Positions 1 to 64,000 of a stretch of 64,000 bases of DNA are shown piece by piece. Under the pieces are notes generated by a model that did not search any database, was not told the origin of the DNA, and saw nothing but the letters and a program-made list of their open reading frames with translations. Position 1 is the stretch's first letter; every line of letters begins with the position of its first letter. The stretch is from a virus. The stretch spans positions 1 to 64,000 of the IMG/VR virus record IMGVR_UViG_3300025030_000046; one strand, given 5' to 3'. Position numbers and translations under genes: made by a program.

Positions 1-7621: not shown

Positions 7622-8524
7622 TCAATACCTTAATTCTCCTCTGCTTATTTTATTTCTTATTTCTTCAGCAAATAACTTCGCATTGTTTAACTCATCCTTT
7701 TTAAAAGTACCTAGTCTTTTTTGCTTGCCATCAATTTTAAATCGTACAATATATTTTTGTTCTTTCTCGCTCCAAGATACATTTTTAATTTGAGTAATAT
7801 TTCTTTTTAGAGGTTTATCAGAAATGTTACTTGATCTTTTATTTATTGGACGAATAATATCGTTATTTTTATCTCCCTTTTCAATTCTTCTATATATTGT
7901 TTTATATGATATATTATATATTTTAGGTAATTCTACAATTGATTTCTTTTCTCCATTTATTTCTACTTGTTTTAATTTATCATAATTTATTTCTTTTTTT
8001 CTTTTTCTACTAAATTTTTTAAAAGGTTTTCTTTTATTTATATTTTGAATACTGTCAGTTACCCATCTACAATTTGTAGGCTCATAATTTCCATCATTAT
8101 TTATTCTATCTATTTCTAATTTTTCATCATATCCGTTTTTTAACGCCCAATTATAAAAATTGATAAACCCGTTATCTTCATTTAACCATTCATCACAAAT
8201 ATTTATACCTCTGCCTCCATAATTATAATAATATTGATTTTTAGAATTACAGCAACGCTGTTTCATCCCATGATAAACTTTGTATAATTTATGATTCGAT
8301 AAGTTATGTTTTAAATGTATTTGTGAGACAATTTCTTTATTTAAACAACCACAAGATTGTGTTAATCCACTTCTTAAACTATTTCCACATATTATTTTCT
8401 GTGTTTTATTTATACAATTACATTCACACAACCATTGTGGCTTATTATATTTATTGTTTTCTACTCGTTTTAATACTGTAAATCTTCCAAATTGTATACC
8501 CGTTAAATCTATAAATGCCCCCAT
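7622..8524 (-). CDS. HNH homing endonuclease with C-terminal AP2 domain
   Basis: A 300-residue phage endonuclease. Residues 1-70 hold a cysteine-rich zinc module (CECNC, then CGNSLRSGLTQSCGC). The centre has the family signature MKQRCCN, YGGRGI and a histidine-poor HNH-like core (LEIDRINNDGNYEPTNCRW). The last 50 residues (NVSWSEKEQKYIVRFK, then KRLGTFKKDELNNAK) form an AP2 DNA-binding domain as in plant ERF factors and many phage homing enzymes. ATG at 8524 follows GAAAGGA; the TTG at 8539 precedes that site. Confidence 0.85.
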   Translation of the reverse strand: MGAFIDLTGIQFGRFTVLKRVENNKYNKPQWLCECNCINKTQKIICGNSLRSGLTQSCGCLNKEIVSQIHLKHNLSNHKLYKVYHGMKQRCCNSKNQYYYNYGGRGINICDEWLNEDNGFINFYNWALKNGYDEKLEIDRINNDGNYEPTNCRWVTDSIQNINKRKPFKKFSRKRKKEINYDKLKQVEINGEKKSIVELPKIYNISYKTIYRRIEKGDKNNDIIRPINKRSSNISDKPLKRNITQIKNVSWSEKEQKYIVRFKIDGKQKRLGTFKKDELNNAKLFAEEIRNKISRGELRY

Positions 8525-8539
8525 TTTAAATCCTTTCAA

Positions 8540-9112
8540 CTATAATAATTTTCTTGCAATCTCTTTCCAATTTTTACATCTTGCGTCTTGCCATTTAATA
8601 TTCCAATCTTTAATTTCGCCAAAACATATTTTTGAATTAGCATTTGAAGTTTTTAAATTACTATAAACATCATCAATAAAGATTGATTCATATTTATTAT
8701 TTACATTCATGTTAACTATTCCTTTATCCATTTTTACTCCATCATTTACAAGCAACACCGAGTTCTTTATAAATGGCAGCTTTTCCTTTATAAATAAAGA
8801 TTTTCGAGATATATTCCCATATGTACCAACACTCGCAATTATTATTTTGTACTTCTCATTCAACTCTTCCAGCACTTCATAAGCATCTGGCATAAATTCA
8901 AGCACATGGAAGAATTCAAATGAGGCAAACATATCGTCAATTCTATCAATTGCCAATGGACATTCTTCTCCAAAATCCCATCGTTTATTGTTTAGATAGT
9001 TGGCTGGTTTATATCCAGCAACATGTTTATATCTCATGTCGTAAGCGTCACAATATGCTTTAGAACTATTTACTATGCAATCATCAAAGTCCAAAAATAA
9101 ATTATATTTCAT
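8540..9112 (-). CDS. 5'(3')-deoxyribonucleotidase-like HAD phosphatase
   Basis: A 190-residue HAD-superfamily protein of the NT5C type, expected to dephosphorylate deoxynucleoside monophosphates. Motif I is LFLDFDDCIVNS, motif II the serine in IIIASVG, and motif IV the aspartates in IFIDDVYSN. ATG at 9112 is chosen, 9 bases after AAGGAG; the ATG at 9121 abuts that site. It lies next to thymidine kinase and dUTPase, so it probably tunes the thymidylate pool. Confidence 0.82.
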   Translation of the reverse strand: MKYNLFLDFDDCIVNSSKAYCDAYDMRYKHVAGYKPANYLNNKRWDFGEECPLAIDRIDDMFASFEFFHVLEFMPDAYEVLEELNEKYKIIIASVGTYGNISRKSLFIKEKLPFIKNSVLLVNDGVKMDKGIVNMNVNNKYESIFIDDVYSNLKTSNANSKICFGEIKDWNIKWQDARCKNWKEIARKLL

Positions 9113-9125
9113 ATTTTTCATCTCC

Positions 9126-9323
9126 TTAATTGTTCATTAAAAAAGCAATTTTATCTAAAATTTGAGCGATTGATAATTTTTGAAACTCCTTTCGCTCTAG
9201 GTATTTAAGTAATAGGGTAGTCATGTAATCAATCTGGTTTTGATTTGGATATATTTTAGATCTATTAAAGTACCATTTCTTATATTCTTGGATGATTTCT
9301 TCATTGTTGTTCGTAATAATCAC
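9126..9323 (-). CDS. hypothetical protein
   Basis: A 65-residue helical protein with many aromatic and charged residues (EYKKWYFNRSKIYPNQNQ). It has no recognised motif and lies between thymidine kinase and the nucleotidase in the same operon. Confidence 0.6.
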   Translation of the reverse strand: MIITNNNEEIIQEYKKWYFNRSKIYPNQNQIDYMTTLLLKYLERKEFQKLSIAQILDKIAFLMNN

Positions 9324-9337
9324 CTCTATTTTATATT

Positions 9338-9922
9338 TTATTTACTTAAACTCAACTTCCAACATCGTCTACACATAGCAGTATAAGATTCATTCCCGCC
9401 AATTTGAATTTGATTACCTTCAGTCACAATTTTCCCATTTTCTATACGCGCATTCACTCCAGCTGCTCTCCCACAAGAACACATGCTTTTTAATTTAATA
9501 ATTTCATCTGCAACTTCTAATAACCTGATACTTGCAGGAAATCCCTTTTGTCTAAAGTCTGTCTTGATTCCGTAGCATAAAACTGGAATGTCTATAAAGT
9601 CAACTATGTCGGTTAGCTGGTCTATTTGTGCTGGAGTAAAAAACTGAACTTCATCAACTAAAACTACGTCTATCTTATACTCTAAAGTTTCACTTACATT
9701 CCCGATAACTTCAAACAAATTATCACTATCTTTTATTGATATGGCTTTATATTCTAACCCTTCAATTCTCGATTTGACCTTGTTTATTCCAGATCTCTTA
9801 TCTTTTGCCGAAGTTAGTATTATTGGAGTCATTCCTTTTTCTCTATAATTGTATGCGGTGCAAATTAATTGTCCAGTTTTTATGCTGTTCATACAACCTG
9901 CATAGTAATAAATTTTACTCAC
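9338..9922 (-). CDS. tdk: thymidine kinase
   Basis: A 194-residue type II thymidine kinase, which phosphorylates thymidine using ATP. Walker B with the lid is VDEVQFF (residues 89-95); the zinc lasso uses C148, C150, C184 and C187; the substrate-binding tail is GGNESYTAMCRRC. The P-loop at residues 8-17 is AGCMNSIKTG, so the usual second glycine before Lys is Ile, an odd substitution. GTG at 9922 is the start; it overlaps the upstream stop in TTAATGTGAG. The operon also holds a nucleotidase and, upstream, dUTPase and ribonucleotide reductase. Confidence 0.88.
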   Translation of the reverse strand: MSKIYYYAGCMNSIKTGQLICTAYNYREKGMTPIILTSAKDKRSGINKVKSRIEGLEYKAISIKDSDNLFEVIGNVSETLEYKIDVVLVDEVQFFTPAQIDQLTDIVDFIDIPVLCYGIKTDFRQKGFPASIRLLEVADEIIKLKSMCSCGRAAGVNARIENGKIVTEGNQIQIGGNESYTAMCRRCWKLSLSK

Positions 9923-9923
9923 A

Positions 9924-10091
9924 TTAATTCTCCTCTTTTATATTTTCTGTTGTATTTAAACTTGTTGCTACTTCATTTGCAAAAGCCTCAGTTGGAATTT
10001 TGTCTGCAACCAGACATCCATCATTATCTCTAATACAATAAGTCAATGCAGTACTGCCTTTAAACATCATATATCCGTGAACTTTATACAT
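9924..10091 (-). CDS. small hypothetical protein
   Basis: A 55-residue frame, MYKVHGYMMFKGSTALT at the start, with a strong AGAGGGAGAA site. Its stop overlaps the thymidine kinase start, indicating translational coupling. No known motif. Confidence 0.65.
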   Translation of the reverse strand: MYKVHGYMMFKGSTALTYCIRDNDGCLVADKIPTEAFANEVATSLNTTENIKEEN

Positions 10092-10126
10092 ATTTTCTCC
10101 CTCTAATTCTATTTAAAATGGAAATT

Positions 10127-10313
10127 TTATGGTGCTACAATTATATGTTCTTTGGTTAGTTGAAATTGTTCCAAACATATTGAACATTCATATGTTCCGC
10201 CCAAACATACTGTATTGAGCTGACTGGAATTTTTTACAATTAGGGCAAGTAACCAAATAAAAAGGTAATTCTCTAGACAGCCCATAAGGTAGGGTTTTAA
10301 TAACTTTAAACAT
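10127..10313 (-). pseudogene. zinc-ribbon protein, frameshifted
   Basis: The first half reads MFKVIKTLPYGLSR and then TCPNCK; the second half, CLGGTYECSICLEQF, lies in another frame. Removing one A from the six-A run (10230-10235) joins them into a four-cysteine zinc ribbon of about 61 residues. The gene has a GAAAGGAT site. Extra-base sequencing error or genuine frameshift. Confidence 0.7.
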
Positions 10314-10389
10314 ATTTTATCCTTTCATTATTTAAATCAAATTTACCTTTTAATGGAATATTGCTACGATTATTTCATATATTATATAA

Positions 10390-10456
10390 GCAACTAGGTT
10401 TTCTCTCAGTTAGCCTTTTAGTTGCGGGGTAGGAGATAACTCTCCTATCTTTTTTA
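10390..10456 (+). ncRNA. candidate small RNA with terminator, antisense orientation
   Basis: On the plus strand, GCAACTA (10390-10396) pairs with TAGTTGC (10419-10425), followed by a hairpin TAGGAGA-TAAC-TCTCCTA (10430-10447) and TCTTTTTT. This looks like a short terminated transcript running against all surrounding genes. A TATTATATAA box lies just upstream and a TTGCTA at 10361. It may instead be a bidirectional terminator. The flanks (10314-10389 and 10457-10475) hold no gene. Confidence 0.4.
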
Positions 10457-10475
10457 TTTCAATAGAAATAAGATT

Positions 10476-10643
10476 TTATCTTGTCATAGCATAATAAATT
10501 ACATAAAACCAACTAAAAAATCCATGCAGCATTGCCCACAAAATTGATTTGTGTAAACTCCACGATATACAAATTGCTAACGCACATCCAAAACTAACAC
10601 CAGAAGTAACATATTTATATGTATATGTATTTTTATTTTCCAT
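10476..10643 (-). CDS. small two-helix membrane protein
   Basis: A 55-residue protein with two hydrophobic segments (about residues 14-30 and 35-52; SFGCALAICISWSLHKS, then GFFSWFYVIYYAM). ATG at 10643 follows GAAAGGAG. Similar small membrane proteins are common in clostridial genomes and phages; function unknown. Confidence 0.65.
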   Translation of the reverse strand: MENKNTYTYKYVTSGVSFGCALAICISWSLHKSILWAMLHGFFSWFYVIYYAMTR

Positions 10644-10686
10644 AATTTCTCCTTTCAATAAAACCCCGAATTTATCAAAAATAAGT

Positions 10687-10761
10687 CATTCTGACAGCCC
10701 CATAGAGCGATTATTTTTAGGTAGGTAATACGATTATATGTCTCGAATTTCTGTCAGAATG
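10687..10761 (-). ncRNA. structured leader RNA closed by an 11-bp stem
   Basis: CATTCTGACAG (10687-10697) and CTGTCAGAATG (10751-10761) are perfect complements enclosing 53 bases, with no frame inside. It lies upstream of the small membrane protein gene at 10643 and downstream of the 93-residue gene. The loop holds two AATCG copies and TACCTACC. It does not match a purine, preQ1 or c-di-GMP riboswitch consensus that I know. A cis-regulatory RNA is the best guess. Confidence 0.45.
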
Positions 10762-10780
10762 TTTAAATTTTATATTTTAC

Positions 10781-11062
10781 TTAATTAGCTTTGCTGTAAA
10801 ATTCTTCGTATTCTTTTTCTACTATTTCACGTTTTGCTTTAGTAATTTTGTCTTGTAGTTCTGGAATTTTTTCTTGTAATCTTCTTCTTGCTCTCGAAAT
10901 ACCTTCAAAACTTTGTTGATACTTTATGAAGTTATTTTCGTCAAATGATACATTCATAATTTCTTTCATAAACAAAACGTATAATAGATGGTCATTGCTT
11001 TGTGTTTCTGGATAATCAGTTAATATGGTTTTAACTCCATCTTCTATTTTAGTAAAATTCAT
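10781..11062 (-). CDS. conserved phage hypothetical protein
   Basis: A 93-residue helical protein. The stretch SFEGISRARRRLQEKIPELQ resembles a motif common in small early phage proteins of unknown function. It lies 12 bases after dUTPase with a GGGAGG site. Confidence 0.7.
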   Translation of the reverse strand: MNFTKIEDGVKTILTDYPETQSNDHLLYVLFMKEIMNVSFDENNFIKYQQSFEGISRARRRLQEKIPELQDKITKAKREIVEKEYEEFYSKAN

Positions 11063-11074
11063 AATATTCCCTCC

Positions 11075-11575
11075 TTAATTTATTCCAGTTGATCCAAATC
11101 CGCCTTTTCTATCACCCTCTGCATTGTCACTATCTACAGTTAAAAACTTTTGGAATACTCCCTGACCAATTCTATCTCCTTTTTTAATTTCAACGTCATA
11201 TGGGAAGAAGTTATAAAATCCAAACATTATTTCGCCTTCTTGCTTTGAATAATCCGAATCCACTAAACCCACACCATTCGACAAAACCAAACCTAGTTTA
11301 AATGGATTGCTTGAGCGGTTAAACATGAACAAACCTTCATCTTCTGGAAAATATGCGGTTATGCCTGTATGTACTAATGTTGGTTTAATTGCACTAAAAT
11401 CTTCTAATCCTTTAAAAAAGTTTATTATATTATTTGATATTTGTTTCCATATGGAAGGTATTTTTACATCCTCGGCAGCTTGAAAATCATATCCAGCCGA
11501 ATTAGCGGTTGAGCGTTTTGGTAAGTTAATATCCATATCCTTATATTTAGAAACTACATCAAAATATCTAGTCAT
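11075..11575 (-). CDS. dut: dUTP diphosphatase
   Basis: A 166-residue trimeric-type dUTPase, hydrolysing dUTP to dUMP and pyrophosphate. The five motifs are visible: 1 NSAGYDFQA (25-33), 2 NRSSNPFKLG (86-95), 3 GLVDSDYS (103-110), 4 GDRIGQGVF (133-141), 5 RKGGFGSTG (156-164). An insertion at about 40-65 makes it longer than typical. It keeps uracil out of DNA and supplies dUMP. It overlaps the FTR-like gene upstream by 8 bases. Confidence 0.92.
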   Translation of the reverse strand: MTRYFDVVSKYKDMDINLPKRSTANSAGYDFQAAEDVKIPSIWKQISNNIINFFKGLEDFSAIKPTLVHTGITAYFPEDEGLFMFNRSSNPFKLGLVLSNGVGLVDSDYSKQEGEIMFGFYNFFPYDVEIKKGDRIGQGVFQKFLTVDSDNAEGDRKGGFGSTGIN

Positions 11576-11756
11576 TGTTTTCCTCCACTTTCACAAATAA
11601 TTCACATATGCATTCTTGTGTTTGACGAAAATCTAAACAGGGACACAAAGAATTTTCGTCGGTTAATATTCTACACGGACAGTGGTTTGAGTTTGCTTTT
11701 AGCTTTTCTCTTATTTGTTTTACTTTTTCTTTATCTGGATTTAAAATAACTTTCAT
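11568..11756 (-). CDS. FTR catalytic beta-chain-like redox protein
   Basis: A 62-residue protein with the cysteine pattern CPC (26-28), CPC (37-39 region) and CIC near residue 50, as in the catalytic chain of ferredoxin-thioredoxin reductase, which carries a 4Fe-4S cluster beside an active-site disulfide. It is shorter than plant and cyanobacterial chains but like small clostridial versions. Its place between NrdG and dUTPase suggests it supplies electrons to the reductase system, for instance to the glutaredoxin encoded upstream. Confidence 0.75.
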   Translation of the reverse strand: MKVILNPDKEKVKQIREKLKANSNHCPCRILTDENSLCPCLDFRQTQECICELFVKVEENND

Positions 11757-12430
11757 TAAAACTCCCCTTTTATCGTTGTTTTTATAATCTTATTGCATTC
11801 ATTTTTTATATTTCTTAATACTTTCATACTATAAGGTTTTACATCACAATTATCTAAATTTTTAGACTCAAACTGCTGCAATATATATTCATTAACATTA
11901 AAACTTTTTAATACTTTGGCAATTTCTAAACAATCTTTTACATCTACAAACTTAGGATATACTGTAGTCCTAAATTCATATTGTATGTTTGAATTTATTA
12001 TTATCTCTATAGAGTCTAATATGTTTTGATAATTTACTTTTTTATTTGTAATTAAATCATATCTTTCTTCTGAAGTTTTAATATCCATACCCACATAATT
12101 TATGTAAGGGATTATATCGTTTAGTACCTTTGGATTATTTCCATTAGTATGAATTCCAACAGTAAATCCATCCATACAAAGCTCTTTAATTAAATCAGCT
12201 ATTCCAACCCATTCAGTACATTCTCCACCACTTATGACAATATGATCTATGAAATTTTTACGTTTAATTAATTTAGGCAACACGTCTTTTTTAAAATTAA
12301 TATTCTTTTGTTTAATTAATGGCTTATTGTGGCAAAAATCACAATCCCAACTACATTGCCCAATAAACAATGTAGTTGAAATGTGTTGAGGGTAATCTAA
12401 CATACTTGACCAAACTACTGACTTAATCAT
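11756..12430 (-). CDS. nrdG: anaerobic ribonucleotide reductase activating protein
   Basis: A 224-residue radical-SAM activase that generates the glycyl radical on NrdD. The cluster motif is C26-x3-C30-x2-C33 (CSWDCDFCHN), followed by the SAM-binding ISGGECTEW. It is of the longer NrdG2 type. It overlaps the glutaredoxin gene by 8 bases and the FTR-like gene by 1, so translation is coupled across the nrd operon. Confidence 0.9.
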   Translation of the reverse strand: MIKSVVWSSMLDYPQHISTTLFIGQCSWDCDFCHNKPLIKQKNINFKKDVLPKLIKRKNFIDHIVISGGECTEWVGIADLIKELCMDGFTVGIHTNGNNPKVLNDIIPYINYVGMDIKTSEERYDLITNKKVNYQNILDSIEIIINSNIQYEFRTTVYPKFVDVKDCLEIAKVLKSFNVNEYILQQFESKNLDNCDVKPYSMKVLRNIKNECNKIIKTTIKGEF

Positions 12431-12656
12431 CTTTTGCCGTTTTTACAACTGTTTTTAAATAATTTAAGTTGCCATTATAATACTGATCTGCCACACCAAT
12501 AACAGGCATTACATTAAATCCTTTTGCTATCATTTTTGCTTTTGTCCTAAAATCATTCATTGCATTTTTTTCTTGATACTCTATGTTGTTTTCTTTCATA
12601 AAACTTTTCAATTCATCACATCTTGTACAAGATGGAATAGTATAAATTGTAATCAC
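12423..12656 (-). CDS. glutaredoxin-like protein (NrdH type)
   Basis: A 77-residue thioredoxin-fold protein with active site CTRC (residues 10-13) and the cis-proline strand VMPVIGV. It would donate electrons to ribonucleotide reductase. It lies 9 bases after nrdD and overlaps nrdG. Confidence 0.85.
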   Translation of the reverse strand: MITIYTIPSCTRCDELKSFMKENNIEYQEKNAMNDFRTKAKMIAKGFNVMPVIGVADQYYNGNLNYLKTVVKTAKDD

Positions 12657-12665
12657 ATTTTCCTC

Positions 12666-15600
12666 CTAATATGTTTCTCTTTTTCTATCTTTTAGTTCTG
12701 CCATTTTGCTAGAGTTGAATTTTTTTATTTGTACATAGTAGCCAGTAATTCTTGTTTGCGATATTAAATCTTCACTCCCACATATAGGACACTGTTCCAA
12801 CAATCCACCAAAAGTTTTCTTACAAACTTTACAAGCGGTTTGTTCGGGAGAATTTACACTTTGCACACAATCAGTTTCTAGCCATATCTTTTCAATTAAG
12901 TTGTATATAGCTTTTGGCGAAGGTTTCTTTTCTCCAGTCCATGTATGAATCATACTTCCAGCTTCAACTAATGGATGAAATTTTGATTGTTCCGTAAGTC
13001 TGGTGATATAATCAACATCGCTATCTGTTGCAAAATGAACAGAATTACTGTAATAGACACCAAACTCATTTTCTTTGTGAAATGCTCTTCCCCCATATTT
13101 CTTTATATCAAGTTTTGCGAACCTTCCTGCGGTGGATTCGGCTGGAGATTCTTCCAATTTCATTCCGATTTTATATTTTTCATTCAAATCTTTTATTTTC
13201 ATATTCATAAATGTAATTATCTCAATACCCTTTTCAAAAGCTTCATTTGAATCGTGCAGCTCTTCCCCAATTAAGTTATACACACATTCGTTTAAACCAA
13301 CTATTCCAATTAGGTATGAAGCATTTTCAAGCCTAACATATGGTTTCCCGTCCATTCCTTCTGTATAATATTTTAAAGGAGAGTCTTTTAATTCTGTTAG
13401 ACTCCAAACGTAGTCACGTCTGGTTATATGCGCTTTTGCTGATAATTCCATTCTGTATTCAAGTTCTTCATAAAATTTATCTTCATCTTTATCTACTTGT
13501 AGAGGTATATTAGGAAGGTTTATGGATACATTTTGTATACCAACGAATCTCAATTCTTCAGGCGTAGATATTAACTTCTTATCTTCTTCGGAAAAAGTTA
13601 TAGATAATCTACAGCACTGGGAAATGCTAAAAGCGTTTCTGTCAAATATTTGATAAATACTACCCTTTTCACTAATAGCTTCACATGCCAACATTAACAA
13701 TGCTTTTGATTGTGGAGTTGAGAATGCTTCATTGTTTATATGAAGATTAATTTTAGGGAAAGCAAACGCCAATCCTAATGAATCGCCTTGCTTACTAACT
13801 TCTAATATAGCTTTTAAAAATAATTTCGACTCTTTATCAAAGTCTTGGTATGTAAGAACTTTATAGTTATTTTCTTTAGCATATTGCTTTGCATCATCTT
13901 GATTGTCAGAATAATGAATATCCCCAAGATTATCCTCAACCATATACTTGCCACTTTTCCCCATAGCCAATACATCTTTATAATGGTTTGGAATGTTTAA
14001 ATATACGTTGAAATCTGTAAAGCTTACTTGTCCACCTTTAGCTCCTGCCAATTGGGATAAATCAAATATTATGGTTTGTGCTAGTTGCTTAATTTCTTTA
14101 TATTTCATCCCTCTCAGTAGCGGTGCAAAAAATACATTAAGTCCTTCCCACCCGATCGCCTTATCCATATTTTTCAATATAGGGCTGACTATATCTTTAT
14201 CCTTCTTGAAGGATAGGACGCACTTCGCAATAAGGAATTTCGCCTTAAAGCTACTCTACTCACTATAATTTCAAATTATGCTTTCGATAGTCGATACACC
14301 TTTTATATTTGTATATGTTTCCAACTATTCCTTTTTATAATATTCTCTAATGTGCTTTTAGGGATATTATAATCTTTCGACATCTTGCTCCATGATGCAT
14401 ACTTACCGTTGATTAATATTTTTTTACTATCTCGTCATTTAATTTTGTTCCATTGTTGTTTTCTCCAACTTGATTTATTAATCCTACAGAATATGCGTGG
14501 TTTATATTTCCTTTATTAGAAATCCACTCTAAGTTATCTTTCCTATTATTGTTTTTATTGCCATCTTTGTGATTTACTTGCGGAAGATAAACGTGGTTCT
14601 CTATAAAATGGAGAGCAACTAATCTATGTACTTGAATTGTTTTCTTTTTTACTCCATCATATAAAGTAACATTTTTATATCCTCTTATGTTTTTATATTT
14701 AATTTCTATCGGCTTTATTCTGCCAAAAGAAATAATCTTGCCCGTATTAGATATTTTATATCTTTTATCGTAGCCGCTTATATATTTCCATATTTCTTCT
14801 ATATTATTTACCTCCATTTGCTTAAATTTAGCACAATAATATCATAGTTGGTTTTCAAATATAACTTGGCACGGTATTACCTGCTATCTCGTCGTGAGAC
14901 CGTAGGCTTTCTTAGAAAGTGTATTCGTGCAATATGCCTTATTTAACTTTTACCGTTAGCGGTAGTATGAGTTTAACTACCACACCCTGCATTTACAGGT
15001 TCACATCCTTATTTTTTCTATTCATTACTGAATAGTGTGCCATTTATTACATAGCACCTGCAAATAAACTAGTGTAAAATTGTGTAATAGAGCAAATGTG
15101 TCTAGCTAATACTTCAGCGCTGTTAGCGGGATTAGATGTAGATGCAATAGTTGATATATTTTTAATGCCATTTTTCTTAATATATTCAGGTGAATGACCA
15201 GAGCAGTAAAATCTAGTTGGCATTCCTAAATCATGAACGTGTATTTTCCCCTCTAAATGAGCTTTTGATATTTCAGCATCAAATATTTTTCTTAAAGCAA
15301 ATTCTTTTAATACTCTTTCTGCTATTGTTAAGTTAATGCTTTCTGGATTATGAGAAGTATTGCCATTTTCATTATTGCTATTTTCAATAATTTGTTGAAT
15401 GTCGTATAATGATATTGATATTTCCGATTCGGATTTTAGTTGTTTATTAAATCCTTTTTCATACAACACAACATTTACAAAACTTCTTATTAGTGATGTT
15501 GTGATAGTTGTTAATTCTAATTTTTTAAGTTTATCGCCAACTGTCTTAGATATTTCATTCGCCATATCTTCTGGACAATCTAATTCTTTTATTAGAGATT

Positions 15601-15709
15601 CCGCAATTTTATTTTCATCAAACTCAAAAAATTCCTCTTGAGTAGTTGATTCAACCATTAACGCAATATCCGTAGAGTTGTTTTTACTTGTTCTTTTTTT
15701 GACCTTCAT
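12666..15709 (-). CDS. nrdD: anaerobic ribonucleoside-triphosphate reductase, split by an intron
   Basis: Two exons, 15709-15056 and 14159-12666, encode a 715-residue class III ribonucleotide reductase after removal of a group I intron. Exon 1 carries an ATP-cone-like region (about 20-110) and ends SLFAG; exon 2 resumes AIGWEGLN, matching the family without gap. The C-terminus has the zinc site CKVC and CPIC and the glycyl-radical loop RITGYY with G691, 24 residues from the end. It makes all dNTPs under anaerobic conditions. Splice points may shift by three bases without changing the protein. Promoter at about 15.99 kb drives the operon with a small gene first. Confidence 0.92.
14160..15055 (-). 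mobile_element. group I intron in nrdD
   Basis: An 896-base insertion interrupts a conserved nrdD motif. The exon before it ends in T (GGT) and the insertion ends in G, as group I splicing requires. The 3' part contains AAGATATAGTC (14187-14197 on the plus strand), a typical P7/P9 core string, and the 5' part contains CAGGTAATACCGTGCCAAG. An HNH gene fills the middle. Boundaries 14157/15053 are equally possible by sequence identity. Confidence 0.85.
14303..14817 (-). CDS. intron-encoded HNH endonuclease (frameshift at seven A)
   Basis: The frame from 14817 encodes a NUMOD4 motif (EEIWKYISGYDKRYKISN, residues 7-24) and an HNH core (VHRLVALHF, then VNHKDGNKNNNRKDNLEW, about 64-98) and stops at 14413. 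One base back in the seven-A run (14419-14425), the frame continues to 14303 with a typical C-terminal helix-turn-helix (KMSKDYNIPKSTLENIIK). The string A-AAA-AAA fits a -1 slippery site, but a missing A is as likely. It would give homing of the nrdD intron. Full length about 171 residues. Confidence 0.82.
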
Positions 15710-15735
15710 ATGCTTCCTCCTGTTTTATATTTTAA

Positions 15736-15957
15736 TTAATTGAGTAAATTAGAAGAATTAATTTCTGGATTAAACTTTACCTCTGAATTTTCTAAAGCAT
15801 AAATAGAAGCCATTATTAATTCTCCAGCAGAATACACTAAGTCGCCTATAATTTTTAACATTTCTCTCGAAGGCTTTTCTAAAGAGCAATTATAAATCTT
15901 TACTAAGTTTTCATTTGCTAAATTTAAGTCCTCCAACATTGCTTCTCTAACACTCAT
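15736..15957 (-). CDS. hypothetical protein at head of the nrd operon
   Basis: A 73-residue acidic helical protein (MSVREAMLEDLNLANENL) without known motif. It is the first gene after the promoter at 15979-16007 and precedes nrdD by 26 bases. Confidence 0.6.
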   Translation of the reverse strand: MSVREAMLEDLNLANENLVKIYNCSLEKPSREMLKIIGDLVYSAGELIMASIYALENSEVKFNPEINSSNLLN

Positions 15958-15978
15958 AAACTTATCCCCTTCATATTA

Positions 15979-16007
15979 AATTATGCACTATCTTGCGCCA
16001 TAGTCAA
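15979..16007 (-). promoter_or_regulatory. sigma-A-type promoter for the nrd operon
   Basis: On the minus strand TTGACT (16002-16007) is followed at 16 bases by CATAAT (15980-15985), or at 17 by ATAATT. AAATATAAAATATA lies directly upstream, as at three other promoters in the window. Confidence 0.8.
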
Positions 16008-16053
16008 GATATATTTTATATTTCACTTTATTGATTTCAAATGAAAACAGAGT

Positions 16054-16230
16054 TTAATCGAAATTTTCTTCTTCAAATTCTATTTCATGGTTAAAAAGAG
16101 TGCTTTCCAGATAACTTATATATCCCAACATTCTTATTTTGTTTAATTCCATTGCTCTAACTTCATGCTCTATATTGTCTATTACATCTTTCAAATCTTG
16201 GAAATTTGTTACCCATTGTCTTATATCCAT
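16054..16230 (-). CDS. small hypothetical protein
   Basis: A 58-residue acidic helical frame (MDIRQWVTNFQDLKDV). Its start overlaps the end of the upstream gene by 10 bases. No motif. Confidence 0.55.
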   Translation of the reverse strand: MDIRQWVTNFQDLKDVIDNIEHEVRAMELNKIRMLGYISYLESTLFNHEIEFEEENFD

Positions 16231-16409
16231 AATTTTTTCTCTCTTTTCTGATTTTTCTTCTTTGAATATATCTCTTTTCCATCTGCCGTTTTTACTCTGG
16301 CATAATTTGGATTAGTTTTATTATCTTCATATTCTTCTTTACTGCAAGTCACCCAAGCATTTTCTTCTAGAAAGTTTAAAAAGTAATTTTCAAAACTATT
16401 ATCTTTCAT
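16221..16409 (-). CDS. hypothetical protein
   Basis: A 62-residue protein with a basic tail (KKKNQKREKKLWI). The middle (ARVKTADGKEIY) resembles a short beta-hairpin. Function unknown. Confidence 0.55.
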   Translation of the reverse strand: MKDNSFENYFLNFLEENAWVTCSKEEYEDNKTNPNYARVKTADGKEIYSKKKNQKREKKLWI

Positions 16410-16432
16410 CTAATCATCCTTCCATAATTTCA

Positions 16433-16558
16433 TTAAAAAAAACAATCTCTAATACCTAAATATTTATCAAATTTATTGTGGCTAACACCATATTTCTTAC
16501 CAATCCAATTTAGTTTCCAGTCATAATACTTATACATTATTTTATAAATTACATTCAT
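16433..16558 (-). CDS. small HTH-like peptide
   Basis: A 41-residue frame starting 1 base after the upstream stop, with GAGG inside that gene. WIGKKYGVSHNKFDKYLGI looks like a helix-turn-helix fragment. Probably expressed; role unknown. Confidence 0.45.
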   Translation of the reverse strand: MNVIYKIMYKYYDWKLNWIGKKYGVSHNKFDKYLGIRDCFF

Positions 16559-16559
16559 T

Positions 16560-16760
16560 CTATACCTCATATATTCTTCTTTTTATACTTTTAACCGCTA
16601 GATCCATAGCTTTTGCGAAAATATGTTCATCTAATTTTTCAAAATCAAAATAGTCAATTTCTTCTCTTTTTTCTGGCTCCCTTATAATGTTTAAAATACT
16701 AGCTGAAATAGATTTAGCATATCTTACAGCTAACATTTGTTCTTTAGTCAATTCAGGCAT
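16560..16760 (-). CDS. hypothetical protein
   Basis: A 66-residue helical protein (MPELTKEQMLAVRYAKSIS), GAAAGGGG site. No recognised motif. Confidence 0.55.
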   Translation of the reverse strand: MPELTKEQMLAVRYAKSISASILNIIREPEKREEIDYFDFEKLDEHIFAKAMDLAVKSIKRRIYEV

Positions 16761-16780
16761 TTGGTTTCCCCTTTCTAATT

Positions 16781-16796
16781 CCCTCGAATTCGAGGG
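16781..16796. promoter_or_regulatory. 16-bp perfect palindrome
   Basis: CCCTCGAATTCGAGGG is a perfect palindrome and unusually GC-rich for the region. It lies between two small genes, just upstream of the ribosome site of the 66-residue gene. It could be an operator or an RNA hairpin. Not followed by a T run. Confidence 0.5.
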
Positions 16797-16797
16797 T

Positions 16798-17019
16798 TTA
16801 AATTATTTTATTCATATCGTAATTATCTCTTATGTAATCTACTAACCCATTCATTACGGATATTATGTGTTCATCGTTTTTAAAGCAAGGATGCGTATGT
16901 AGCATACAAGAATTTTTCTTGCCTTTTGTTTTAAAATGCTGATAATCAAAGTTTATAAATAGTAGCGGAATTTCTTTAAGATTTTTAGTAAACAATCTAG
17001 TATACAATTTTGTAAACAT
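16798..17019 (-). CDS. hypothetical protein
   Basis: A 73-residue protein with a basic N-terminus and the stretch CMLHTHPCFKNDEHI, which could bind metal. GAAAGGAG site. Family not recognised. Confidence 0.6.
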   Translation of the reverse strand: MFTKLYTRLFTKNLKEIPLLFINFDYQHFKTKGKKNSCMLHTHPCFKNDEHIISVMNGLVDYIRDNYDMNKII

Positions 17020-17072
17020 TAGCTTCTCCTTTCATTGTAATGAGGATGTTTTCGTTAAAATGTTTGTTTGAA

Positions 17073-17312
17073 TTAAATTTTATATTTAACTTCAAATTCT
17101 TGTACATCTGTAATTTCATCTATATCATCAATTTCTATATCTCCATTTAGAGATTCATTTATCCATACAATCATTTCAACCGAAGCAGTTACTTTTGCTT
17201 TATATTTCATGTTTCTTCCTCCAATTCTACCGCATCCCTCGCAAGGATGAGTAATGTGATGTAAACAGCCCTTATGTTCGCACGGTTCTCCATTTTGCAA
17301 TTCTTTTATCAT
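17073..17312 (-). CDS. Cys/His-rich protein with an internal start
   Basis: Residues 1-34 form a compact metal-binding module (CEHKGCLHHITHPCEGCGR). GGAGG precedes a second ATG at 17210, which would start a separate 45-residue acidic beta-type product (MKYKAKVTASVEMIVW). The frame may therefore yield two proteins, or be a fusion of two small genes. Functions unknown. Confidence 0.6.
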   Translation of the reverse strand: MIKELQNGEPCEHKGCLHHITHPCEGCGRIGGRNMKYKAKVTASVEMIVWINESLNGDIEIDDIDEITDVQEFEVKYKI

Positions 17313-17332
17313 ATCTTATCTCCATGAAATGA

Positions 17333-17692
17333 TTATTTTATATTTTCGTAGAATCCCATGTATTTATTCTCTGCATCCTCCATGCTATCTGCTATAAACA
17401 CTCCATCTTTTAAACAATCGATTAATTTTAACTTCTGCAAAACATTAATTCTTTTTAATTTTTCTTCATTGTTTGTTGGCGTATAAAAACGTACTGTTTC
17501 TTGTTTTCCATTTGGATAAGCCAACGTCCACTCGCTTATTTCTATCTGATCTAAATCTGATGCCAATAATTCTTTCAATTCTTGAGTTTGCTTAAATAAT
17601 AACTTAGCAACCCTTTTAGCCACTTTTTCTCTCAAATATACTCCACAATAAACTCCCATTGGCATATCAAAGAATTTTTCAATTGACTTCAT
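17333..17692 (-). CDS. hypothetical protein
   Basis: A 119-residue mixed alpha/beta protein. It contains an amphipathic helix (REKVAKRVAKLLFKQTQELK) and a strand-rich middle. No known domain. AGGAGG site. Confidence 0.6.
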   Translation of the reverse strand: MKSIEKFFDMPMGVYCGVYLREKVAKRVAKLLFKQTQELKELLASDLDQIEISEWTLAYPNGKQETVRFYTPTNNEEKLKRINVLQKLKLIDCLKDGVFIADSMEDAENKYMGFYENIK

Positions 17693-17701
17693 AATATCCT
17701 C

Positions 17702-17986
17702 CTAGTTTAATTGTTTTCCTATCCTTTTTATCTCATCTCTCGTTTCTATAAGTACCCCTTCGTATTCCTTTAGACTAACTAAAACTTTCTTCTCTACTTT
17801 TCCAGCATTTTCTAACTGAGATACTTTATTTAACAAGTTATCCCAAATTCCAAAATGTCCTTTAGATGTCCATACTTCTGCTTTCTCATGTGTCGTTTTA
17901 TTCTCGCTAATGCTTTTACTTTTTAGAGTAAATTGTTTGTCGTCAACTTCTACTCTGTATTTATCATTTAATATTATAGCTCCCAT
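17702..17986 (-). CDS. hypothetical early phage protein
   Basis: A 94-residue protein with a beta-rich N-terminus (MGAIILNDKYRVEVDDKQF) and a helical C-terminus. It resembles short early proteins of Firmicute phages whose role is unknown. Confidence 0.6.
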   Translation of the reverse strand: MGAIILNDKYRVEVDDKQFTLKSKSISENKTTHEKAEVWTSKGHFGIWDNLLNKVSQLENAGKVEKKVLVSLKEYEGVLIETRDEIKRIGKQLN

Positions 17987-18012
17987 AATTTTGTTCTCCT
18001 TTTATATTTTAT

Positions 18013-18189
18013 TTAATTTAAATCTCTTGAATCGCATTGTTTTTCTTCGTTCCACCAACCTCCAGCTTGTTCTCTAGGTGTACATGGTTTGTCTTTTCTT
18101 TTTTCAAGTAATTCTAAATAGCAGTCATACTGTGATTTTCCAGTATAATGACTTTTTAAATAAGCCTCACTCCAACATTTCTCACACAT
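18013..18189 (-). CDS. small conserved protein with CTPxEQAG motif
   Basis: A 58-residue frame starting MCEKCWSEAYL and containing CTPREQAGGWWNEEKQC. This pattern recurs in small phage proteins of unknown function; four cysteines could bind zinc. It lies 3 bases after the zinc-ribbon gene. Confidence 0.7.
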   Translation of the reverse strand: MCEKCWSEAYLKSHYTGKSQYDCYLELLEKRKDKPCTPREQAGGWWNEEKQCDSRDLN

Positions 18190-18192
18190 CAT

Positions 18193-18405
18193 TTATTTTT
18201 CTCCTTCCCAATAATGTAACATCAAACAGTTACCCATTTGGACTTCGGTATCTCCTTGCCACACAGTAGCTTCGGTATCATCTGATTGGCAGTAAGGACA
18301 ATAAATTATTTTAGAGTCTTTAGTTGCATGTTCGCCAAGTAGAAATTCTTTTCCACAAGTGTAGCACTCATATTTCATTAATTTATCATCTACAAATTCA
18401 CTCAT
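18193..18405 (-). CDS. zinc-ribbon protein
   Basis: A 70-residue protein with CYTC and CPYC pairs (residues 14-17 and 36-39), a single zinc ribbon. GAAAGGAG site preceded by the recurrent AT hairpin. Function unknown. Confidence 0.7.
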   Translation of the reverse strand: MSEFVDDKLMKYECYTCGKEFLLGEHATKDSKIIYCPYCQSDDTEATVWQGDTEVQMGNCLMLHYWEGEK

Positions 18406-18522
18406 AAGATCTCCTTTCTATAAAATTGGGATTTTATCGTTATTTTAGAATTTTAAGCTCTTTCACTCTCTTTATATCTCGTAAATGCTTTAATTTACAT
18501 GTTACAATAGTATTTCAATCAG

Positions 18523-18966
18523 CTAATCATCTATATATTTAAGATTTAATTCCTCAGCTGTGATTTTGGATATTTTTTCATAACATTCGTCGTATTGACC
18601 GTCAATAAAGTTTTCCATACAATTAAATTCATTCATGATATCCATTAATCTACTTTCATATATGGATAGTTCAGAAATAAGCTCTGCTAAAATTTCATTT
18701 CTTTTTGTGTAGCATTCTTCCTCCCCTTCTCCATGTGGGAACAATGAATAATCATCTTGATATCCGCCTAGTAAAGAATTTAATCCAACGTCACATTTGC
18801 CAATGGTTGACCATATATCAACTTGATGTTTATTTAGATATCCTTTTCCCAATAACCAAAATACAAGGCAGGATTCTTTAATAATACTTTCATTTTGGTC
18901 AATAAAATCTTCTCCCATCTCCGTTTCAAAATGAGATATTAAGTTAAATATTTTTCGTTTATCCAT
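18523..18966 (-). CDS. hypothetical protein
   Basis: A 147-residue acidic, mostly helical protein starting MDKRKIFNLISHFETEMG. No motif recognised. About 115 gene-free bases follow it, containing only the AT-rich leader of the next gene. Confidence 0.6.
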   Translation of the reverse strand: MDKRKIFNLISHFETEMGEDFIDQNESIIKESCLVFWLLGKGYLNKHQVDIWSTIGKCDVGLNSLLGGYQDDYSLFPHGEGEEECYTKRNEILAELISELSIYESRLMDIMNEFNCMENFIDGQYDECYEKISKITAEELNLKYIDD

Positions 18967-18979
18967 ATAAGCGTCCCTC

Positions 18980-19207
18980 CTAATACAAATCTTCTGAATA
19001 CAAATCTTTTTTCATTTCTTTTATTTGACCACACTCAAAAGCAATTCTGGCAGCTTCTTGCCTATTAACAAATTCACCTTTATCAGTTACAAAACCTTGT
19101 TCTCCATTTTTTAATGCTCCAAATGGTTTTGCTGAATTTAAAATATTATGATGTCGCCTTCCTGTATGTATTACACCATCTTTTAAGATTGCTGATTCAA
19201 CTATCAT
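18980..19207 (-). CDS. conserved phage hypothetical protein
   Basis: A 75-residue protein with GEQGFVTDKGEFVNRQEAAR, a sequence pattern I recognise from many phage and plasmid genomes without assigned role. Its ATG overlaps the TGA of the membrane peptide gene upstream (ATGA), so the two are coupled. Confidence 0.72.
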   Translation of the reverse strand: MIVESAILKDGVIHTGRRHHNILNSAKPFGALKNGEQGFVTDKGEFVNRQEAARIAFECGQIKEMKKDLYSEDLY

Positions 19208-19317
19208 TTGTGCTTACAAGCCTCGACAATCATCGCAATAGCTGCACCTAGCCCTAATAACGGAATCCAACCAAAGAATATAAATAGTGCTAACGTACAT
19301 GCTGTATTATTATCCAT
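19204..19317 (-). CDS. 37-residue membrane peptide
   Basis: One hydrophobic segment (ALFIFFGWIPLLGLGAAIAMI) follows a short polar N-terminus. GAAAGGAG precedes the start and the stop overlaps the next gene. Function unknown. Confidence 0.6.
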   Translation of the reverse strand: MDNNTACTLALFIFFGWIPLLGLGAAIAMIVEACKHK

Positions 19318-19392
19318 TCTATATCTCCTTTCATTAAAATTTTGCTTTCATCTTAATTTTATATTTCGATCAATCTCATCATTTATATGGTT

Positions 19393-20604
19393 TTATATTC
19401 TATTTTTATAATCTGCGTATTTTAAATCATAATATTTCTCTGCTATTTTAGGATATTCATTTTCAAAACTATCCATATAGTTGTAACAAGATGAATTTGA
19501 TCCATTAGCTATACAAAATTCTCTAAATGACTTCTTTTTAAAGAAATTCGGCTGGTTACACCATCTAGCAAAATTGATATACATACCTCTATGTGGACTT
19601 TCTTCATATTTATTAAATCTCATGATATATGGCAAACAACTATGTTTCATTAAAATTCTAACTCTTTTAAAAATATCTCGTATATCTTGAATCCAAAATT
19701 CATCGTCCCATCTATCATTCCTATCAAATCCACAAAATACGTATAGTTTGGTTGTTTTAGAGCAATATTTTCGCCATAACTTTAATTTTTCTTCTATCTG
19801 ATCTTTATCTGCTATATTATCAAACGCAAAAATATAATCTCCTATGTATTTACTCTGGCTTAATATTTTAGCCTTTTCATCAGTCATAATGCGTAAATCC
19901 ATGCCTTGCTTATATTCAAATCTTTTACCAGTATTTTGTAAGGATTGTAATATACATTTCCATTGACCAAAACCCAAAATATTGTCATCTAACATGCATA
20001 TATACTTTCTATCTTTATCTACGAATTCATTCAAAGGACTATGTATTTCAACTTTATTATAATTTTTATTTACACAGAACTCGCATTTACGGAAGCAGCC
20101 TCTAGTTGTAAAGCCTACCGAGTAGTCAGTATAATATTTATAGTCTAATTTTTTACCTCCTTTCTCCAATTCTTTTTTTACCCAGTCATCATATAAATGA
20201 TAATCTGGCATATGATGCTCTATTTCTTCTGGCAATTTAGGAGCTTTGTCATAATAAAATCCTGTTCCGCCATATTCAACTATTCCTAAATTTTTAATTT
20301 GTATTGGTATTGGAGTATCTGTGAACACTTTACTTATTACGATTTTATCAAATATAACATCTTCTTCATTATAATATCTAACATAACCCTTTTTGGTCGT
20401 GTCATCTAATATTAAAAATTGAAGTTTTGGTTCAATATTTTCGGACAGTTCTATAAATTTTGAAAATAAATCCCTATAATCGGTAATTAAAGTTACATTA
20501 CGTCCTAATTTTTTATAATGAGCGGAAAGTTTCATACAAGCTAAATTAGGAAATCTATGTTTTGGTCGTCCTATTAAATCTGCATCTATAATACCAATAT
20601 TCAT
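19393..20604 (-). CDS. radical-SAM protein with B12-binding-like N-terminus
   Basis: A 403-residue protein. The N-terminal 100 residues look like a cobalamin-binding/Rossmann-type domain (MNIGIIDADLI, LACMKLSAHYKKLG). The radical-SAM motif is CFRKCEFC at about residues 178-185 in TTRGCFRKCEFCVN, followed by MLDDNIL. The C-terminal third has conserved cysteine and aromatic residues (CNQPNFF). Substrate unknown; possibilities include nucleotide, tRNA or peptide modification. It stands alone among tiny genes and has its own AT-rich leader with an 8-bp hairpin at about 20630-20650. Confidence 0.8.
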   Translation of the reverse strand: MNIGIIDADLIGRPKHRFPNLACMKLSAHYKKLGRNVTLITDYRDLFSKFIELSENIEPKLQFLILDDTTKKGYVRYYNEEDVIFDKIVISKVFTDTPIPIQIKNLGIVEYGGTGFYYDKAPKLPEEIEHHMPDYHLYDDWVKKELEKGGKKLDYKYYTDYSVGFTTRGCFRKCEFCVNKNYNKVEIHSPLNEFVDKDRKYICMLDDNILGFGQWKCILQSLQNTGKRFEYKQGMDLRIMTDEKAKILSQSKYIGDYIFAFDNIADKDQIEEKLKLWRKYCSKTTKLYVFCGFDRNDRWDDEFWIQDIRDIFKRVRILMKHSCLPYIMRFNKYEESPHRGMYINFARWCNQPNFFKKKSFREFCIANGSNSSCYNYMDSFENEYPKIAEKYYDLKYADYKNRI

Positions 20605-20649
20605 GTTGACCTCTTTTATATTTTACTTTATTGCAATAAAAGCTAACTT

Positions 20650-20916
20650 TTATTTTAATTTTATATTTTTGATTAATTTGTAAAATACTTCTGATGGAAA
20701 GTGCATTTCTTTTTCTCCTACATTTTCATCAATCTCATATCTAACAATGCCACCATTACGCTCCATTCCTAAACTACTCACAGGCTCAATTTCATTCACA
20801 CCACAATCAATAGCCATCTTTTCAAATTCTTCAACAGTTAAATTATTAAAAAATTCGTCAATCATTTTTATTCTTTCTTCTAATTTAACGTCCGAGCATT
20901 CTTTCTCTTTATTCAT
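20650..20916 (-). CDS. hypothetical protein
   Basis: An 88-residue acidic protein (MNKEKECSDVKLEER). ATG at 20916 follows GAGGTATTT. The longer frame would overlap the upstream gene. No motif. Confidence 0.6.
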   Translation of the reverse strand: MNKEKECSDVKLEERIKMIDEFFNNLTVEEFEKMAIDCGVNEIEPVSSLGMERNGGIVRYEIDENVGEKEMHFPSEVFYKLIKNIKLK

Positions 20917-20929
20917 AAATACCTCGTTT

Positions 20930-21184
20930 TTAATTATCATACTTACATATAAAATCACTTAAATATTCTGGAAAACTTCCATAATCTTCAGTTTTTTCTT
21001 CATCTTCTTTATTTAAATATTCTTCTTTCATATCTTCTAAATTGAAATTATACATTTTTGCTAATTTTATAAAATGTTGTACCCTACTATATCCTTGATT
21101 AAGCGTATGTCCTTCTTCTTTTAATTCTCCATTTACATATAATCCTTCCCAACCATCTGATTTTAATAGTATTGCTTTATTCAT
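20930..21184 (-). CDS. hypothetical protein
   Basis: An 84-residue protein starting MNKAILLKSDGWEGLYVNG, a beta-hairpin-like N-terminus, then an acidic helical part. ATG at 21184 lies 7 bases after GAGGAG and overlaps the upstream gene by 8 bases. Confidence 0.62.
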   Translation of the reverse strand: MNKAILLKSDGWEGLYVNGELKEEGHTLNQGYSRVQHFIKLAKMYNFNLEDMKEEYLNKEDEEKTEDYGSFPEYLSDFICKYDN

Positions 21185-21392
21185 CTTCATACTCCTCATC
21201 TTTATAATAATCTTCTATACTTGGCACACCTGTACACCTACTGCAATTACATGGCGGTTTATAAATTTCATCTATGCGTTTGGCGTACCATTTATAATCC
21301 ATTTCGTCTGCCGATTTACTAGCTCCATATGGATCTTCCATTGCATACGCAAAACCCTTCAATATTTCAATGACCCTATCTTTATCAGCCAT
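21177..21392 (-). CDS. small protein with CNCSRC motif
   Basis: A 71-residue acidic protein with a C-terminal PPCNCSRCTG that may bind metal. ATG at 21392 follows AAAGGAG. Function unknown. Confidence 0.62.
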   Translation of the reverse strand: MADKDRVIEILKGFAYAMEDPYGASKSADEMDYKWYAKRIDEIYKPPCNCSRCTGVPSIEDYYKDEEYEDE

Positions 21393-21420
21393 ACCTACTC
21401 CTTTCCATAAAACTGCATTT

Positions 21421-21510
21421 TTATCGTGTTTCTTCACTTACAGCCTTTAGCGTTTCAGCACACGCTTTTTCGAAAATCATGTTTGACCATTGTTCGAATA
21501 CGTTATTCAT
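21421..21510 (-). CDS. 29-residue peptide
   Basis: A short frame (MNNVFEQWSNMIFEKACAET) with a near-perfect AGGAGG 6 bases before ATG. Probably translated; role unknown. Confidence 0.5.
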   Translation of the reverse strand: MNNVFEQWSNMIFEKACAETLKAVSEETR

Positions 21511-21536
21511 TGTTTTCCTCCTATTCTATATTTTAA

Positions 21537-21998
21537 CTAACTGAATTCTCTTGGACATTGATATTCAATTGGACAATCTATTAACAAATCTAAAAATTCA
21601 CATGCCGTATATTCTTCTCCATATTCATTAATTACAACCTTATCTATGCAATTTTCAGCTAATATCAAGAGTTCATTTTTATGCTTTATTAAAGTCCAAG
21701 TAAAAGAACTGCAACTACTTACTCCACTTCTATTTAATCTATTTTTATTAAACCCTAATTCAATACCTACACTACTATTGCTCAATGATTCTTTTACTGC
21801 TTCTTTGCAACATGATGGGCAAAGTGAATTCCAATTAGATTCTGAATAATGAATACCTCTAACTCCATCTTTGCATAAAGTTGTTCCACAATCCCAACAA
21901 TACAGCCCCGCAGCCGATCTTTTCCCTATATGTACTTGAATGTCATCTTCATATTCACAATTTTCATGTTTATCTTTCCAATAATAATTTGTTCCCAT
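21537..21998 (-). CDS. conserved MGTNYY protein with zinc-type cysteines
   Basis: A 153-residue protein beginning MGTNYYWKDKHENC and containing HIGKRSAAGLYCWDCG, a pattern common in phage-encoded proteins of unknown function. CWDC and CPSC may bind zinc. Its start overlaps the stop of the upstream gene. Confidence 0.75.
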   Translation of the reverse strand: MGTNYYWKDKHENCEYEDDIQVHIGKRSAAGLYCWDCGTTLCKDGVRGIHYSESNWNSLCPSCCKEAVKESLSNSSVGIELGFNKNRLNRSGVSSCSSFTWTLIKHKNELLILAENCIDKVVINEYGEEYTACEFLDLLIDCPIEYQCPREFS

Positions 21999-22246
21999 TA
22001 ACTAGTTACCTCCGCAACTATTTCATCTAAACTCTTATATTCTTTTTCAATGCTACATCTCACAAATTTCTGTTTATCATTTGACGAACTTTCTTCGTAA
22101 GTTATAAATTTATAAAACATTGCAACGCCATCTTCATATACAACGATAAAATTTGTTAAATTATTAAAACTATCACAATCCGTATAAGCAAAGTATGATG
22201 TTCCTGCTGAATGTAAAATTGAAACAAACTTTTCTAAATCAGTCAT
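21998..22246 (-). CDS. hypothetical protein
   Basis: An 82-residue mixed alpha/beta protein (MTDLEKFVSILHSAGTSYFA). ATG at 22246 follows GGAGG; the longer frame would extend into the membrane-peptide gene. Function unknown. Confidence 0.62.
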   Translation of the reverse strand: MTDLEKFVSILHSAGTSYFAYTDCDSFNNLTNFIVVYEDGVAMFYKFITYEESSSNDKQKFVRCSIEKEYKSLDEIVAEVTS

Positions 22247-22260
22247 ATTTCCTCCTATTT

Positions 22261-22386
22261 TTATATTACTCTTAAATGATTGGCTAACCACCAGATTATT
22301 TCGATTGCTTGCCATATCCCAAGTACTGCAAGAATTAATATACTTATTATAAAAACACCAAAACCGTCGAACATTCCACTCCCCAT
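22261..22386 (-). CDS. 41-residue membrane peptide
   Basis: One long hydrophobic segment (GVFIIS ILILAVLGIW region, residues 9-25) with tryptophans at its end. AAGGAG precedes ATG. Function unknown. Confidence 0.55.
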   Translation of the reverse strand: MGSGMFDGFGVFIISILILAVLGIWQAIEIIWWLANHLRVI

Positions 22387-22431
22387 AATTATCTCCTTAT
22401 AAAACACGAATTTCATGGTAATTTTCAGTTC

Positions 22432-22458
22432 TGTAACCCTTGTGGCTGTAGGGTTTCA
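22432..22458 (-). promoter_or_regulatory. intergenic hairpin, repeat family member
   Basis: AACCCT (22435-22440) pairs with AGGGTT (22450-22455) around a 9-base loop. It belongs to a family of related hairpins also at about 37.8, 39.1, 53.95, 57.2 and 63.57 kb, each upstream of a small early gene. Confidence 0.6.
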
Positions 22459-22475
22459 AAATGGTGTGGTTTGAT

Positions 22476-22832
22476 TTAATCTTCTATATACCATTTTCCA
22501 TTTAATATTTCTTCGGCGGAAATACCATAACCATTATTATCGGCAATCACATTGCCTTCTCCGAATACTATATTATATCTGTTGTTTTTAAATTTTTCGC
22601 TTTCACATTTTATTGTTTTACCATTTTGATATGTTTTAATTGCAGTCGTAAAATCAACTGGTTCTTGAATTATTTCCCACTCTGTATTAAAATTACAGTT
22701 AATATAAGAATATTCACCTTTAAGCCATCCATTGTCAGCGCATACCGTATTATAAAACCCACTTTCCGACTTATACTGGAATTTTAATTCTGGATTTTCA
22801 GTTAACATCTTCATCATTTCCCAAGTTTTCAT
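22476..22832 (-). CDS. hypothetical protein
   Basis: A 118-residue protein starting MKTWEMMKMLTENPELKF and ending in NGKWYIE. It resembles phage proteins that begin with a short helix and continue as beta strands, of unknown role. ATG at 22832 is 8 bases after GGAG. Confidence 0.65.
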   Translation of the reverse strand: MKTWEMMKMLTENPELKFQYKSESGFYNTVCADNGWLKGEYSYINCNFNTEWEIIQEPVDFTTAIKTYQNGKTIKCESEKFKNNRYNIVFGEGNVIADNNGYGISAEEILNGKWYIED

Positions 22833-22873
22833 ATCCATTTCTCCTTTATATTTTAGTTAATAAAATTAATCTT

Positions 22874-22951
22874 TTAATCTAAGTCAGTAATAATTAAAAC
22901 AATAACTCCGCCCACTATTAGACCAAGAAAAAATACTATTCCTATTGTCAT
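22874..22951 (-). CDS. 25-residue membrane peptide
   Basis: Almost entirely one hydrophobic helix (IGIVFFLGLIVGGVIVLII). GAAAGGAG lies 7 bases before ATG. Function unknown. Confidence 0.5.
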   Translation of the reverse strand: MTIGIVFFLGLIVGGVIVLIITDLD

Positions 22952-22953
22952 AA

Positions 22954-23142
22954 TTACTCTCCTTTCCCATGATTTGATTTACTGAAAGTCCCTGAAGTTT
23001 TCCATAAAGCGGTCACTCCTGCACTATAAATCCTCTCAACTTTTTTGTTTCTACAGGTTGGACATTTCTTGAGAGGTAGATCTGTATGGCTCATTTGAAT
23101 TTCAAATTGGCCACATTTAGAACATTCGTAAGTATAAAACAT
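22954..23142 (-). CDS. FmdB-like zinc ribbon protein
   Basis: A 62-residue protein with the FmdB-family layout: MFYTYECSKCGQFE, then a KKCPTC pair and an isoleucine-tyrosine-rich turn. FmdB proteins are small putative regulators with a single zinc ribbon. Confidence 0.78.
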   Translation of the reverse strand: MFYTYECSKCGQFEIQMSHTDLPLKKCPTCRNKKVERIYSAGVTALWKTSGTFSKSNHGKGE

Positions 23143-23152
23143 ATTTTACCTC

Positions 23153-23350
23153 CTATTTACATAGTTCTTTGTACATAAACTCATATTCTTTTAATTTCTT
23201 ATTTTCTAAATATAATTCAGTGTTTTCATTTACTAAATTTGCTACTTTTATTTCAATTTCATCTACTGCGTCAGATATATACTTTTCGTTGAATACATCG
23301 TATATTTGACCTCGTACCTTATTTAGCCTTTCTTTTAGTTCGATTAACAT
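23153..23350 (-). CDS. coiled-coil protein
   Basis: A 65-residue protein, helical throughout, with heptad-like leucine spacing (NENTELYLENKKLKEYEF). AGGAGAATAAC site. No motif beyond the coiled coil. Confidence 0.58.
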   Translation of the reverse strand: MLIELKERLNKVRGQIYDVFNEKYISDAVDEIEIKVANLVNENTELYLENKKLKEYEFMYKELCK

Positions 23351-23405
23351 TGTTATTCTCCTTTTATATCTTGTTTAATTAAAATTGAAGTTTCATATAA
23401 ATTAT

Positions 23406-23831
23406 CTACCAGCTTCTATGCACCTCATGAACTGTCTCTATACCATCGTACTCATCTATTTCCCATTCAATACCATCTGGGATTTCGATAATTCTCAATT
23501 TAGCACAACTTCCATTAGCTTCGTCTTCTAATTCTTCTACAACTTGAATTAACAATTTATTAGTTCTTTCAATATCATTAGCATAAAAATAATCATTTTT
23601 ATCATTATAAAGAATATTAGTTTTCTCTCCCATATCTTTAGTAACCGCATATATAAATAAACTATTATCATAAATATCAGTTATTTTTTTATATTGATTT
23701 TTACCATCTGCATACTCATGTTTAGTTTGTTTGTAAAAATATAATTCCTTCCCCATTAATTCAGCTAATCTTTTTTGTGCTTTTAATGATAATCTAAATC
23801 CTCCAAAGCATTTATTAACAACAATTTTCAT
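23406..23831 (-). CDS. conserved phage protein
   Basis: A 141-residue protein with MKIVVNKCFGGFRLS at the start and GIEWEIDEYDGIETVHE near the end. These two signatures define a widespread family of phage proteins without known function. Complete in length. Confidence 0.8.
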   Translation of the reverse strand: MKIVVNKCFGGFRLSLKAQKRLAELMGKELYFYKQTKHEYADGKNQYKKITDIYDNSLFIYAVTKDMGEKTNILYNDKNDYFYANDIERTNKLLIQVVEELEDEANGSCAKLRIIEIPDGIEWEIDEYDGIETVHEVHRSW

Positions 23832-23885
23832 ATTTCTGCTCCTTTATTTTATATTTTAAATTAAAATTCAAATCAAACTGAAATT

Positions 23886-32647: not shown

Positions 32648-33655
32648 TTATTCTCTAATTTTATATTTATAGTTATTAAAAAGATTCTGCCATATTTCTA
32701 TACCTTTATCATAAGGAGAGTCTTTTGATTTCAGTAAATTGTCTTTATCATAAACATACTGCACATTTGTAAACAAAGAAAAAGGAGTGATTATTTTATA
32801 TAATTCCTTCTCCGCAACATCTTTATCAAATGCGAATATGATATTGCATTTTAATGACAATAATAATTCAACCTGTTTTTGTGTCATTATTTTTGTCGAA
32901 ATGCTTACCACGTTATCGAATCCAAAACTATCTAAAATCATAACTCCCTTTTCGGCTTCAACCACAATTACTTCATTTTTTAATTTTATATTTTTCATGT
33001 TTTGATTTAACCCAAAAAGAAAATCATTTGTGCCAATAGAGTTATAATATATATATTTTGCAATACCGAGGTCTTGGTAATTTTGGTATAACGTCCTTGC
33101 TTTAATAGCCAATATTTTATGTTCTACATCTTTTATAGGAAACACAATAGCGTTGCTTTTTTCATCATACCTTACCTCATATTTATCTAAAATCTCTTGA
33201 GACATCCCTTCTGTCAACCATTCTTTTATTGGCTTATTAGTATATTGATTCATAATATTCTCTGGTAAATAAATGCGATTTAAATTATCTCTAGGATCTT
33301 TTTTGATGTTGCTTTTGTATAGAAAATCCATAATTTTACTAGGTTCTTTTTCTTCTATATCTATGTCAACCAATTGCAGAACATGTTCTACTGCTTTCGG
33401 GAAAGATAATTTGTGATATTGCATTATAAAATTAATCAAATACCCTTTACTGTCACAGCCCATACACTTATAAACATTTTTTTCTGAATTAAAACTCAAC
33501 GATGGATTAATATCTCCTCCGTGAAAACAACAAGGAGTCCAGTATTCGTTAGATCTCCTGCCCACACCTTGTCTTAATTCTAAATACTGGCTGGCATATT
33601 CTACGATTGATATTGAATTATTAATTTGTGTAATTTGTTCAAAAGCATATTCCAT
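32648..33655 (-). CDS. DnaG-type primase
   Basis: A 335-residue primase. The zinc finger is of CHC2 type (C42/C43, H45, C64, C67). The Toprim domain has E233 in VVEAEKGVM and the DxD pair D277-D279 in FAFDKD. It lacks the long C-terminal helicase-binding part of host DnaG, as is usual in phages. It sits between helicase and nuclease genes in the replication operon. Confidence 0.9.
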   Translation of the reverse strand: MEYAFEQITQINNSISIVEYASQYLELRQGVGRRSNEYWTPCCFHGGDINPSLSFNSEKNVYKCMGCDSKGYLINFIMQYHKLSFPKAVEHVLQLVDIDIEEKEPSKIMDFLYKSNIKKDPRDNLNRIYLPENIMNQYTNKPIKEWLTEGMSQEILDKYEVRYDEKSNAIVFPIKDVEHKILAIKARTLYQNYQDLGIAKYIYYNSIGTNDFLFGLNQNMKNIKLKNEVIVVEAEKGVMILDSFGFDNVVSISTKIMTQKQVELLLSLKCNIIFAFDKDVAEKELYKIITPFSLFTNVQYVYDKDNLLKSKDSPYDKGIEIWQNLFNNYKYKIRE

Positions 33656-33671
33656 AATGCCACCTTTTATA

Positions 33672-35018
33672 TTATAGATTTATTCCTTCTTTTGGCTGTT
33701 CTGGAGCTTGATAAATAGTCATCTTATTACCATCAAATACACAAGAAATACTTTCATCATCATTCATTTGTGCGCCAAGTCTATTTACTTTAATTTTCGC
33801 CTTATAATTGCCAACTTTCTTCCAGTCCATTCCTGCAATTTCGCTATCAGATTTCTTGCTCCAATACACTACTGTACTTACGTATCGTGCAATTTGGTCA
33901 GAATCGCCTATTTCATTTTGTTTATTTAACTGTGCCAATGATAATACTGGTATTTTTAAATCACCAGCGACTTCATTTTTAAGAGTATTGGTTAACGATC
34001 CTAGCTTTAAATAAGTTTCACTAGCGGTTGTAGCACTTGTGCATTTTAGATAATCGTAAACTAAGAAATTCATACCATACTTGTATTTAAGCATTTTTGC
34101 TGTAGTATATATTTTTTCAGAATTCCATGATGGATCGTAAATATGTATTAGTTTTTTAGATTTTATCCATGTAAGAGATTTTCTTAATCTTATTTCTTCT
34201 TCTATGCTATATGAACCGTTTTTTATATCTCTTACATTAACTTGCGCTAAATTTGCCAATGCCCTGACTGTAAATTCTTTGGTTGAGAGTTCGGTATCAA
34301 AATATCCTACAACAGCACCTTGCTCTAGCAGATTAATTGTTTCATTGAGACTGTAAGCCGACTTTCCATTTTTATACCTAGCAGCAACTAATATTAGACT
34401 GGTTGGAGAGTAATCAAAATAATCATTGAATAAAGGTATTTTAGACTTAAAATTATTATTGTTACTATTGCTGTCTGCTTTGATATCTTCCCAAATTCCG
34501 TCAATTATGTCTGCCATAATAGTGATTTCTTCTCTACCTATAATATATTCTTCACTTAGCTTATTTACGGCATCGTATATATCTCCACTTAAAATACTGA
34601 TATTATCTTGGTCTACATCTAAGCAAATATTATCAAACTTTTTTAGCTGTTTATGTAGCTCTCTTTTAAAAGCCAACGCTAAAACTCTATTTACTAGAAT
34701 TTTATATTCTTCTACTGAATTTCTTGAAACACTCTTAGAAAGATTTATATAATTTTCTAAATCTATTCCAAATTTATCGAAAGTACTTTTCATATTTTCA
34801 TTGCTGTTCATTATCGCAGAAAGATTAAAACTATCTATTGTTTCAATTCCCTGCTTAACTAGTTGGTTGATTCCCCAATATAGACTTGCTGATTCTTTAT
34901 TGTAAAAATGTGTATATTTTAATTGGTCACTATGCAAACAGAATGTTGGATTATAAATCAAAGTTGCGATTATTCCTGCCTCTGCTTGAGTGTCTGATAC
35001 AACTGGATTTTTTGACAA
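33672..35018 (-). CDS. DnaB-like replicative helicase
   Basis: A 448-residue RecA-fold helicase with a DnaB-type N-terminal helical domain (about 1-110). The Walker A site at 212-221 is AARYKNGKSA, a variant of the usual GRPGMGKT, and Walker B is FLVYDYLKC. A Q-rich motif LSLAQLNKQ and a C-terminal VNRLG match DnaB motifs 3 and 4. The start is TTG at 35018, behind a perfect AGGAGGTG. It would unwind DNA with the adjacent primase. Confidence 0.9.
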   Translation of the reverse strand: MSKNPVVSDTQAEAGIIATLIYNPTFCLHSDQLKYTHFYNKESASLYWGINQLVKQGIETIDSFNLSAIMNSNENMKSTFDKFGIDLENYINLSKSVSRNSVEEYKILVNRVLALAFKRELHKQLKKFDNICLDVDQDNISILSGDIYDAVNKLSEEYIIGREEITIMADIIDGIWEDIKADSNSNNNNFKSKIPLFNDYFDYSPTSLILVAARYKNGKSAYSLNETINLLEQGAVVGYFDTELSTKEFTVRALANLAQVNVRDIKNGSYSIEEEIRLRKSLTWIKSKKLIHIYDPSWNSEKIYTTAKMLKYKYGMNFLVYDYLKCTSATTASETYLKLGSLTNTLKNEVAGDLKIPVLSLAQLNKQNEIGDSDQIARYVSTVVYWSKKSDSEIAGMDWKKVGNYKAKIKVNRLGAQMNDDESISCVFDGNKMTIYQAPEQPKEGINL

Positions 35019-35045
35019 AATAACACCTCCTATTTATAATGAGAA

Positions 35046-35070
35046 GGGGTAGTTACCTACCCCTTTTTTA
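35046..35070. terminator. hairpin between ssb and helicase
   Basis: GGGGTAG (35046-35052) pairs with CTACCCC (35057-35063). On the plus strand seven T follow; on the minus (coding) strand the tail is only TTCTC. It may attenuate leftward transcription into the helicase or stop antisense transcription. Confidence 0.6.
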
Positions 35071-35073
35071 AAA

Positions 35074-35454
35074 TTAAAGTTCAAACGGTTGCTCATCTTG
35101 GTTTGAGCTAGGGCTTGGTTTGTCATTAACTTGATTTGACTTACCATCTGCAAATCCAACTTGATCTGCTATAACTTCTGTTGCAAAGTGTTTTTTCTTT
35201 TCTGTATCTTCCCAACTGCGTGTTTGTAAACTTCCACATACAGACACACGCAAACCTTTTGTAAAATACTTGCTTGAGAATTCTGCGGTTTTCCCCCAAG
35301 ATACAATAGGAATAAAATCTACTTCTGGCTGCCCATCTTTTTTAAATTTTCTATCAACGGCTAGTGTGAAATTACAAACACATGTATTATTTCCACTGGT
35401 GTATCTTGCTTCTGGTTCTTTTGTCAATCTTCCTACTAGGCATATGTTGTTCAT
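35074..35454 (-). CDS. ssb: single-stranded DNA-binding protein
   Basis: A 126-residue SSB with an OB fold (NNICLVGRLTKEPEARYT, DFIPIVSWGKTAEF) and a short disordered linker ending in the acidic tip DEQPFEL, which docks partner proteins. ATG at 35454 follows GGAGG. It lies between the ERF annealing protein and the helicase. Confidence 0.95.
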   Translation of the reverse strand: MNNICLVGRLTKEPEARYTSGNNTCVCNFTLAVDRKFKKDGQPEVDFIPIVSWGKTAEFSSKYFTKGLRVSVCGSLQTRSWEDTEKKKHFATEVIADQVGFADGKSNQVNDKPSPSSNQDEQPFEL

Positions 35455-35477
35455 TATTAATCCTCCATTAAAATATT

Positions 35478-36131
35478 TTATATTTTGTTTATGTCTTGCA
35501 AACATTTTGTTGCTTGTTCTACGGTTTCAATTTTGCTAGGGTTTCCACTAACATGATAACTTGCTAAGACATTTTTTATCTTTGTTTTGGTTTCTTCGTC
35601 TTTATCTGCCTTTGTTTTTGCAAGAACCATAATATCTGATACTAATGATTTTAATTTTTCATCTACGGGTTCGCTAGGCTTATTGCTGGGTTTGTTGTTC
35701 GGTTTATTATTTTCTTTCTTTTGTGTTTTTGCTGATTTATCAGAATCAAAATCATCATCATTATCCGCTATGTTAAATGCATTCATCAAACTATATCTCT
35801 TTGCATAAGTAAGCGTTGCTCCACTATTCTGTGCTTTATTTGCTCCCTTAACTTCTGCTTTTTCAATATCGAATTGATAATCAACCTTGTCTTCAGAATT
35901 AGCATCGGCTAGAGTTAATATTGCAGTATAATAACCTTCTTTTGTTTCGTGAGTTTTTAAATTGAAGATTGATATCAATTCATGTTCTTCTAATAGTGGA
36001 TTTAAAGTTTTTAAGATATCGTCAGGCTTAAAATAATCATAATTGCTAAATGTGTTTTTCCCATCTTTTCCAACTCTAAAAGCATTACAAATTTTTACTA
36101 TCCTTTTTTTAACGCTTAATATTTCGCTCAT
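35478..36131 (-). CDS. ERF-family recombination protein
   Basis: A 217-residue single-strand annealing protein of the ERF family. The core motif is GANKAQNSGATLTYAKRY, then SLMNAFNIADNDDDFD (about residues 95-130). An asparagine-, proline- and lysine-rich linker separates a C-terminal helical domain. It would anneal strands during phage recombination with SSB, the nuclease and RusA. Confidence 0.88.
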   Translation of the reverse strand: MSEILSVKKRIVKICNAFRVGKDGKNTFSNYDYFKPDDILKTLNPLLEEHELISIFNLKTHETKEGYYTAILTLADANSEDKVDYQFDIEKAEVKGANKAQNSGATLTYAKRYSLMNAFNIADNDDDFDSDKSAKTQKKENNKPNNKPSNKPSEPVDEKLKSLVSDIMVLAKTKADKDEETKTKIKNVLASYHVSGNPSKIETVEQATKCLQDINKI

Positions 36132-36151
36132 GTTTCCTCCTGTTTTATATT

Positions 36152-36748
36152 TTATTTTATTATTTTTTCAAGTAAATAACTTGATTCAATATCGGCAGTA
36201 TGTAAGGTAATAATTGCTGGATATTTCTCGCTGGATTTATTATAGGCTTGCTTCATTTCATATTCCTCTGGTATCCCCATATGAAACAATATTGCCATTA
36301 CCTCAAGCTCTGATAGTCGCAAAAACTTTTGAAGAAGAATTACTGATTTGCTGCCATGCCCTAAAGGCAATTGGTCTTCAATTTCCCACACTTCTTTTTC
36401 AATCCAGTTATCAACTTCTTTGCCATATCCATTAATTTTTTTACCATCCTTTACGTTCTTTAATCCTTTCTTATAAAAATTACACTTACACAGATCATGC
36501 AGCAATGAACAAATAATTATTGTATCTTGAGATAATCCTAAATTAAAATATCTATTTTTTTCTTCAAAAAGCTCTTTTACTTTCCAAGAATGTTCAGCCA
36601 ATCCACCCTCGTAATTACAATGGTACTTGGTACTCGCTGGAGCTGTGAAATAATCTGTCTTACTCTCAAGGTAATCAATTAGCTTATCAATTCCTTCTCT
36701 TTGAACAGAATTTAAAGCATTGAGTATTTTTTCTTTATATTCGCTCAT
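36152..36748 (-). CDS. HD-domain phosphohydrolase
   Basis: A 198-residue HD-superfamily protein. Metal ligands are H in GLAEHSWKV, HD in LLHDLCK, and a later H in LPLGHGSKS and LFHMGIP. Phage HD proteins of this type are often predicted nucleotide hydrolases. It opens the recombination operon upstream of ERF. Confidence 0.82.
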   Translation of the reverse strand: MSEYKEKILNALNSVQREGIDKLIDYLESKTDYFTAPASTKYHCNYEGGLAEHSWKVKELFEEKNRYFNLGLSQDTIIICSLLHDLCKCNFYKKGLKNVKDGKKINGYGKEVDNWIEKEVWEIEDQLPLGHGSKSVILLQKFLRLSELEVMAILFHMGIPEEYEMKQAYNKSSEKYPAIITLHTADIESSYLLEKIIK

Positions 36749-36778
36749 CTTTACTCCTTTCTTTTATTTTTATATTTA

Positions 36779-36796
36779 AACCCTTTCGGGATTAAT
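36779..36796 (-). promoter_or_regulatory. small GAAA-loop hairpin
   Basis: CCC (36781-36783) and GGG (36788-36790) flank a tetraloop that reads GAAA on the minus strand. It resembles the short intergenic hairpins found elsewhere. The stretch to 36876 holds no gene. Confidence 0.4.
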
Positions 36797-36876
36797 AAAG
36801 TAAATCTATGTAAATTTAAAACTTAAAGCAATCTATATTAACCCACCATCCGCCACCATAAATCTCCCCCGTTACT

Positions 36877-37344
36877 CTAATCCCAAACTTTAAAAAGTTC
36901 CTCAGTAATATCAATATTAACTATCTCGTAACCTTCAATTTTATTTTTCCTAGTTTGCATAGTGTCTCGCAATGGAAGTGCGGAATAAATGCATTTGTGC
37001 AAACTATAAATTGTGCTTAATAGCCTTTTGAACGCCTTCCACCCATACTTATAATCACTATATTCTTTTTGTAATCTTAATCCTGATATTTCTTGTCCCA
37101 ATTCTAATGCTTCAGTCTCTAATTTCACGCATAAATTAGAATAATATTCTGGATTATGGTCAAACATTTCTAACAAATTAGTATATTCTCTAACAAGTTC
37201 TGATAAAACTTTCATTTGTTCATCTAAATACTTATATTTATGATGCATTTTTCTATCGTCTAAACTCTTTAAGGCTCCTAAAATTTCATCTTTTATATAT
37301 CTGATTATTTCATATCGAAATAATACATGTTGTTTATTTGCCAT
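36877..37344 (-). CDS. hypothetical helical protein
   Basis: A 155-residue protein, almost all helical, with many tyrosines (HHKYKYLDEQMKVLSELVREY). It overlaps the upstream gene by 40 bases, yet GAAGGATG lies 7 bases before its ATG. Function unknown. Confidence 0.62.
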   Translation of the reverse strand: MANKQHVLFRYEIIRYIKDEILGALKSLDDRKMHHKYKYLDEQMKVLSELVREYTNLLEMFDHNPEYYSNLCVKLETEALELGQEISGLRLQKEYSDYKYGWKAFKRLLSTIYSLHKCIYSALPLRDTMQTRKNKIEGYEIVNIDITEELFKVWD

Positions 37345-37568
37345 ATTCCATCCTTCTCTACTTCAATTTCTTCTGGCAATAACTCCTCTTTAACTTCTTC
37401 AATTTTATCTACTATGTATTTAGCGTTTTCGTGTTTGCCATCTTTATTAAACCTAGTTACCCCCATAAATATTCTAACTGCTGATTGTTCATTCAACGCT
37501 TCAACAAAAGTTGTTCTTGTCATTGCATTATACCGAGTGTTTTCTGTGTAAGTGATGTTAAATTTCAT
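37305..37568 (-). CDS. hypothetical protein
   Basis: An 87-residue beta-rich protein (MKFNITYTENTRYNAMTRTT) with the middle IFMGVTRFNKDGKHENAKYIV. Its ATG overlaps the upstream TGA. No known domain. Confidence 0.62.
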   Translation of the reverse strand: MKFNITYTENTRYNAMTRTTFVEALNEQSAVRIFMGVTRFNKDGKHENAKYIVDKIEEVKEELLPEEIEVEKDGIWQINNMYYFDMK

Positions 37569-37720
37569 TTTTTATTTCCTCTCTTTATATCTTCAATATT
37601 TTTCAATTCTTCTTGCGTTAATTTTTCTAATTTATACCCATGCAGTTTAGCCATTATTCCCGTGTACCTATCTTCTCCTAGTATTTCTCGAATTGTGAAT
37701 CCTTCTTTTTGCATTGTCAT
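37565..37720 (-). CDS. small hypothetical protein
   Basis: A 51-residue basic helical frame (MTMQKEGFTIREILGED) with AAAAGGAG before ATG and an ATGA overlap with the next gene. Function unknown. Confidence 0.6.
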   Translation of the reverse strand: MTMQKEGFTIREILGEDRYTGIMAKLHGYKLEKLTQEELKNIEDIKRGNKK

Positions 37721-37794
37721 ATTCTTCTCCTTTTAATTTTATATTTTACTTAATTGCTATGAAATGAAAATTTTATTGAAATATTGATTTCTAC

Positions 37795-37814
37795 ATCCTT
37801 ACTCCTGCAAGGGT
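37795..37814 (-). promoter_or_regulatory. intergenic hairpin, repeat family member
   Basis: ATCCTT (37795-37800) pairs with AAGGGT (37809-37814), one G-T wobble. Same family as the hairpins at 22.4, 39.1, 53.95, 57.2 and 63.57 kb. It lies just downstream of the methyltransferase gene. Confidence 0.55.
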
Positions 37815-37829
37815 TTCATTTTTACAAAT

Positions 37830-38772
37830 TTATTTATTAAGATGTTTTAAAATATGAACAATTACATCAACAGTCCACCCATTACCACATGCTTCATATC
37901 TTTCTTTTTTCTTAATTCCATCAATCAATGTATAATTATCAGGCAATGTTTGAAGCCTTTCAACTTCAATAGGCGTAAACTCACGAATATTATAATTTTC
38001 ATCAATAATACCATTTGGATTAATTCTTCTTAATGTAAAAGCTTTGCCATTACTTCTTACTGCATTTCCAAATTTTTTACTATTTCCTATTTGTGTTGCT
38101 GTATTTTTAAATATACATTTGTTGACTTTTGATTTATCATAATTAGTGTAATCTAATCTAGTCCTCGGCAAGTATGTATGCACAATATTATTTTCAATTA
38201 TGTCATCAATATAAATATGTTTGTCTTTTGGCTGCGTTATATCTGGTATGTTTGTCCAATATAATCTTTCTCTTGATTGAGCTGATACCAATTCACTATT
38301 AATCAATATTGGGCTAACACCTAAAGCATTTGTGATAATTCTCTTCCATTTTTCAGCCATTTTTACATTTTCTAATAAAAAATATTTTGGTTTAACATCT
38401 TTTAAAATTCTTATATATTCCCAAAATAAATATGAATAACCTTCAAATTCAAATCCGTTTTCTTTTAAATCCAAGTATTGGTCTAATGCCGTAATATCTA
38501 TTTTGTCTTTTGTAGACATTCCTCTCATTGACCCTGCAAATGAAAATGACTGACATGGACTACCCCCCAATTATAATATCTATATTTCTATAATCTTTCA
38601 CATTAATATCTCTTACATCACCTATTTCCACCGTATTTGGAAAGTTCTTCTTTGTAATATTAATAGAATAATCACAAATTTCACTTGCATAATATTTTTC
38701 TACTGGAATATCTGCCCTCTGTAAAGCTAATTGCCCACAGCTAATTCCATCAAACAAACTTAATACATTCAT
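37830..38772 (-). pseudogene. C5-cytosine DNA methyltransferase, frameshifted at six G
   Basis: Motif I (LSLFDGISCGQLAL) lies in a 70-residue frame from 38772; the catalytic motif GGSPCQSF, then FLLENV, QSRERLYW and the C-terminal GNGWTVDVI follow in the next frame to 37830. Removing one G from the run at 38563-38568 joins them into about 313 residues with all core motifs. The TTG that opens the second frame is probably not a real start. If intact, the enzyme would methylate cytosine, perhaps to evade host restriction. No cognate restriction gene is seen. Confidence 0.88.
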
Positions 38773-38850
38773 TTTTACCTCACTGTTTTATATTTTACTT
38801 AATTGCTTTAAAACGAGAATTTTACTGTATTTTTTCTTCTCATTTTTATA

Positions 38851-39052
38851 CTAATACGGCATCATAACTCCAAAATTCCCTTTTGCAATTAATTTATCTA
38901 CAATAATTGAATCATTATGCTTTAAGTCTTCTTTTCCAAGAACATTAAAACATTGTGCTAATATATCGCATTGGAAAGAAGTAAATTCTTCTTTGTTTTG
39001 TAATATAGCCCGCATATTTTTTTAAATTACCTTTTCTAATTTCATTACTCAT
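38851..39052 (-). pseudogene. small protein, frameshifted at seven A
   Basis: The start MSNEIRKGNLK with a GAAAGGAG site breaks in a seven-A run (39017-39023). The next frame continues MRAILQNKEEF to VMMPY. Together they give about 66 residues. An independent start at the second ATG is possible but lacks a ribosome site. Confidence 0.6.
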
Positions 39053-39100
39053 TGTTTTTCTCCTTTCTATAAAAATCCGATTTTATTGCAAATTGCATTT

Positions 39101-39129
39101 CTGAACACCTACTTTCACTAGGTTTTCAG
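39101..39129 (-). promoter_or_regulatory. intergenic hairpin, repeat family member
   Basis: ACCTA (39107-39111) pairs with TAGGT (39119-39123), and flanking CTGA pairs with TCAG. It is the clearest two-part member of the family after the 63.57-kb copy. Confidence 0.6.
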
Positions 39130-39136
39130 ATTTGCC

Positions 39137-39170
39137 TATTTTTAAAATTTGCTTATTTTTAAAATTTGCT
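39137..39170. repeat. tandem 17-mer, two copies
   Basis: TATTTTTAAAATTTGCT is repeated exactly at 39137-39153 and 39154-39170, next to the stop codon of the vWA gene. AT-rich; role unknown. Confidence 0.7.
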
Positions 39171-39793
39171 TATTTTATCTCATCTTTCCATGAATTGTCT
39201 ATTTCTCCAACAGATCTGTAACTAGCAACTGATTTACTTAAAGTTGAGTATAATGAATCTGTACCAACACTACTTGCAGTATAATTTGAAGCAAATTGTC
39301 CTTGGATTCCAAAGTTTTGTGCAGTATCAACTGCATCTATATTTGCTCCTAAAAATAAGAACTGCCAATTGTACTGATTAGTTTGAAGCTCAATCATTTC
39401 TTTAACTTTAGCTTGAGTAAATTCTCGGCTTGAATTTTCTTGACCATCAGTAGTAATTACGAATATAACTTTAGATGGTTTGTCATTTTCTTCAGTTTTA
39501 CTTAATCTTTCGCCTACAGTATTGATTGTCTTTCCTATTGCGTCCAATAGTGCAGTCATACCTCTAGCAAAATATTGTTTATTGGTTAACTTTTCTACTG
39601 ATTTAATGTCCACTCCATCATGTAAAACTTCATATTGGTCATCAAATAATACTGTTGTTAGAACCGCTTCTCCATCTTCTTGTTTTTGAGTTTCAACAAA
39701 TGAATTAAATCCACCTATTGTATCATTTGTAAGATTACTCATTGAACCACTTCTGTCTAGAATAAAGACTATTTCTGTTAAATTTTCTTTCAT
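39170..39793 (-). CDS. von Willebrand factor A domain protein
   Basis: A 207-residue protein that is a single vWA domain. The metal-ion-dependent adhesion site is complete: D13, S15, S17 (DRSGSMS), T80 (ARGMTALLDA) and D116 (TTDGQEN). There is no signal peptide, so it is cytoplasmic. Stand-alone vWA proteins scaffold other proteins, often with tellurite-resistance or AAA+ partners, none of which is seen here. Downstream of a conserved 137-residue gene. Confidence 0.88.
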   Translation of the reverse strand: MKENLTEIVFILDRSGSMSNLTNDTIGGFNSFVETQKQEDGEAVLTTVLFDDQYEVLHDGVDIKSVEKLTNKQYFARGMTALLDAIGKTINTVGERLSKTEENDKPSKVIFVITTDGQENSSREFTQAKVKEMIELQTNQYNWQFLFLGANIDAVDTAQNFGIQGQFASNYTASSVGTDSLYSTLSKSVASYRSVGEIDNSWKDEIK

Positions 39794-39839
39794 TTTGTTC
39801 CTCCTAATTTTATATTTTTATTTAAAAGTCTTATTTTAA

Positions 39840-40253
39840 TTAATTTAAGATAGATTCAATCTCATTAAGTTCTAATTCAACCTTTTTGCCATCTGATAAC
39901 AATTTGATAAGCTTATCTTCCATCAATTTTAGCTTACTCTCTTCTGCTTTATGTGAAATAATTGCTATTCTGGCTTTAATGTCTGTGATCCAATCCTCTG
40001 CTTTATACCCGCTAATTATGTAGTCATCTAATACATCTAAATCTTTTGCGGAAATCACATAGGAGTTTAGCTTAACCATAAGTGAAATCAAATCTGGCTT
40101 CGTTAAAACTTGAATACTATATCTGACAGCATCAATCTCAAGAGAACAATTTGTAATTGGCGAAAACCTCGTTGATTTACTCAATTGAGCCTTCTTACTT
40201 TCTATTTGCTTCTTTAAAAGCATAATTCTTTGGTCATTTGTTTCATTATTCAT
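39840..40253 (-). CDS. conserved hypothetical protein
   Basis: A 137-residue helical protein ending in a motif-rich segment (LKLMEDKLIKLLSDGKKVEL). I recognise the general pattern from Firmicute genomes but no function. It lies next to the vWA gene in the same direction and may be its partner. Confidence 0.65.
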   Translation of the reverse strand: MNNETNDQRIMLLKKQIESKKAQLSKSTRFSPITNCSLEIDAVRYSIQVLTKPDLISLMVKLNSYVISAKDLDVLDDYIISGYKAEDWITDIKARIAIISHKAEESKLKLMEDKLIKLLSDGKKVELELNEIESILN

Positions 40254-40255
40254 AA

Positions 40256-41356
40256 TTAATTCTTATCCTTTCTATATAATTTATTATTTTTTAAATATTG
40301 GCACTTCAATGATGGTTTAAAATTATTATAAATTTCTTCTATAGTTCCGCTAAATAAAGGCTCTATGAAAATGTATTTTCTATTGCCTCTCCAATAATCA
40401 CCTTCGTAAGTATAATCATTTTGACTTTTAGGACGAACATAAAAACCATTTTTATTTTTGAGTTCTGTATTATTTAAGCTGCTATATTCTTTTGCTTCTA
40501 ATTTTTCATAATATCCATTAATATTTCCATAAAAAACACGATCCCACCAATATGAAGTTTTTTCTTTAAATTGCAATTCGAAATCTTCTAATGTTCTTAA
40601 TTCATATATGTCTTTATTTACATCATAAGGCGAATAATATGAATTGCATTCTAACTTATCAAATATTTCCGAATAATTACCTATACAATTATCGTCGATA
40701 CAAGAAATTATTTTTCCGCCAATGCTTTTGTATTTTATAAAATTGTCATCTTTGTTTTGCTTGTAAAACCAAAAATGCAATCCTTCATTTTCTCCATAGT
40801 AACCATACGCATCAAATCTCCCGATATAAATAATCTTTTCATTTTGATTTGTTAAGTATGTCGCCCCTATAATTAAATCTTTTGATTTGATTGAGCTTTT
40901 AGAATGAACTAATTTGTTAAATTCAGTAAGCTCTTTATAGTCTGGCGAGTCCGTTGGGATTAAAACTAAATCCTTTCCATCCCACCCATATACAAAATCG
41001 CCTTCTAGCCCCTTACCTTTTGTAGAGGTAGTGTTTTCTAGAATGTATAGAAGGTTGGGGATGGTAATTTCAAACTCAAATCCCCTTGGATCATAAACTC
41101 TACAATATGTTTGTCTGTGATTCCATCCAGTATCATAACCACCTGCCTTTTTATTAAGGACAAATCCAGATGTTGGGACATTTTCTGTAATAACATTCTC
41201 AATTTTCTTTTCTCTCCAGCTATTCCATGATGTTTCTTTTCTCAATACTCCTTTCTGGTCGTAATAAATTATGTAAGCTAACTTTTTTGTATATGTATCA
41301 CTTCTATTTTGAAAGCCTACATTAATTTTTTCTGGAATAAAAATATTACTTTTCAT
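40256..41356 (-). CDS. conserved large phage protein of unknown function
   Basis: A 366-residue protein. The N-terminal 160 residues (IPEKINVGFQNRSDTYTKKL, GWNHRQTYCRVYDPRGFEF, VYGWDGKDLVLIP) are a pattern I recognise in Bacillus and other Firmicute phages. The C-terminal half is aromatic-rich. No catalytic motif is evident. Confidence 0.75.
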   Translation of the reverse strand: MKSNIFIPEKINVGFQNRSDTYTKKLAYIIYYDQKGVLRKETSWNSWREKKIENVITENVPTSGFVLNKKAGGYDTGWNHRQTYCRVYDPRGFEFEITIPNLLYILENTTSTKGKGLEGDFVYGWDGKDLVLIPTDSPDYKELTEFNKLVHSKSSIKSKDLIIGATYLTNQNEKIIYIGRFDAYGYYGENEGLHFWFYKQNKDDNFIKYKSIGGKIISCIDDNCIGNYSEIFDKLECNSYYSPYDVNKDIYELRTLEDFELQFKEKTSYWWDRVFYGNINGYYEKLEAKEYSSLNNTELKNKNGFYVRPKSQNDYTYEGDYWRGNRKYIFIEPLFSGTIEEIYNNFKPSLKCQYLKNNKLYRKDKN

Positions 41357-41400
41357 ATATTCTCCTCTCTTTTATATTTTCAATCAAAAGCACATTTGAA

Positions 41401-41583
41401 TTAAATTTTAAATCTATATTCTTCAATGTTGCTTAACGCTTTAGTTAATAATTTTTCTAAATCATTGTCTCCACAAATGTATAAAAAATCTCCATTTATA
41501 TCATTCAAACACATCTCATAATTGTTGTCTTTAAACTTTCTTATTTTGATATCTTTAAGTTTAATTCCTATTTCTCCTCGCAT
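41401..41583 (-). CDS. hypothetical protein
   Basis: A 60-residue beta-rich protein (MRGEIGIKLKDIKIRKFKD), AGGAGG-type site. No motif. Confidence 0.55.
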   Translation of the reverse strand: MRGEIGIKLKDIKIRKFKDNNYEMCLNDINGDFLYICGDNDLEKLLTKALSNIEEYRFKI

Positions 41584-41609
41584 AATTCCTCCTACTTTTG
41601 TTAAAAGAG

Positions 41610-41798
41610 TTATTTCGTATTAATTTTATTTTTTATATCAAATAAATAACTTGATATATCTTGCAAATTTAAACCTATGTAAACCAATATTCCCAATACA
41701 TTAATTTCAAAATGATTAAATGTATTTACTTTCATTAAATAACTTGTAAGTGCTACTAAAATTATCACATTTGTCAATTGTTTAATTCCATTCGACAT
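41610..41798 (-). CDS. two-helix membrane protein
   Basis: A 62-residue protein with hydrophobic segments at about 9-22 and 31-48 and a charged C-terminus. AAAAGGAG site. Function unknown. Confidence 0.6.
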   Translation of the reverse strand: MSNGIKQLTNVIILVALTSYLMKVNTFNHFEINVLGILVYIGLNLQDISSYLFDIKNKINTK

Positions 41799-41810
41799 AA
41801 GTATCTCCTT

Positions 41811-42047
41811 TTATTCATTTGGCATTTCATAAACTACAATATATTGATGGTCATGTGCTGGTTGAATATCTCGTAATGTTTCCTGTATATTGTCCATTAC
41901 TTGTAACGCCCTTTCCTCTGTGTCATAAATGCCTAATGTAACAATTATATTTTCTATTGAGCCAACTATTTATTTACTATTATTTTTAGCAAGTGATATT
42001 AATTTAAAATCTCCCAACCCACCTTTACTTTGACTTCTTATCCACAT
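41811..42047 (-). pseudogene. conserved small protein interrupted by an in-frame stop
   Basis: The frame MWIRSQSKGGLGDFKLISLA meets TAA at 41970-41972 and then continues unbroken (IVGSIENIIVTLG, YDTEERALQVMDNIQE) to a second stop. The combined 78 codons match a small-protein pattern common in phages and clostridia (IRSQ at the start, T-E-E-K-A-L-x-V near the middle). Unlike other broken genes here, this is a substitution-type stop. The 5' end overlaps the upstream gene by 23 bases. Confidence 0.65.
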
Positions 42048-42201
42048 AACTTATCTCCTCCTTATAATAGTCGCTTACACCTTCTTCAAAATTTTCACAT
42101 TCTCCGAACTCATTAATTACTACCAAAGTATTTTCTAAACTATCAGTGCAACTATCTTCCCAATATTTCTTGCATTTTGTATTTCTACAGTGTAAAAACA
42201 T
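42025..42201 (-). CDS. small Cys-rich protein
   Basis: A 58-residue acidic protein (MFLHCRNTKCKKYWEDSC). Four cysteines in the first 45 residues could bind metal. ATG at 42201 follows AAAGGAGG. Confidence 0.6.
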   Translation of the reverse strand: MFLHCRNTKCKKYWEDSCTDSLENTLVVINEFGECENFEEGVSDYYKEEISYVDKKSK

Positions 42202-42239
42202 AATTAAAACCCTCCTTTTCAATCAAATATGCGTTTGAA

Positions 42240-42623
42240 TCAAATTTCTCCATTCCAAGTAGCAAACTCTATATAATCGTTTTCCATTTGCTTTGTATCT
42301 TTTATATTTTGTTTTATGCTACTTTCATATATCCGTACTATTAATTTTGTCATATCTACCATATTATAGTTAATTTCTGTTTGCCAATCAGGATTTCGAA
42401 AATATTCTAATTTTATTTTTCCATTATTGTTACTAAAGTGACGCGTAATTAACTGAGTGGAAAATATTCTTCCTTTCTTATTAAGCGTTATGACACAACC
42501 TTCTAAATATCTTGCATCATCTTGACCATATGGTGATATTTCAACTTCATATTTATTTCCTGTTTCTGAGCTTACAATAGGATATTTTGAGTTAATACAT
42601 CCTCTATATGTATAATTTTTCAT
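42240..42623 (-). CDS. hypothetical protein
   Basis: A 127-residue protein with alternating strands and helices and several tyrosines (MKNYTYRGCINSKYPIVSS). Its ATG overlaps the stop of the small gene upstream. No known domain. Confidence 0.6.
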   Translation of the reverse strand: MKNYTYRGCINSKYPIVSSETGNKYEVEISPYGQDDARYLEGCVITLNKKGRIFSTQLITRHFSNNNGKIKLEYFRNPDWQTEINYNMVDMTKLIVRIYESSIKQNIKDTKQMENDYIEFATWNGEI

Positions 42624-42760
42624 ACATCAGAGCATTCATGATTGTAAGGCTTAAATATAATTTCTCTTTTCCCATCTATCCACCTTTTCCTAGCATTTTC
42701 GAGTTCCGTATTAGTTCTTTCTAGGCACTTTTTGCATTGACATCCATATTCCGTTAACAT
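42620..42760 (-). CDS. small Cys-rich protein
   Basis: A 46-residue frame (MLTEYGCQCKKCLERTNTEL) with GGAGG upstream and an ATGA overlap downstream. CxCxxC suggests a metal site. Function unknown. Confidence 0.6.
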   Translation of the reverse strand: MLTEYGCQCKKCLERTNTELENARKRWIDGKREIIFKPYNHECSDV

Positions 42761-42791
42761 ACAATCCTCCAATCTCATTAAAATGCAAGGT

Positions 42792-42984
42792 TTATTCAAT
42801 TTCTTTATCTACCCAAATTGGTATAACTCCATTTTTATATCTTTTTTCTGTTTTCATAAATTTCATATAATTCTTCATATGGTAGTTTTTCAAGAAGATT
42901 CAAAAGGTCGGCTTTATCTCCATAATATAAAAGACATTCCTCTTCGCTTATTGTTTTCATTATTTTTTCAACTATATCAAACAT
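42792..42984 (-). pseudogene. small protein, frameshifted at six A
   Basis: MFDIVEKIMKTISEEECL reads to YEIYENRK; one A fewer in the run at 42842-42847 gives a continuation RYKNGVIPIWVDKEIE and a 63-residue product. As written it stops early. Possible homopolymer error. Confidence 0.6.
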
Positions 42985-43015
42985 ATAATCCGCCTTTCTA
43001 AATCAAACACAATTT

Positions 43016-43378
43016 TTATTTAGATTTTTTATTTAACTCAACAATACGATCAATTTCCTCATCCGACCAATTAGAAGGACTCATAGACTCACCCTCTGGC
43101 TCCCATACAAACTCATTTAATGGTTTATGCATACTGCAAGCACAACAATATGTAGCTCCGTAGAACCAAGGATTTCTCGCATAAGTGGCAGCAATTGTTT
43201 CTGGCATTGATGTAACTGTACCGCATGTTAAATGTTTATAACTTTTACGAAATGGTTTTATATAACCCTTGGTCAATTCTTCTTCTGAAAGCACTAGATA
43301 TGCTTTGTTTTGCTCTACTGGCTTATCATCTATGCCATATTTTAAATCTGGATTATTTATATCCGTAGTCAAACTCAT
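43016..43378 (-). CDS. conserved phage protein with zinc-type cysteines
   Basis: A 120-residue protein with GYIKPFRKSYKHLTCGTVTS and then YARNPWFYGATYCCACSMHK, a family seen in many tailed phages, function unknown. C and H residues could hold zinc. It follows the macrodomain gene by 20 bases at the end of the PARP operon. Confidence 0.78.
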   Translation of the reverse strand: MSLTTDINNPDLKYGIDDKPVEQNKAYLVLSEEELTKGYIKPFRKSYKHLTCGTVTSMPETIAATYARNPWFYGATYCCACSMHKPLNEFVWEPEGESMSPSNWSDEEIDRIVELNKKSK

Positions 43379-43398
43379 CTGTTTTTCTCCTTTATATG

Positions 43399-43878
43399 TT
43401 AATTATTTTCAAAATTATAAATAGTCACATCATAATTCTCAAATATTCGGTTAATCATATCGTAAACAACATTCCAGTCTCCGCCACCTAATCCACAACC
43501 AAGATTATAAGGAATAGCCACTGAGTAACCATTGAGAGAACTATTTGTATTATTAACTGCTTTATATACAATTTTTAAAGCCTTTGCTAATGCTGCATAA
43601 TCTGTCTGTTGAATATGTGTTCCATAATTACTTTGTCCACATAGGTTAGCTATAATTTTATTATCATGTGTAAATACACCAAATATAACTTCTCCTAATA
43701 ATGATTGATTCTCTGACAAATATTCTTTACAAATATGGCGATAATTTGCATAAACGTACGGATATTTCTCTTTAATCTGGTAAGCTAAACCTCCACCCAT
43801 AACACCCATACAATTAACTTGATGACAAATTATATCTTCTGTCGCTTCTAGGATATTGCCTTCAACTATTTTAATCAT
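43399..43878 (-). CDS. macrodomain protein (ADP-ribose binding)
   Basis: A 159-residue stand-alone macrodomain. It shows the start VEGNIL, the ribose loop HQVNCMGVMGGGLA (19-32) and the phosphate loop AIPYNLGCGLGGGDW (121-135). It resembles the Poa1p/ALC1-like branch (VNCMGVMGGG, then GCGLGGGDW) rather than the classic MacroD form. Such proteins remove ADP-ribose from protein or nucleic acid, or hydrolyse ADP-ribose-1''-phosphate. The phage PARP lies one gene upstream, so writer and eraser share an operon. Confidence 0.88.
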   Translation of the reverse strand: MIKIVEGNILEATEDIICHQVNCMGVMGGGLAYQIKEKYPYVYANYRHICKEYLSENQSLLGEVIFGVFTHDNKIIANLCGQSNYGTHIQQTDYAALAKALKIVYKAVNNTNSSLNGYSVAIPYNLGCGLGGGDWNVVYDMINRIFENYDVTIYNFENN

Positions 43879-43900
43879 TTTGTTGCCTCACAATTATATT

Positions 43901-44374
43901 TTACTTACTTAATTTTTCTATTTCGCTTAATAGGTGCTGTATCATTGCCCTATTATATGCAATCTTCAACCCTGTTTTTCTACTGTAATTATCTTCTTTA
44001 TTACACTTGGCAACACCTTTGCTGCCATCTTCCAAAATAACTATGGTGGCTATGTCTTTATGCATAACTTTTCCTCTTGATGCTGGTACATAAAATTTAC
44101 TCGTGTTAACTTCACCAGTTGACGTATTTCTTTCAATAAATTCTTGTGTGTGTCCTTTATACTCTATTATCTTATGTTCTTCTTGTCTTACTCGGTTATT
44201 TTCAGATATCTTCACACTATCAGTCACTATAATATTCATGTTTTCTAATTCCTTTCTGTATTTAACAGCATCATTAAAGTCTTTAAATCCTTTTCTAATG
44301 ATTTTATTTGCTATCTGCAATTTTGCCATCCATCTTTGCTTATATGTATCAAAATAAACACCAGTAACACTCAT
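43901..44374 (-). CDS. AP2-like DNA-binding protein
   Basis: A 157-residue protein. Residues 4-45 (GVYFDTYKQRWMAKLQI, then IRKGFKDFNDAVKYRKELE) match the AP2 fold. The second half (VMHKDIATIVILEDGSKGVA) is unassigned. It has no nuclease core, so it may be a regulator or a remnant of a homing enzyme. It lies between PARP and macrodomain genes. Confidence 0.7.
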   Translation of the reverse strand: MSVTGVYFDTYKQRWMAKLQIANKIIRKGFKDFNDAVKYRKELENMNIIVTDSVKISENNRVRQEEHKIIEYKGHTQEFIERNTSTGEVNTSKFYVPASRGKVMHKDIATIVILEDGSKGVAKCNKEDNYSRKTGLKIAYNRAMIQHLLSEIEKLSK

Positions 44375-44384
44375 ATTTTTATAT

Positions 44385-45590
44385 TTACCTCAATTCCACT
44401 AAATATTGTATAGTTAATTGCTCTTCTTTATATACTATAATTTCATCATTTCTCAACATTGATCCAGCATGAGCATGTAGACAATTAGCTCCTGCACAAT
44501 TTTTTTGTAGCGATTCGTAATTAAAATTATAATATTTACTATCAAATGAATATGCGTCATATGGTTTTCCATAAGCTACATTGTATAAACTCATAAAAGC
44601 TGAATTAGAACTTCCTCCAGCCCAATATGAGCCATGCAGCGAAGTATATCCTAAACTCTTTTGTGCCGATGGTGCAAAATAAATCCCATGACCAAACATC
44701 TTACCCGTAATTACTGCTGATGGTCTTAAAACTAAGCCAGTATTAATGATTGACCACCAATTTTCATTCCTAGAACCATGCCATAATAGTTTTATATTTT
44801 TGATACTTGCATCTTTAGTAAATTTATTAAACTTTTCTTGAGTTTTTAAATTAATAACTTTCCAAGCTTGATAAAATTTATCACTACATGAGCCAAGATT
44901 TTGCTTAATTAATTGCTTTTCTTGTTGTGTAATTTCCTCAAATCTTAATCCTACAGCATCTAAAATAGTTTGGTTTATAGTTGGAGAATCTTCTTCCTCA
45001 ATATTTTCTTCAACAATAGATTGTTGTACAACTTGACCCTTCATTATATCAAGCAAATCTTGCTCTCTTTGAATTGTTTCTCCAAAGTCTTTTTTATCAG
45101 TAGCTAAATAATCTTTAACTTTTCCCATTTTACGAGGTATAATTCTAAATAATTCAATGAGAACTTTGTTAAACAATTCAATATTGTCAGTAGTAATTAG
45201 ATTATTTAGTGTGACCTGTGCTTCATCTATCATTGTTTTTGTAACTTTGTTTGATGATATTGTGTAATTATCTGCGATAGCCTGTCTTGCCATAGATTGA
45301 AGCCTTGCTACTATAGCTGATATTGACGCATTTTCAATATCCTTATACTCTTTCTTCTTTTGTTTAACAATTGTTTCTGCTACTAGCCTTGTTTGATCGA
45401 GATAGCCTTTTCTTAACTTTTCATTAAGCTTCTTATTCCATTGCGACATAGAATATTGTGCGGTTTGGTATCCTGAATTTCCAACTCTCCCAAATTGAAC
45501 TTCAAACATATCTCCGTTGGGTATCATTCTATAGTATTTATTATTGTTGGCATCCGCTTCTACCATGACTAAATACAACGAACCTTCCAT
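44385..45590 (-). CDS. WGR-domain poly(ADP-ribose) polymerase
   Basis: A 401-residue PARP. A WGR-type domain spans about 5-70 (FGRVG at 33-37 instead of WGR, then WNKKLNEKLRKGY). A helical regulatory-like domain follows (about 100-200). The catalytic ART domain has the full H-Y-E triad: H271 (LLWHGSRN), Y304 (GHGIYFAPSAQKS) and E383 (NDEIIVY). It would transfer ADP-ribose from NAD+ and, with E present, may build chains. ATG at 45590 follows GAAAGGAG; the longer frame overlaps the upstream gene. No zinc fingers are present, so WGR alone would sense nucleic acid. Confidence 0.93.
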   Translation of the reverse strand: MEGSLYLVMVEADANNNKYYRMIPNGDMFEVQFGRVGNSGYQTAQYSMSQWNKKLNEKLRKGYLDQTRLVAETIVKQKKKEYKDIENASISAIVARLQSMARQAIADNYTISSNKVTKTMIDEAQVTLNNLITTDNIELFNKVLIELFRIIPRKMGKVKDYLATDKKDFGETIQREQDLLDIMKGQVVQQSIVEENIEEEDSPTINQTILDAVGLRFEEITQQEKQLIKQNLGSCSDKFYQAWKVINLKTQEKFNKFTKDASIKNIKLLWHGSRNENWWSIINTGLVLRPSAVITGKMFGHGIYFAPSAQKSLGYTSLHGSYWAGGSSNSAFMSLYNVAYGKPYDAYSFDSKYYNFNYESLQKNCAGANCLHAHAGSMLRNDEIIVYKEEQLTIQYLVELR

Positions 45591-45634
45591 ATCTTCTCCT
45601 TTCCACATAAAACATAAATTTTCTTGTAATTTTA

Positions 45635-46354
45635 TCAATTTTCCAACCATTTATTATCAAAATAATAGAACAATGCTACCAATCCTAATATAAATATTAT
45701 CCAGAATATCCAAAAAATAAAAGTACTTGAGTCTGACGTAACCAGCTTCATTGTTTTATCTATTGTCATATCTTTATAAAACATTGCTCCATCTTTACTG
45801 ATATTTCTGTCTAGCAAACAAGCAAATATAGTACCTTTTAATTCTGGCTTGCACCCATAATATTGATATCTTATGTGTGGTGATTCGTTAATTGTAGTAA
45901 TATGATCCTCGCCTTGTCTATTAAATTGAGAATAATTAAAGTTCTGTCCACAAAAAGTAACTTTTTTACCTACAAGTGATTCAGATTGAACCGTATCCCA
46001 CGTCCAGTACGTTTCTGTTCTATGATGCGTACTTTTACCGACCCTATAAGATACTTGTCTGGTGTGCATAGTGTATCGCTCTTTGTTTTTAGCAATGGAG
46101 AGGTATTTACCTGAAATTTCTGGATATGCTACTGCATCTACGGCTTTCAAATCTCCGTATATAAAGGCATTTCCAATACTTGTATCCATGCCATATTTAA
46201 ATAATTCTGCACTCTCTATTTTAGTTGCTTTATTATATTTATCATTCGCATCTATAAGATTATCTGATATCTTGCCAACAATTAGAAATCCAATTAATAA
46301 CATGATTGCAACAATAGATACGCTGGCTATAATTTCTCTTTTTGTAATCTTCAT
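45635..46354 (-). CDS. two-helix membrane protein of the LemA-PARP operon
   Basis: A 239-residue protein with hydrophobic helices at about 8-30 and 212-232 and a large domain between them. The middle has YTMHTRQVSYRVGK and TETYWTWDTVQSESLVGKKV. The layout is like TMEM43/GIDE-type proteins often linked to LemA, but I cannot confirm the family. ATG at 46354 follows the LemA stop directly (TAATATG). Confidence 0.62.
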   Translation of the reverse strand: MKITKREIIASVSIVAIMLLIGFLIVGKISDNLIDANDKYNKATKIESAELFKYGMDTSIGNAFIYGDLKAVDAVAYPEISGKYLSIAKNKERYTMHTRQVSYRVGKSTHHRTETYWTWDTVQSESLVGKKVTFCGQNFNYSQFNRQGEDHITTINESPHIRYQYYGCKPELKGTIFACLLDRNISKDGAMFYKDMTIDKTMKLVTSDSSTFIFWIFWIIFILGLVALFYYFDNKWLEN

Positions 46355-46355
46355 A

Positions 46356-46904
46356 TTACTTACTCTTGAAAAGATTTTGTGGAGCATCTTTAGGGGCATT
46401 ATAGTCAAGATATTTAAATTCAATTATTTCATATCCTAGTAATCCTAAGAATTGTTTATTGGGGAACTTCCTAACATACCTATTATAATTTTTAATTTGT
46501 GTATTATAGTTGCTGCGATGTTGAGCAATCATATTTTCAGTAATACTCAGTTCATTCATTAACTGTTTATAATTTTCATTTGCTTTTAGTTGTGGATACG
46601 CTTCTGCCGTTGCGGATATTAAGGTAGTAACATCTGAAATTAATTTGCCTCCTGCACTTCTACCATCAACTACGCTTTTTAATGTAGTGTACTCATGTTT
46701 GTCATACTCTTTTACTGTGTCAACTAGGTTGTAAATTAAATCAACTCTACGTTTTTCTTGTACTTTAATATCTGAATCTGCTGTTTTAATTTGCTCTTCA
46801 AGGCTAATAGCTTTGTTTTGAACTCCATTAACCATAAATATAGATAATAGAATTAGTGATATAACTCCTGCTATAATAATTGCCGTAAGTTTAAAATTTT
46901 TCAT
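46356..46904 (-). CDS. lemA: LemA family membrane protein
   Basis: A 182-residue LemA protein: one N-terminal helix (about 6-26), then a helical bundle with RRVDLIYNLVDTVKEYDKHE and AYPQLKANENYKQLMNEL and a C-terminal NRYVRKFPNKQFLGLLGY. LemA proteins are membrane-anchored with an exported coiled domain, of poorly known role. ATG at 46904 follows GGAGG. It opens the operon with PARP and macrodomain. Confidence 0.9.
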   Translation of the reverse strand: MKNFKLTAIIIAGVISLILLSIFMVNGVQNKAISLEEQIKTADSDIKVQEKRRVDLIYNLVDTVKEYDKHEYTTLKSVVDGRSAGGKLISDVTTLISATAEAYPQLKANENYKQLMNELSITENMIAQHRSNYNTQIKNYNRYVRKFPNKQFLGLLGYEIIEFKYLDYNAPKDAPQNLFKSK

Positions 46905-46951
46905 TATAAAATCCTCCATTATATTATTTAAATTTTAGGTAAAACAAATTT

Positions 46952-47142
46952 TTAACATAAATTTTCTATTTCAAATCTCCTTAATTCTTCTAGCAGTTCA
47001 CTGTCTTCAAAAAAGAATGGGTCTCTTTCTAATCCGTTTAACCAATTGCTAACAAATTGTCCGAATCTCCAGTCAGGCACTTTATTCCATACTCTCTCTC
47101 AATCTCATCCAAGAATGGCTTTATTCTGTTTGGATCTCTCAT
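46952..47142 (-). pseudogene. conserved small phage protein, frameshifted
   Basis: MRDPNRIKPFLDEIERE shifts frame near 47088-47092 and continues WNKVPDWRFGQFVSNWL, then DPFFFEDSELLEEL. One base is missing (TATGG for TATTGG). The joined 63 residues match a family of small phage and bacterial proteins starting MRDPxRI with a W-x-x-x-P-D-x-R-x-G-Q motif. Confidence 0.75.
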
Positions 47143-47212
47143 CTACTTTCTCCTTTACTTTTATATTTTAGATTATAAGCTGTATATAAACTCATAATAA
47201 GTTATTTTTAAA

Positions 47213-47237
47213 GGGAGGGGTAAAATAATACCCCTAA
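47213..47237 (-). promoter_or_regulatory. GC-rich hairpin
   Basis: A perfect AGGGGTA / TACCCCT stem (about 47217-47239 on the plus strand) around six bases, downstream of the 71-residue gene. No T tail on the minus strand, so it may protect an mRNA 3' end rather than terminate. Confidence 0.45.
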
Positions 47238-47248
47238 ATAATTACATT

Positions 47249-47464
47249 TTACGAATGTCCTAATTGCTCCCAATAATCAGCGTCTATTTTTTCTTTCTGT
47301 TGAATACTAAAGCCGTTGATGTCATTGAAATTGAATACTATAACCATATAGCCATTAGCATCATTAAAATCTGTTTTATTTGCTGATAATAGAACGCATA
47401 GGGCTTCTACTGCATCCACAATTTGCTGAGTGTTAACTAACAAAGAACAATTTGTTTTAAACAT
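47249..47464 (-). CDS. hypothetical protein
   Basis: A 71-residue acidic protein (MFKTNCSLLVNTQQIVDAVE). Beta-alpha pattern, no motif. AGGAGG-type site. Confidence 0.6.
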   Translation of the reverse strand: MFKTNCSLLVNTQQIVDAVEALCVLLSANKTDFNDANGYMVIVFNFNDINGFSIQQKEKIDADYWEQLGHS

Positions 47465-47478
47465 TTTTTAACCTCCTT

Positions 47479-47667
47479 TTAATTAAACGTCATTTCAATA
47501 TGGCAGTGGTTATCACTGAGTGAAGACACCAAAACAGTTGAATTTCCAAACTTTATTCGTCTACGATCTCCGTTGACAACCTCCACTTTCTTTAATTCAT
47601 CAATCGTTCCCACAATTTTCATTAATTGTCTGGCTAATTTTCTTTCCACTACGTCTTTATCCGTCAT
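47479..47667 (-). CDS. hypothetical protein
   Basis: A 62-residue protein (MTDKDVVERKLARQLMKIVG), helical start and beta-rich end. ATG at 47667 follows GGAGG. Function unknown. Confidence 0.6.
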   Translation of the reverse strand: MTDKDVVERKLARQLMKIVGTIDELKKVEVVNGDRRRIKFGNSTVLVSSLSDNHCHIEMTFN

Positions 47668-47756
47668 ACTTTTCACCTCCTTGAAGTAATAACTTCAATT
47701 ATTTTAAACGACCCACTTAACGTGTAATTTATATTAAAGGCTTGCGCCTATAATCT

Positions 47757-47903
47757 TTATTGCGACCAATTAATACCCTTTAATTTTTTCATTGTTGAAA
47801 TGTAATTTTCTATATATTTTTTATAATCATAAGGCTCTTTTGGTGGATTTATGTATACTTTAAACGGACTTTCACTCCATATTTCTTCAAATTTGCTTTT
47901 CAT
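47757..47903 (-). CDS. small hypothetical protein
   Basis: A 48-residue frame (MKSKFEEIWSESPFKVYI) with AGTGAGG in the recurrent AT-rich junction. Function unknown. Confidence 0.55.
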   Translation of the reverse strand: MKSKFEEIWSESPFKVYINPPKEPYDYKKYIENYISTMKKLKGINWSQ

Positions 47904-47930
47904 TTTAACCTCACTGTTTTATATTTTAGT

Positions 47931-48110
47931 TTATTGAATTATTTGTAAAATTTTATTTACTGCATCATCTACATTTAGTTTTCTCAGCTGTGCCTTTTTC
48001 TTCTGTATTTTTAAAGCTTTTACTTCTCCGTCAGCATATGAGGCATTAATACTATTGTTTTTCTTTAGCTTTTTAAGCCAATTTGGTTTATAAGTTAATC
48101 TTCTACTCAT
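47931..48110 (-). CDS. small basic protein
   Basis: A 59-residue very basic frame (NWLKKLKKNNSINASYADG), AGGAGAA site. It might bind nucleic acid, but no motif is present. Confidence 0.55.
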   Translation of the reverse strand: MSRRLTYKPNWLKKLKKNNSINASYADGEVKALKIQKKKAQLRKLNVDDAVNKILQIIQ

Positions 48111-48154
48111 ATATTTTCTCCTATATTGCTATTAAGCTGCTATTTATTAAATTG

Positions 48155-48264
48155 TGCGGTTGGCAGGACTCAAACCTACACGTAACTTGTAGTCAGTTGA
48201 CACATGATATTTAGTATGACACGCCTCATGCTGGCGATGCGTCTATCAATTTCGCCACAACCGC
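48155..48264 (-). ncRNA. oversized tRNA-like RNA (class II, degenerate)
   Basis: The ends fold as a tRNA: acceptor GCGGTTG/CAACCGC, D stem GCG/CGC with a Leu-type loop, T arm GTAGG-TTTGAGT-CCTGC, and discriminator A. The CCA is not encoded. The anticodon-position hairpin CGCC-AGCATGA-GGCG lacks U33. About 40 bases replace the variable arm, with GTGTCA twice and an AACT/AGTT hairpin. At 110 nt it is some 20 nt too long. It is either a decaying tRNA-Leu, one with a duplication, or a tRNA-like RNA. Confidence 0.6.
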
Positions 48265-48284
48265 ATGAAAATAATATTTTTACT

Positions 48285-48461
48285 TTAATAATACCAATCT
48301 CGAAAGAAAAAATATCTCATGTCATGTTCAGATACATCTGGAAATTTTTTCACTACATACTTACAAAATATTTTATAAATTTTACTAGCTTTTATTCTAT
48401 TTCCAGTTTGTTTTTCGTCTATAATCCAATCCCTTAAATCATTTAAATTAACTTTTTTCAT
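48285..48461 (-). CDS. small basic protein
   Basis: A 58-residue frame (MKKVNLNDLRDWIIDEKQ), rich in aromatic and lysine residues near its end (MRYFFFRDWYY). Function unknown. Confidence 0.58.
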   Translation of the reverse strand: MKKVNLNDLRDWIIDEKQTGNRIKASKIYKIFCKYVVKKFPDVSEHDMRYFFFRDWYY

Positions 48462-48490
48462 ATTTTACTCCATAAAACTATTATTTTATA

Positions 48491-48859
48491 CTAACATGTA
48501 TAAGGTTCGTCACAACCGTTATACCATTGATGAGCCAGTATATAAATATCTGTGGGCTTGAAATTTAGCTTATTTTTATATTGATTAATTATCTTTTTAA
48601 TATCAGCCAAACTCATATAAAATTCGGGATCATTGCCATCAGACCAATCATTACAAATAATAATATCCACATATAATTCATCATTATAATCAATAATTCT
48701 TATATTATCCTTTTCTAATATTTTATTAATTTCATACAAATCTTTACCATCTTCCATATGTACATTTAGCAAGTCTTTATTCATTATAGATAATAATTCT
48801 TTGATGTTTTGAAACTCTGTTTTTAATCTTATACAATTAGTAGTCATATAATCGCTCAT
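48491..48859 (-). CDS. hypothetical protein
   Basis: A 122-residue acidic protein, mixed alpha/beta (MSDYMTTNCIRLKTEFQN). No motif; begins behind AAAGGA. Confidence 0.58.
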   Translation of the reverse strand: MSDYMTTNCIRLKTEFQNIKELLSIMNKDLLNVHMEDGKDLYEINKILEKDNIRIIDYNDELYVDIIICNDWSDGNDPEFYMSLADIKKIINQYKNKLNFKPTDIYILAHQWYNGCDEPYTC

Positions 48860-48888
48860 AATATCATCCTTCCTTTAAAATCTGTCTT

Positions 48889-49062
48889 TTATCTGAAAAA
48901 TTTCCAATAACTTTTATGATAACCACATTTTTTACATGTTACAGAAACTTTATCACCTTCTCTGCTCCCACAAAAATCACTTTTTTCTACATAATATTTT
49001 TCTTCATAATTAAAATCGTGATTGCAAAAACATTCTTTAAAATAATTTATTAGCCACTTCAT
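48889..49062 (-). CDS. small zinc-finger protein
   Basis: A 57-residue frame with CFCNHDF and CKKCGYH pairs, a probable zinc finger. TTAAGGAG lies 6 bases before ATG. It directly follows the large structured RNA region. Confidence 0.65.
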   Translation of the reverse strand: MKWLINYFKECFCNHDFNYEEKYYVEKSDFCGSREGDKVSVTCKKCGYHKSYWKFFR

Positions 49063-49083
49063 AACCTTCTCCTTAAAATAAGC

Positions 49084-49626
49084 ATTTCAAATTAATTAAT
49101 GTGGCGAGCAGGATTTGAACCTGCACAATACTTATGGCTCTAATAATCTACACTAACGCTTTAATACGTTACGCCTGTCACCTAGGATTCTTGCCACCTC
49201 TGGACTGTGTAAACACATTCCACACCTCGATTATTAGCTGAACCACGTTTGACGACTAATTAGTCCTAGTATCACATTATTGTCTTCAGCGTGTATTTAC
49301 GTTTCACCATCGCCACATATATAATTTGTAACTGGTAGGTTGGCAACCCTACATCTCTTTAAGACCATTTCTAATATATATTTTAAAATACACTATTAAA
49401 AATTCCTAACATCATTCCTGAAAATTAGTTTCTGGCGTGGCAGCCGCCCATTCTGCCCTCAGTTACAAATATTTAATTTACAAAGGTAGAACCATTTTAT
49501 ATAGCACGTTCACTTATTAGCTACTTCAACCTACTTCTATATCACTTTTGATCCAAATGCATTTGGCAGATATATATTAAGCCTTAACTCCAAACTTTTC
49601 AGCCACCTTTGTAATTAATTTAAAAT
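49084..49626 (-). ncRNA. large structured RNA candidate, 543 nt
   Basis: No reading frame of note occurs here. On the minus strand the two ends pair in a 15-bp helix with one G-U (49612-49626 with 49084-49098). Inside are nested perfect helices: 49605-49614 with 49478-49487; 49460-49470 with 49324-49334 (11 bp); 49310-49316 with 49101-49107; 49285-49290 with 49237-49242; 49229-49237 with 49140-49148; and a T-arm-like hairpin at 49108-49124. The 3' third thus has tRNA-like ends around a 130-nt insert. Size, phage setting and nearby tRNA-like RNA recall the ROOL and GOLLD classes, but identity is not shown. It lies downstream of the strong promoter at 50.77 kb. Confidence 0.7.
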
Positions 49627-49633
49627 TGTCCTT

Positions 49634-50071
49634 TTATTGTATCAGAGTATTTAATATCATCAGAATTCTATTAAATAAATCTCTGTCTTTGGGATTATCT
49701 CTGTCTAACAAATAATCAAATCTTCTCCCATAGCCTTCAAATAAATATATTTCTAGGTTATTATAGTTGTTAACCATATTTCTCATCGAGTCATATACAT
49801 TCTTATTCAATGCATATGCATCCATCATTGCTGTATAATTAAATAAGTCTTTTACAGTATCTTGTAAACTTTCATCTGACACTACTTCTAACGCATTTGT
49901 AAGATCCTTGCCGCTTGTTAATTGACTAATTCTTTTTAACTTATCTTCAGCTCTTACTGCATAAGCTATATCTCCCCATTTATCAAGCGATTCATTAAAA
50001 CTATTACCATACAATTGATTTTTAGCTTTAAAAACTCTGAATTGTTCTTGTACAAATGATTCTTTGCTCAT
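49634..50071 (-). CDS. Nmad1/DUF1599-like protein
   Basis: A 145-residue helical protein with KNQLYGNSFNESLDKWGD, YAVRAEDKLKRISQL and DESLQDTVKDLFNYTAMM. This matches the nucleotide-modification-associated domain 1 (DUF1599), of the MazG-like fold, found in phages with altered nucleotides. ATG at 50071 follows GGAGG. It may act on a nucleotide pool component, which would fit the TK, dUTPase and nucleotidase genes. Confidence 0.8.
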   Translation of the reverse strand: MSKESFVQEQFRVFKAKNQLYGNSFNESLDKWGDIAYAVRAEDKLKRISQLTSGKDLTNALEVVSDESLQDTVKDLFNYTAMMDAYALNKNVYDSMRNMVNNYNNLEIYLFEGYGRRFDYLLDRDNPKDRDLFNRILMILNTLIQ

Positions 50072-50086
50072 TTCGACCTCCAAATT

Positions 50087-50725
50087 TTATATTTTATTTT
50101 TAAGAATATAAACATCTAATTTTTGCACTCCAAAATCCATAGCGTCTGAATTATTTTTCATATAAACATCTATACAATTATTTTTTATTGCTCCGCCTCT
50201 ATCCTCGGCTATAAATATGCCCTCATTTGGATAGTCTTTAAAATATGGTATGTATATTTTAGTTCCAAATGGTATTCGTTTACCTGTTGCTATTGTGTGC
50301 CATTCCTTGACCTTTTCTCCCGATGCAGTAATTCCATATGCAGGACTACTAGGATATTTTTGGCAAGATTCATAAGACAAATCATAAGCAGTAACTTTCA
50401 TTTTACATTTTTCAATTACCTCAAATCTATCAAAATTACCTCTCGATGATAATTCTATTGCTCTTTCTTTTATATTTTGTTTTATTGGGATAGGTTTAAT
50501 TTCTTTTGGTTTATGTGTGTTTATAACCTTTTTAGCTTCGATATTCGGCTTAGATTTTGGTATTGGATTTATTTTTTCTATGCCGCTTTTAATGCTTTGA
50601 AAAACTAGCAACAATGCTGCTGTTAATATGAGTGCTATAATGAATGAAAATCTTTTTAAGTGACGTATTTTTATTCTGTATCTTCGATTTGTTTTGAGAG
50701 ATTTAAATATTAATTTTTTGAACAT
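50087..50725 (-). CDS. membrane-anchored 3D-domain protein
   Basis: A 212-residue protein with one N-terminal helix (about 26-44), a proline- and lysine-rich spacer, and a C-terminal 3D domain (VTAYDLS at about 112, GITASGEKV, IPFGTKIYIP, EDRGGAIKNNCIDVYM). The 3D domain is a double-psi barrel related to MltA lytic transglycosylases and named for its three aspartates. It should act on peptidoglycan outside the membrane. It is first in an operon with a near-consensus promoter. Confidence 0.85.
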   Translation of the reverse strand: MFKKLIFKSLKTNRRYRIKIRHLKRFSFIIALILTAALLLVFQSIKSGIEKINPIPKSKPNIEAKKVINTHKPKEIKPIPIKQNIKERAIELSSRGNFDRFEVIEKCKMKVTAYDLSYESCQKYPSSPAYGITASGEKVKEWHTIATGKRIPFGTKIYIPYFKDYPNEGIFIAEDRGGAIKNNCIDVYMKNNSDAMDFGVQKLDVYILKNKI

Positions 50726-50752
50726 TATATATCTTCCCTCCCTTCGTTTAAT

Positions 50753-50781
50753 ATTATATACTATGTGTTTTCTGGTGTCAA
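50753..50781 (-). promoter_or_regulatory. near-consensus sigma-A promoter
   Basis: TTGACA (50776-50781) and TATAAT (50753-50758) on the minus strand, exactly 17 bases apart: both boxes are perfect. TAAAATATAAAATA lies just upstream. It drives the 3D-domain gene, the Nmad1-like gene and the large RNA. Confidence 0.95.
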
Positions 50782-50811
50782 CAACTATTTTATATTTTAG
50801 TTTATTGATTT

Positions 50812-51480
50812 TTATATTATTATTCTTTCAAAATCCAGTGTTTCAGTATCTATTGTCCAGCCTCTCAATTCGTTCCTTTCATGTCTACAAGCACAGTTAA
50901 ATACCAGTGTATTGCCTATTTCATCAACTCCTGCTGCTTCATGTATATGCCCACATAGCCATATTTTAGGTTGTTTTTCTTCTATTAGTTTTCTTATACT
51001 CTTACTACCAACTTCTCTACCATCATTACATTTATCTAAACATTGATATGGAGGATCATGAGCAATTACGATTGATTGATTATCTATCTGCAATTTGCTT
51101 AATTCATAAGCTATTTTATTTTCATTAGCCTCTCTATTAGTTGTAAATGGCGTAATATGTACTAACTCAAACGGTACTAAAAATTGTTTTGTATAATGGC
51201 AATTTGGTAAATATCTTAAATCATAACTATCTGCTTCCATCCAGTCGTCGTTTGATAGGATGAAGTGTGTACGATATTTATCTGACTGTAATATATTTAG
51301 TATATCATCTAAATCTTGTTTTTGTTTTTTACCAAACTCAATTAATGTTCCTCCCCAATTTTTACCACCAATATCTCCACAGATTATTAATTCATCTGTG
51401 TCTGAGTTTTCAAGAAATTTTTTAAGGTTACGTGCAATTATTTTATTGCCATGTATATCGCTCGTCGCAAAAATTTTCAA
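50812..51480 (-). CDS. calcineurin-like metallophosphoesterase
   Basis: A 222-residue phosphoesterase with TSDIHGN, ICGDIGG, LSNDDW (in place of GNHD), AHDPP and CGHIHE, the metal-binding motifs of the family. TTG at 51480 is chosen because GGAGG lies 7 bases upstream; the ATG at 51495 precedes it. Substrate unknown; phage members may act on nucleotides or cyclic nucleotide signals. Confidence 0.85.
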   Translation of the reverse strand: MKIFATSDIHGNKIIARNLKKFLENSDTDELIICGDIGGKNWGGTLIEFGKKQKQDLDDILNILQSDKYRTHFILSNDDWMEADSYDLRYLPNCHYTKQFLVPFELVHITPFTTNREANENKIAYELSKLQIDNQSIVIAHDPPYQCLDKCNDGREVGSKSIRKLIEEKQPKIWLCGHIHEAAGVDEIGNTLVFNCACRHERNELRGWTIDTETLDFERIII

Positions 51481-51525
51481 TCTATTTACCTCCATTAGTT
51501 CTATACTTTGAATAAATCAGATATT

Positions 51526-51738
51526 TTAATTATAAATTTCTAGCTTTATTTTAACTATTTCTCCGTCCGATTTTTTATAATTTTTATAATCCGCCCACTC
51601 CAAATGCATTCTAGCCATATTCTCTTCGTTTTCATTGTAGAAATAAGCATCTTTTATATTATTTGTAAAATATATTTGATCGCCCTTCCAATACAGATAT
51701 TCTCCTTCTGGATTTTTTATTACTAACAAATTAAGCAT
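51526..51738 (-). CDS. hypothetical protein
   Basis: A 70-residue protein with aromatic beta strands (GEYLYWKGDQIYFTNNIKDA) and an acidic helix. AAGGAATAA site. Function unknown. Confidence 0.6.
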   Translation of the reverse strand: MLNLLVIKNPEGEYLYWKGDQIYFTNNIKDAYFYNENEENMARMHLEWADYKNYKKSDGEIVKIKLEIYN

Positions 51739-51763
51739 AAAATTATTCCTTCTCTTAATAAAT

Positions 51764-52114
51764 TTAGTCTTTTATATATTCATTTACACATCCCTTACAA
51801 GTTGAACTGCTACATTCACCACAAAAAATTCCTTGAGGATTCCATCCTACTCCACCACCATGACATCCACCTACTTCATCAGTAATATCTAATTCCTCTT
51901 CAATTTTTATGTTAACTTCAATTTCATATCCCACTATATTTATATAATGTTCAGCTACAAATGAGTCAAATTCGTTTTCATTCAAGTTATAAAACTTTAT
52001 AGCTTTATTAGTTGCATCTTCTCCATTTACTCCAACTGATATGTAAGTATAAACCATCTGTTCTTTGAAATCCATAGCCTGTATTAAATAAACACCCATT
52101 CCATTTTTAATCAT
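51764..52114 (-). CDS. Cys-rich C-terminal protein
   Basis: A 116-residue protein. The N-terminal part is beta/alpha (MIKNGMGVYLIQAMDFKEQM); the C-terminal 30 residues have HGGGVG and CGECSSSTCKGC, a probable metal site. ATG at 52114 follows AAAGGAGG. Confidence 0.62.
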   Translation of the reverse strand: MIKNGMGVYLIQAMDFKEQMVYTYISVGVNGEDATNKAIKFYNLNENEFDSFVAEHYINIVGYEIEVNIKIEEELDITDEVGGCHGGGVGWNPQGIFCGECSSSTCKGCVNEYIKD

Positions 52115-52216
52115 TCCTACGCCTCCTTTATGTGAAAATAATACCATTCTACAAGCCGTTTTAAGCCACTTTTATTTGATAGCCTGTATGATTTAACCTG
52201 CCGAAAATAATTATAA

Positions 52217-52903
52217 TCAATGATTTATTTCACTTCTAATTTTTTCAATTAGATCTTTAATAATAATCGCTTTTTTATAAGTTTCATTAAAAATACATAA
52301 ACTATCTCCTTGATCTTTTTCCCATTGGTCAATTAAATCTTGTGCTTGCAATAATAAAGAACTTTTTGTATCCAGATAACTAAACATATCTTCATACCCA
52401 TCTTCACAATCATCATATATAACATCCATCAAATCGATAGATATGTGCGGGCTGCCCTCTACTGCCCATAAATACTCTGGAATATCTTCTTTTGCAAGTA
52501 TTTTTTCATAAATCCATTCTTCAAGATCGTCTTGTTCTCTTAAATGTTCATCGCTGCCTAAAAGATAATACCCGTTATAATCTTTGTAGTTTATTTTTTC
52601 AGCCTTTTGATAGAGTTCATTATCTCTCTGTATTTGTTTTAATCTAAACTCATTTCGTTCCTCATTTCGTGCTTCTTCACAATAACAACAATCAGTTTTA
52701 TTGCCCTGTCCACAATATTTACATGTGTACAAAACTCCGTTATAACAATGATTACAAGACTGGATGTATCCTTTCCCATCGTTTTCAACATAGATAAAAT
52801 GCAAACCCTTACATTCTGGGCAAAGCGTTGTATCTTCTTTTAAATCAATAATGACTCTTTCCTGCAATTGGGAATATAATTCTTTTGTTGTTAATCTATC
52901 CAT
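52217..52903 (-). CDS. DnaJ-type zinc-finger protein
   Basis: A 228-residue acidic protein. Residues 28-75 hold repeated CPEC, CNHC, CKYC and CCYC pairs, resembling the zinc domain of DnaJ. The rest is helical and acidic with no J domain. It may be an adaptor or chaperone-like protein. Function unknown. Confidence 0.68.
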   Translation of the reverse strand: MDRLTTKELYSQLQERVIIDLKEDTTLCPECKGLHFIYVENDGKGYIQSCNHCYNGVLYTCKYCGQGNKTDCCYCEEARNEERNEFRLKQIQRDNELYQKAEKINYKDYNGYYLLGSDEHLREQDDLEEWIYEKILAKEDIPEYLWAVEGSPHISIDLMDVIYDDCEDGYEDMFSYLDTKSSLLLQAQDLIDQWEKDQGDSLCIFNETYKKAIIIKDLIEKIRSEINH

Positions 52904-52932
52904 AATTTATCTCCTTCATTGAAAATAATATT

Positions 52933-53079
52933 TTAATTAATTTCTACAAGAGTATATCTATATGATTCTATTATAATTATACCCTCAGAACTTTCACTTT
53001 CGATTTCTTTTACAATTTTATATTTTGCTCCTTCAATTAGAAGTATGTCTCCTACGTTTACAAAGTACGTTTCATCCAT
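52933..53079 (-). CDS. small hypothetical protein
   Basis: A 48-residue beta-rich frame (MDETYFVNVGDILLIEG) with GAAAGGAG upstream. Function unknown. Confidence 0.58.
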   Translation of the reverse strand: MDETYFVNVGDILLIEGAKYKIVKEIESESSEGIIIIESYRYTLVEIN

Positions 53080-53109
53080 CTTGTGTTCTCCTTTCGTTAA
53101 TGTAATGTT

Positions 53110-53427
53110 TTAAAGTAATTTTCTTTTCACAGCTTCTTCTTTTAATAGTTTATATATTTTTTTATCATTCAACCATTCTTCGTCAGATATATTCATCATT
53201 TCAGCCAACCCTTGTTTATAGGCTAATCCCGCCATGTCACCTCTAGGCTCTGGACACGATATATAGTACATTTCTTCTTGCACTCTAATTTCATCTGCAT
53301 ATGTAATTGCCCTATCTTTTATATATTTGATTGTATTAAGCAAATGTTTATCTTCAAACTCTTCAGGATACAATTTTCTACCATCCAAAGTATTCCAATG
53401 ATCCTTATCAAGAAAACTTAATTCCAT
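53110..53427 (-). CDS. hypothetical protein
   Basis: A 105-residue helical protein (MELSFLDKDHWNTLDGRKL). The middle has YISCPEPRGDMAGLAY. No known domain. Confidence 0.62.
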   Translation of the reverse strand: MELSFLDKDHWNTLDGRKLYPEEFEDKHLLNTIKYIKDRAITYADEIRVQEEMYYISCPEPRGDMAGLAYKQGLAEMMNISDEEWLNDKKIYKLLKEEAVKRKLL

Positions 53428-53462
53428 TTTATAGCTCCTTTCTATGAAAGAAATATTTCATT

Positions 53463-53903
53463 TCATTTTATTTTTCTTCCACACTCAGAACAATATTTTT
53501 TGTCATATGTTAATACTGAGTATTTTTGAACTACTTCGCAATGATTAACGTGACATGCGGCATCTTTTTCCTTGGGACAATTTTCTGTTTTGCATGGATA
53601 ATGACATAAACATGGATTTTCATTTACAATTATTTCTTCCTTTTCTTTTAATGGTTTTAAATCACAAGGATTAAAATTAAATGTCTTCTGAATATATCCA
53701 TCTTCATATTTTCTAGGCTTATCAAATTCTACAGTTATTCCTAAATATTCTCCTGAATTTTTAATAACCTTTCCAGCTTCACCATAAAAGAATGTAAAAT
53801 CTACACATGGAGTCATTACTTGCACAGGCATATTAACTTGAAAATCATTAAATTTATAATTTGTTTTTGTTTCTTCATATATCTCATGAATTGTTTTACT
53901 CAT
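53463..53903 (-). CDS. protein with C-terminal Cys-rich domain
   Basis: A 146-residue protein. Residues about 20-90 are beta-rich with PVQVMTPCVDFTFF; the tail has CLCHYPCKTENC, then CHVNHC and CSECGRKIK, a multi-cysteine metal domain. ATG at 53903 follows AGGAG. Confidence 0.65.
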   Translation of the reverse strand: MSKTIHEIYEETKTNYKFNDFQVNMPVQVMTPCVDFTFFYGEAGKVIKNSGEYLGITVEFDKPRKYEDGYIQKTFNFNPCDLKPLKEKEEIIVNENPCLCHYPCKTENCPKEKDAACHVNHCEVVQKYSVLTYDKKYCSECGRKIK

Positions 53904-53946
53904 AAACACTCCTATAAAATTACTATTTCATCGTGTTTTTAGTTTC

Positions 53947-53972
53947 TGAACGTCTACTCTCCCAAGGGTTTC
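53947..53972 (-). promoter_or_regulatory. intergenic hairpin, repeat family member
   Basis: TCTGAACG and AGGGTTTC-type halves of the hairpin family, with a weaker stem than other copies. It overlaps the stop codon of the gene at 53954. Confidence 0.45.
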
Positions 53973-54586
53973 AAAATTAAAAGTTCTGATAATTCGTCGC
54001 AACTCTCAATTACCACCTTAATAGTCTCAATATTCAACAATCTACATATTAAGTAGTTTATATATCCATCTTGTAACACATTATCTTTATTAATAATAAT
54101 GTTCTTATCAAACTTACTATTACCTTTGTAATATTCTATCTTGCTTTGAATTTTATCTAATGAAGGGCGTGTATTCCTAAAACAATCTTTAATAATTATA
54201 TCTTCTATTTTAATAAATACCTTTTCTTTGTTAAATTCTTCACATTTAATTTTAGCTTCTTCTTTAGTTGAAAACAAATTATCTTCCGCTCTACTTAAAG
54301 TGACATAATTACAACGACCTTTATATCTTACTGAAATATCCCCACTACTATCAATACTTACTTTTGTTGATGTAATAATAAATGGATCATCACAGACAAC
54401 GCTAATATTTTTATTTGACTTAATTTTACCGACTCCCATACACTCAGGACACTTCATGTCTTTATTATTATATTTTATTTTTCCGTTACCTTCACATACG
54501 TGACAAGTTATTTCAACTCTTTCTTGTTTTGTTGTATAGATTGTGTCGCCTTTTTGAAATTTTACTGGTATCGCTAATATCTTCAT
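53954..54586 (-). CDS. DnaJ-type zinc finger fused to a ParB-like domain
   Basis: A 210-residue protein. Residues 28-56 contain CHVCEGNGKIKY and CPECMGVGKIK, the CxxCxGxG pattern of DnaJ. The C-terminal half (KNIIINKDNVLQDGYINYL, then LNIETIKVVIE) resembles the N-terminal domain of ParB-type proteins, where L-x-DGY is a signature. The combination is unusual. Function unknown; DNA binding is possible. Confidence 0.65.
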   Translation of the reverse strand: MKILAIPVKFQKGDTIYTTKQERVEITCHVCEGNGKIKYNNKDMKCPECMGVGKIKSNKNISVVCDDPFIITSTKVSIDSSGDISVRYKGRCNYVTLSRAEDNLFSTKEEAKIKCEEFNKEKVFIKIEDIIIKDCFRNTRPSLDKIQSKIEYYKGNSKFDKNIIINKDNVLQDGYINYLICRLLNIETIKVVIESCDELSELLILKPLGE

Positions 54587-54632
54587 ATGAATTTTCTCCT
54601 TTTATTTTTATATATAATTTAAGATGAAAGCA

Positions 54633-55004
54633 TCATCTTAAATTATATATGTCTTCATCATATAATTTTTGTATAACAAACTTATTTTTATCGGATGTAA
54701 TTTCGACAGGTATTATTCCAAAAAACCCATCGTAATTTCCATGATAAAATTCTACTCTAAAACACGCCCATCCAATTTCTTCAAATATATTATCAATATG
54801 TAGTAATATATCATCAATTTTTTGATTAATAGAAGTTTTATAAGAATCAGGCATTGTATTAGTATTCCTCAATATTTTTAATCTTTCTTTAAGTGTATTT
54901 GTGGCTATTTCAATATCTTTGAAATACTCTTCTCCTGCATCTTCCCCCATGAAACTCCAATCTTCATCTGTGTCAACATCAAAAATTACTTTATAGTATC
55001 TCAT
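54633..55004 (-). CDS. hypothetical protein
   Basis: A 123-residue acidic protein (MRYYKVIFDVDTDEDWSFMG) with a helical middle and a strand-rich end (WACFRVEFYHGNYDGFFG). No known domain. Confidence 0.6.
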   Translation of the reverse strand: MRYYKVIFDVDTDEDWSFMGEDAGEEYFKDIEIATNTLKERLKILRNTNTMPDSYKTSINQKIDDILLHIDNIFEEIGWACFRVEFYHGNYDGFFGIIPVEITSDKNKFVIQKLYDEDIYNLR

Positions 55005-55029
55005 TTCTAACTCTCCATTTCTATAATTT

Positions 55030-55326
55030 CTACATTTTATCGTATATTTTAGTTTTTAAAAATTCATCTAACTGCTTGATACTTTTTATAGCTGGCGAAA
55101 TTCTGGCATTTGGATTACAAATATATAACATTGTTCTTCTTAGGTATAAAAGATAATTTAAATGAAATTTATTTGTTCTATTTGCATCTTTATGATGAAA
55201 TTCAAATATTCCTGCATATTCACCATCAAAAACAAATCCATTTTTACAAATAATATCAGCTATTTTATCTCCATCCCATTTTTTAAAAGGAGAATTTAAA
55301 TAATGTCCTATATTTTCTTTTCTCAT
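55030..55326 (-). CDS. HNH-like or nucleic-acid-binding protein
   Basis: A 98-residue basic protein with YAGIFEFHHKDANRTNKFH, which resembles the HH part of an HNH nuclease, though the cysteine pairs are missing. ATG at 55326 follows AAGGAG. Confidence 0.5.
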   Translation of the reverse strand: MRKENIGHYLNSPFKKWDGDKIADIICKNGFVFDGEYAGIFEFHHKDANRTNKFHLNYLLYLRRTMLYICNPNARISPAIKSIKQLDEFLKTKIYDKM

Positions 55327-55351
55327 ATTTTTACTCCTTAAAACATTCATT

Positions 55352-55870
55352 TTATTGACATTTTACTAGCCTTTCATCCTCTATTTGTCTAAATAGCTGA
55401 GTCATTCTATCTAAGTGCGGATCTGGTTTTATTTTAATAGCTAACTTATTGACTCTATTAAGTTTATTAATACTGCTTTCTACTTTGTTTTTAATTTGAA
55501 GTGATTCATTTTTAATTCTAGGAGTATATGTTAGCAGCTTTTGTCTATCTTTTAATTCAACAACCTTATTCTTTATTATTTTTATTTCGGGTAATAAGTT
55601 AATTGATAGTGATTTTATGGATTGCAAAGTCTGGTATTCGTTTTTAATACTTCTCCTTTTAATCAAAGCATCTTGTAGTTTTTTAGCATACTTATATCCG
55701 CTACAAGCATCTAATCCTATATGTTCTTCTAATGCATGTCTAATATCTCCAATTTCTAAATCAATTGTACTTAATTTATCTCTCAATTTACCAAACTCTA
55801 TTTCTATTTCATTTACAAAATCATTAAGTTTTTGGTTTAATCTGTCTGCCATATTTAAACCTATACACAT
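55352..55870 (-). CDS. coiled-coil protein
   Basis: A 172-residue protein, nearly all helical with heptad spacing (NQKLNDFVNEIEIEFGKLRD). A conserved-looking CSGYKYAKKLQDALIKRR segment lies at about 60-80. ATG at 55870 follows GGAG. Function unknown. Confidence 0.6.
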   Translation of the reverse strand: MCIGLNMADRLNQKLNDFVNEIEIEFGKLRDKLSTIDLEIGDIRHALEEHIGLDACSGYKYAKKLQDALIKRRSIKNEYQTLQSIKSLSINLLPEIKIIKNKVVELKDRQKLLTYTPRIKNESLQIKNKVESSINKLNRVNKLAIKIKPDPHLDRMTQLFRQIEDERLVKCQ

Positions 55871-55879
55871 TTTAACCAC

Positions 55880-55990
55880 TCCTTTTATATTTTAGTTTAT
55901 CATTAGTATTTAAATTCTACCTTCCATTTACTCGCAAATGCTTCCAAATACTCTGGTTCTCTAGCCTATAATTTCAATCAAACCTTAATT
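55880..55990 (-). other. gene remnant, no intact frame
   Basis: Codons for REPEYLEAFASKWKVEFKY run to a stop, but no start is in frame and the upstream TTG meets TAG. It looks like the end of a broken small gene. Otherwise only leader sequence is present. Confidence 0.35.
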
Positions 55991-56128
55991 TTATTGATTA
56001 TTTGAATCTAAAACTAAATTAACTATATCTTGCTTACCTATATTATACGATAGCCTAATCATGTCATATTCCAGCTCAGTTAATTCTCTACTTAGCATAT
56101 TTTTAAAATGTTTAATTATTTTATCCAT
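55991..56128 (-). CDS. small hypothetical protein
   Basis: A 45-residue helical frame (MDKIIKHFKNMLSRELTEL) with AGGAGAAG upstream. Function unknown. Confidence 0.55.
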   Translation of the reverse strand: MDKIIKHFKNMLSRELTELEYDMIRLSYNIGKQDIVNLVLDSNNQ

Positions 56129-56153
56129 CTTCTTCTCCTTTTAAATAAAAATT

Positions 56154-56369
56154 CTATTTCATTTCAAATTTTTTCTTACATTCATCACAAATATTAATGC
56201 TATTTCCGTTAGAATCTTTAATCCAATTTAAGCTGTATTGTGTTTTGTTGCACATATCACACATTATTTTATTACCATTTGGTTTTAAAGCCCATCCTTC
56301 TTGAAAAGTATTTCTGCATATATCAGCACCACATACCGATGGTTTTCTATTTCTGCCTTGTTGCTCCAT
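56154..56369 (-). CDS. zinc-ribbon protein
   Basis: A 71-residue protein with CGADIC, CDMC and CDEC pairs, probably two zinc sites. AGGAG site. Function unknown. Confidence 0.68.
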   Translation of the reverse strand: MEQQGRNRKPSVCGADICRNTFQEGWALKPNGNKIMCDMCNKTQYSLNWIKDSNGNSINICDECKKKFEMK

Positions 56370-56381
56370 ATTTTATACTCC

Positions 56382-56666
56382 TTAAAATCTATTAATTACT
56401 TCTTTTAAATCTTTCATATCTTCCTCGGTTAGTATAATTTCTTGAAATCTATGCGTTCCGTGTCTTAATATATACCATATGGTTTTAAGTCTATTCTTCA
56501 ATTTTGAAAAGAACCCCTCTTGTTCAGTAGAAAAAGCATAAATACTTATATCCATATAATATTCTAATGGTTCTTCTCCGTCAAAAAGCTTTCCAATTCC
56601 TATTGATTCTGTTCCGCAATCACATCTTATTACTATTCTTGTGTTATTTTTATCTGTTAATATCAT
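56382..56666 (-). CDS. hypothetical protein
   Basis: A 94-residue protein with a CDCGTE segment and a basic middle (KLKNRLKTIWYILRHGTH). No known domain. Confidence 0.6.
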   Translation of the reverse strand: MILTDKNNTRIVIRCDCGTESIGIGKLFDGEEPLEYYMDISIYAFSTEQEGFFSKLKNRLKTIWYILRHGTHRFQEIILTEEDMKDLKEVINRF

Positions 56667-56667
56667 T

Positions 56668-56850
56668 TTATTTCTCCTTATTTATATTTTTATTTATTAA
56701 TGCCAGTTGATACCAAATAGGACACAACAAACAAGCTAAAAAGAATATTGATATGGTAAAATATTGTGCGTTTATAGACATTTTATTAAATCCTTCTATG
56801 TCATATGATATGTTTAAAATAAACCCAATTATTATAAGTATATAAAACAT
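56668..56850 (-). CDS. two-helix membrane protein
   Basis: A 60-residue protein with hydrophobic helices at about 1-15 and 30-52 (FTISIFFLACLLCPIWYQ). It lies 1 base from the next gene. Function unknown. Confidence 0.6.
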   Translation of the reverse strand: MFYILIIIGFILNISYDIEGFNKMSINAQYFTISIFFLACLLCPIWYQLALINKNINKEK

Positions 56851-56887
56851 TATTTACCCCTTTCAATAAAACTTAGATTGATCGTAT

Positions 56888-57193
56888 TTAAAAATCTATT
56901 TTCTTCCATCCAATGCTATCGCAAAAATAATACTTATCATCAAGTTTTACAATGTCACTCACTGACATGCTGCGACCTTCAAAATCTTTAGGATGCTCTA
57001 CATTGAAAATATAAAACAATTTTTCTAATAATTGATTTACAATTTTATCTTCGTTTAATTCTCCTTCATACACGATATTGTAATTTTCTAATTCAATTTC
57101 AATCTTACGGTTTAGATTTTTCATCATATCTAAGCCTAGAAATCCACACTGTGTTAACAAATCTCTTTTTATCTGGTAAATTTGATATTTCAT
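56888..57193 (-). CDS. YodL-like protein
   Basis: A 101-residue protein with MKYQIYQIKRD, then NVEHPKDFEGRSMSVSDIV, the signature of YodL-like domains (found fused to larger proteins on conjugative elements and stand-alone in phages). Function unknown. It follows the 57.2-kb hairpin. Confidence 0.78.
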   Translation of the reverse strand: MKYQIYQIKRDLLTQCGFLGLDMMKNLNRKIEIELENYNIVYEGELNEDKIVNQLLEKLFYIFNVEHPKDFEGRSMSVSDIVKLDDKYYFCDSIGWKKIDF

Positions 57194-57206
57194 AACTCCT
57201 CCATTT

Positions 57207-57233
57207 CTGAACCCTTACTCTCGCAAGGCTTTC
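57207..57233 (-). promoter_or_regulatory. intergenic hairpin, repeat family member
   Basis: CCTT (57213-57216) pairs with AAGG (57225-57228), with GAAC/TTTC-type flanks. It lies immediately before the YodL-like gene's ribosome site. Confidence 0.55.
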
Positions 57234-57263
57234 AAAATCATAAATTTCAATAAAACTCGTATT

Positions 57264-57722
57264 TTATGCTGTTTTTGTTAAAACTTTAGAATATCTGTCA
57301 TACATTACAATACTTCCTGCTACGCTTACATTTAAACAATGATCTCCAGCAATTTGTATTATATCGTGACATTTAGCTAACGCTTCTTTAGTGAGACCAT
57401 GATCCTCTGCTCCTAATAAATATACACATCTTTCAGGGTGTACATATTTTTCTAATTTTCTAGATTTATCGTCAAGTTCAATTCCAACAAGTCTACAATC
57501 AAAGGGTAAATGATTATAGAAATCTTCAAATGTTTCATAGTGATACAAAGGAATATGTTTAAATGTTTTCATGGTGTCGCTAGATTGTTTTTTATATCTT
57601 TTGCCAATGGTATATATAAAATCTGCCCCAAGTATATTTGCACTTCTCCACAACGTTCCTATATTACTTTCCGTTTTAATATTTTGTATACCTATTCCGA
57701 AAAATCCTCTTTGGTCAATCAT
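57264..57722 (-). CDS. SpoU/TrmH-type RNA 2'-O-methyltransferase
   Basis: A 152-residue SPOUT methyltransferase. Motif 1 is NIGTLWRSANILG, motif 2 VYLLGAEDHGL, and motif 3 LNVSVAGSIVMYDR, forming the knotted SAM site. Such enzymes methylate ribose 2'-O in tRNA or rRNA; short ones like this resemble TrmL. First gene after its own promoter. Confidence 0.88.
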   Translation of the reverse strand: MIDQRGFFGIGIQNIKTESNIGTLWRSANILGADFIYTIGKRYKKQSSDTMKTFKHIPLYHYETFEDFYNHLPFDCRLVGIELDDKSRKLEKYVHPERCVYLLGAEDHGLTKEALAKCHDIIQIAGDHCLNVSVAGSIVMYDRYSKVLTKTA

Positions 57723-57764
57723 TTTTATCCCTCACTTTTATATTTTCTTTTCTTTGCTGATATT

Positions 57765-57793
57765 ATATTACCAAACTATGGTATTGGTGTCAA
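57765..57793 (-). promoter_or_regulatory. sigma-A-type promoter
   Basis: TTGACA (57788-57793) with TAATAT (57765-57770) at 17 bases; TATAAT also overlaps at 20 bases. AAAATATAAAATAAA lies upstream. It drives the methyltransferase and the genes beyond. Confidence 0.85.
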
Positions 57794-57832
57794 CATTTAT
57801 TTTATATTTTACTTAATTGAATTTTGAGATGA

Positions 57833-59788
57833 TTAATTAATCATCTCAATAAACTGTTCTTCGGTTATTATTGGCACATTTAATGCTTTAGCCGATTTAT
57901 TCTTTGATGAGCCAGATGTATTGTCATTATTGATTAAGTATGATGTTTTAGCACTCACTGATCCAGAGCATTTTCCGCCAAACTCTTCGATTTTACTTTG
58001 CAATTCTTTTCGATTTGTAAAATGATTTACATCCCCAGTAATAACGAATATTTTACCCTCTAATTTATTTGAGATAGTGGTCTGTATAGGCTTGCTAATT
58101 GTAATGCAATCTAATAATGCATTAACTTGATTTAAGTTTTCGGTATTAACAAAATAATCATTAACTGATTGTGCCGTAATTTCTCCAAAATCCTCAATGT
58201 TAGTCAAGTCATAATTGTCATTAAGTACTTTTAAGAACGTATTCATGTCATTATTAAAATGTTTTGCTAATCTTTTTGCTCCACCCAATCCTATCTGATT
58301 AATTCCTAGAGCATAGATTAATCTATGAAATTCTATTGTTCTCGATTTTTCAATAGCAGCAATTAGATTATTATAAGATTTAACACCGAACCCTTCCATT
58401 GTGATTATTTCTTTTTTATATTGTTCTAATTTATAAATGTCAGTAAAGTCTTTTATGAATTCTTTATCGATAAACTTTTCAATTGTTGCTTCACTCAATC
58501 CTTCAATATCCATTGCATCTTTGGAACAAAAATGAACAAACTTGTTTACTAATTTTGAAGGGCAGCTTTCATTTTCACAAAATAAAAATCTTGCTTCTTT
58601 TGGAGTTTTAATCACAAGCTCACTTCCACATGAAGGACAATGCATATCAATTTTATATGTACCTGAACGTGTAAGATTTTCTTCAATTTGAGGTATTACT
58701 GCATTGGCACGATAAACAGTAATCGTATCACCAATGCCTAATTGTAATGCTTCAAATATATCATAATTATGTAGACTTGCCTTTGACACACTTACGCCAT
58801 CTATATCAACTTCATCAAAAAAGCTTGTTATAGATGTCATTCCCGTTCTTGTAGTGTTTAGTTTAACGCCTCTAAATTTTGTTTCACTACTATCGTCATT
58901 CCATTTTAGTGCGTATAATGCTTTACTATGATGCCCAGTGACCCCTTGCGCCTTACCATATTCAATATCATTAAATTCAAAAATCAAACCATCTGTGAGA
59001 TATGGTAGTTTTTTAACATTTTCTTCAAACATGTTGACCGATTCATTAATTACACTTTTATTAATAAGATTATAAAAAACTACTTCAAACCCCAATGATT
59101 TTAAAAATTCAAACTGTTCGGTTTTATACTTAAATACATCATCGCATTTTACAATTCCAAAAGCTATAAACATTAAATTTCTATCTTTTGTAATTCTAGC
59201 ATCTAATTGTCTTACACTTCCCGCTGCTAAATTTCTAGGGTTTGAATAAGTTTTTTCTCCTTTAAGCATTAATTCAGTATTAATTCTTTCAAAATCTTTA
59301 AATGTAACTAATCCTTCTCCACGAATCTCTAAATATCCGTTATAGTTAATTGTAAGCGGTATATTAGTAAATGTTTTGACTGTATGCGTTACATCTTCTC
59401 CCTCTTCTCCTCCACCTCTGGTAATTGCCTGTTGAAGTTTACCTTCGTTATATTTGAGTACTAAAGTTAACCCATCTAGCTTCCATGATTCAACGCAATC
59501 CTTATCCCCAATAAACTTAACTACATCATTAACATCTTTTGATTTTTCGGCAGATAACATTGATTCAGAATGCTTTACTTTTTGTAGAAAATCAACTACA
59601 CTTCCTTGTACTTTTTGAGTTGGTGAATTTGACAATATGTAATTAGTCTCTACCTCTAATTGTGACAACTCGTCATAAAGCAAGTCATATTGTTTATCAG
59701 TCATAATCGGGTTATCATTTACATAATAACTATTACACGCTTCTACTAGTGTATTAACTAATTCTTTTATTCTTTCTATTTTGTTCAT
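57833..59788 (-). CDS. ligA: NAD+-dependent DNA ligase
   Basis: A 651-residue bacterial-type ligase with Ia domain, adenylation domain (catalytic K103 in SWKLDGLTL, then GGGEEGEDVTHTV), OB fold, zinc finger (CPSCGS, then CENESCPSK), helix-hairpin-helix repeats and a C-terminal BRCT domain (EGKIFVITGDVNHFTNRKEL). It joins nicks in phage DNA using NAD+, like the PARP that draws on the same cofactor. ATG at 59788 follows GGAGG. Length and motifs are full. Confidence 0.95.
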   Translation of the reverse strand: MNKIERIKELVNTLVEACNSYYVNDNPIMTDKQYDLLYDELSQLEVETNYILSNSPTQKVQGSVVDFLQKVKHSESMLSAEKSKDVNDVVKFIGDKDCVESWKLDGLTLVLKYNEGKLQQAITRGGGEEGEDVTHTVKTFTNIPLTINYNGYLEIRGEGLVTFKDFERINTELMLKGEKTYSNPRNLAAGSVRQLDARITKDRNLMFIAFGIVKCDDVFKYKTEQFEFLKSLGFEVVFYNLINKSVINESVNMFEENVKKLPYLTDGLIFEFNDIEYGKAQGVTGHHSKALYALKWNDDSSETKFRGVKLNTTRTGMTSITSFFDEVDIDGVSVSKASLHNYDIFEALQLGIGDTITVYRANAVIPQIEENLTRSGTYKIDMHCPSCGSELVIKTPKEARFLFCENESCPSKLVNKFVHFCSKDAMDIEGLSEATIEKFIDKEFIKDFTDIYKLEQYKKEIITMEGFGVKSYNNLIAAIEKSRTIEFHRLIYALGINQIGLGGAKRLAKHFNNDMNTFLKVLNDNYDLTNIEDFGEITAQSVNDYFVNTENLNQVNALLDCITISKPIQTTISNKLEGKIFVITGDVNHFTNRKELQSKIEEFGGKCSGSVSAKTSYLINNDNTSGSSKNKSAKALNVPIITEEQFIEMIN

Positions 59789-59847
59789 ATTGACCTCCAG
59801 TTTTATATTTTGTTTCAATAAATTTCAGATTCTATTATAATTCTTAA

Positions 59848-60102
59848 TTAAAATAAATCTGTAAATTCCATTACCTTACAACCTTCAAATTCTGCTCCTT
59901 TTTGTGTATTATTTGCCTGTAATTGTTCTTTTTGTTCGATGAAAAAATAAGGATATTCCAAATACGTTTTATTATCTATGTCATCAACATTGTAACCCAA
60001 AGTATTTACATAATTAATTACTTGTTGACACTGATTTTCGTCCGTGACATGTATTGCTATTTCTCCATTTTTAAAATTTTCTTCTAAAAACCTATTATTC
60101 AT
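59848..60102 (-). CDS. hypothetical protein
   Basis: An 84-residue protein (MNNRFLEENFKNGEIAIHV) with a beta-alpha pattern resembling short phage proteins of unknown role. ATG at 60102 follows GGAG at 9 bases. Confidence 0.62.
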   Translation of the reverse strand: MNNRFLEENFKNGEIAIHVTDENQCQQVINYVNTLGYNVDDIDNKTYLEYPYFFIEQKEQLQANNTQKGAEFEGCKVMEFTDLF

Positions 60103-60142
60103 ATAATTACGCTCCATTTTACATATCAAATTTAGTATTTAT

Positions 60143-60430
60143 TTAAAACGCTGTACTTCTTTTTATATTGTATTTGCTTAATATGTCATTTAACTTTGTT
60201 ACATGCTCGCTATTTCCATCCATACCACCTAACTCATCGTCAATATATCCATAGCACATATCAATTAAATATTGCAGATCTTCGTTATCTACTTTTAACT
60301 TAGCTATTATTTCTTTATCGTTGGCTATTATATTACTCGTAGAAAAATCTTTAAATGTCATCACTGGCTTTCCTTCTTTATTTGATATAGTCATCTCGCA
60401 TCCATCTTTTATTTTAAATTTATCTATCAT
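60143..60430 (-). CDS. hypothetical protein
   Basis: A 95-residue protein (MIDKFKIKDGCEMTISNKEG). ATG at 60430 follows AAAGGAG. An N-terminal beta sandwich-like segment and a helical end. No motif. Confidence 0.6.
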   Translation of the reverse strand: MIDKFKIKDGCEMTISNKEGKPVMTFKDFSTSNIIANDKEIIAKLKVDNEDLQYLIDMCYGYIDDELGGMDGNSEHVTKLNDILSKYNIKRSTAF

Positions 60431-60459
60431 ACTATCTCCTTTCTGTATTAATACAACGT

Positions 60460-60782
60460 TCATTTAATTGCATTTTTAGCATCTTGCTCACACATAAACA
60501 CTGTCTTATTAATTTCATCACTATCTATCTCAATATGACCTTCACAATAACTGTAAGAATCAAATTTAAACATAAATCCACTATTAGATATAAATCCACT
60601 ATTAGATATAAATCCACTATTAGATATAAATCCACTATTAGATATAAATCTTATTTCAATAACTACACCAGAATAAACACTAGCTAAAAATCGCCATCTG
60701 CCACAAGTTCATTGTCTTCTTCGGCACAATAAAACAATTTAGTACCAATTTGTATTGGAAGATCTATTAAATAATTTAACAT
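60460..60782 (-). pseudogene. protein with tandem 6-residue repeats, frameshifted
   Basis: MLNYLIDLPIQIGTKLFYC reads to ADGDF and stops; one extra T at the five-base run (60686-60690) gives LASVYSGVVIEIRF and then four copies of ISNSGF and the tail FKFDSYSYCEGHIE to NAIK. The joined length is about 107 residues. The N-terminus resembles a phage family starting MLNYLxDLP. The repeats come from an 18-bp DNA expansion and may form a beta hairpin stack. Confidence 0.65.
60572..60650. repeat. 18-bp tandem repeat, four copies
   Basis: ATAAATCCACTATTAGAT occurs four times without change at 60572-60643, plus seven bases of a fifth. It keeps the reading frame of the gene it lies in. Perfect identity suggests recent slippage. 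Confidence 0.95.
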
Positions 60783-60814
60783 TTTTTTTTCTTACCTTTC
60801 TATGAATTTTAGTT

Positions 60815-61027
60815 TTATTTTATTTTGTAAATTATTTCATAGTTATTTACCATGTCATCAATATATTTAACTGGAATATTAAAATATCTAGGTGGTAAAC
60901 CCAAACTCTTAATATATGGGTTATCGTCCATTATGTCTATAGCATACTCTGTTTTAATATTTATGTGATCTACACTATCTTCTTCATGTTTTTCATACAA
61001 TAAATCAATAACCTCATATAATTCCAT
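60815..61027 (-). CDS. hypothetical protein
   Basis: A 70-residue protein (MELYEVIDLLYEKHEEDSV) with YIKSLGLPPRYFNIPVKYI near the end. No known domain. Confidence 0.6.
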   Translation of the reverse strand: MELYEVIDLLYEKHEEDSVDHINIKTEYAIDIMDDNPYIKSLGLPPRYFNIPVKYIDDMVNNYEIIYKIK

Positions 61028-61057
61028 AATTATATCCCCTTAGATAAAACTTAATTT

Positions 61058-61246
61058 CTATTGACCTTTTACGTTTTGTTTTTGCAAAAATTGTTCAATC
61101 GTTTCTAGATTATTATTAATCTTATATTGGCTCATTATACTAAGCAAACTATCATAACCCACTCTGTATTTATTACATGTTTCTATTAATTTTATTGATG
61201 TTTTTTTATCAAATCCTGCCTTTTCAAAAAAATTATACTCTTCCAT
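61058..61246 (-). CDS. hypothetical protein
   Basis: A 62-residue helical protein (MEEYNFFEKAGFDKKTSIKL), ATG at 61246 after GGAGG. Function unknown. Confidence 0.58.
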   Translation of the reverse strand: MEEYNFFEKAGFDKKTSIKLIETCNKYRVGYDSLLSIMSQYKINNNLETIEQFLQKQNVKGQ

Positions 61247-61270
61247 TATATCCTCCAATCTAATTAAAAC

Positions 61271-61438
61271 TCAAATTTTATCGTATAACCTCAAACCAGC
61301 AATATGTATAATTCCATTTTTACCTCTATATCCATCAACCTCACATGTGTAATCCTTGCCGTTAGTGACATCTAGACTATGAACATATTTGCTTTTTATA
61401 AAATGCTTGCAAAACCATGTTTTAAACCTTTTTAGCAT
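61271..61438 (-). CDS. small basic protein
   Basis: A 55-residue frame (MLKRFKTWFCKHFIKSKYV) with an amphipathic basic N-terminal helix. GGGAGG site. Function unknown. Confidence 0.58.
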   Translation of the reverse strand: MLKRFKTWFCKHFIKSKYVHSLDVTNGKDYTCEVDGYRGKNGIIHIAGLRLYDKI

Positions 61439-61463
61439 AAAAAACCTCCCTTTTTAATAAAAT

Positions 61464-61697
61464 TCAAGTTTTGTCTACTTTATTATTGATATATTTATCT
61501 AATATTTCATCTAAATCTGGGCATATCCAATTCCATTTATAGTCACAATCTTCACAAATTAAGTTATAATCAGCTAATTGAACAAGTATATTATCGCTAT
61601 TGCATTTAGGACAATGATGTATACTACCTCTTTTAATCCCAATATCTTCATAAAATGGCATTAATCTTCTTTTACCTCTTATGATGTCATCATTCAT
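61464..61697 (-). CDS. zinc-ribbon protein
   Basis: A 77-residue protein with CPKC, CEDC and a following WNWICPDL. One zinc ribbon plus a basic N-terminus (MNDDIIRGKRRLMPF). ATG at 61697 follows GAAAGGAG. Confidence 0.68.
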   Translation of the reverse strand: MNDDIIRGKRRLMPFYEDIGIKRGSIHHCPKCNSDNILVQLADYNLICEDCDYKWNWICPDLDEILDKYINNKVDKT

Positions 61698-61733
61698 AAA
61701 TAAACTCCTTTCTAAATAAAGTATCTCTTTCAT

Positions 61734-62026
61734 TTAAAAATAATCATGACCCATAATTTCTGTATCAACCTCTCTAAATTGAATATTAAATGTATTTTCA
61801 ATAAGCGGTTTGATTTTTCAATGAAACATGTGGGGCAAACATCTATTACATATCCTGTTCTACAATCTCCTTCTGGATAATTACATCCTAACTTTGCATT
61901 AATATTTACTTCAGACTGTTCATAACTTTCTCTATTTGACATATCTATATTACATATGTCGCAAACAACTTTATCTATTACTTCTCTTTCTTTAATTAAT
62001 TGTGGTTCAATCTTTATAAATTTCAT
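61734..62026 (-). pseudogene. zinc-finger phage protein, frameshifted
   Basis: MKFIKIEPQLIKEREVI, CDIC and CPTC are in frame to FIEK; one extra A in the run 61814-61818 restores IKPLIENTFNIQFREVDTE. The joined 97 residues match small phage proteins with two CxxC pairs and a P-L-I-E tail. GGAGG site. The written frame ends at 61730. Confidence 0.68.
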
Positions 62027-62048
62027 AGTATACCTCCATACGAAAGTT

Positions 62049-62357
62049 TCATTTTATATTAACTTCTTTTCTTTCTGATAATATATCCATAAACCAAAGT
62101 AAATCTTCTTTATTCCTCAATCCTCCAACAAGCTCACAAAAATCACTTCTTTGTTTAACAGATAATATATTCCAAACAGATGCAAAATCTTTAAGTAATT
62201 CGAATATACCTATAAATTGTCTTGGAAAACTAAAACTACATTCTTCTTTTGGTAATGATAATTTAAAAATAGGTAATGTTTCTCCGTTTTCATATAAATA
62301 AGATAATCTTATAGATGCTACATTTAAAATATTATAAATATTAAACTTATTATTCAT
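62049..62357 (-). CDS. hypothetical protein
   Basis: A 102-residue mixed protein (MNNKFNIYNILNVASIRLSY) with FPRQFIGIFELLKDF and a CELVGGLRN segment. No known domain. Confidence 0.6.
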   Translation of the reverse strand: MNNKFNIYNILNVASIRLSYLYENGETLPIFKLSLPKEECSFSFPRQFIGIFELLKDFASVWNILSVKQRSDFCELVGGLRNKEDLLWFMDILSERKEVNIK

Positions 62358-62397
62358 AATTTTCTCCCTTTCAATAAAGTAATACTTTTATATTAAT

Positions 62398-62673
62398 TTA
62401 CAACCATTTTTCTTTAATCTTTTGCAATCTTTTATCTTCTTCTATGGGTAAGAGACACCTTGTATCGCCATCAGCATAGCCACTATTATAAAAAACTTCT
62501 AGCATTGATATTAATATTTCAAAAGCAGTTTTAAAATCTGGAGATTTTAATAACTGTTTTAAAATATCACAACTACACCAAGCACCACAGTAATCACGAA
62601 TTTCACCATAGGTTTGCTCTATATATTTAATATCTTTGTATAATTGCTTGTATTTACTGGATAAATTTTCCAT
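62398..62673 (-). CDS. hypothetical protein
   Basis: A 91-residue helical protein (MENLSSKYKQLYKDIKYIEQ) with CGAWCSC and a conserved-looking YADGDTRCLLP. The cysteines might bind metal. Function unknown. Confidence 0.6.
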   Translation of the reverse strand: MENLSSKYKQLYKDIKYIEQTYGEIRDYCGAWCSCDILKQLLKSPDFKTAFEILISMLEVFYNSGYADGDTRCLLPIEEDKRLQKIKEKWL

Positions 62674-62697
62674 ATGATTCTCCTTAAAATTTCACAT

Positions 62698-62910
62698 TTA
62701 TTGAATCTTCTGTTTGTCACTTCTACAAGCTAATTTCTTATATTTAATTTTTATACAATTATGAGGATTTCCCTTGCATATAGAAACATCTGCTACAAAA
62801 CTATTTTCACAACATGGAGAACTACTTGGAGATTCTTCATAATAAGAACAATTACCGCCTAATCTATTCTGTGGTTTGTCTGGATTATATCTTGGTTTTC
62901 CCTTACTCAT
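62698..62910 (-). CDS. Cys-rich small protein
   Basis: A 70-residue protein (MSKGKPRYNPDKPQNRLGGN, then CSYYEE, CCEN and C-x-G-N-P-x-x-C). It resembles phage proteins with four cysteines in a CSYYE motif. ATG at 62910 follows GGAG. Confidence 0.62.
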   Translation of the reverse strand: MSKGKPRYNPDKPQNRLGGNCSYYEESPSSSPCCENSFVADVSICKGNPHNCIKIKYKKLACRSDKQKIQ

Positions 62911-62940
62911 CATAAACTCCTTATAAAATTTTTCTTTTAT

Positions 62941-63168
62941 CTAAATTCTTTTCTCACCTTTAGAAAATCTTCCATTACTTTCTGGATTGTATTCATATTC
63001 TTTGTCGCAAACAGTACACTGTAACCAAGATGCGCCATTTACGCCTACGTCATTTAGCTTACTTTTCTTAGAGAGCTTACCGTTTGTTAAAACCTTATTA
63101 CTTTCTTCATAGGTTTTTTCGGCTACTAATTTTAATTGACCACCGCAATCGCATTTAAATTTACTCAT
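62941..63168 (-). CDS. zinc-ribbon protein
   Basis: A 75-residue protein with CDC and CTVC pairs (residues 6-8 and 52-55) and GASWLQC, a single zinc ribbon. AGGTGAG site. Function unknown. Confidence 0.66.
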   Translation of the reverse strand: MSKFKCDCGGQLKLVAEKTYEESNKVLTNGKLSKKSKLNDVGVNGASWLQCTVCDKEYEYNPESNGRFSKGEKRI

Positions 63169-63198
63169 CTTCTCACCTCTTTAAACCAATCTGTGAAT

Positions 63199-63534
63199 TT
63201 ATCTTAATTTGTATCTAATATATTCTATTACATCTTCTTGCCTATGCCAATCATCTTCCCAATACTTCGTACCCAACTCTTGTCTTATCATTCCCATAAT
63301 GCATTGAGTTTCTATCCATACTTTATATGGATTTCTTTTCTCTGGGCTGTAAGTAATCGCCATATGACAGCAGTTATAATCAACTACAATTTGAATATAA
63401 TTCTTCTCTGTCTTCAACATATCATTAAAATAATAGACTGGTTTTATAGGCTGCTTATTTGAATTATATGTTGGTTTAGGTTTCTTCCTATTAAGATGCT
63501 GAATAATTTTATCAAACATAGGATATTCATTCAT
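63199..63534 (-). CDS. hypothetical protein
   Basis: A 111-residue basic protein (MNEYPMFDKIIQHLNRKKPK) with VWIETQCIMGMIRQELGTKYW. No known domain. Confidence 0.6.
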   Translation of the reverse strand: MNEYPMFDKIIQHLNRKKPKPTYNSNKQPIKPVYYFNDMLKTEKNYIQIVVDYNCCHMAITYSPEKRNPYKVWIETQCIMGMIRQELGTKYWEDDWHRQEDVIEYIRYKLR

Positions 63535-63563
63535 ATTATCACTTCTTTCTCACATTCTATTTC

Positions 63564-63588
63564 GTAACCTTACTCGCAGTAGGGTTAC
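63564..63588 (-). promoter_or_regulatory. intergenic hairpin, repeat family member
   Basis: GTAACC (63564-63569) pairs with GGTTAC (63583-63588), with an inner TAC/GTA extension around a TGCGA loop. It is the strongest stem of the family and precedes the 111-residue gene. Confidence 0.65.
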
Positions 63589-63627
63589 AAATTCACATTT
63601 CCATATAAAATATCCTTTTCATTTAAA

Positions 63628-63804
63628 CTATAATTTAATATACTTTAATACAACTAATATAAATGCTAAACTATACAAAATTTTTATGCTTATTTCTAAA
63701 TCCTTAATTACGTCTACATTTTCGCTATACTTCTTTAGCGTTTTTATAATTCCAATTAATATTGCGATTAAAAATAAAATTACTGTTACAATTAATATTG
63801 TCAT
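63628..63804 (-). CDS. two-helix membrane protein
   Basis: A 58-residue protein with hydrophobic segments at about 2-22 and 42-56 and a charged loop (KTLKKYSENVDVIKDLE). ATG at 63804 follows AAGGAG and overlaps the upstream stop. Confidence 0.62.
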   Translation of the reverse strand: MTILIVTVILFLIAILIGIIKTLKKYSENVDVIKDLEISIKILYSLAFILVVLKYIKL

Positions 63805-63965
63805 TAAATCTCCTTGTTTAATTTTTCTATCTTTATTATACCATCGCATCCACTACAAAGTTTATAAAAAACTACCATTCCGTTTTCTGAATTGTATTTA
63901 ATTGTTTTTGTTGGCTCGGTTTCACAATCTGGGCAAACTAACTTTCCATCTTTTATAATCGCCAT
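63804..63965 (-). CDS. small zinc-ribbon protein
   Basis: A 53-residue frame (MAIIKDGKLVCPDCETEPTK) with CPDC and CSGC pairs, a single zinc ribbon. The stop overlaps the next start. The remaining bases to 64000 hold only the end of another leftward gene. Confidence 0.66.
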   Translation of the reverse strand: MAIIKDGKLVCPDCETEPTKTIKYNSENGMVVFYKLCSGCDGIIKIEKLNKEI

Positions 63966-64000
63966 TTTAGTTATTCTCGTCTTTTTAATGTTTTTAGCCT

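What the first reader, a model, noticed from the sequence alone, without database searches (positions are those of the whole stretch)
49084..49626. A 543-nt ORF-free region that folds as one closed, ornate RNA
On the minus strand the ends form a 15-bp helix (one G-U), and at least five further perfect helices of 6-11 bp nest inside, including a tRNA-like acceptor/T-arm pair at 49101-49124 and 49310-49316. Three sub-domains of about 137, 147 and 217 nt are each closed by their own stem. Long perfect stems in ORF-free phage DNA are unlikely by chance, although the outer helix is AT-only and overlaps one inner helix by three bases. Established knowledge: the ROOL and GOLLD RNAs are large phage-linked ncRNAs often found near tRNA genes. 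Inference: this is one of them, a relative, or a new class.
Basis: partly seen in the sequence, partly recalled or inferred. Interest (0 to 1): 0.88.

Follow-up and report, generated by a model that had tools for sequence, protein, structure and literature searches.

The report
Phage skipping-rope RNA beside tRNA-like domain
The gene-free stretch of this bacterial virus encodes a known but unexplained small RNA (a 'skipping-rope' RNA) immediately followed by a swollen, tRNA-derived RNA, and comparison of about 50 relatives shows that the skipping-rope RNA has the two-dimensional layout of a tRNA, which gives its unknown function a testable lead.

Summary
On the minus strand of a 139-kb phage record, 49084-49626 lies between two co-directional genes, lacks ORFs and folds better than shuffles (z -3.0). 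The 15-bp AT outer helix is no better than chance. The region is not ROOL or GOLLD. Its middle domain (49327-49467) is a skipping-rope RNA, Rfam RF02924 (57.1 bits, cut-off 36.7). In about 50 homologues its helices covary strongly. Junction spacers 2/1/4/0 nt, and a constant GG-CC contact between the second-arm and fourth-arm loops, match the tRNA cloverleaf and elbow. That resemblance is my inference; no tRNA profile hit was seen. The 3' domain (49100-49316) has a perfect 7-bp acceptor and T arm around 185 nt of remodelled sequence. It resembles phage T4's stable species 1 RNA and a large set of anticodon-less tRNA-Leu-like elements I found in viral contigs. A second, shorter case sits at 48155-48264. 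One other phage carries a long skipping-rope inside a tRNA-like frame. Most likely this is a processed, non-decoding, tRNA-shaped RNA cassette. It is a new variant built from a known RNA family. Processing and function are inferred; tRNA decay is the main rival.

The parts
49327..49467 (-). Skipping-rope RNA (RF02924) with a 63-nt insert in its P3 arm. P1 49467-49460/49334-49327; P2 49457-49453/49443-49439; P4 49352-49348/49339-49335; loop-loop contact GGC 49448-49446 with GCC 49344-49342; core AAAGAGATG
   Evidence: 57.1 bits, E 5.2e-11, gathering 36.7; alignment; helices covary in 19 and 51 distinct homologues
49100..49316 (-). tRNA-derived 3' domain: acceptor 49316-49310/49107-49101 (7/7), T arm 49124-49108 (GCAGG UUCAAAU CCUGC), discriminator A 49100, D-arm-like UGGUGAAACGUAAAUACACGC 49309-49289, stem 49289-49285/49242-49238 around a 42-nt loop, 9-bp variable-type arm 49237-49229/49148-49140; no encoded CCA
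   Evidence: Sequence; 0 in 40 shuffles; weak tRNA model match at 49100-49153, 16.5 bits, below cut-off
49480..49612 (-). Unassigned 5' domain closed by a 10-bp stem; its 5' side (ACAAAGG UGGCUGA..GUUAAGGC) resembles a tRNA-Ser acceptor and D arm but there is no intact T arm
   Evidence: Fold; no homologue found
49084..49626 (-). Proposed AT-only outer helix 49626-49612/49098-49084: not distinguishable from chance
   Evidence: 2 such helices in the window versus 1.3 in shuffles
48155..48264 (-). Second odd tRNA-Leu-like element, 110 nt, acceptor GCGGUUG/CAACCGC, Leu D arm, T arm, enlarged middle; no encoded CCA
   Evidence: 32.4 bits with the Rfam tRNA model, over cut-off 29; missed by ARAGORN and by the fast Rfam scan
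49634..50083 (-). Upstream co-directional gene, 149 aa; distant relatives in Lactococcus, Streptococcus and Bacteroides phages
48889..49062 (-). Downstream co-directional gene, 57 aa, with a ribosome-binding-site-like AAGGAG just 3' of the tRNA-like domain
50753..50781 (-). Perfect-consensus promoter TTGACA-17-TATAAT upstream of the 50087-50725 gene; the only strong minus-strand promoter-like site near, so the RNA region is probably read through as part of an operon
   Evidence: 12 of 12 matches; consensus match only

Best explanation
The region is an intercistronic non-coding cassette on the minus strand. It holds (1) an unassigned closed 5' domain, (2) a skipping-rope RNA of family RF02924 with an unusually long third arm, and (3) a tRNA-derived domain that keeps the acceptor/T-arm minihelix but has lost a normal anticodon arm. 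Shown: family membership, covariation of the family's helices, acceptor and T arm. Inferred: the skipping-rope RNA folds into a tRNA-like L (P1 on P4 as acceptor on T arm, P2 on P3 as D on anticodon arm, P2-loop/P4-loop contact as the elbow); the cassette is cut out of an operon transcript, with tRNA-processing enzymes (RNase P at 49316/49317, RNase Z or CCA addition at 49100) trimming the tRNA-like domain and so freeing the 3' end of the skipping-rope RNA; and the products act as stable, non-decoding tRNA look-alikes during infection, most plausibly by occupying a host protein that handles tRNA.
For: RF02924 match well over cut-off. 26 named pairs, including the loop-loop contact, are formed in 89.8% and 91.4% of cells, with 98 and 253 both-side changes against shuffled means of 32 and 77, 0 of 500 shuffles as high, and collapse when partners are slid. 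Spacers are 2, 1, 4 and 0 nt in all 50 complete distinct sequences, with P1 7-9 bp, P2 5 bp, P4 5 bp; these are tRNA numbers. Skipping-rope genes lie next to tRNAs in some phages: at the 3' end of tRNA-Asp beside a tmRNA in Lactococcus phage phiL47, between two tRNA-Met genes in L008, near tRNA-Met in L012. In L006 a skipping-rope with an equally long P3 sits inside a tRNA-like frame with the same T stem (GCAGG UUAAAAU CCUGC) and the GUAAAUACA motif. The acceptor/T-arm pair cannot be chance. T4 species 1 RNA (rnaC) has the same build: T arm CCGGG UUCGAAU CCCGG, long variable arm, swollen middle, and is reported expressed late with unknown function (PMC9697503). The intercistronic position without its own promoter or terminator fits excision.
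Against: No tRNA-family match to a compact skipping-rope even at E 10, so the likeness is of layout only. Only 5 of 57 skipping-ropes (besides the window) have an ARAGORN-callable tRNA within 1.5 kb, and about 24 are solitary genes with a terminator of their own, so tRNA processing is not general. The tRNA-like domain of the window has only one candidate homologue, whose acceptor has a U-U at its first pair. The 15-nt stretch before the T arm is not seen in real tRNAs. No expression data. Related phages with skipping-ropes (L364-L366) show no T arm directly beside them.
Confidence: 0.4

Rival explanations
1. Skipping-rope RNA plus decaying tRNA genes. The phage once carried a tRNA array; the tRNA-like domains here and at 48155-48264 are former tRNA genes swollen by insertions, without function, and only the skipping-rope part is under selection.
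For: The tRNA-like domain has no usable anticodon arm and is uncalled by ARAGORN; the 48155-48264 element has a poor anticodon loop; the 5' domain keeps only half of a tRNA-Ser-like pattern; homologues are scarce.
Against: Decay should hit all stems alike, yet acceptor and T stem are perfect (12 of 12 pairs). Among 200 inflated Leu-like elements in viral contigs, 167 keep a 7/7 acceptor with 66 different sequences, while only 4 of those 167 have a normal 5-bp anticodon stem, against 22 of 38 ordinary ones: selective retention of the upper half.
Confidence: 0.3
2. Cis-acting structured mRNA element. The skipping-rope is part of the operon mRNA and controls processing or expression of the neighbouring genes, with the invariant AAAGAGAUG core binding a protein or small molecule.
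For: Intercistronic here and, tightly, in L366 (67-nt version between two genes); a nine-base core and loop-loop contacts are typical of ligand-binding RNAs.
Against: About 24 of 57 copies are stand-alone units followed within 150 nt by a terminator, many with -10-like boxes upstream; neighbouring genes differ between loci.
Confidence: 0.18
3. A tmRNA variant: the tRNA-like domain is the tRNA half and the frame GCU GAA GAC AAU (AEDN...) is a tag-like open frame.
For: A frame AEDNNVILGLISRQTWFS** starts like clostridial tags (from memory) and ends in two stops; phiL47 carries a true tmRNA near its skipping-rope.
Against: No tmRNA match to the window; third acceptor pair is G-C, not the G-U needed for alanine charging (established knowledge); the frame does not end in a hydrophobic tag; only about 217 nt.
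Confidence: 0.03
4. ROOL or GOLLD relative forming an RNA cage.
For: Phage location, length and tRNA association are similar (PMC12286853).
Against: No Rfam match at E up to 10 in 1.1 kb; the domains are otherwise accounted for.
Confidence: 0.02

Closest known systems
Skipping-rope RNA, Rfam RF02924
   Same: Core sequence, four helices, loop-loop pseudoknot (a pseudoknot is shown for this family in PMC7779021), phage setting
   Different: 141 nt instead of about 80 because of a 63-nt P3 insert; intercistronic; directly followed by a tRNA-derived domain
Bacteriophage T4 species 1 RNA (rnaC, 139 nt)
   Same: tRNA-type T arm and 3' end, long variable arm, swollen middle, no normal anticodon arm, phage-encoded; in T4 next to tRNA genes
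   Different: Likeness of anatomy only, sequence homology not shown; T4's acceptor is weak (5 of 7 by eye) while this one is perfect; 139 versus 217 nt
tRNA-Leu (class II tRNA, RF00005)
   Same: Acceptor, T arm, discriminator A, U8 and a Leu-like D arm
   Different: About 185 nt instead of about 50 between acceptor and T stem; no 7-nt anticodon loop; below the model cut-off (16.5 bits)
ROOL and GOLLD RNAs
   Same: Large structured phage RNAs often near tRNA islands (PMC12286853)
   Different: No model match; different anatomy

Membership tests
Skipping-rope RNA (RF02924) | Score over the curated gathering threshold over the whole model | tested here: met
   57.1 bits versus 36.7, model 1-80 of 80
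Skipping-rope RNA (RF02924) | Conserved core, P1-P4 and loop-loop pseudoknot | tested here: met
   All present in the window copy; covariation in the family
Skipping-rope RNA (RF02924) | Expressed as a discrete RNA | not testable with these tools
   No RNA data
ROOL / GOLLD | Match to the Rfam models | tested here: not met
   None at gathering level on the window nor at E up to 10 on 48800-49900
Canonical tRNA (RF00005) | Acceptor, D, anticodon and T arms at standard spacing | tested here: not met
   Acceptor and T arm met; 42-nt loop in place of the anticodon loop; 16.5 bits, below cut-off 29; no ARAGORN call
tmRNA (RF00023) | Match to model or program, G-U third acceptor pair, tag ending in a hydrophobic sequence | tested here: not met
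   No match; G-C third pair; frame ends TWFS
tRNA-shaped RNA (works like, not member of) | Cloverleaf junction spacers, D/T loop contact | tested here: met
   2/1/4/0 nt in 50 of 50 sequences; constant GG-CC contact; P4 and loop-4 bases were partly fixed by the search pattern, P1 and P2 were not
tRNA-shaped RNA (works like, not member of) | Sequence-profile homology to tRNA | tested here: not met
   No tRNA match for a compact member at E up to 10
T4 species 1-like stable RNA | Acceptor/T arm with swollen, anticodon-less middle; stable late RNA | tested here: inconclusive
   Anatomy alike; expression not testable here

The most novel reading that the evidence does not exclude
Skipping-rope RNAs are a family of phage tRNA mimics that lack a decoding arm, and large phages carry cassettes of such non-decoding tRNA-shaped RNAs (skipping-rope, T4 species 1 type and swollen tRNA-Leu type) that keep the parts read by tRNA-handling proteins while the anticodon half is replaced, possibly as decoys for host enzymes that cut or modify tRNA.
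Probability: 0.25. Interest if true: 0.8.

Novelty: new variant of a known kind. Interest (0 to 1): 0.5.

Why it matters
Skipping-rope RNA is widespread in phages and prophages of Bacillota but I found no reported function in the held papers. A tRNA-shaped fold would turn an orphan family into something directly testable with tRNA biochemistry (RNase P, CCA enzyme, synthetases, anticodon nucleases), and culturable Lactococcus phages (phiL47, AM1, WRP3) carry copies. The many swollen, anticodon-less tRNA-Leu-like elements that standard tRNA finders miss point to an overlooked layer of phage RNA.

Tried and rejected
ROOL/GOLLD. tmRNA. A second, divergent skipping-rope inside the tRNA-like insert: not found with a custom covariance model with filters off. 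Outer 15-bp helix as evidence for a closed RNA. Group I intron in the tRNA: no Rfam match, insert too short. Homologues of the 5' and 3' domains by blastn and nhmmer in all loci fetched by then: only T-arm matches. Close relatives through the adjacent 149-aa protein: none in viral contigs. Relatives through the PARP gene: 76 loci, but the RNA region is not syntenic; 3 of 31 related records searched (several of them fragments) carry a skipping-rope elsewhere. The pattern GTAAATACA..CYGAAGWC alone was too loose. The paper I remember as the first description of skipping-rope RNA (10.1093/nar/gkx699) is not held, so I cannot say whether its authors noted the tRNA likeness.

Full report
WHAT IS THERE. 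The window is part of a 139-kb virus record. Genes around 49 kb run on the minus strand; 49084-49626 lies between a 149-aa gene (50083-49634) and a 57-aa gene (49062-48889) and has no ORF of note. The minus strand folds better than dinucleotide shuffles (z -3.04, 0 of 100; plus strand -1.83). The outer 15-bp helix is A/T only (one G-U) and no better than chance: two such helices occur in the window and 1.3 per shuffle. The region is best read as three closed domains in a row.

MIDDLE DOMAIN. Rfam 15 gives one family in the region: skipping-rope, RF02924, at 49467-49327 minus, 57.1 bits against a cut-off of 36.7. No ROOL or GOLLD match appears at E up to 10. I collected homologues from viral contigs (26 pattern hits, most confirmed by Rfam) and from genomes, built a covariance model and aligned 56 matches. 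On 19 sequences 89.8% of cells pair, with 98 both-side changes against 32 in shuffles; on 51 distinct sequences 91.4%, 253 against 77; sliding partners by one base drops pairing to about 40%. Bases fixed by my search pattern (AAAGAGATG, GG, GCC, CC, CC) are not evidence, but P1 and P2 were not in the pattern and vary in a compensatory way at seven of eight and four of five pairs. The window copy keeps every core feature and has a 63-nt insert in P3.

TRNA LAYOUT (inference). In 50 of 50 complete distinct sequences the spacers are 2 nt (P1-P2), 1 nt (P2-P3), 4 nt (P3-P4) and 0 nt (P4-P1); P1 is 7-9 bp, P2 and P4 are 5 bp with loops of 8-10 and 8-11 nt, P3 varies freely from 16 to 79 nt. These are the junction numbers of the tRNA cloverleaf (positions 8-9, 26, the 4-5 nt variable loop, 0), and the constant GG of the P2 loop pairs with CC of the P4 loop as the D and T loops meet in tRNA. 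No tRNA family matches a compact member even at E 10, so this is likeness of layout, not shown homology. The paper I remember as the original description of the family is not held; I cannot tell whether this has been noted before.

3' DOMAIN. 49316-49100 minus has a perfect 7-bp acceptor, a perfect consensus T arm and discriminator A, with 185 nt between acceptor and T stem. Such a pair occurs once in the window and never in 40 shuffles. The tRNA model gives 16.5 bits to its 3' part, below the cut-off. Its start, GUGGCGA UGGUGAAACGUAAAUACACGC, resembles a tRNA-Leu D arm; a clearer Leu-like element of 110 nt lies at 48264-48155 (32.4 bits, over cut-off), missed by ARAGORN. In another phage (L006) a skipping-rope with an equally long P3 sits inside a tRNA-like frame with the same T stem and the same GUAAAUACA motif. 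T4's stable species 1 RNA, annotated beside its tRNA genes, has the same anatomy and is reported as a late RNA of unknown function (PMC9697503).

A WIDER CLASS. Of 200 D arms whose nearest T arm lies that far, 167 have a 7/7 acceptor, with 66 different acceptor sequences; only 4 of 167 have a normal 5-bp anticodon stem right after the D arm, against 22 of 38 ordinary tRNA-Leu in the same loci. ARAGORN without introns calls none of 146 distinct ones (the count of 167 of 167 printed came from a faulty test in my script). The mispairing control is not negligible (333 of 3745 pairs of different acceptors still match when G-U is allowed, because many are near-identical), but it is far below the observed rate. 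So retention of acceptor and T arm with a replaced middle is common in phages. This argues against simple decay of the window's element, though it does not prove function.

CONTEXT OF SKIPPING-ROPES. Of 57 copies, about 24 are followed within 150 nt by a terminator-like hairpin, many with -10-like boxes upstream: solitary genes in prophage-type sequence. The longest P3 arms are in phages with large records. Five lie within 1.5 kb of a callable tRNA. In Lactococcus phages phiL47 and AM1 the skipping-rope lies in a stretch with tRNA genes and no annotated protein gene nearby; phiL47 also has a tmRNA there. In the window no promoter or terminator of its own is predicted; the nearest strong promoter is at 50781-50753, two genes upstream.

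MECHANISM. Most likely the cassette is transcribed with the operon and cut out. The acceptor/T-arm minihelix is what RNase P, RNase Z and CCA enzyme read (established knowledge), so the tRNA-like domain could serve as the cut signal that frees the skipping-rope RNA, and either product could act as a tRNA look-alike. Shown: family, helices, minihelix, position. Inferred: shape, excision, target. Main rival: a skipping-rope gene beside decaying tRNA genes.

NOVELTY. The middle domain is a member of a known family. The long P3 and the attached tRNA-derived domain make the locus a variant, seen in related form in one other phage. The claim that the family is tRNA-shaped would be the important part if confirmed.

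Noticed in passing
viral contigs L371-L569; window 48155-48264: Large set of swollen, anticodon-less tRNA-Leu-like elements with perfect acceptor and T arm, rarely with encoded CCA, not called by ARAGORN; most common acceptor AGTCAGG/CCTGACT.
   Followed up: partly
window 44385-45650 and 43399-43878: A WGR/PARP-like ADP-ribosyltransferase gene next to a macrodomain-like gene (named by eye from the sequence); 76 viral loci carry the relative, many with the macrodomain adjacent.
   Followed up: partly
L365 (related phage record G001, around 26.3 kb): A skipping-rope RNA lies between an IscB-like RuvC/HNH gene and a tyrosine-recombinase-like gene (named by eye), with about 320 nt of structured sequence before it.
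   Followed up: partly
Lactococcus phage phiL47 (KF926093) 50544-50892: Phage-encoded tmRNA (113 bits, proposed tag VKTKLNIIANTQLAVA); the annotated table shows no tmRNA feature there. The DNA is conserved at 94-97% in related Lactococcus phages.
   Followed up: partly
window 27517-31872: Replicative DNA polymerase (DnaE type by eye) that appears to contain an intein (CFEKNTKVLTK ... VEGISVHNC).
   Followed up: no
L006 and L021 (IMGVR 3300035034_002798): The same skipping-rope stretch is present twice in opposite orientation with at least 9.9 kb identical, probably an inverted duplication of the assembly.
   Followed up: no
L015 and L018, flanks of the skipping-rope: A repeated element around CTAGATAAGTTxATATA ... 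TATTCTAGTTA(R)CAC flanks skipping-ropes in two phages; could be another RNA or a regulatory repeat.
   Followed up: no
L349 513-714: A tRNA-Leu-like frame that seems to contain a second T arm and a second Leu D arm, as if two tRNAs were nested.
   Followed up: no
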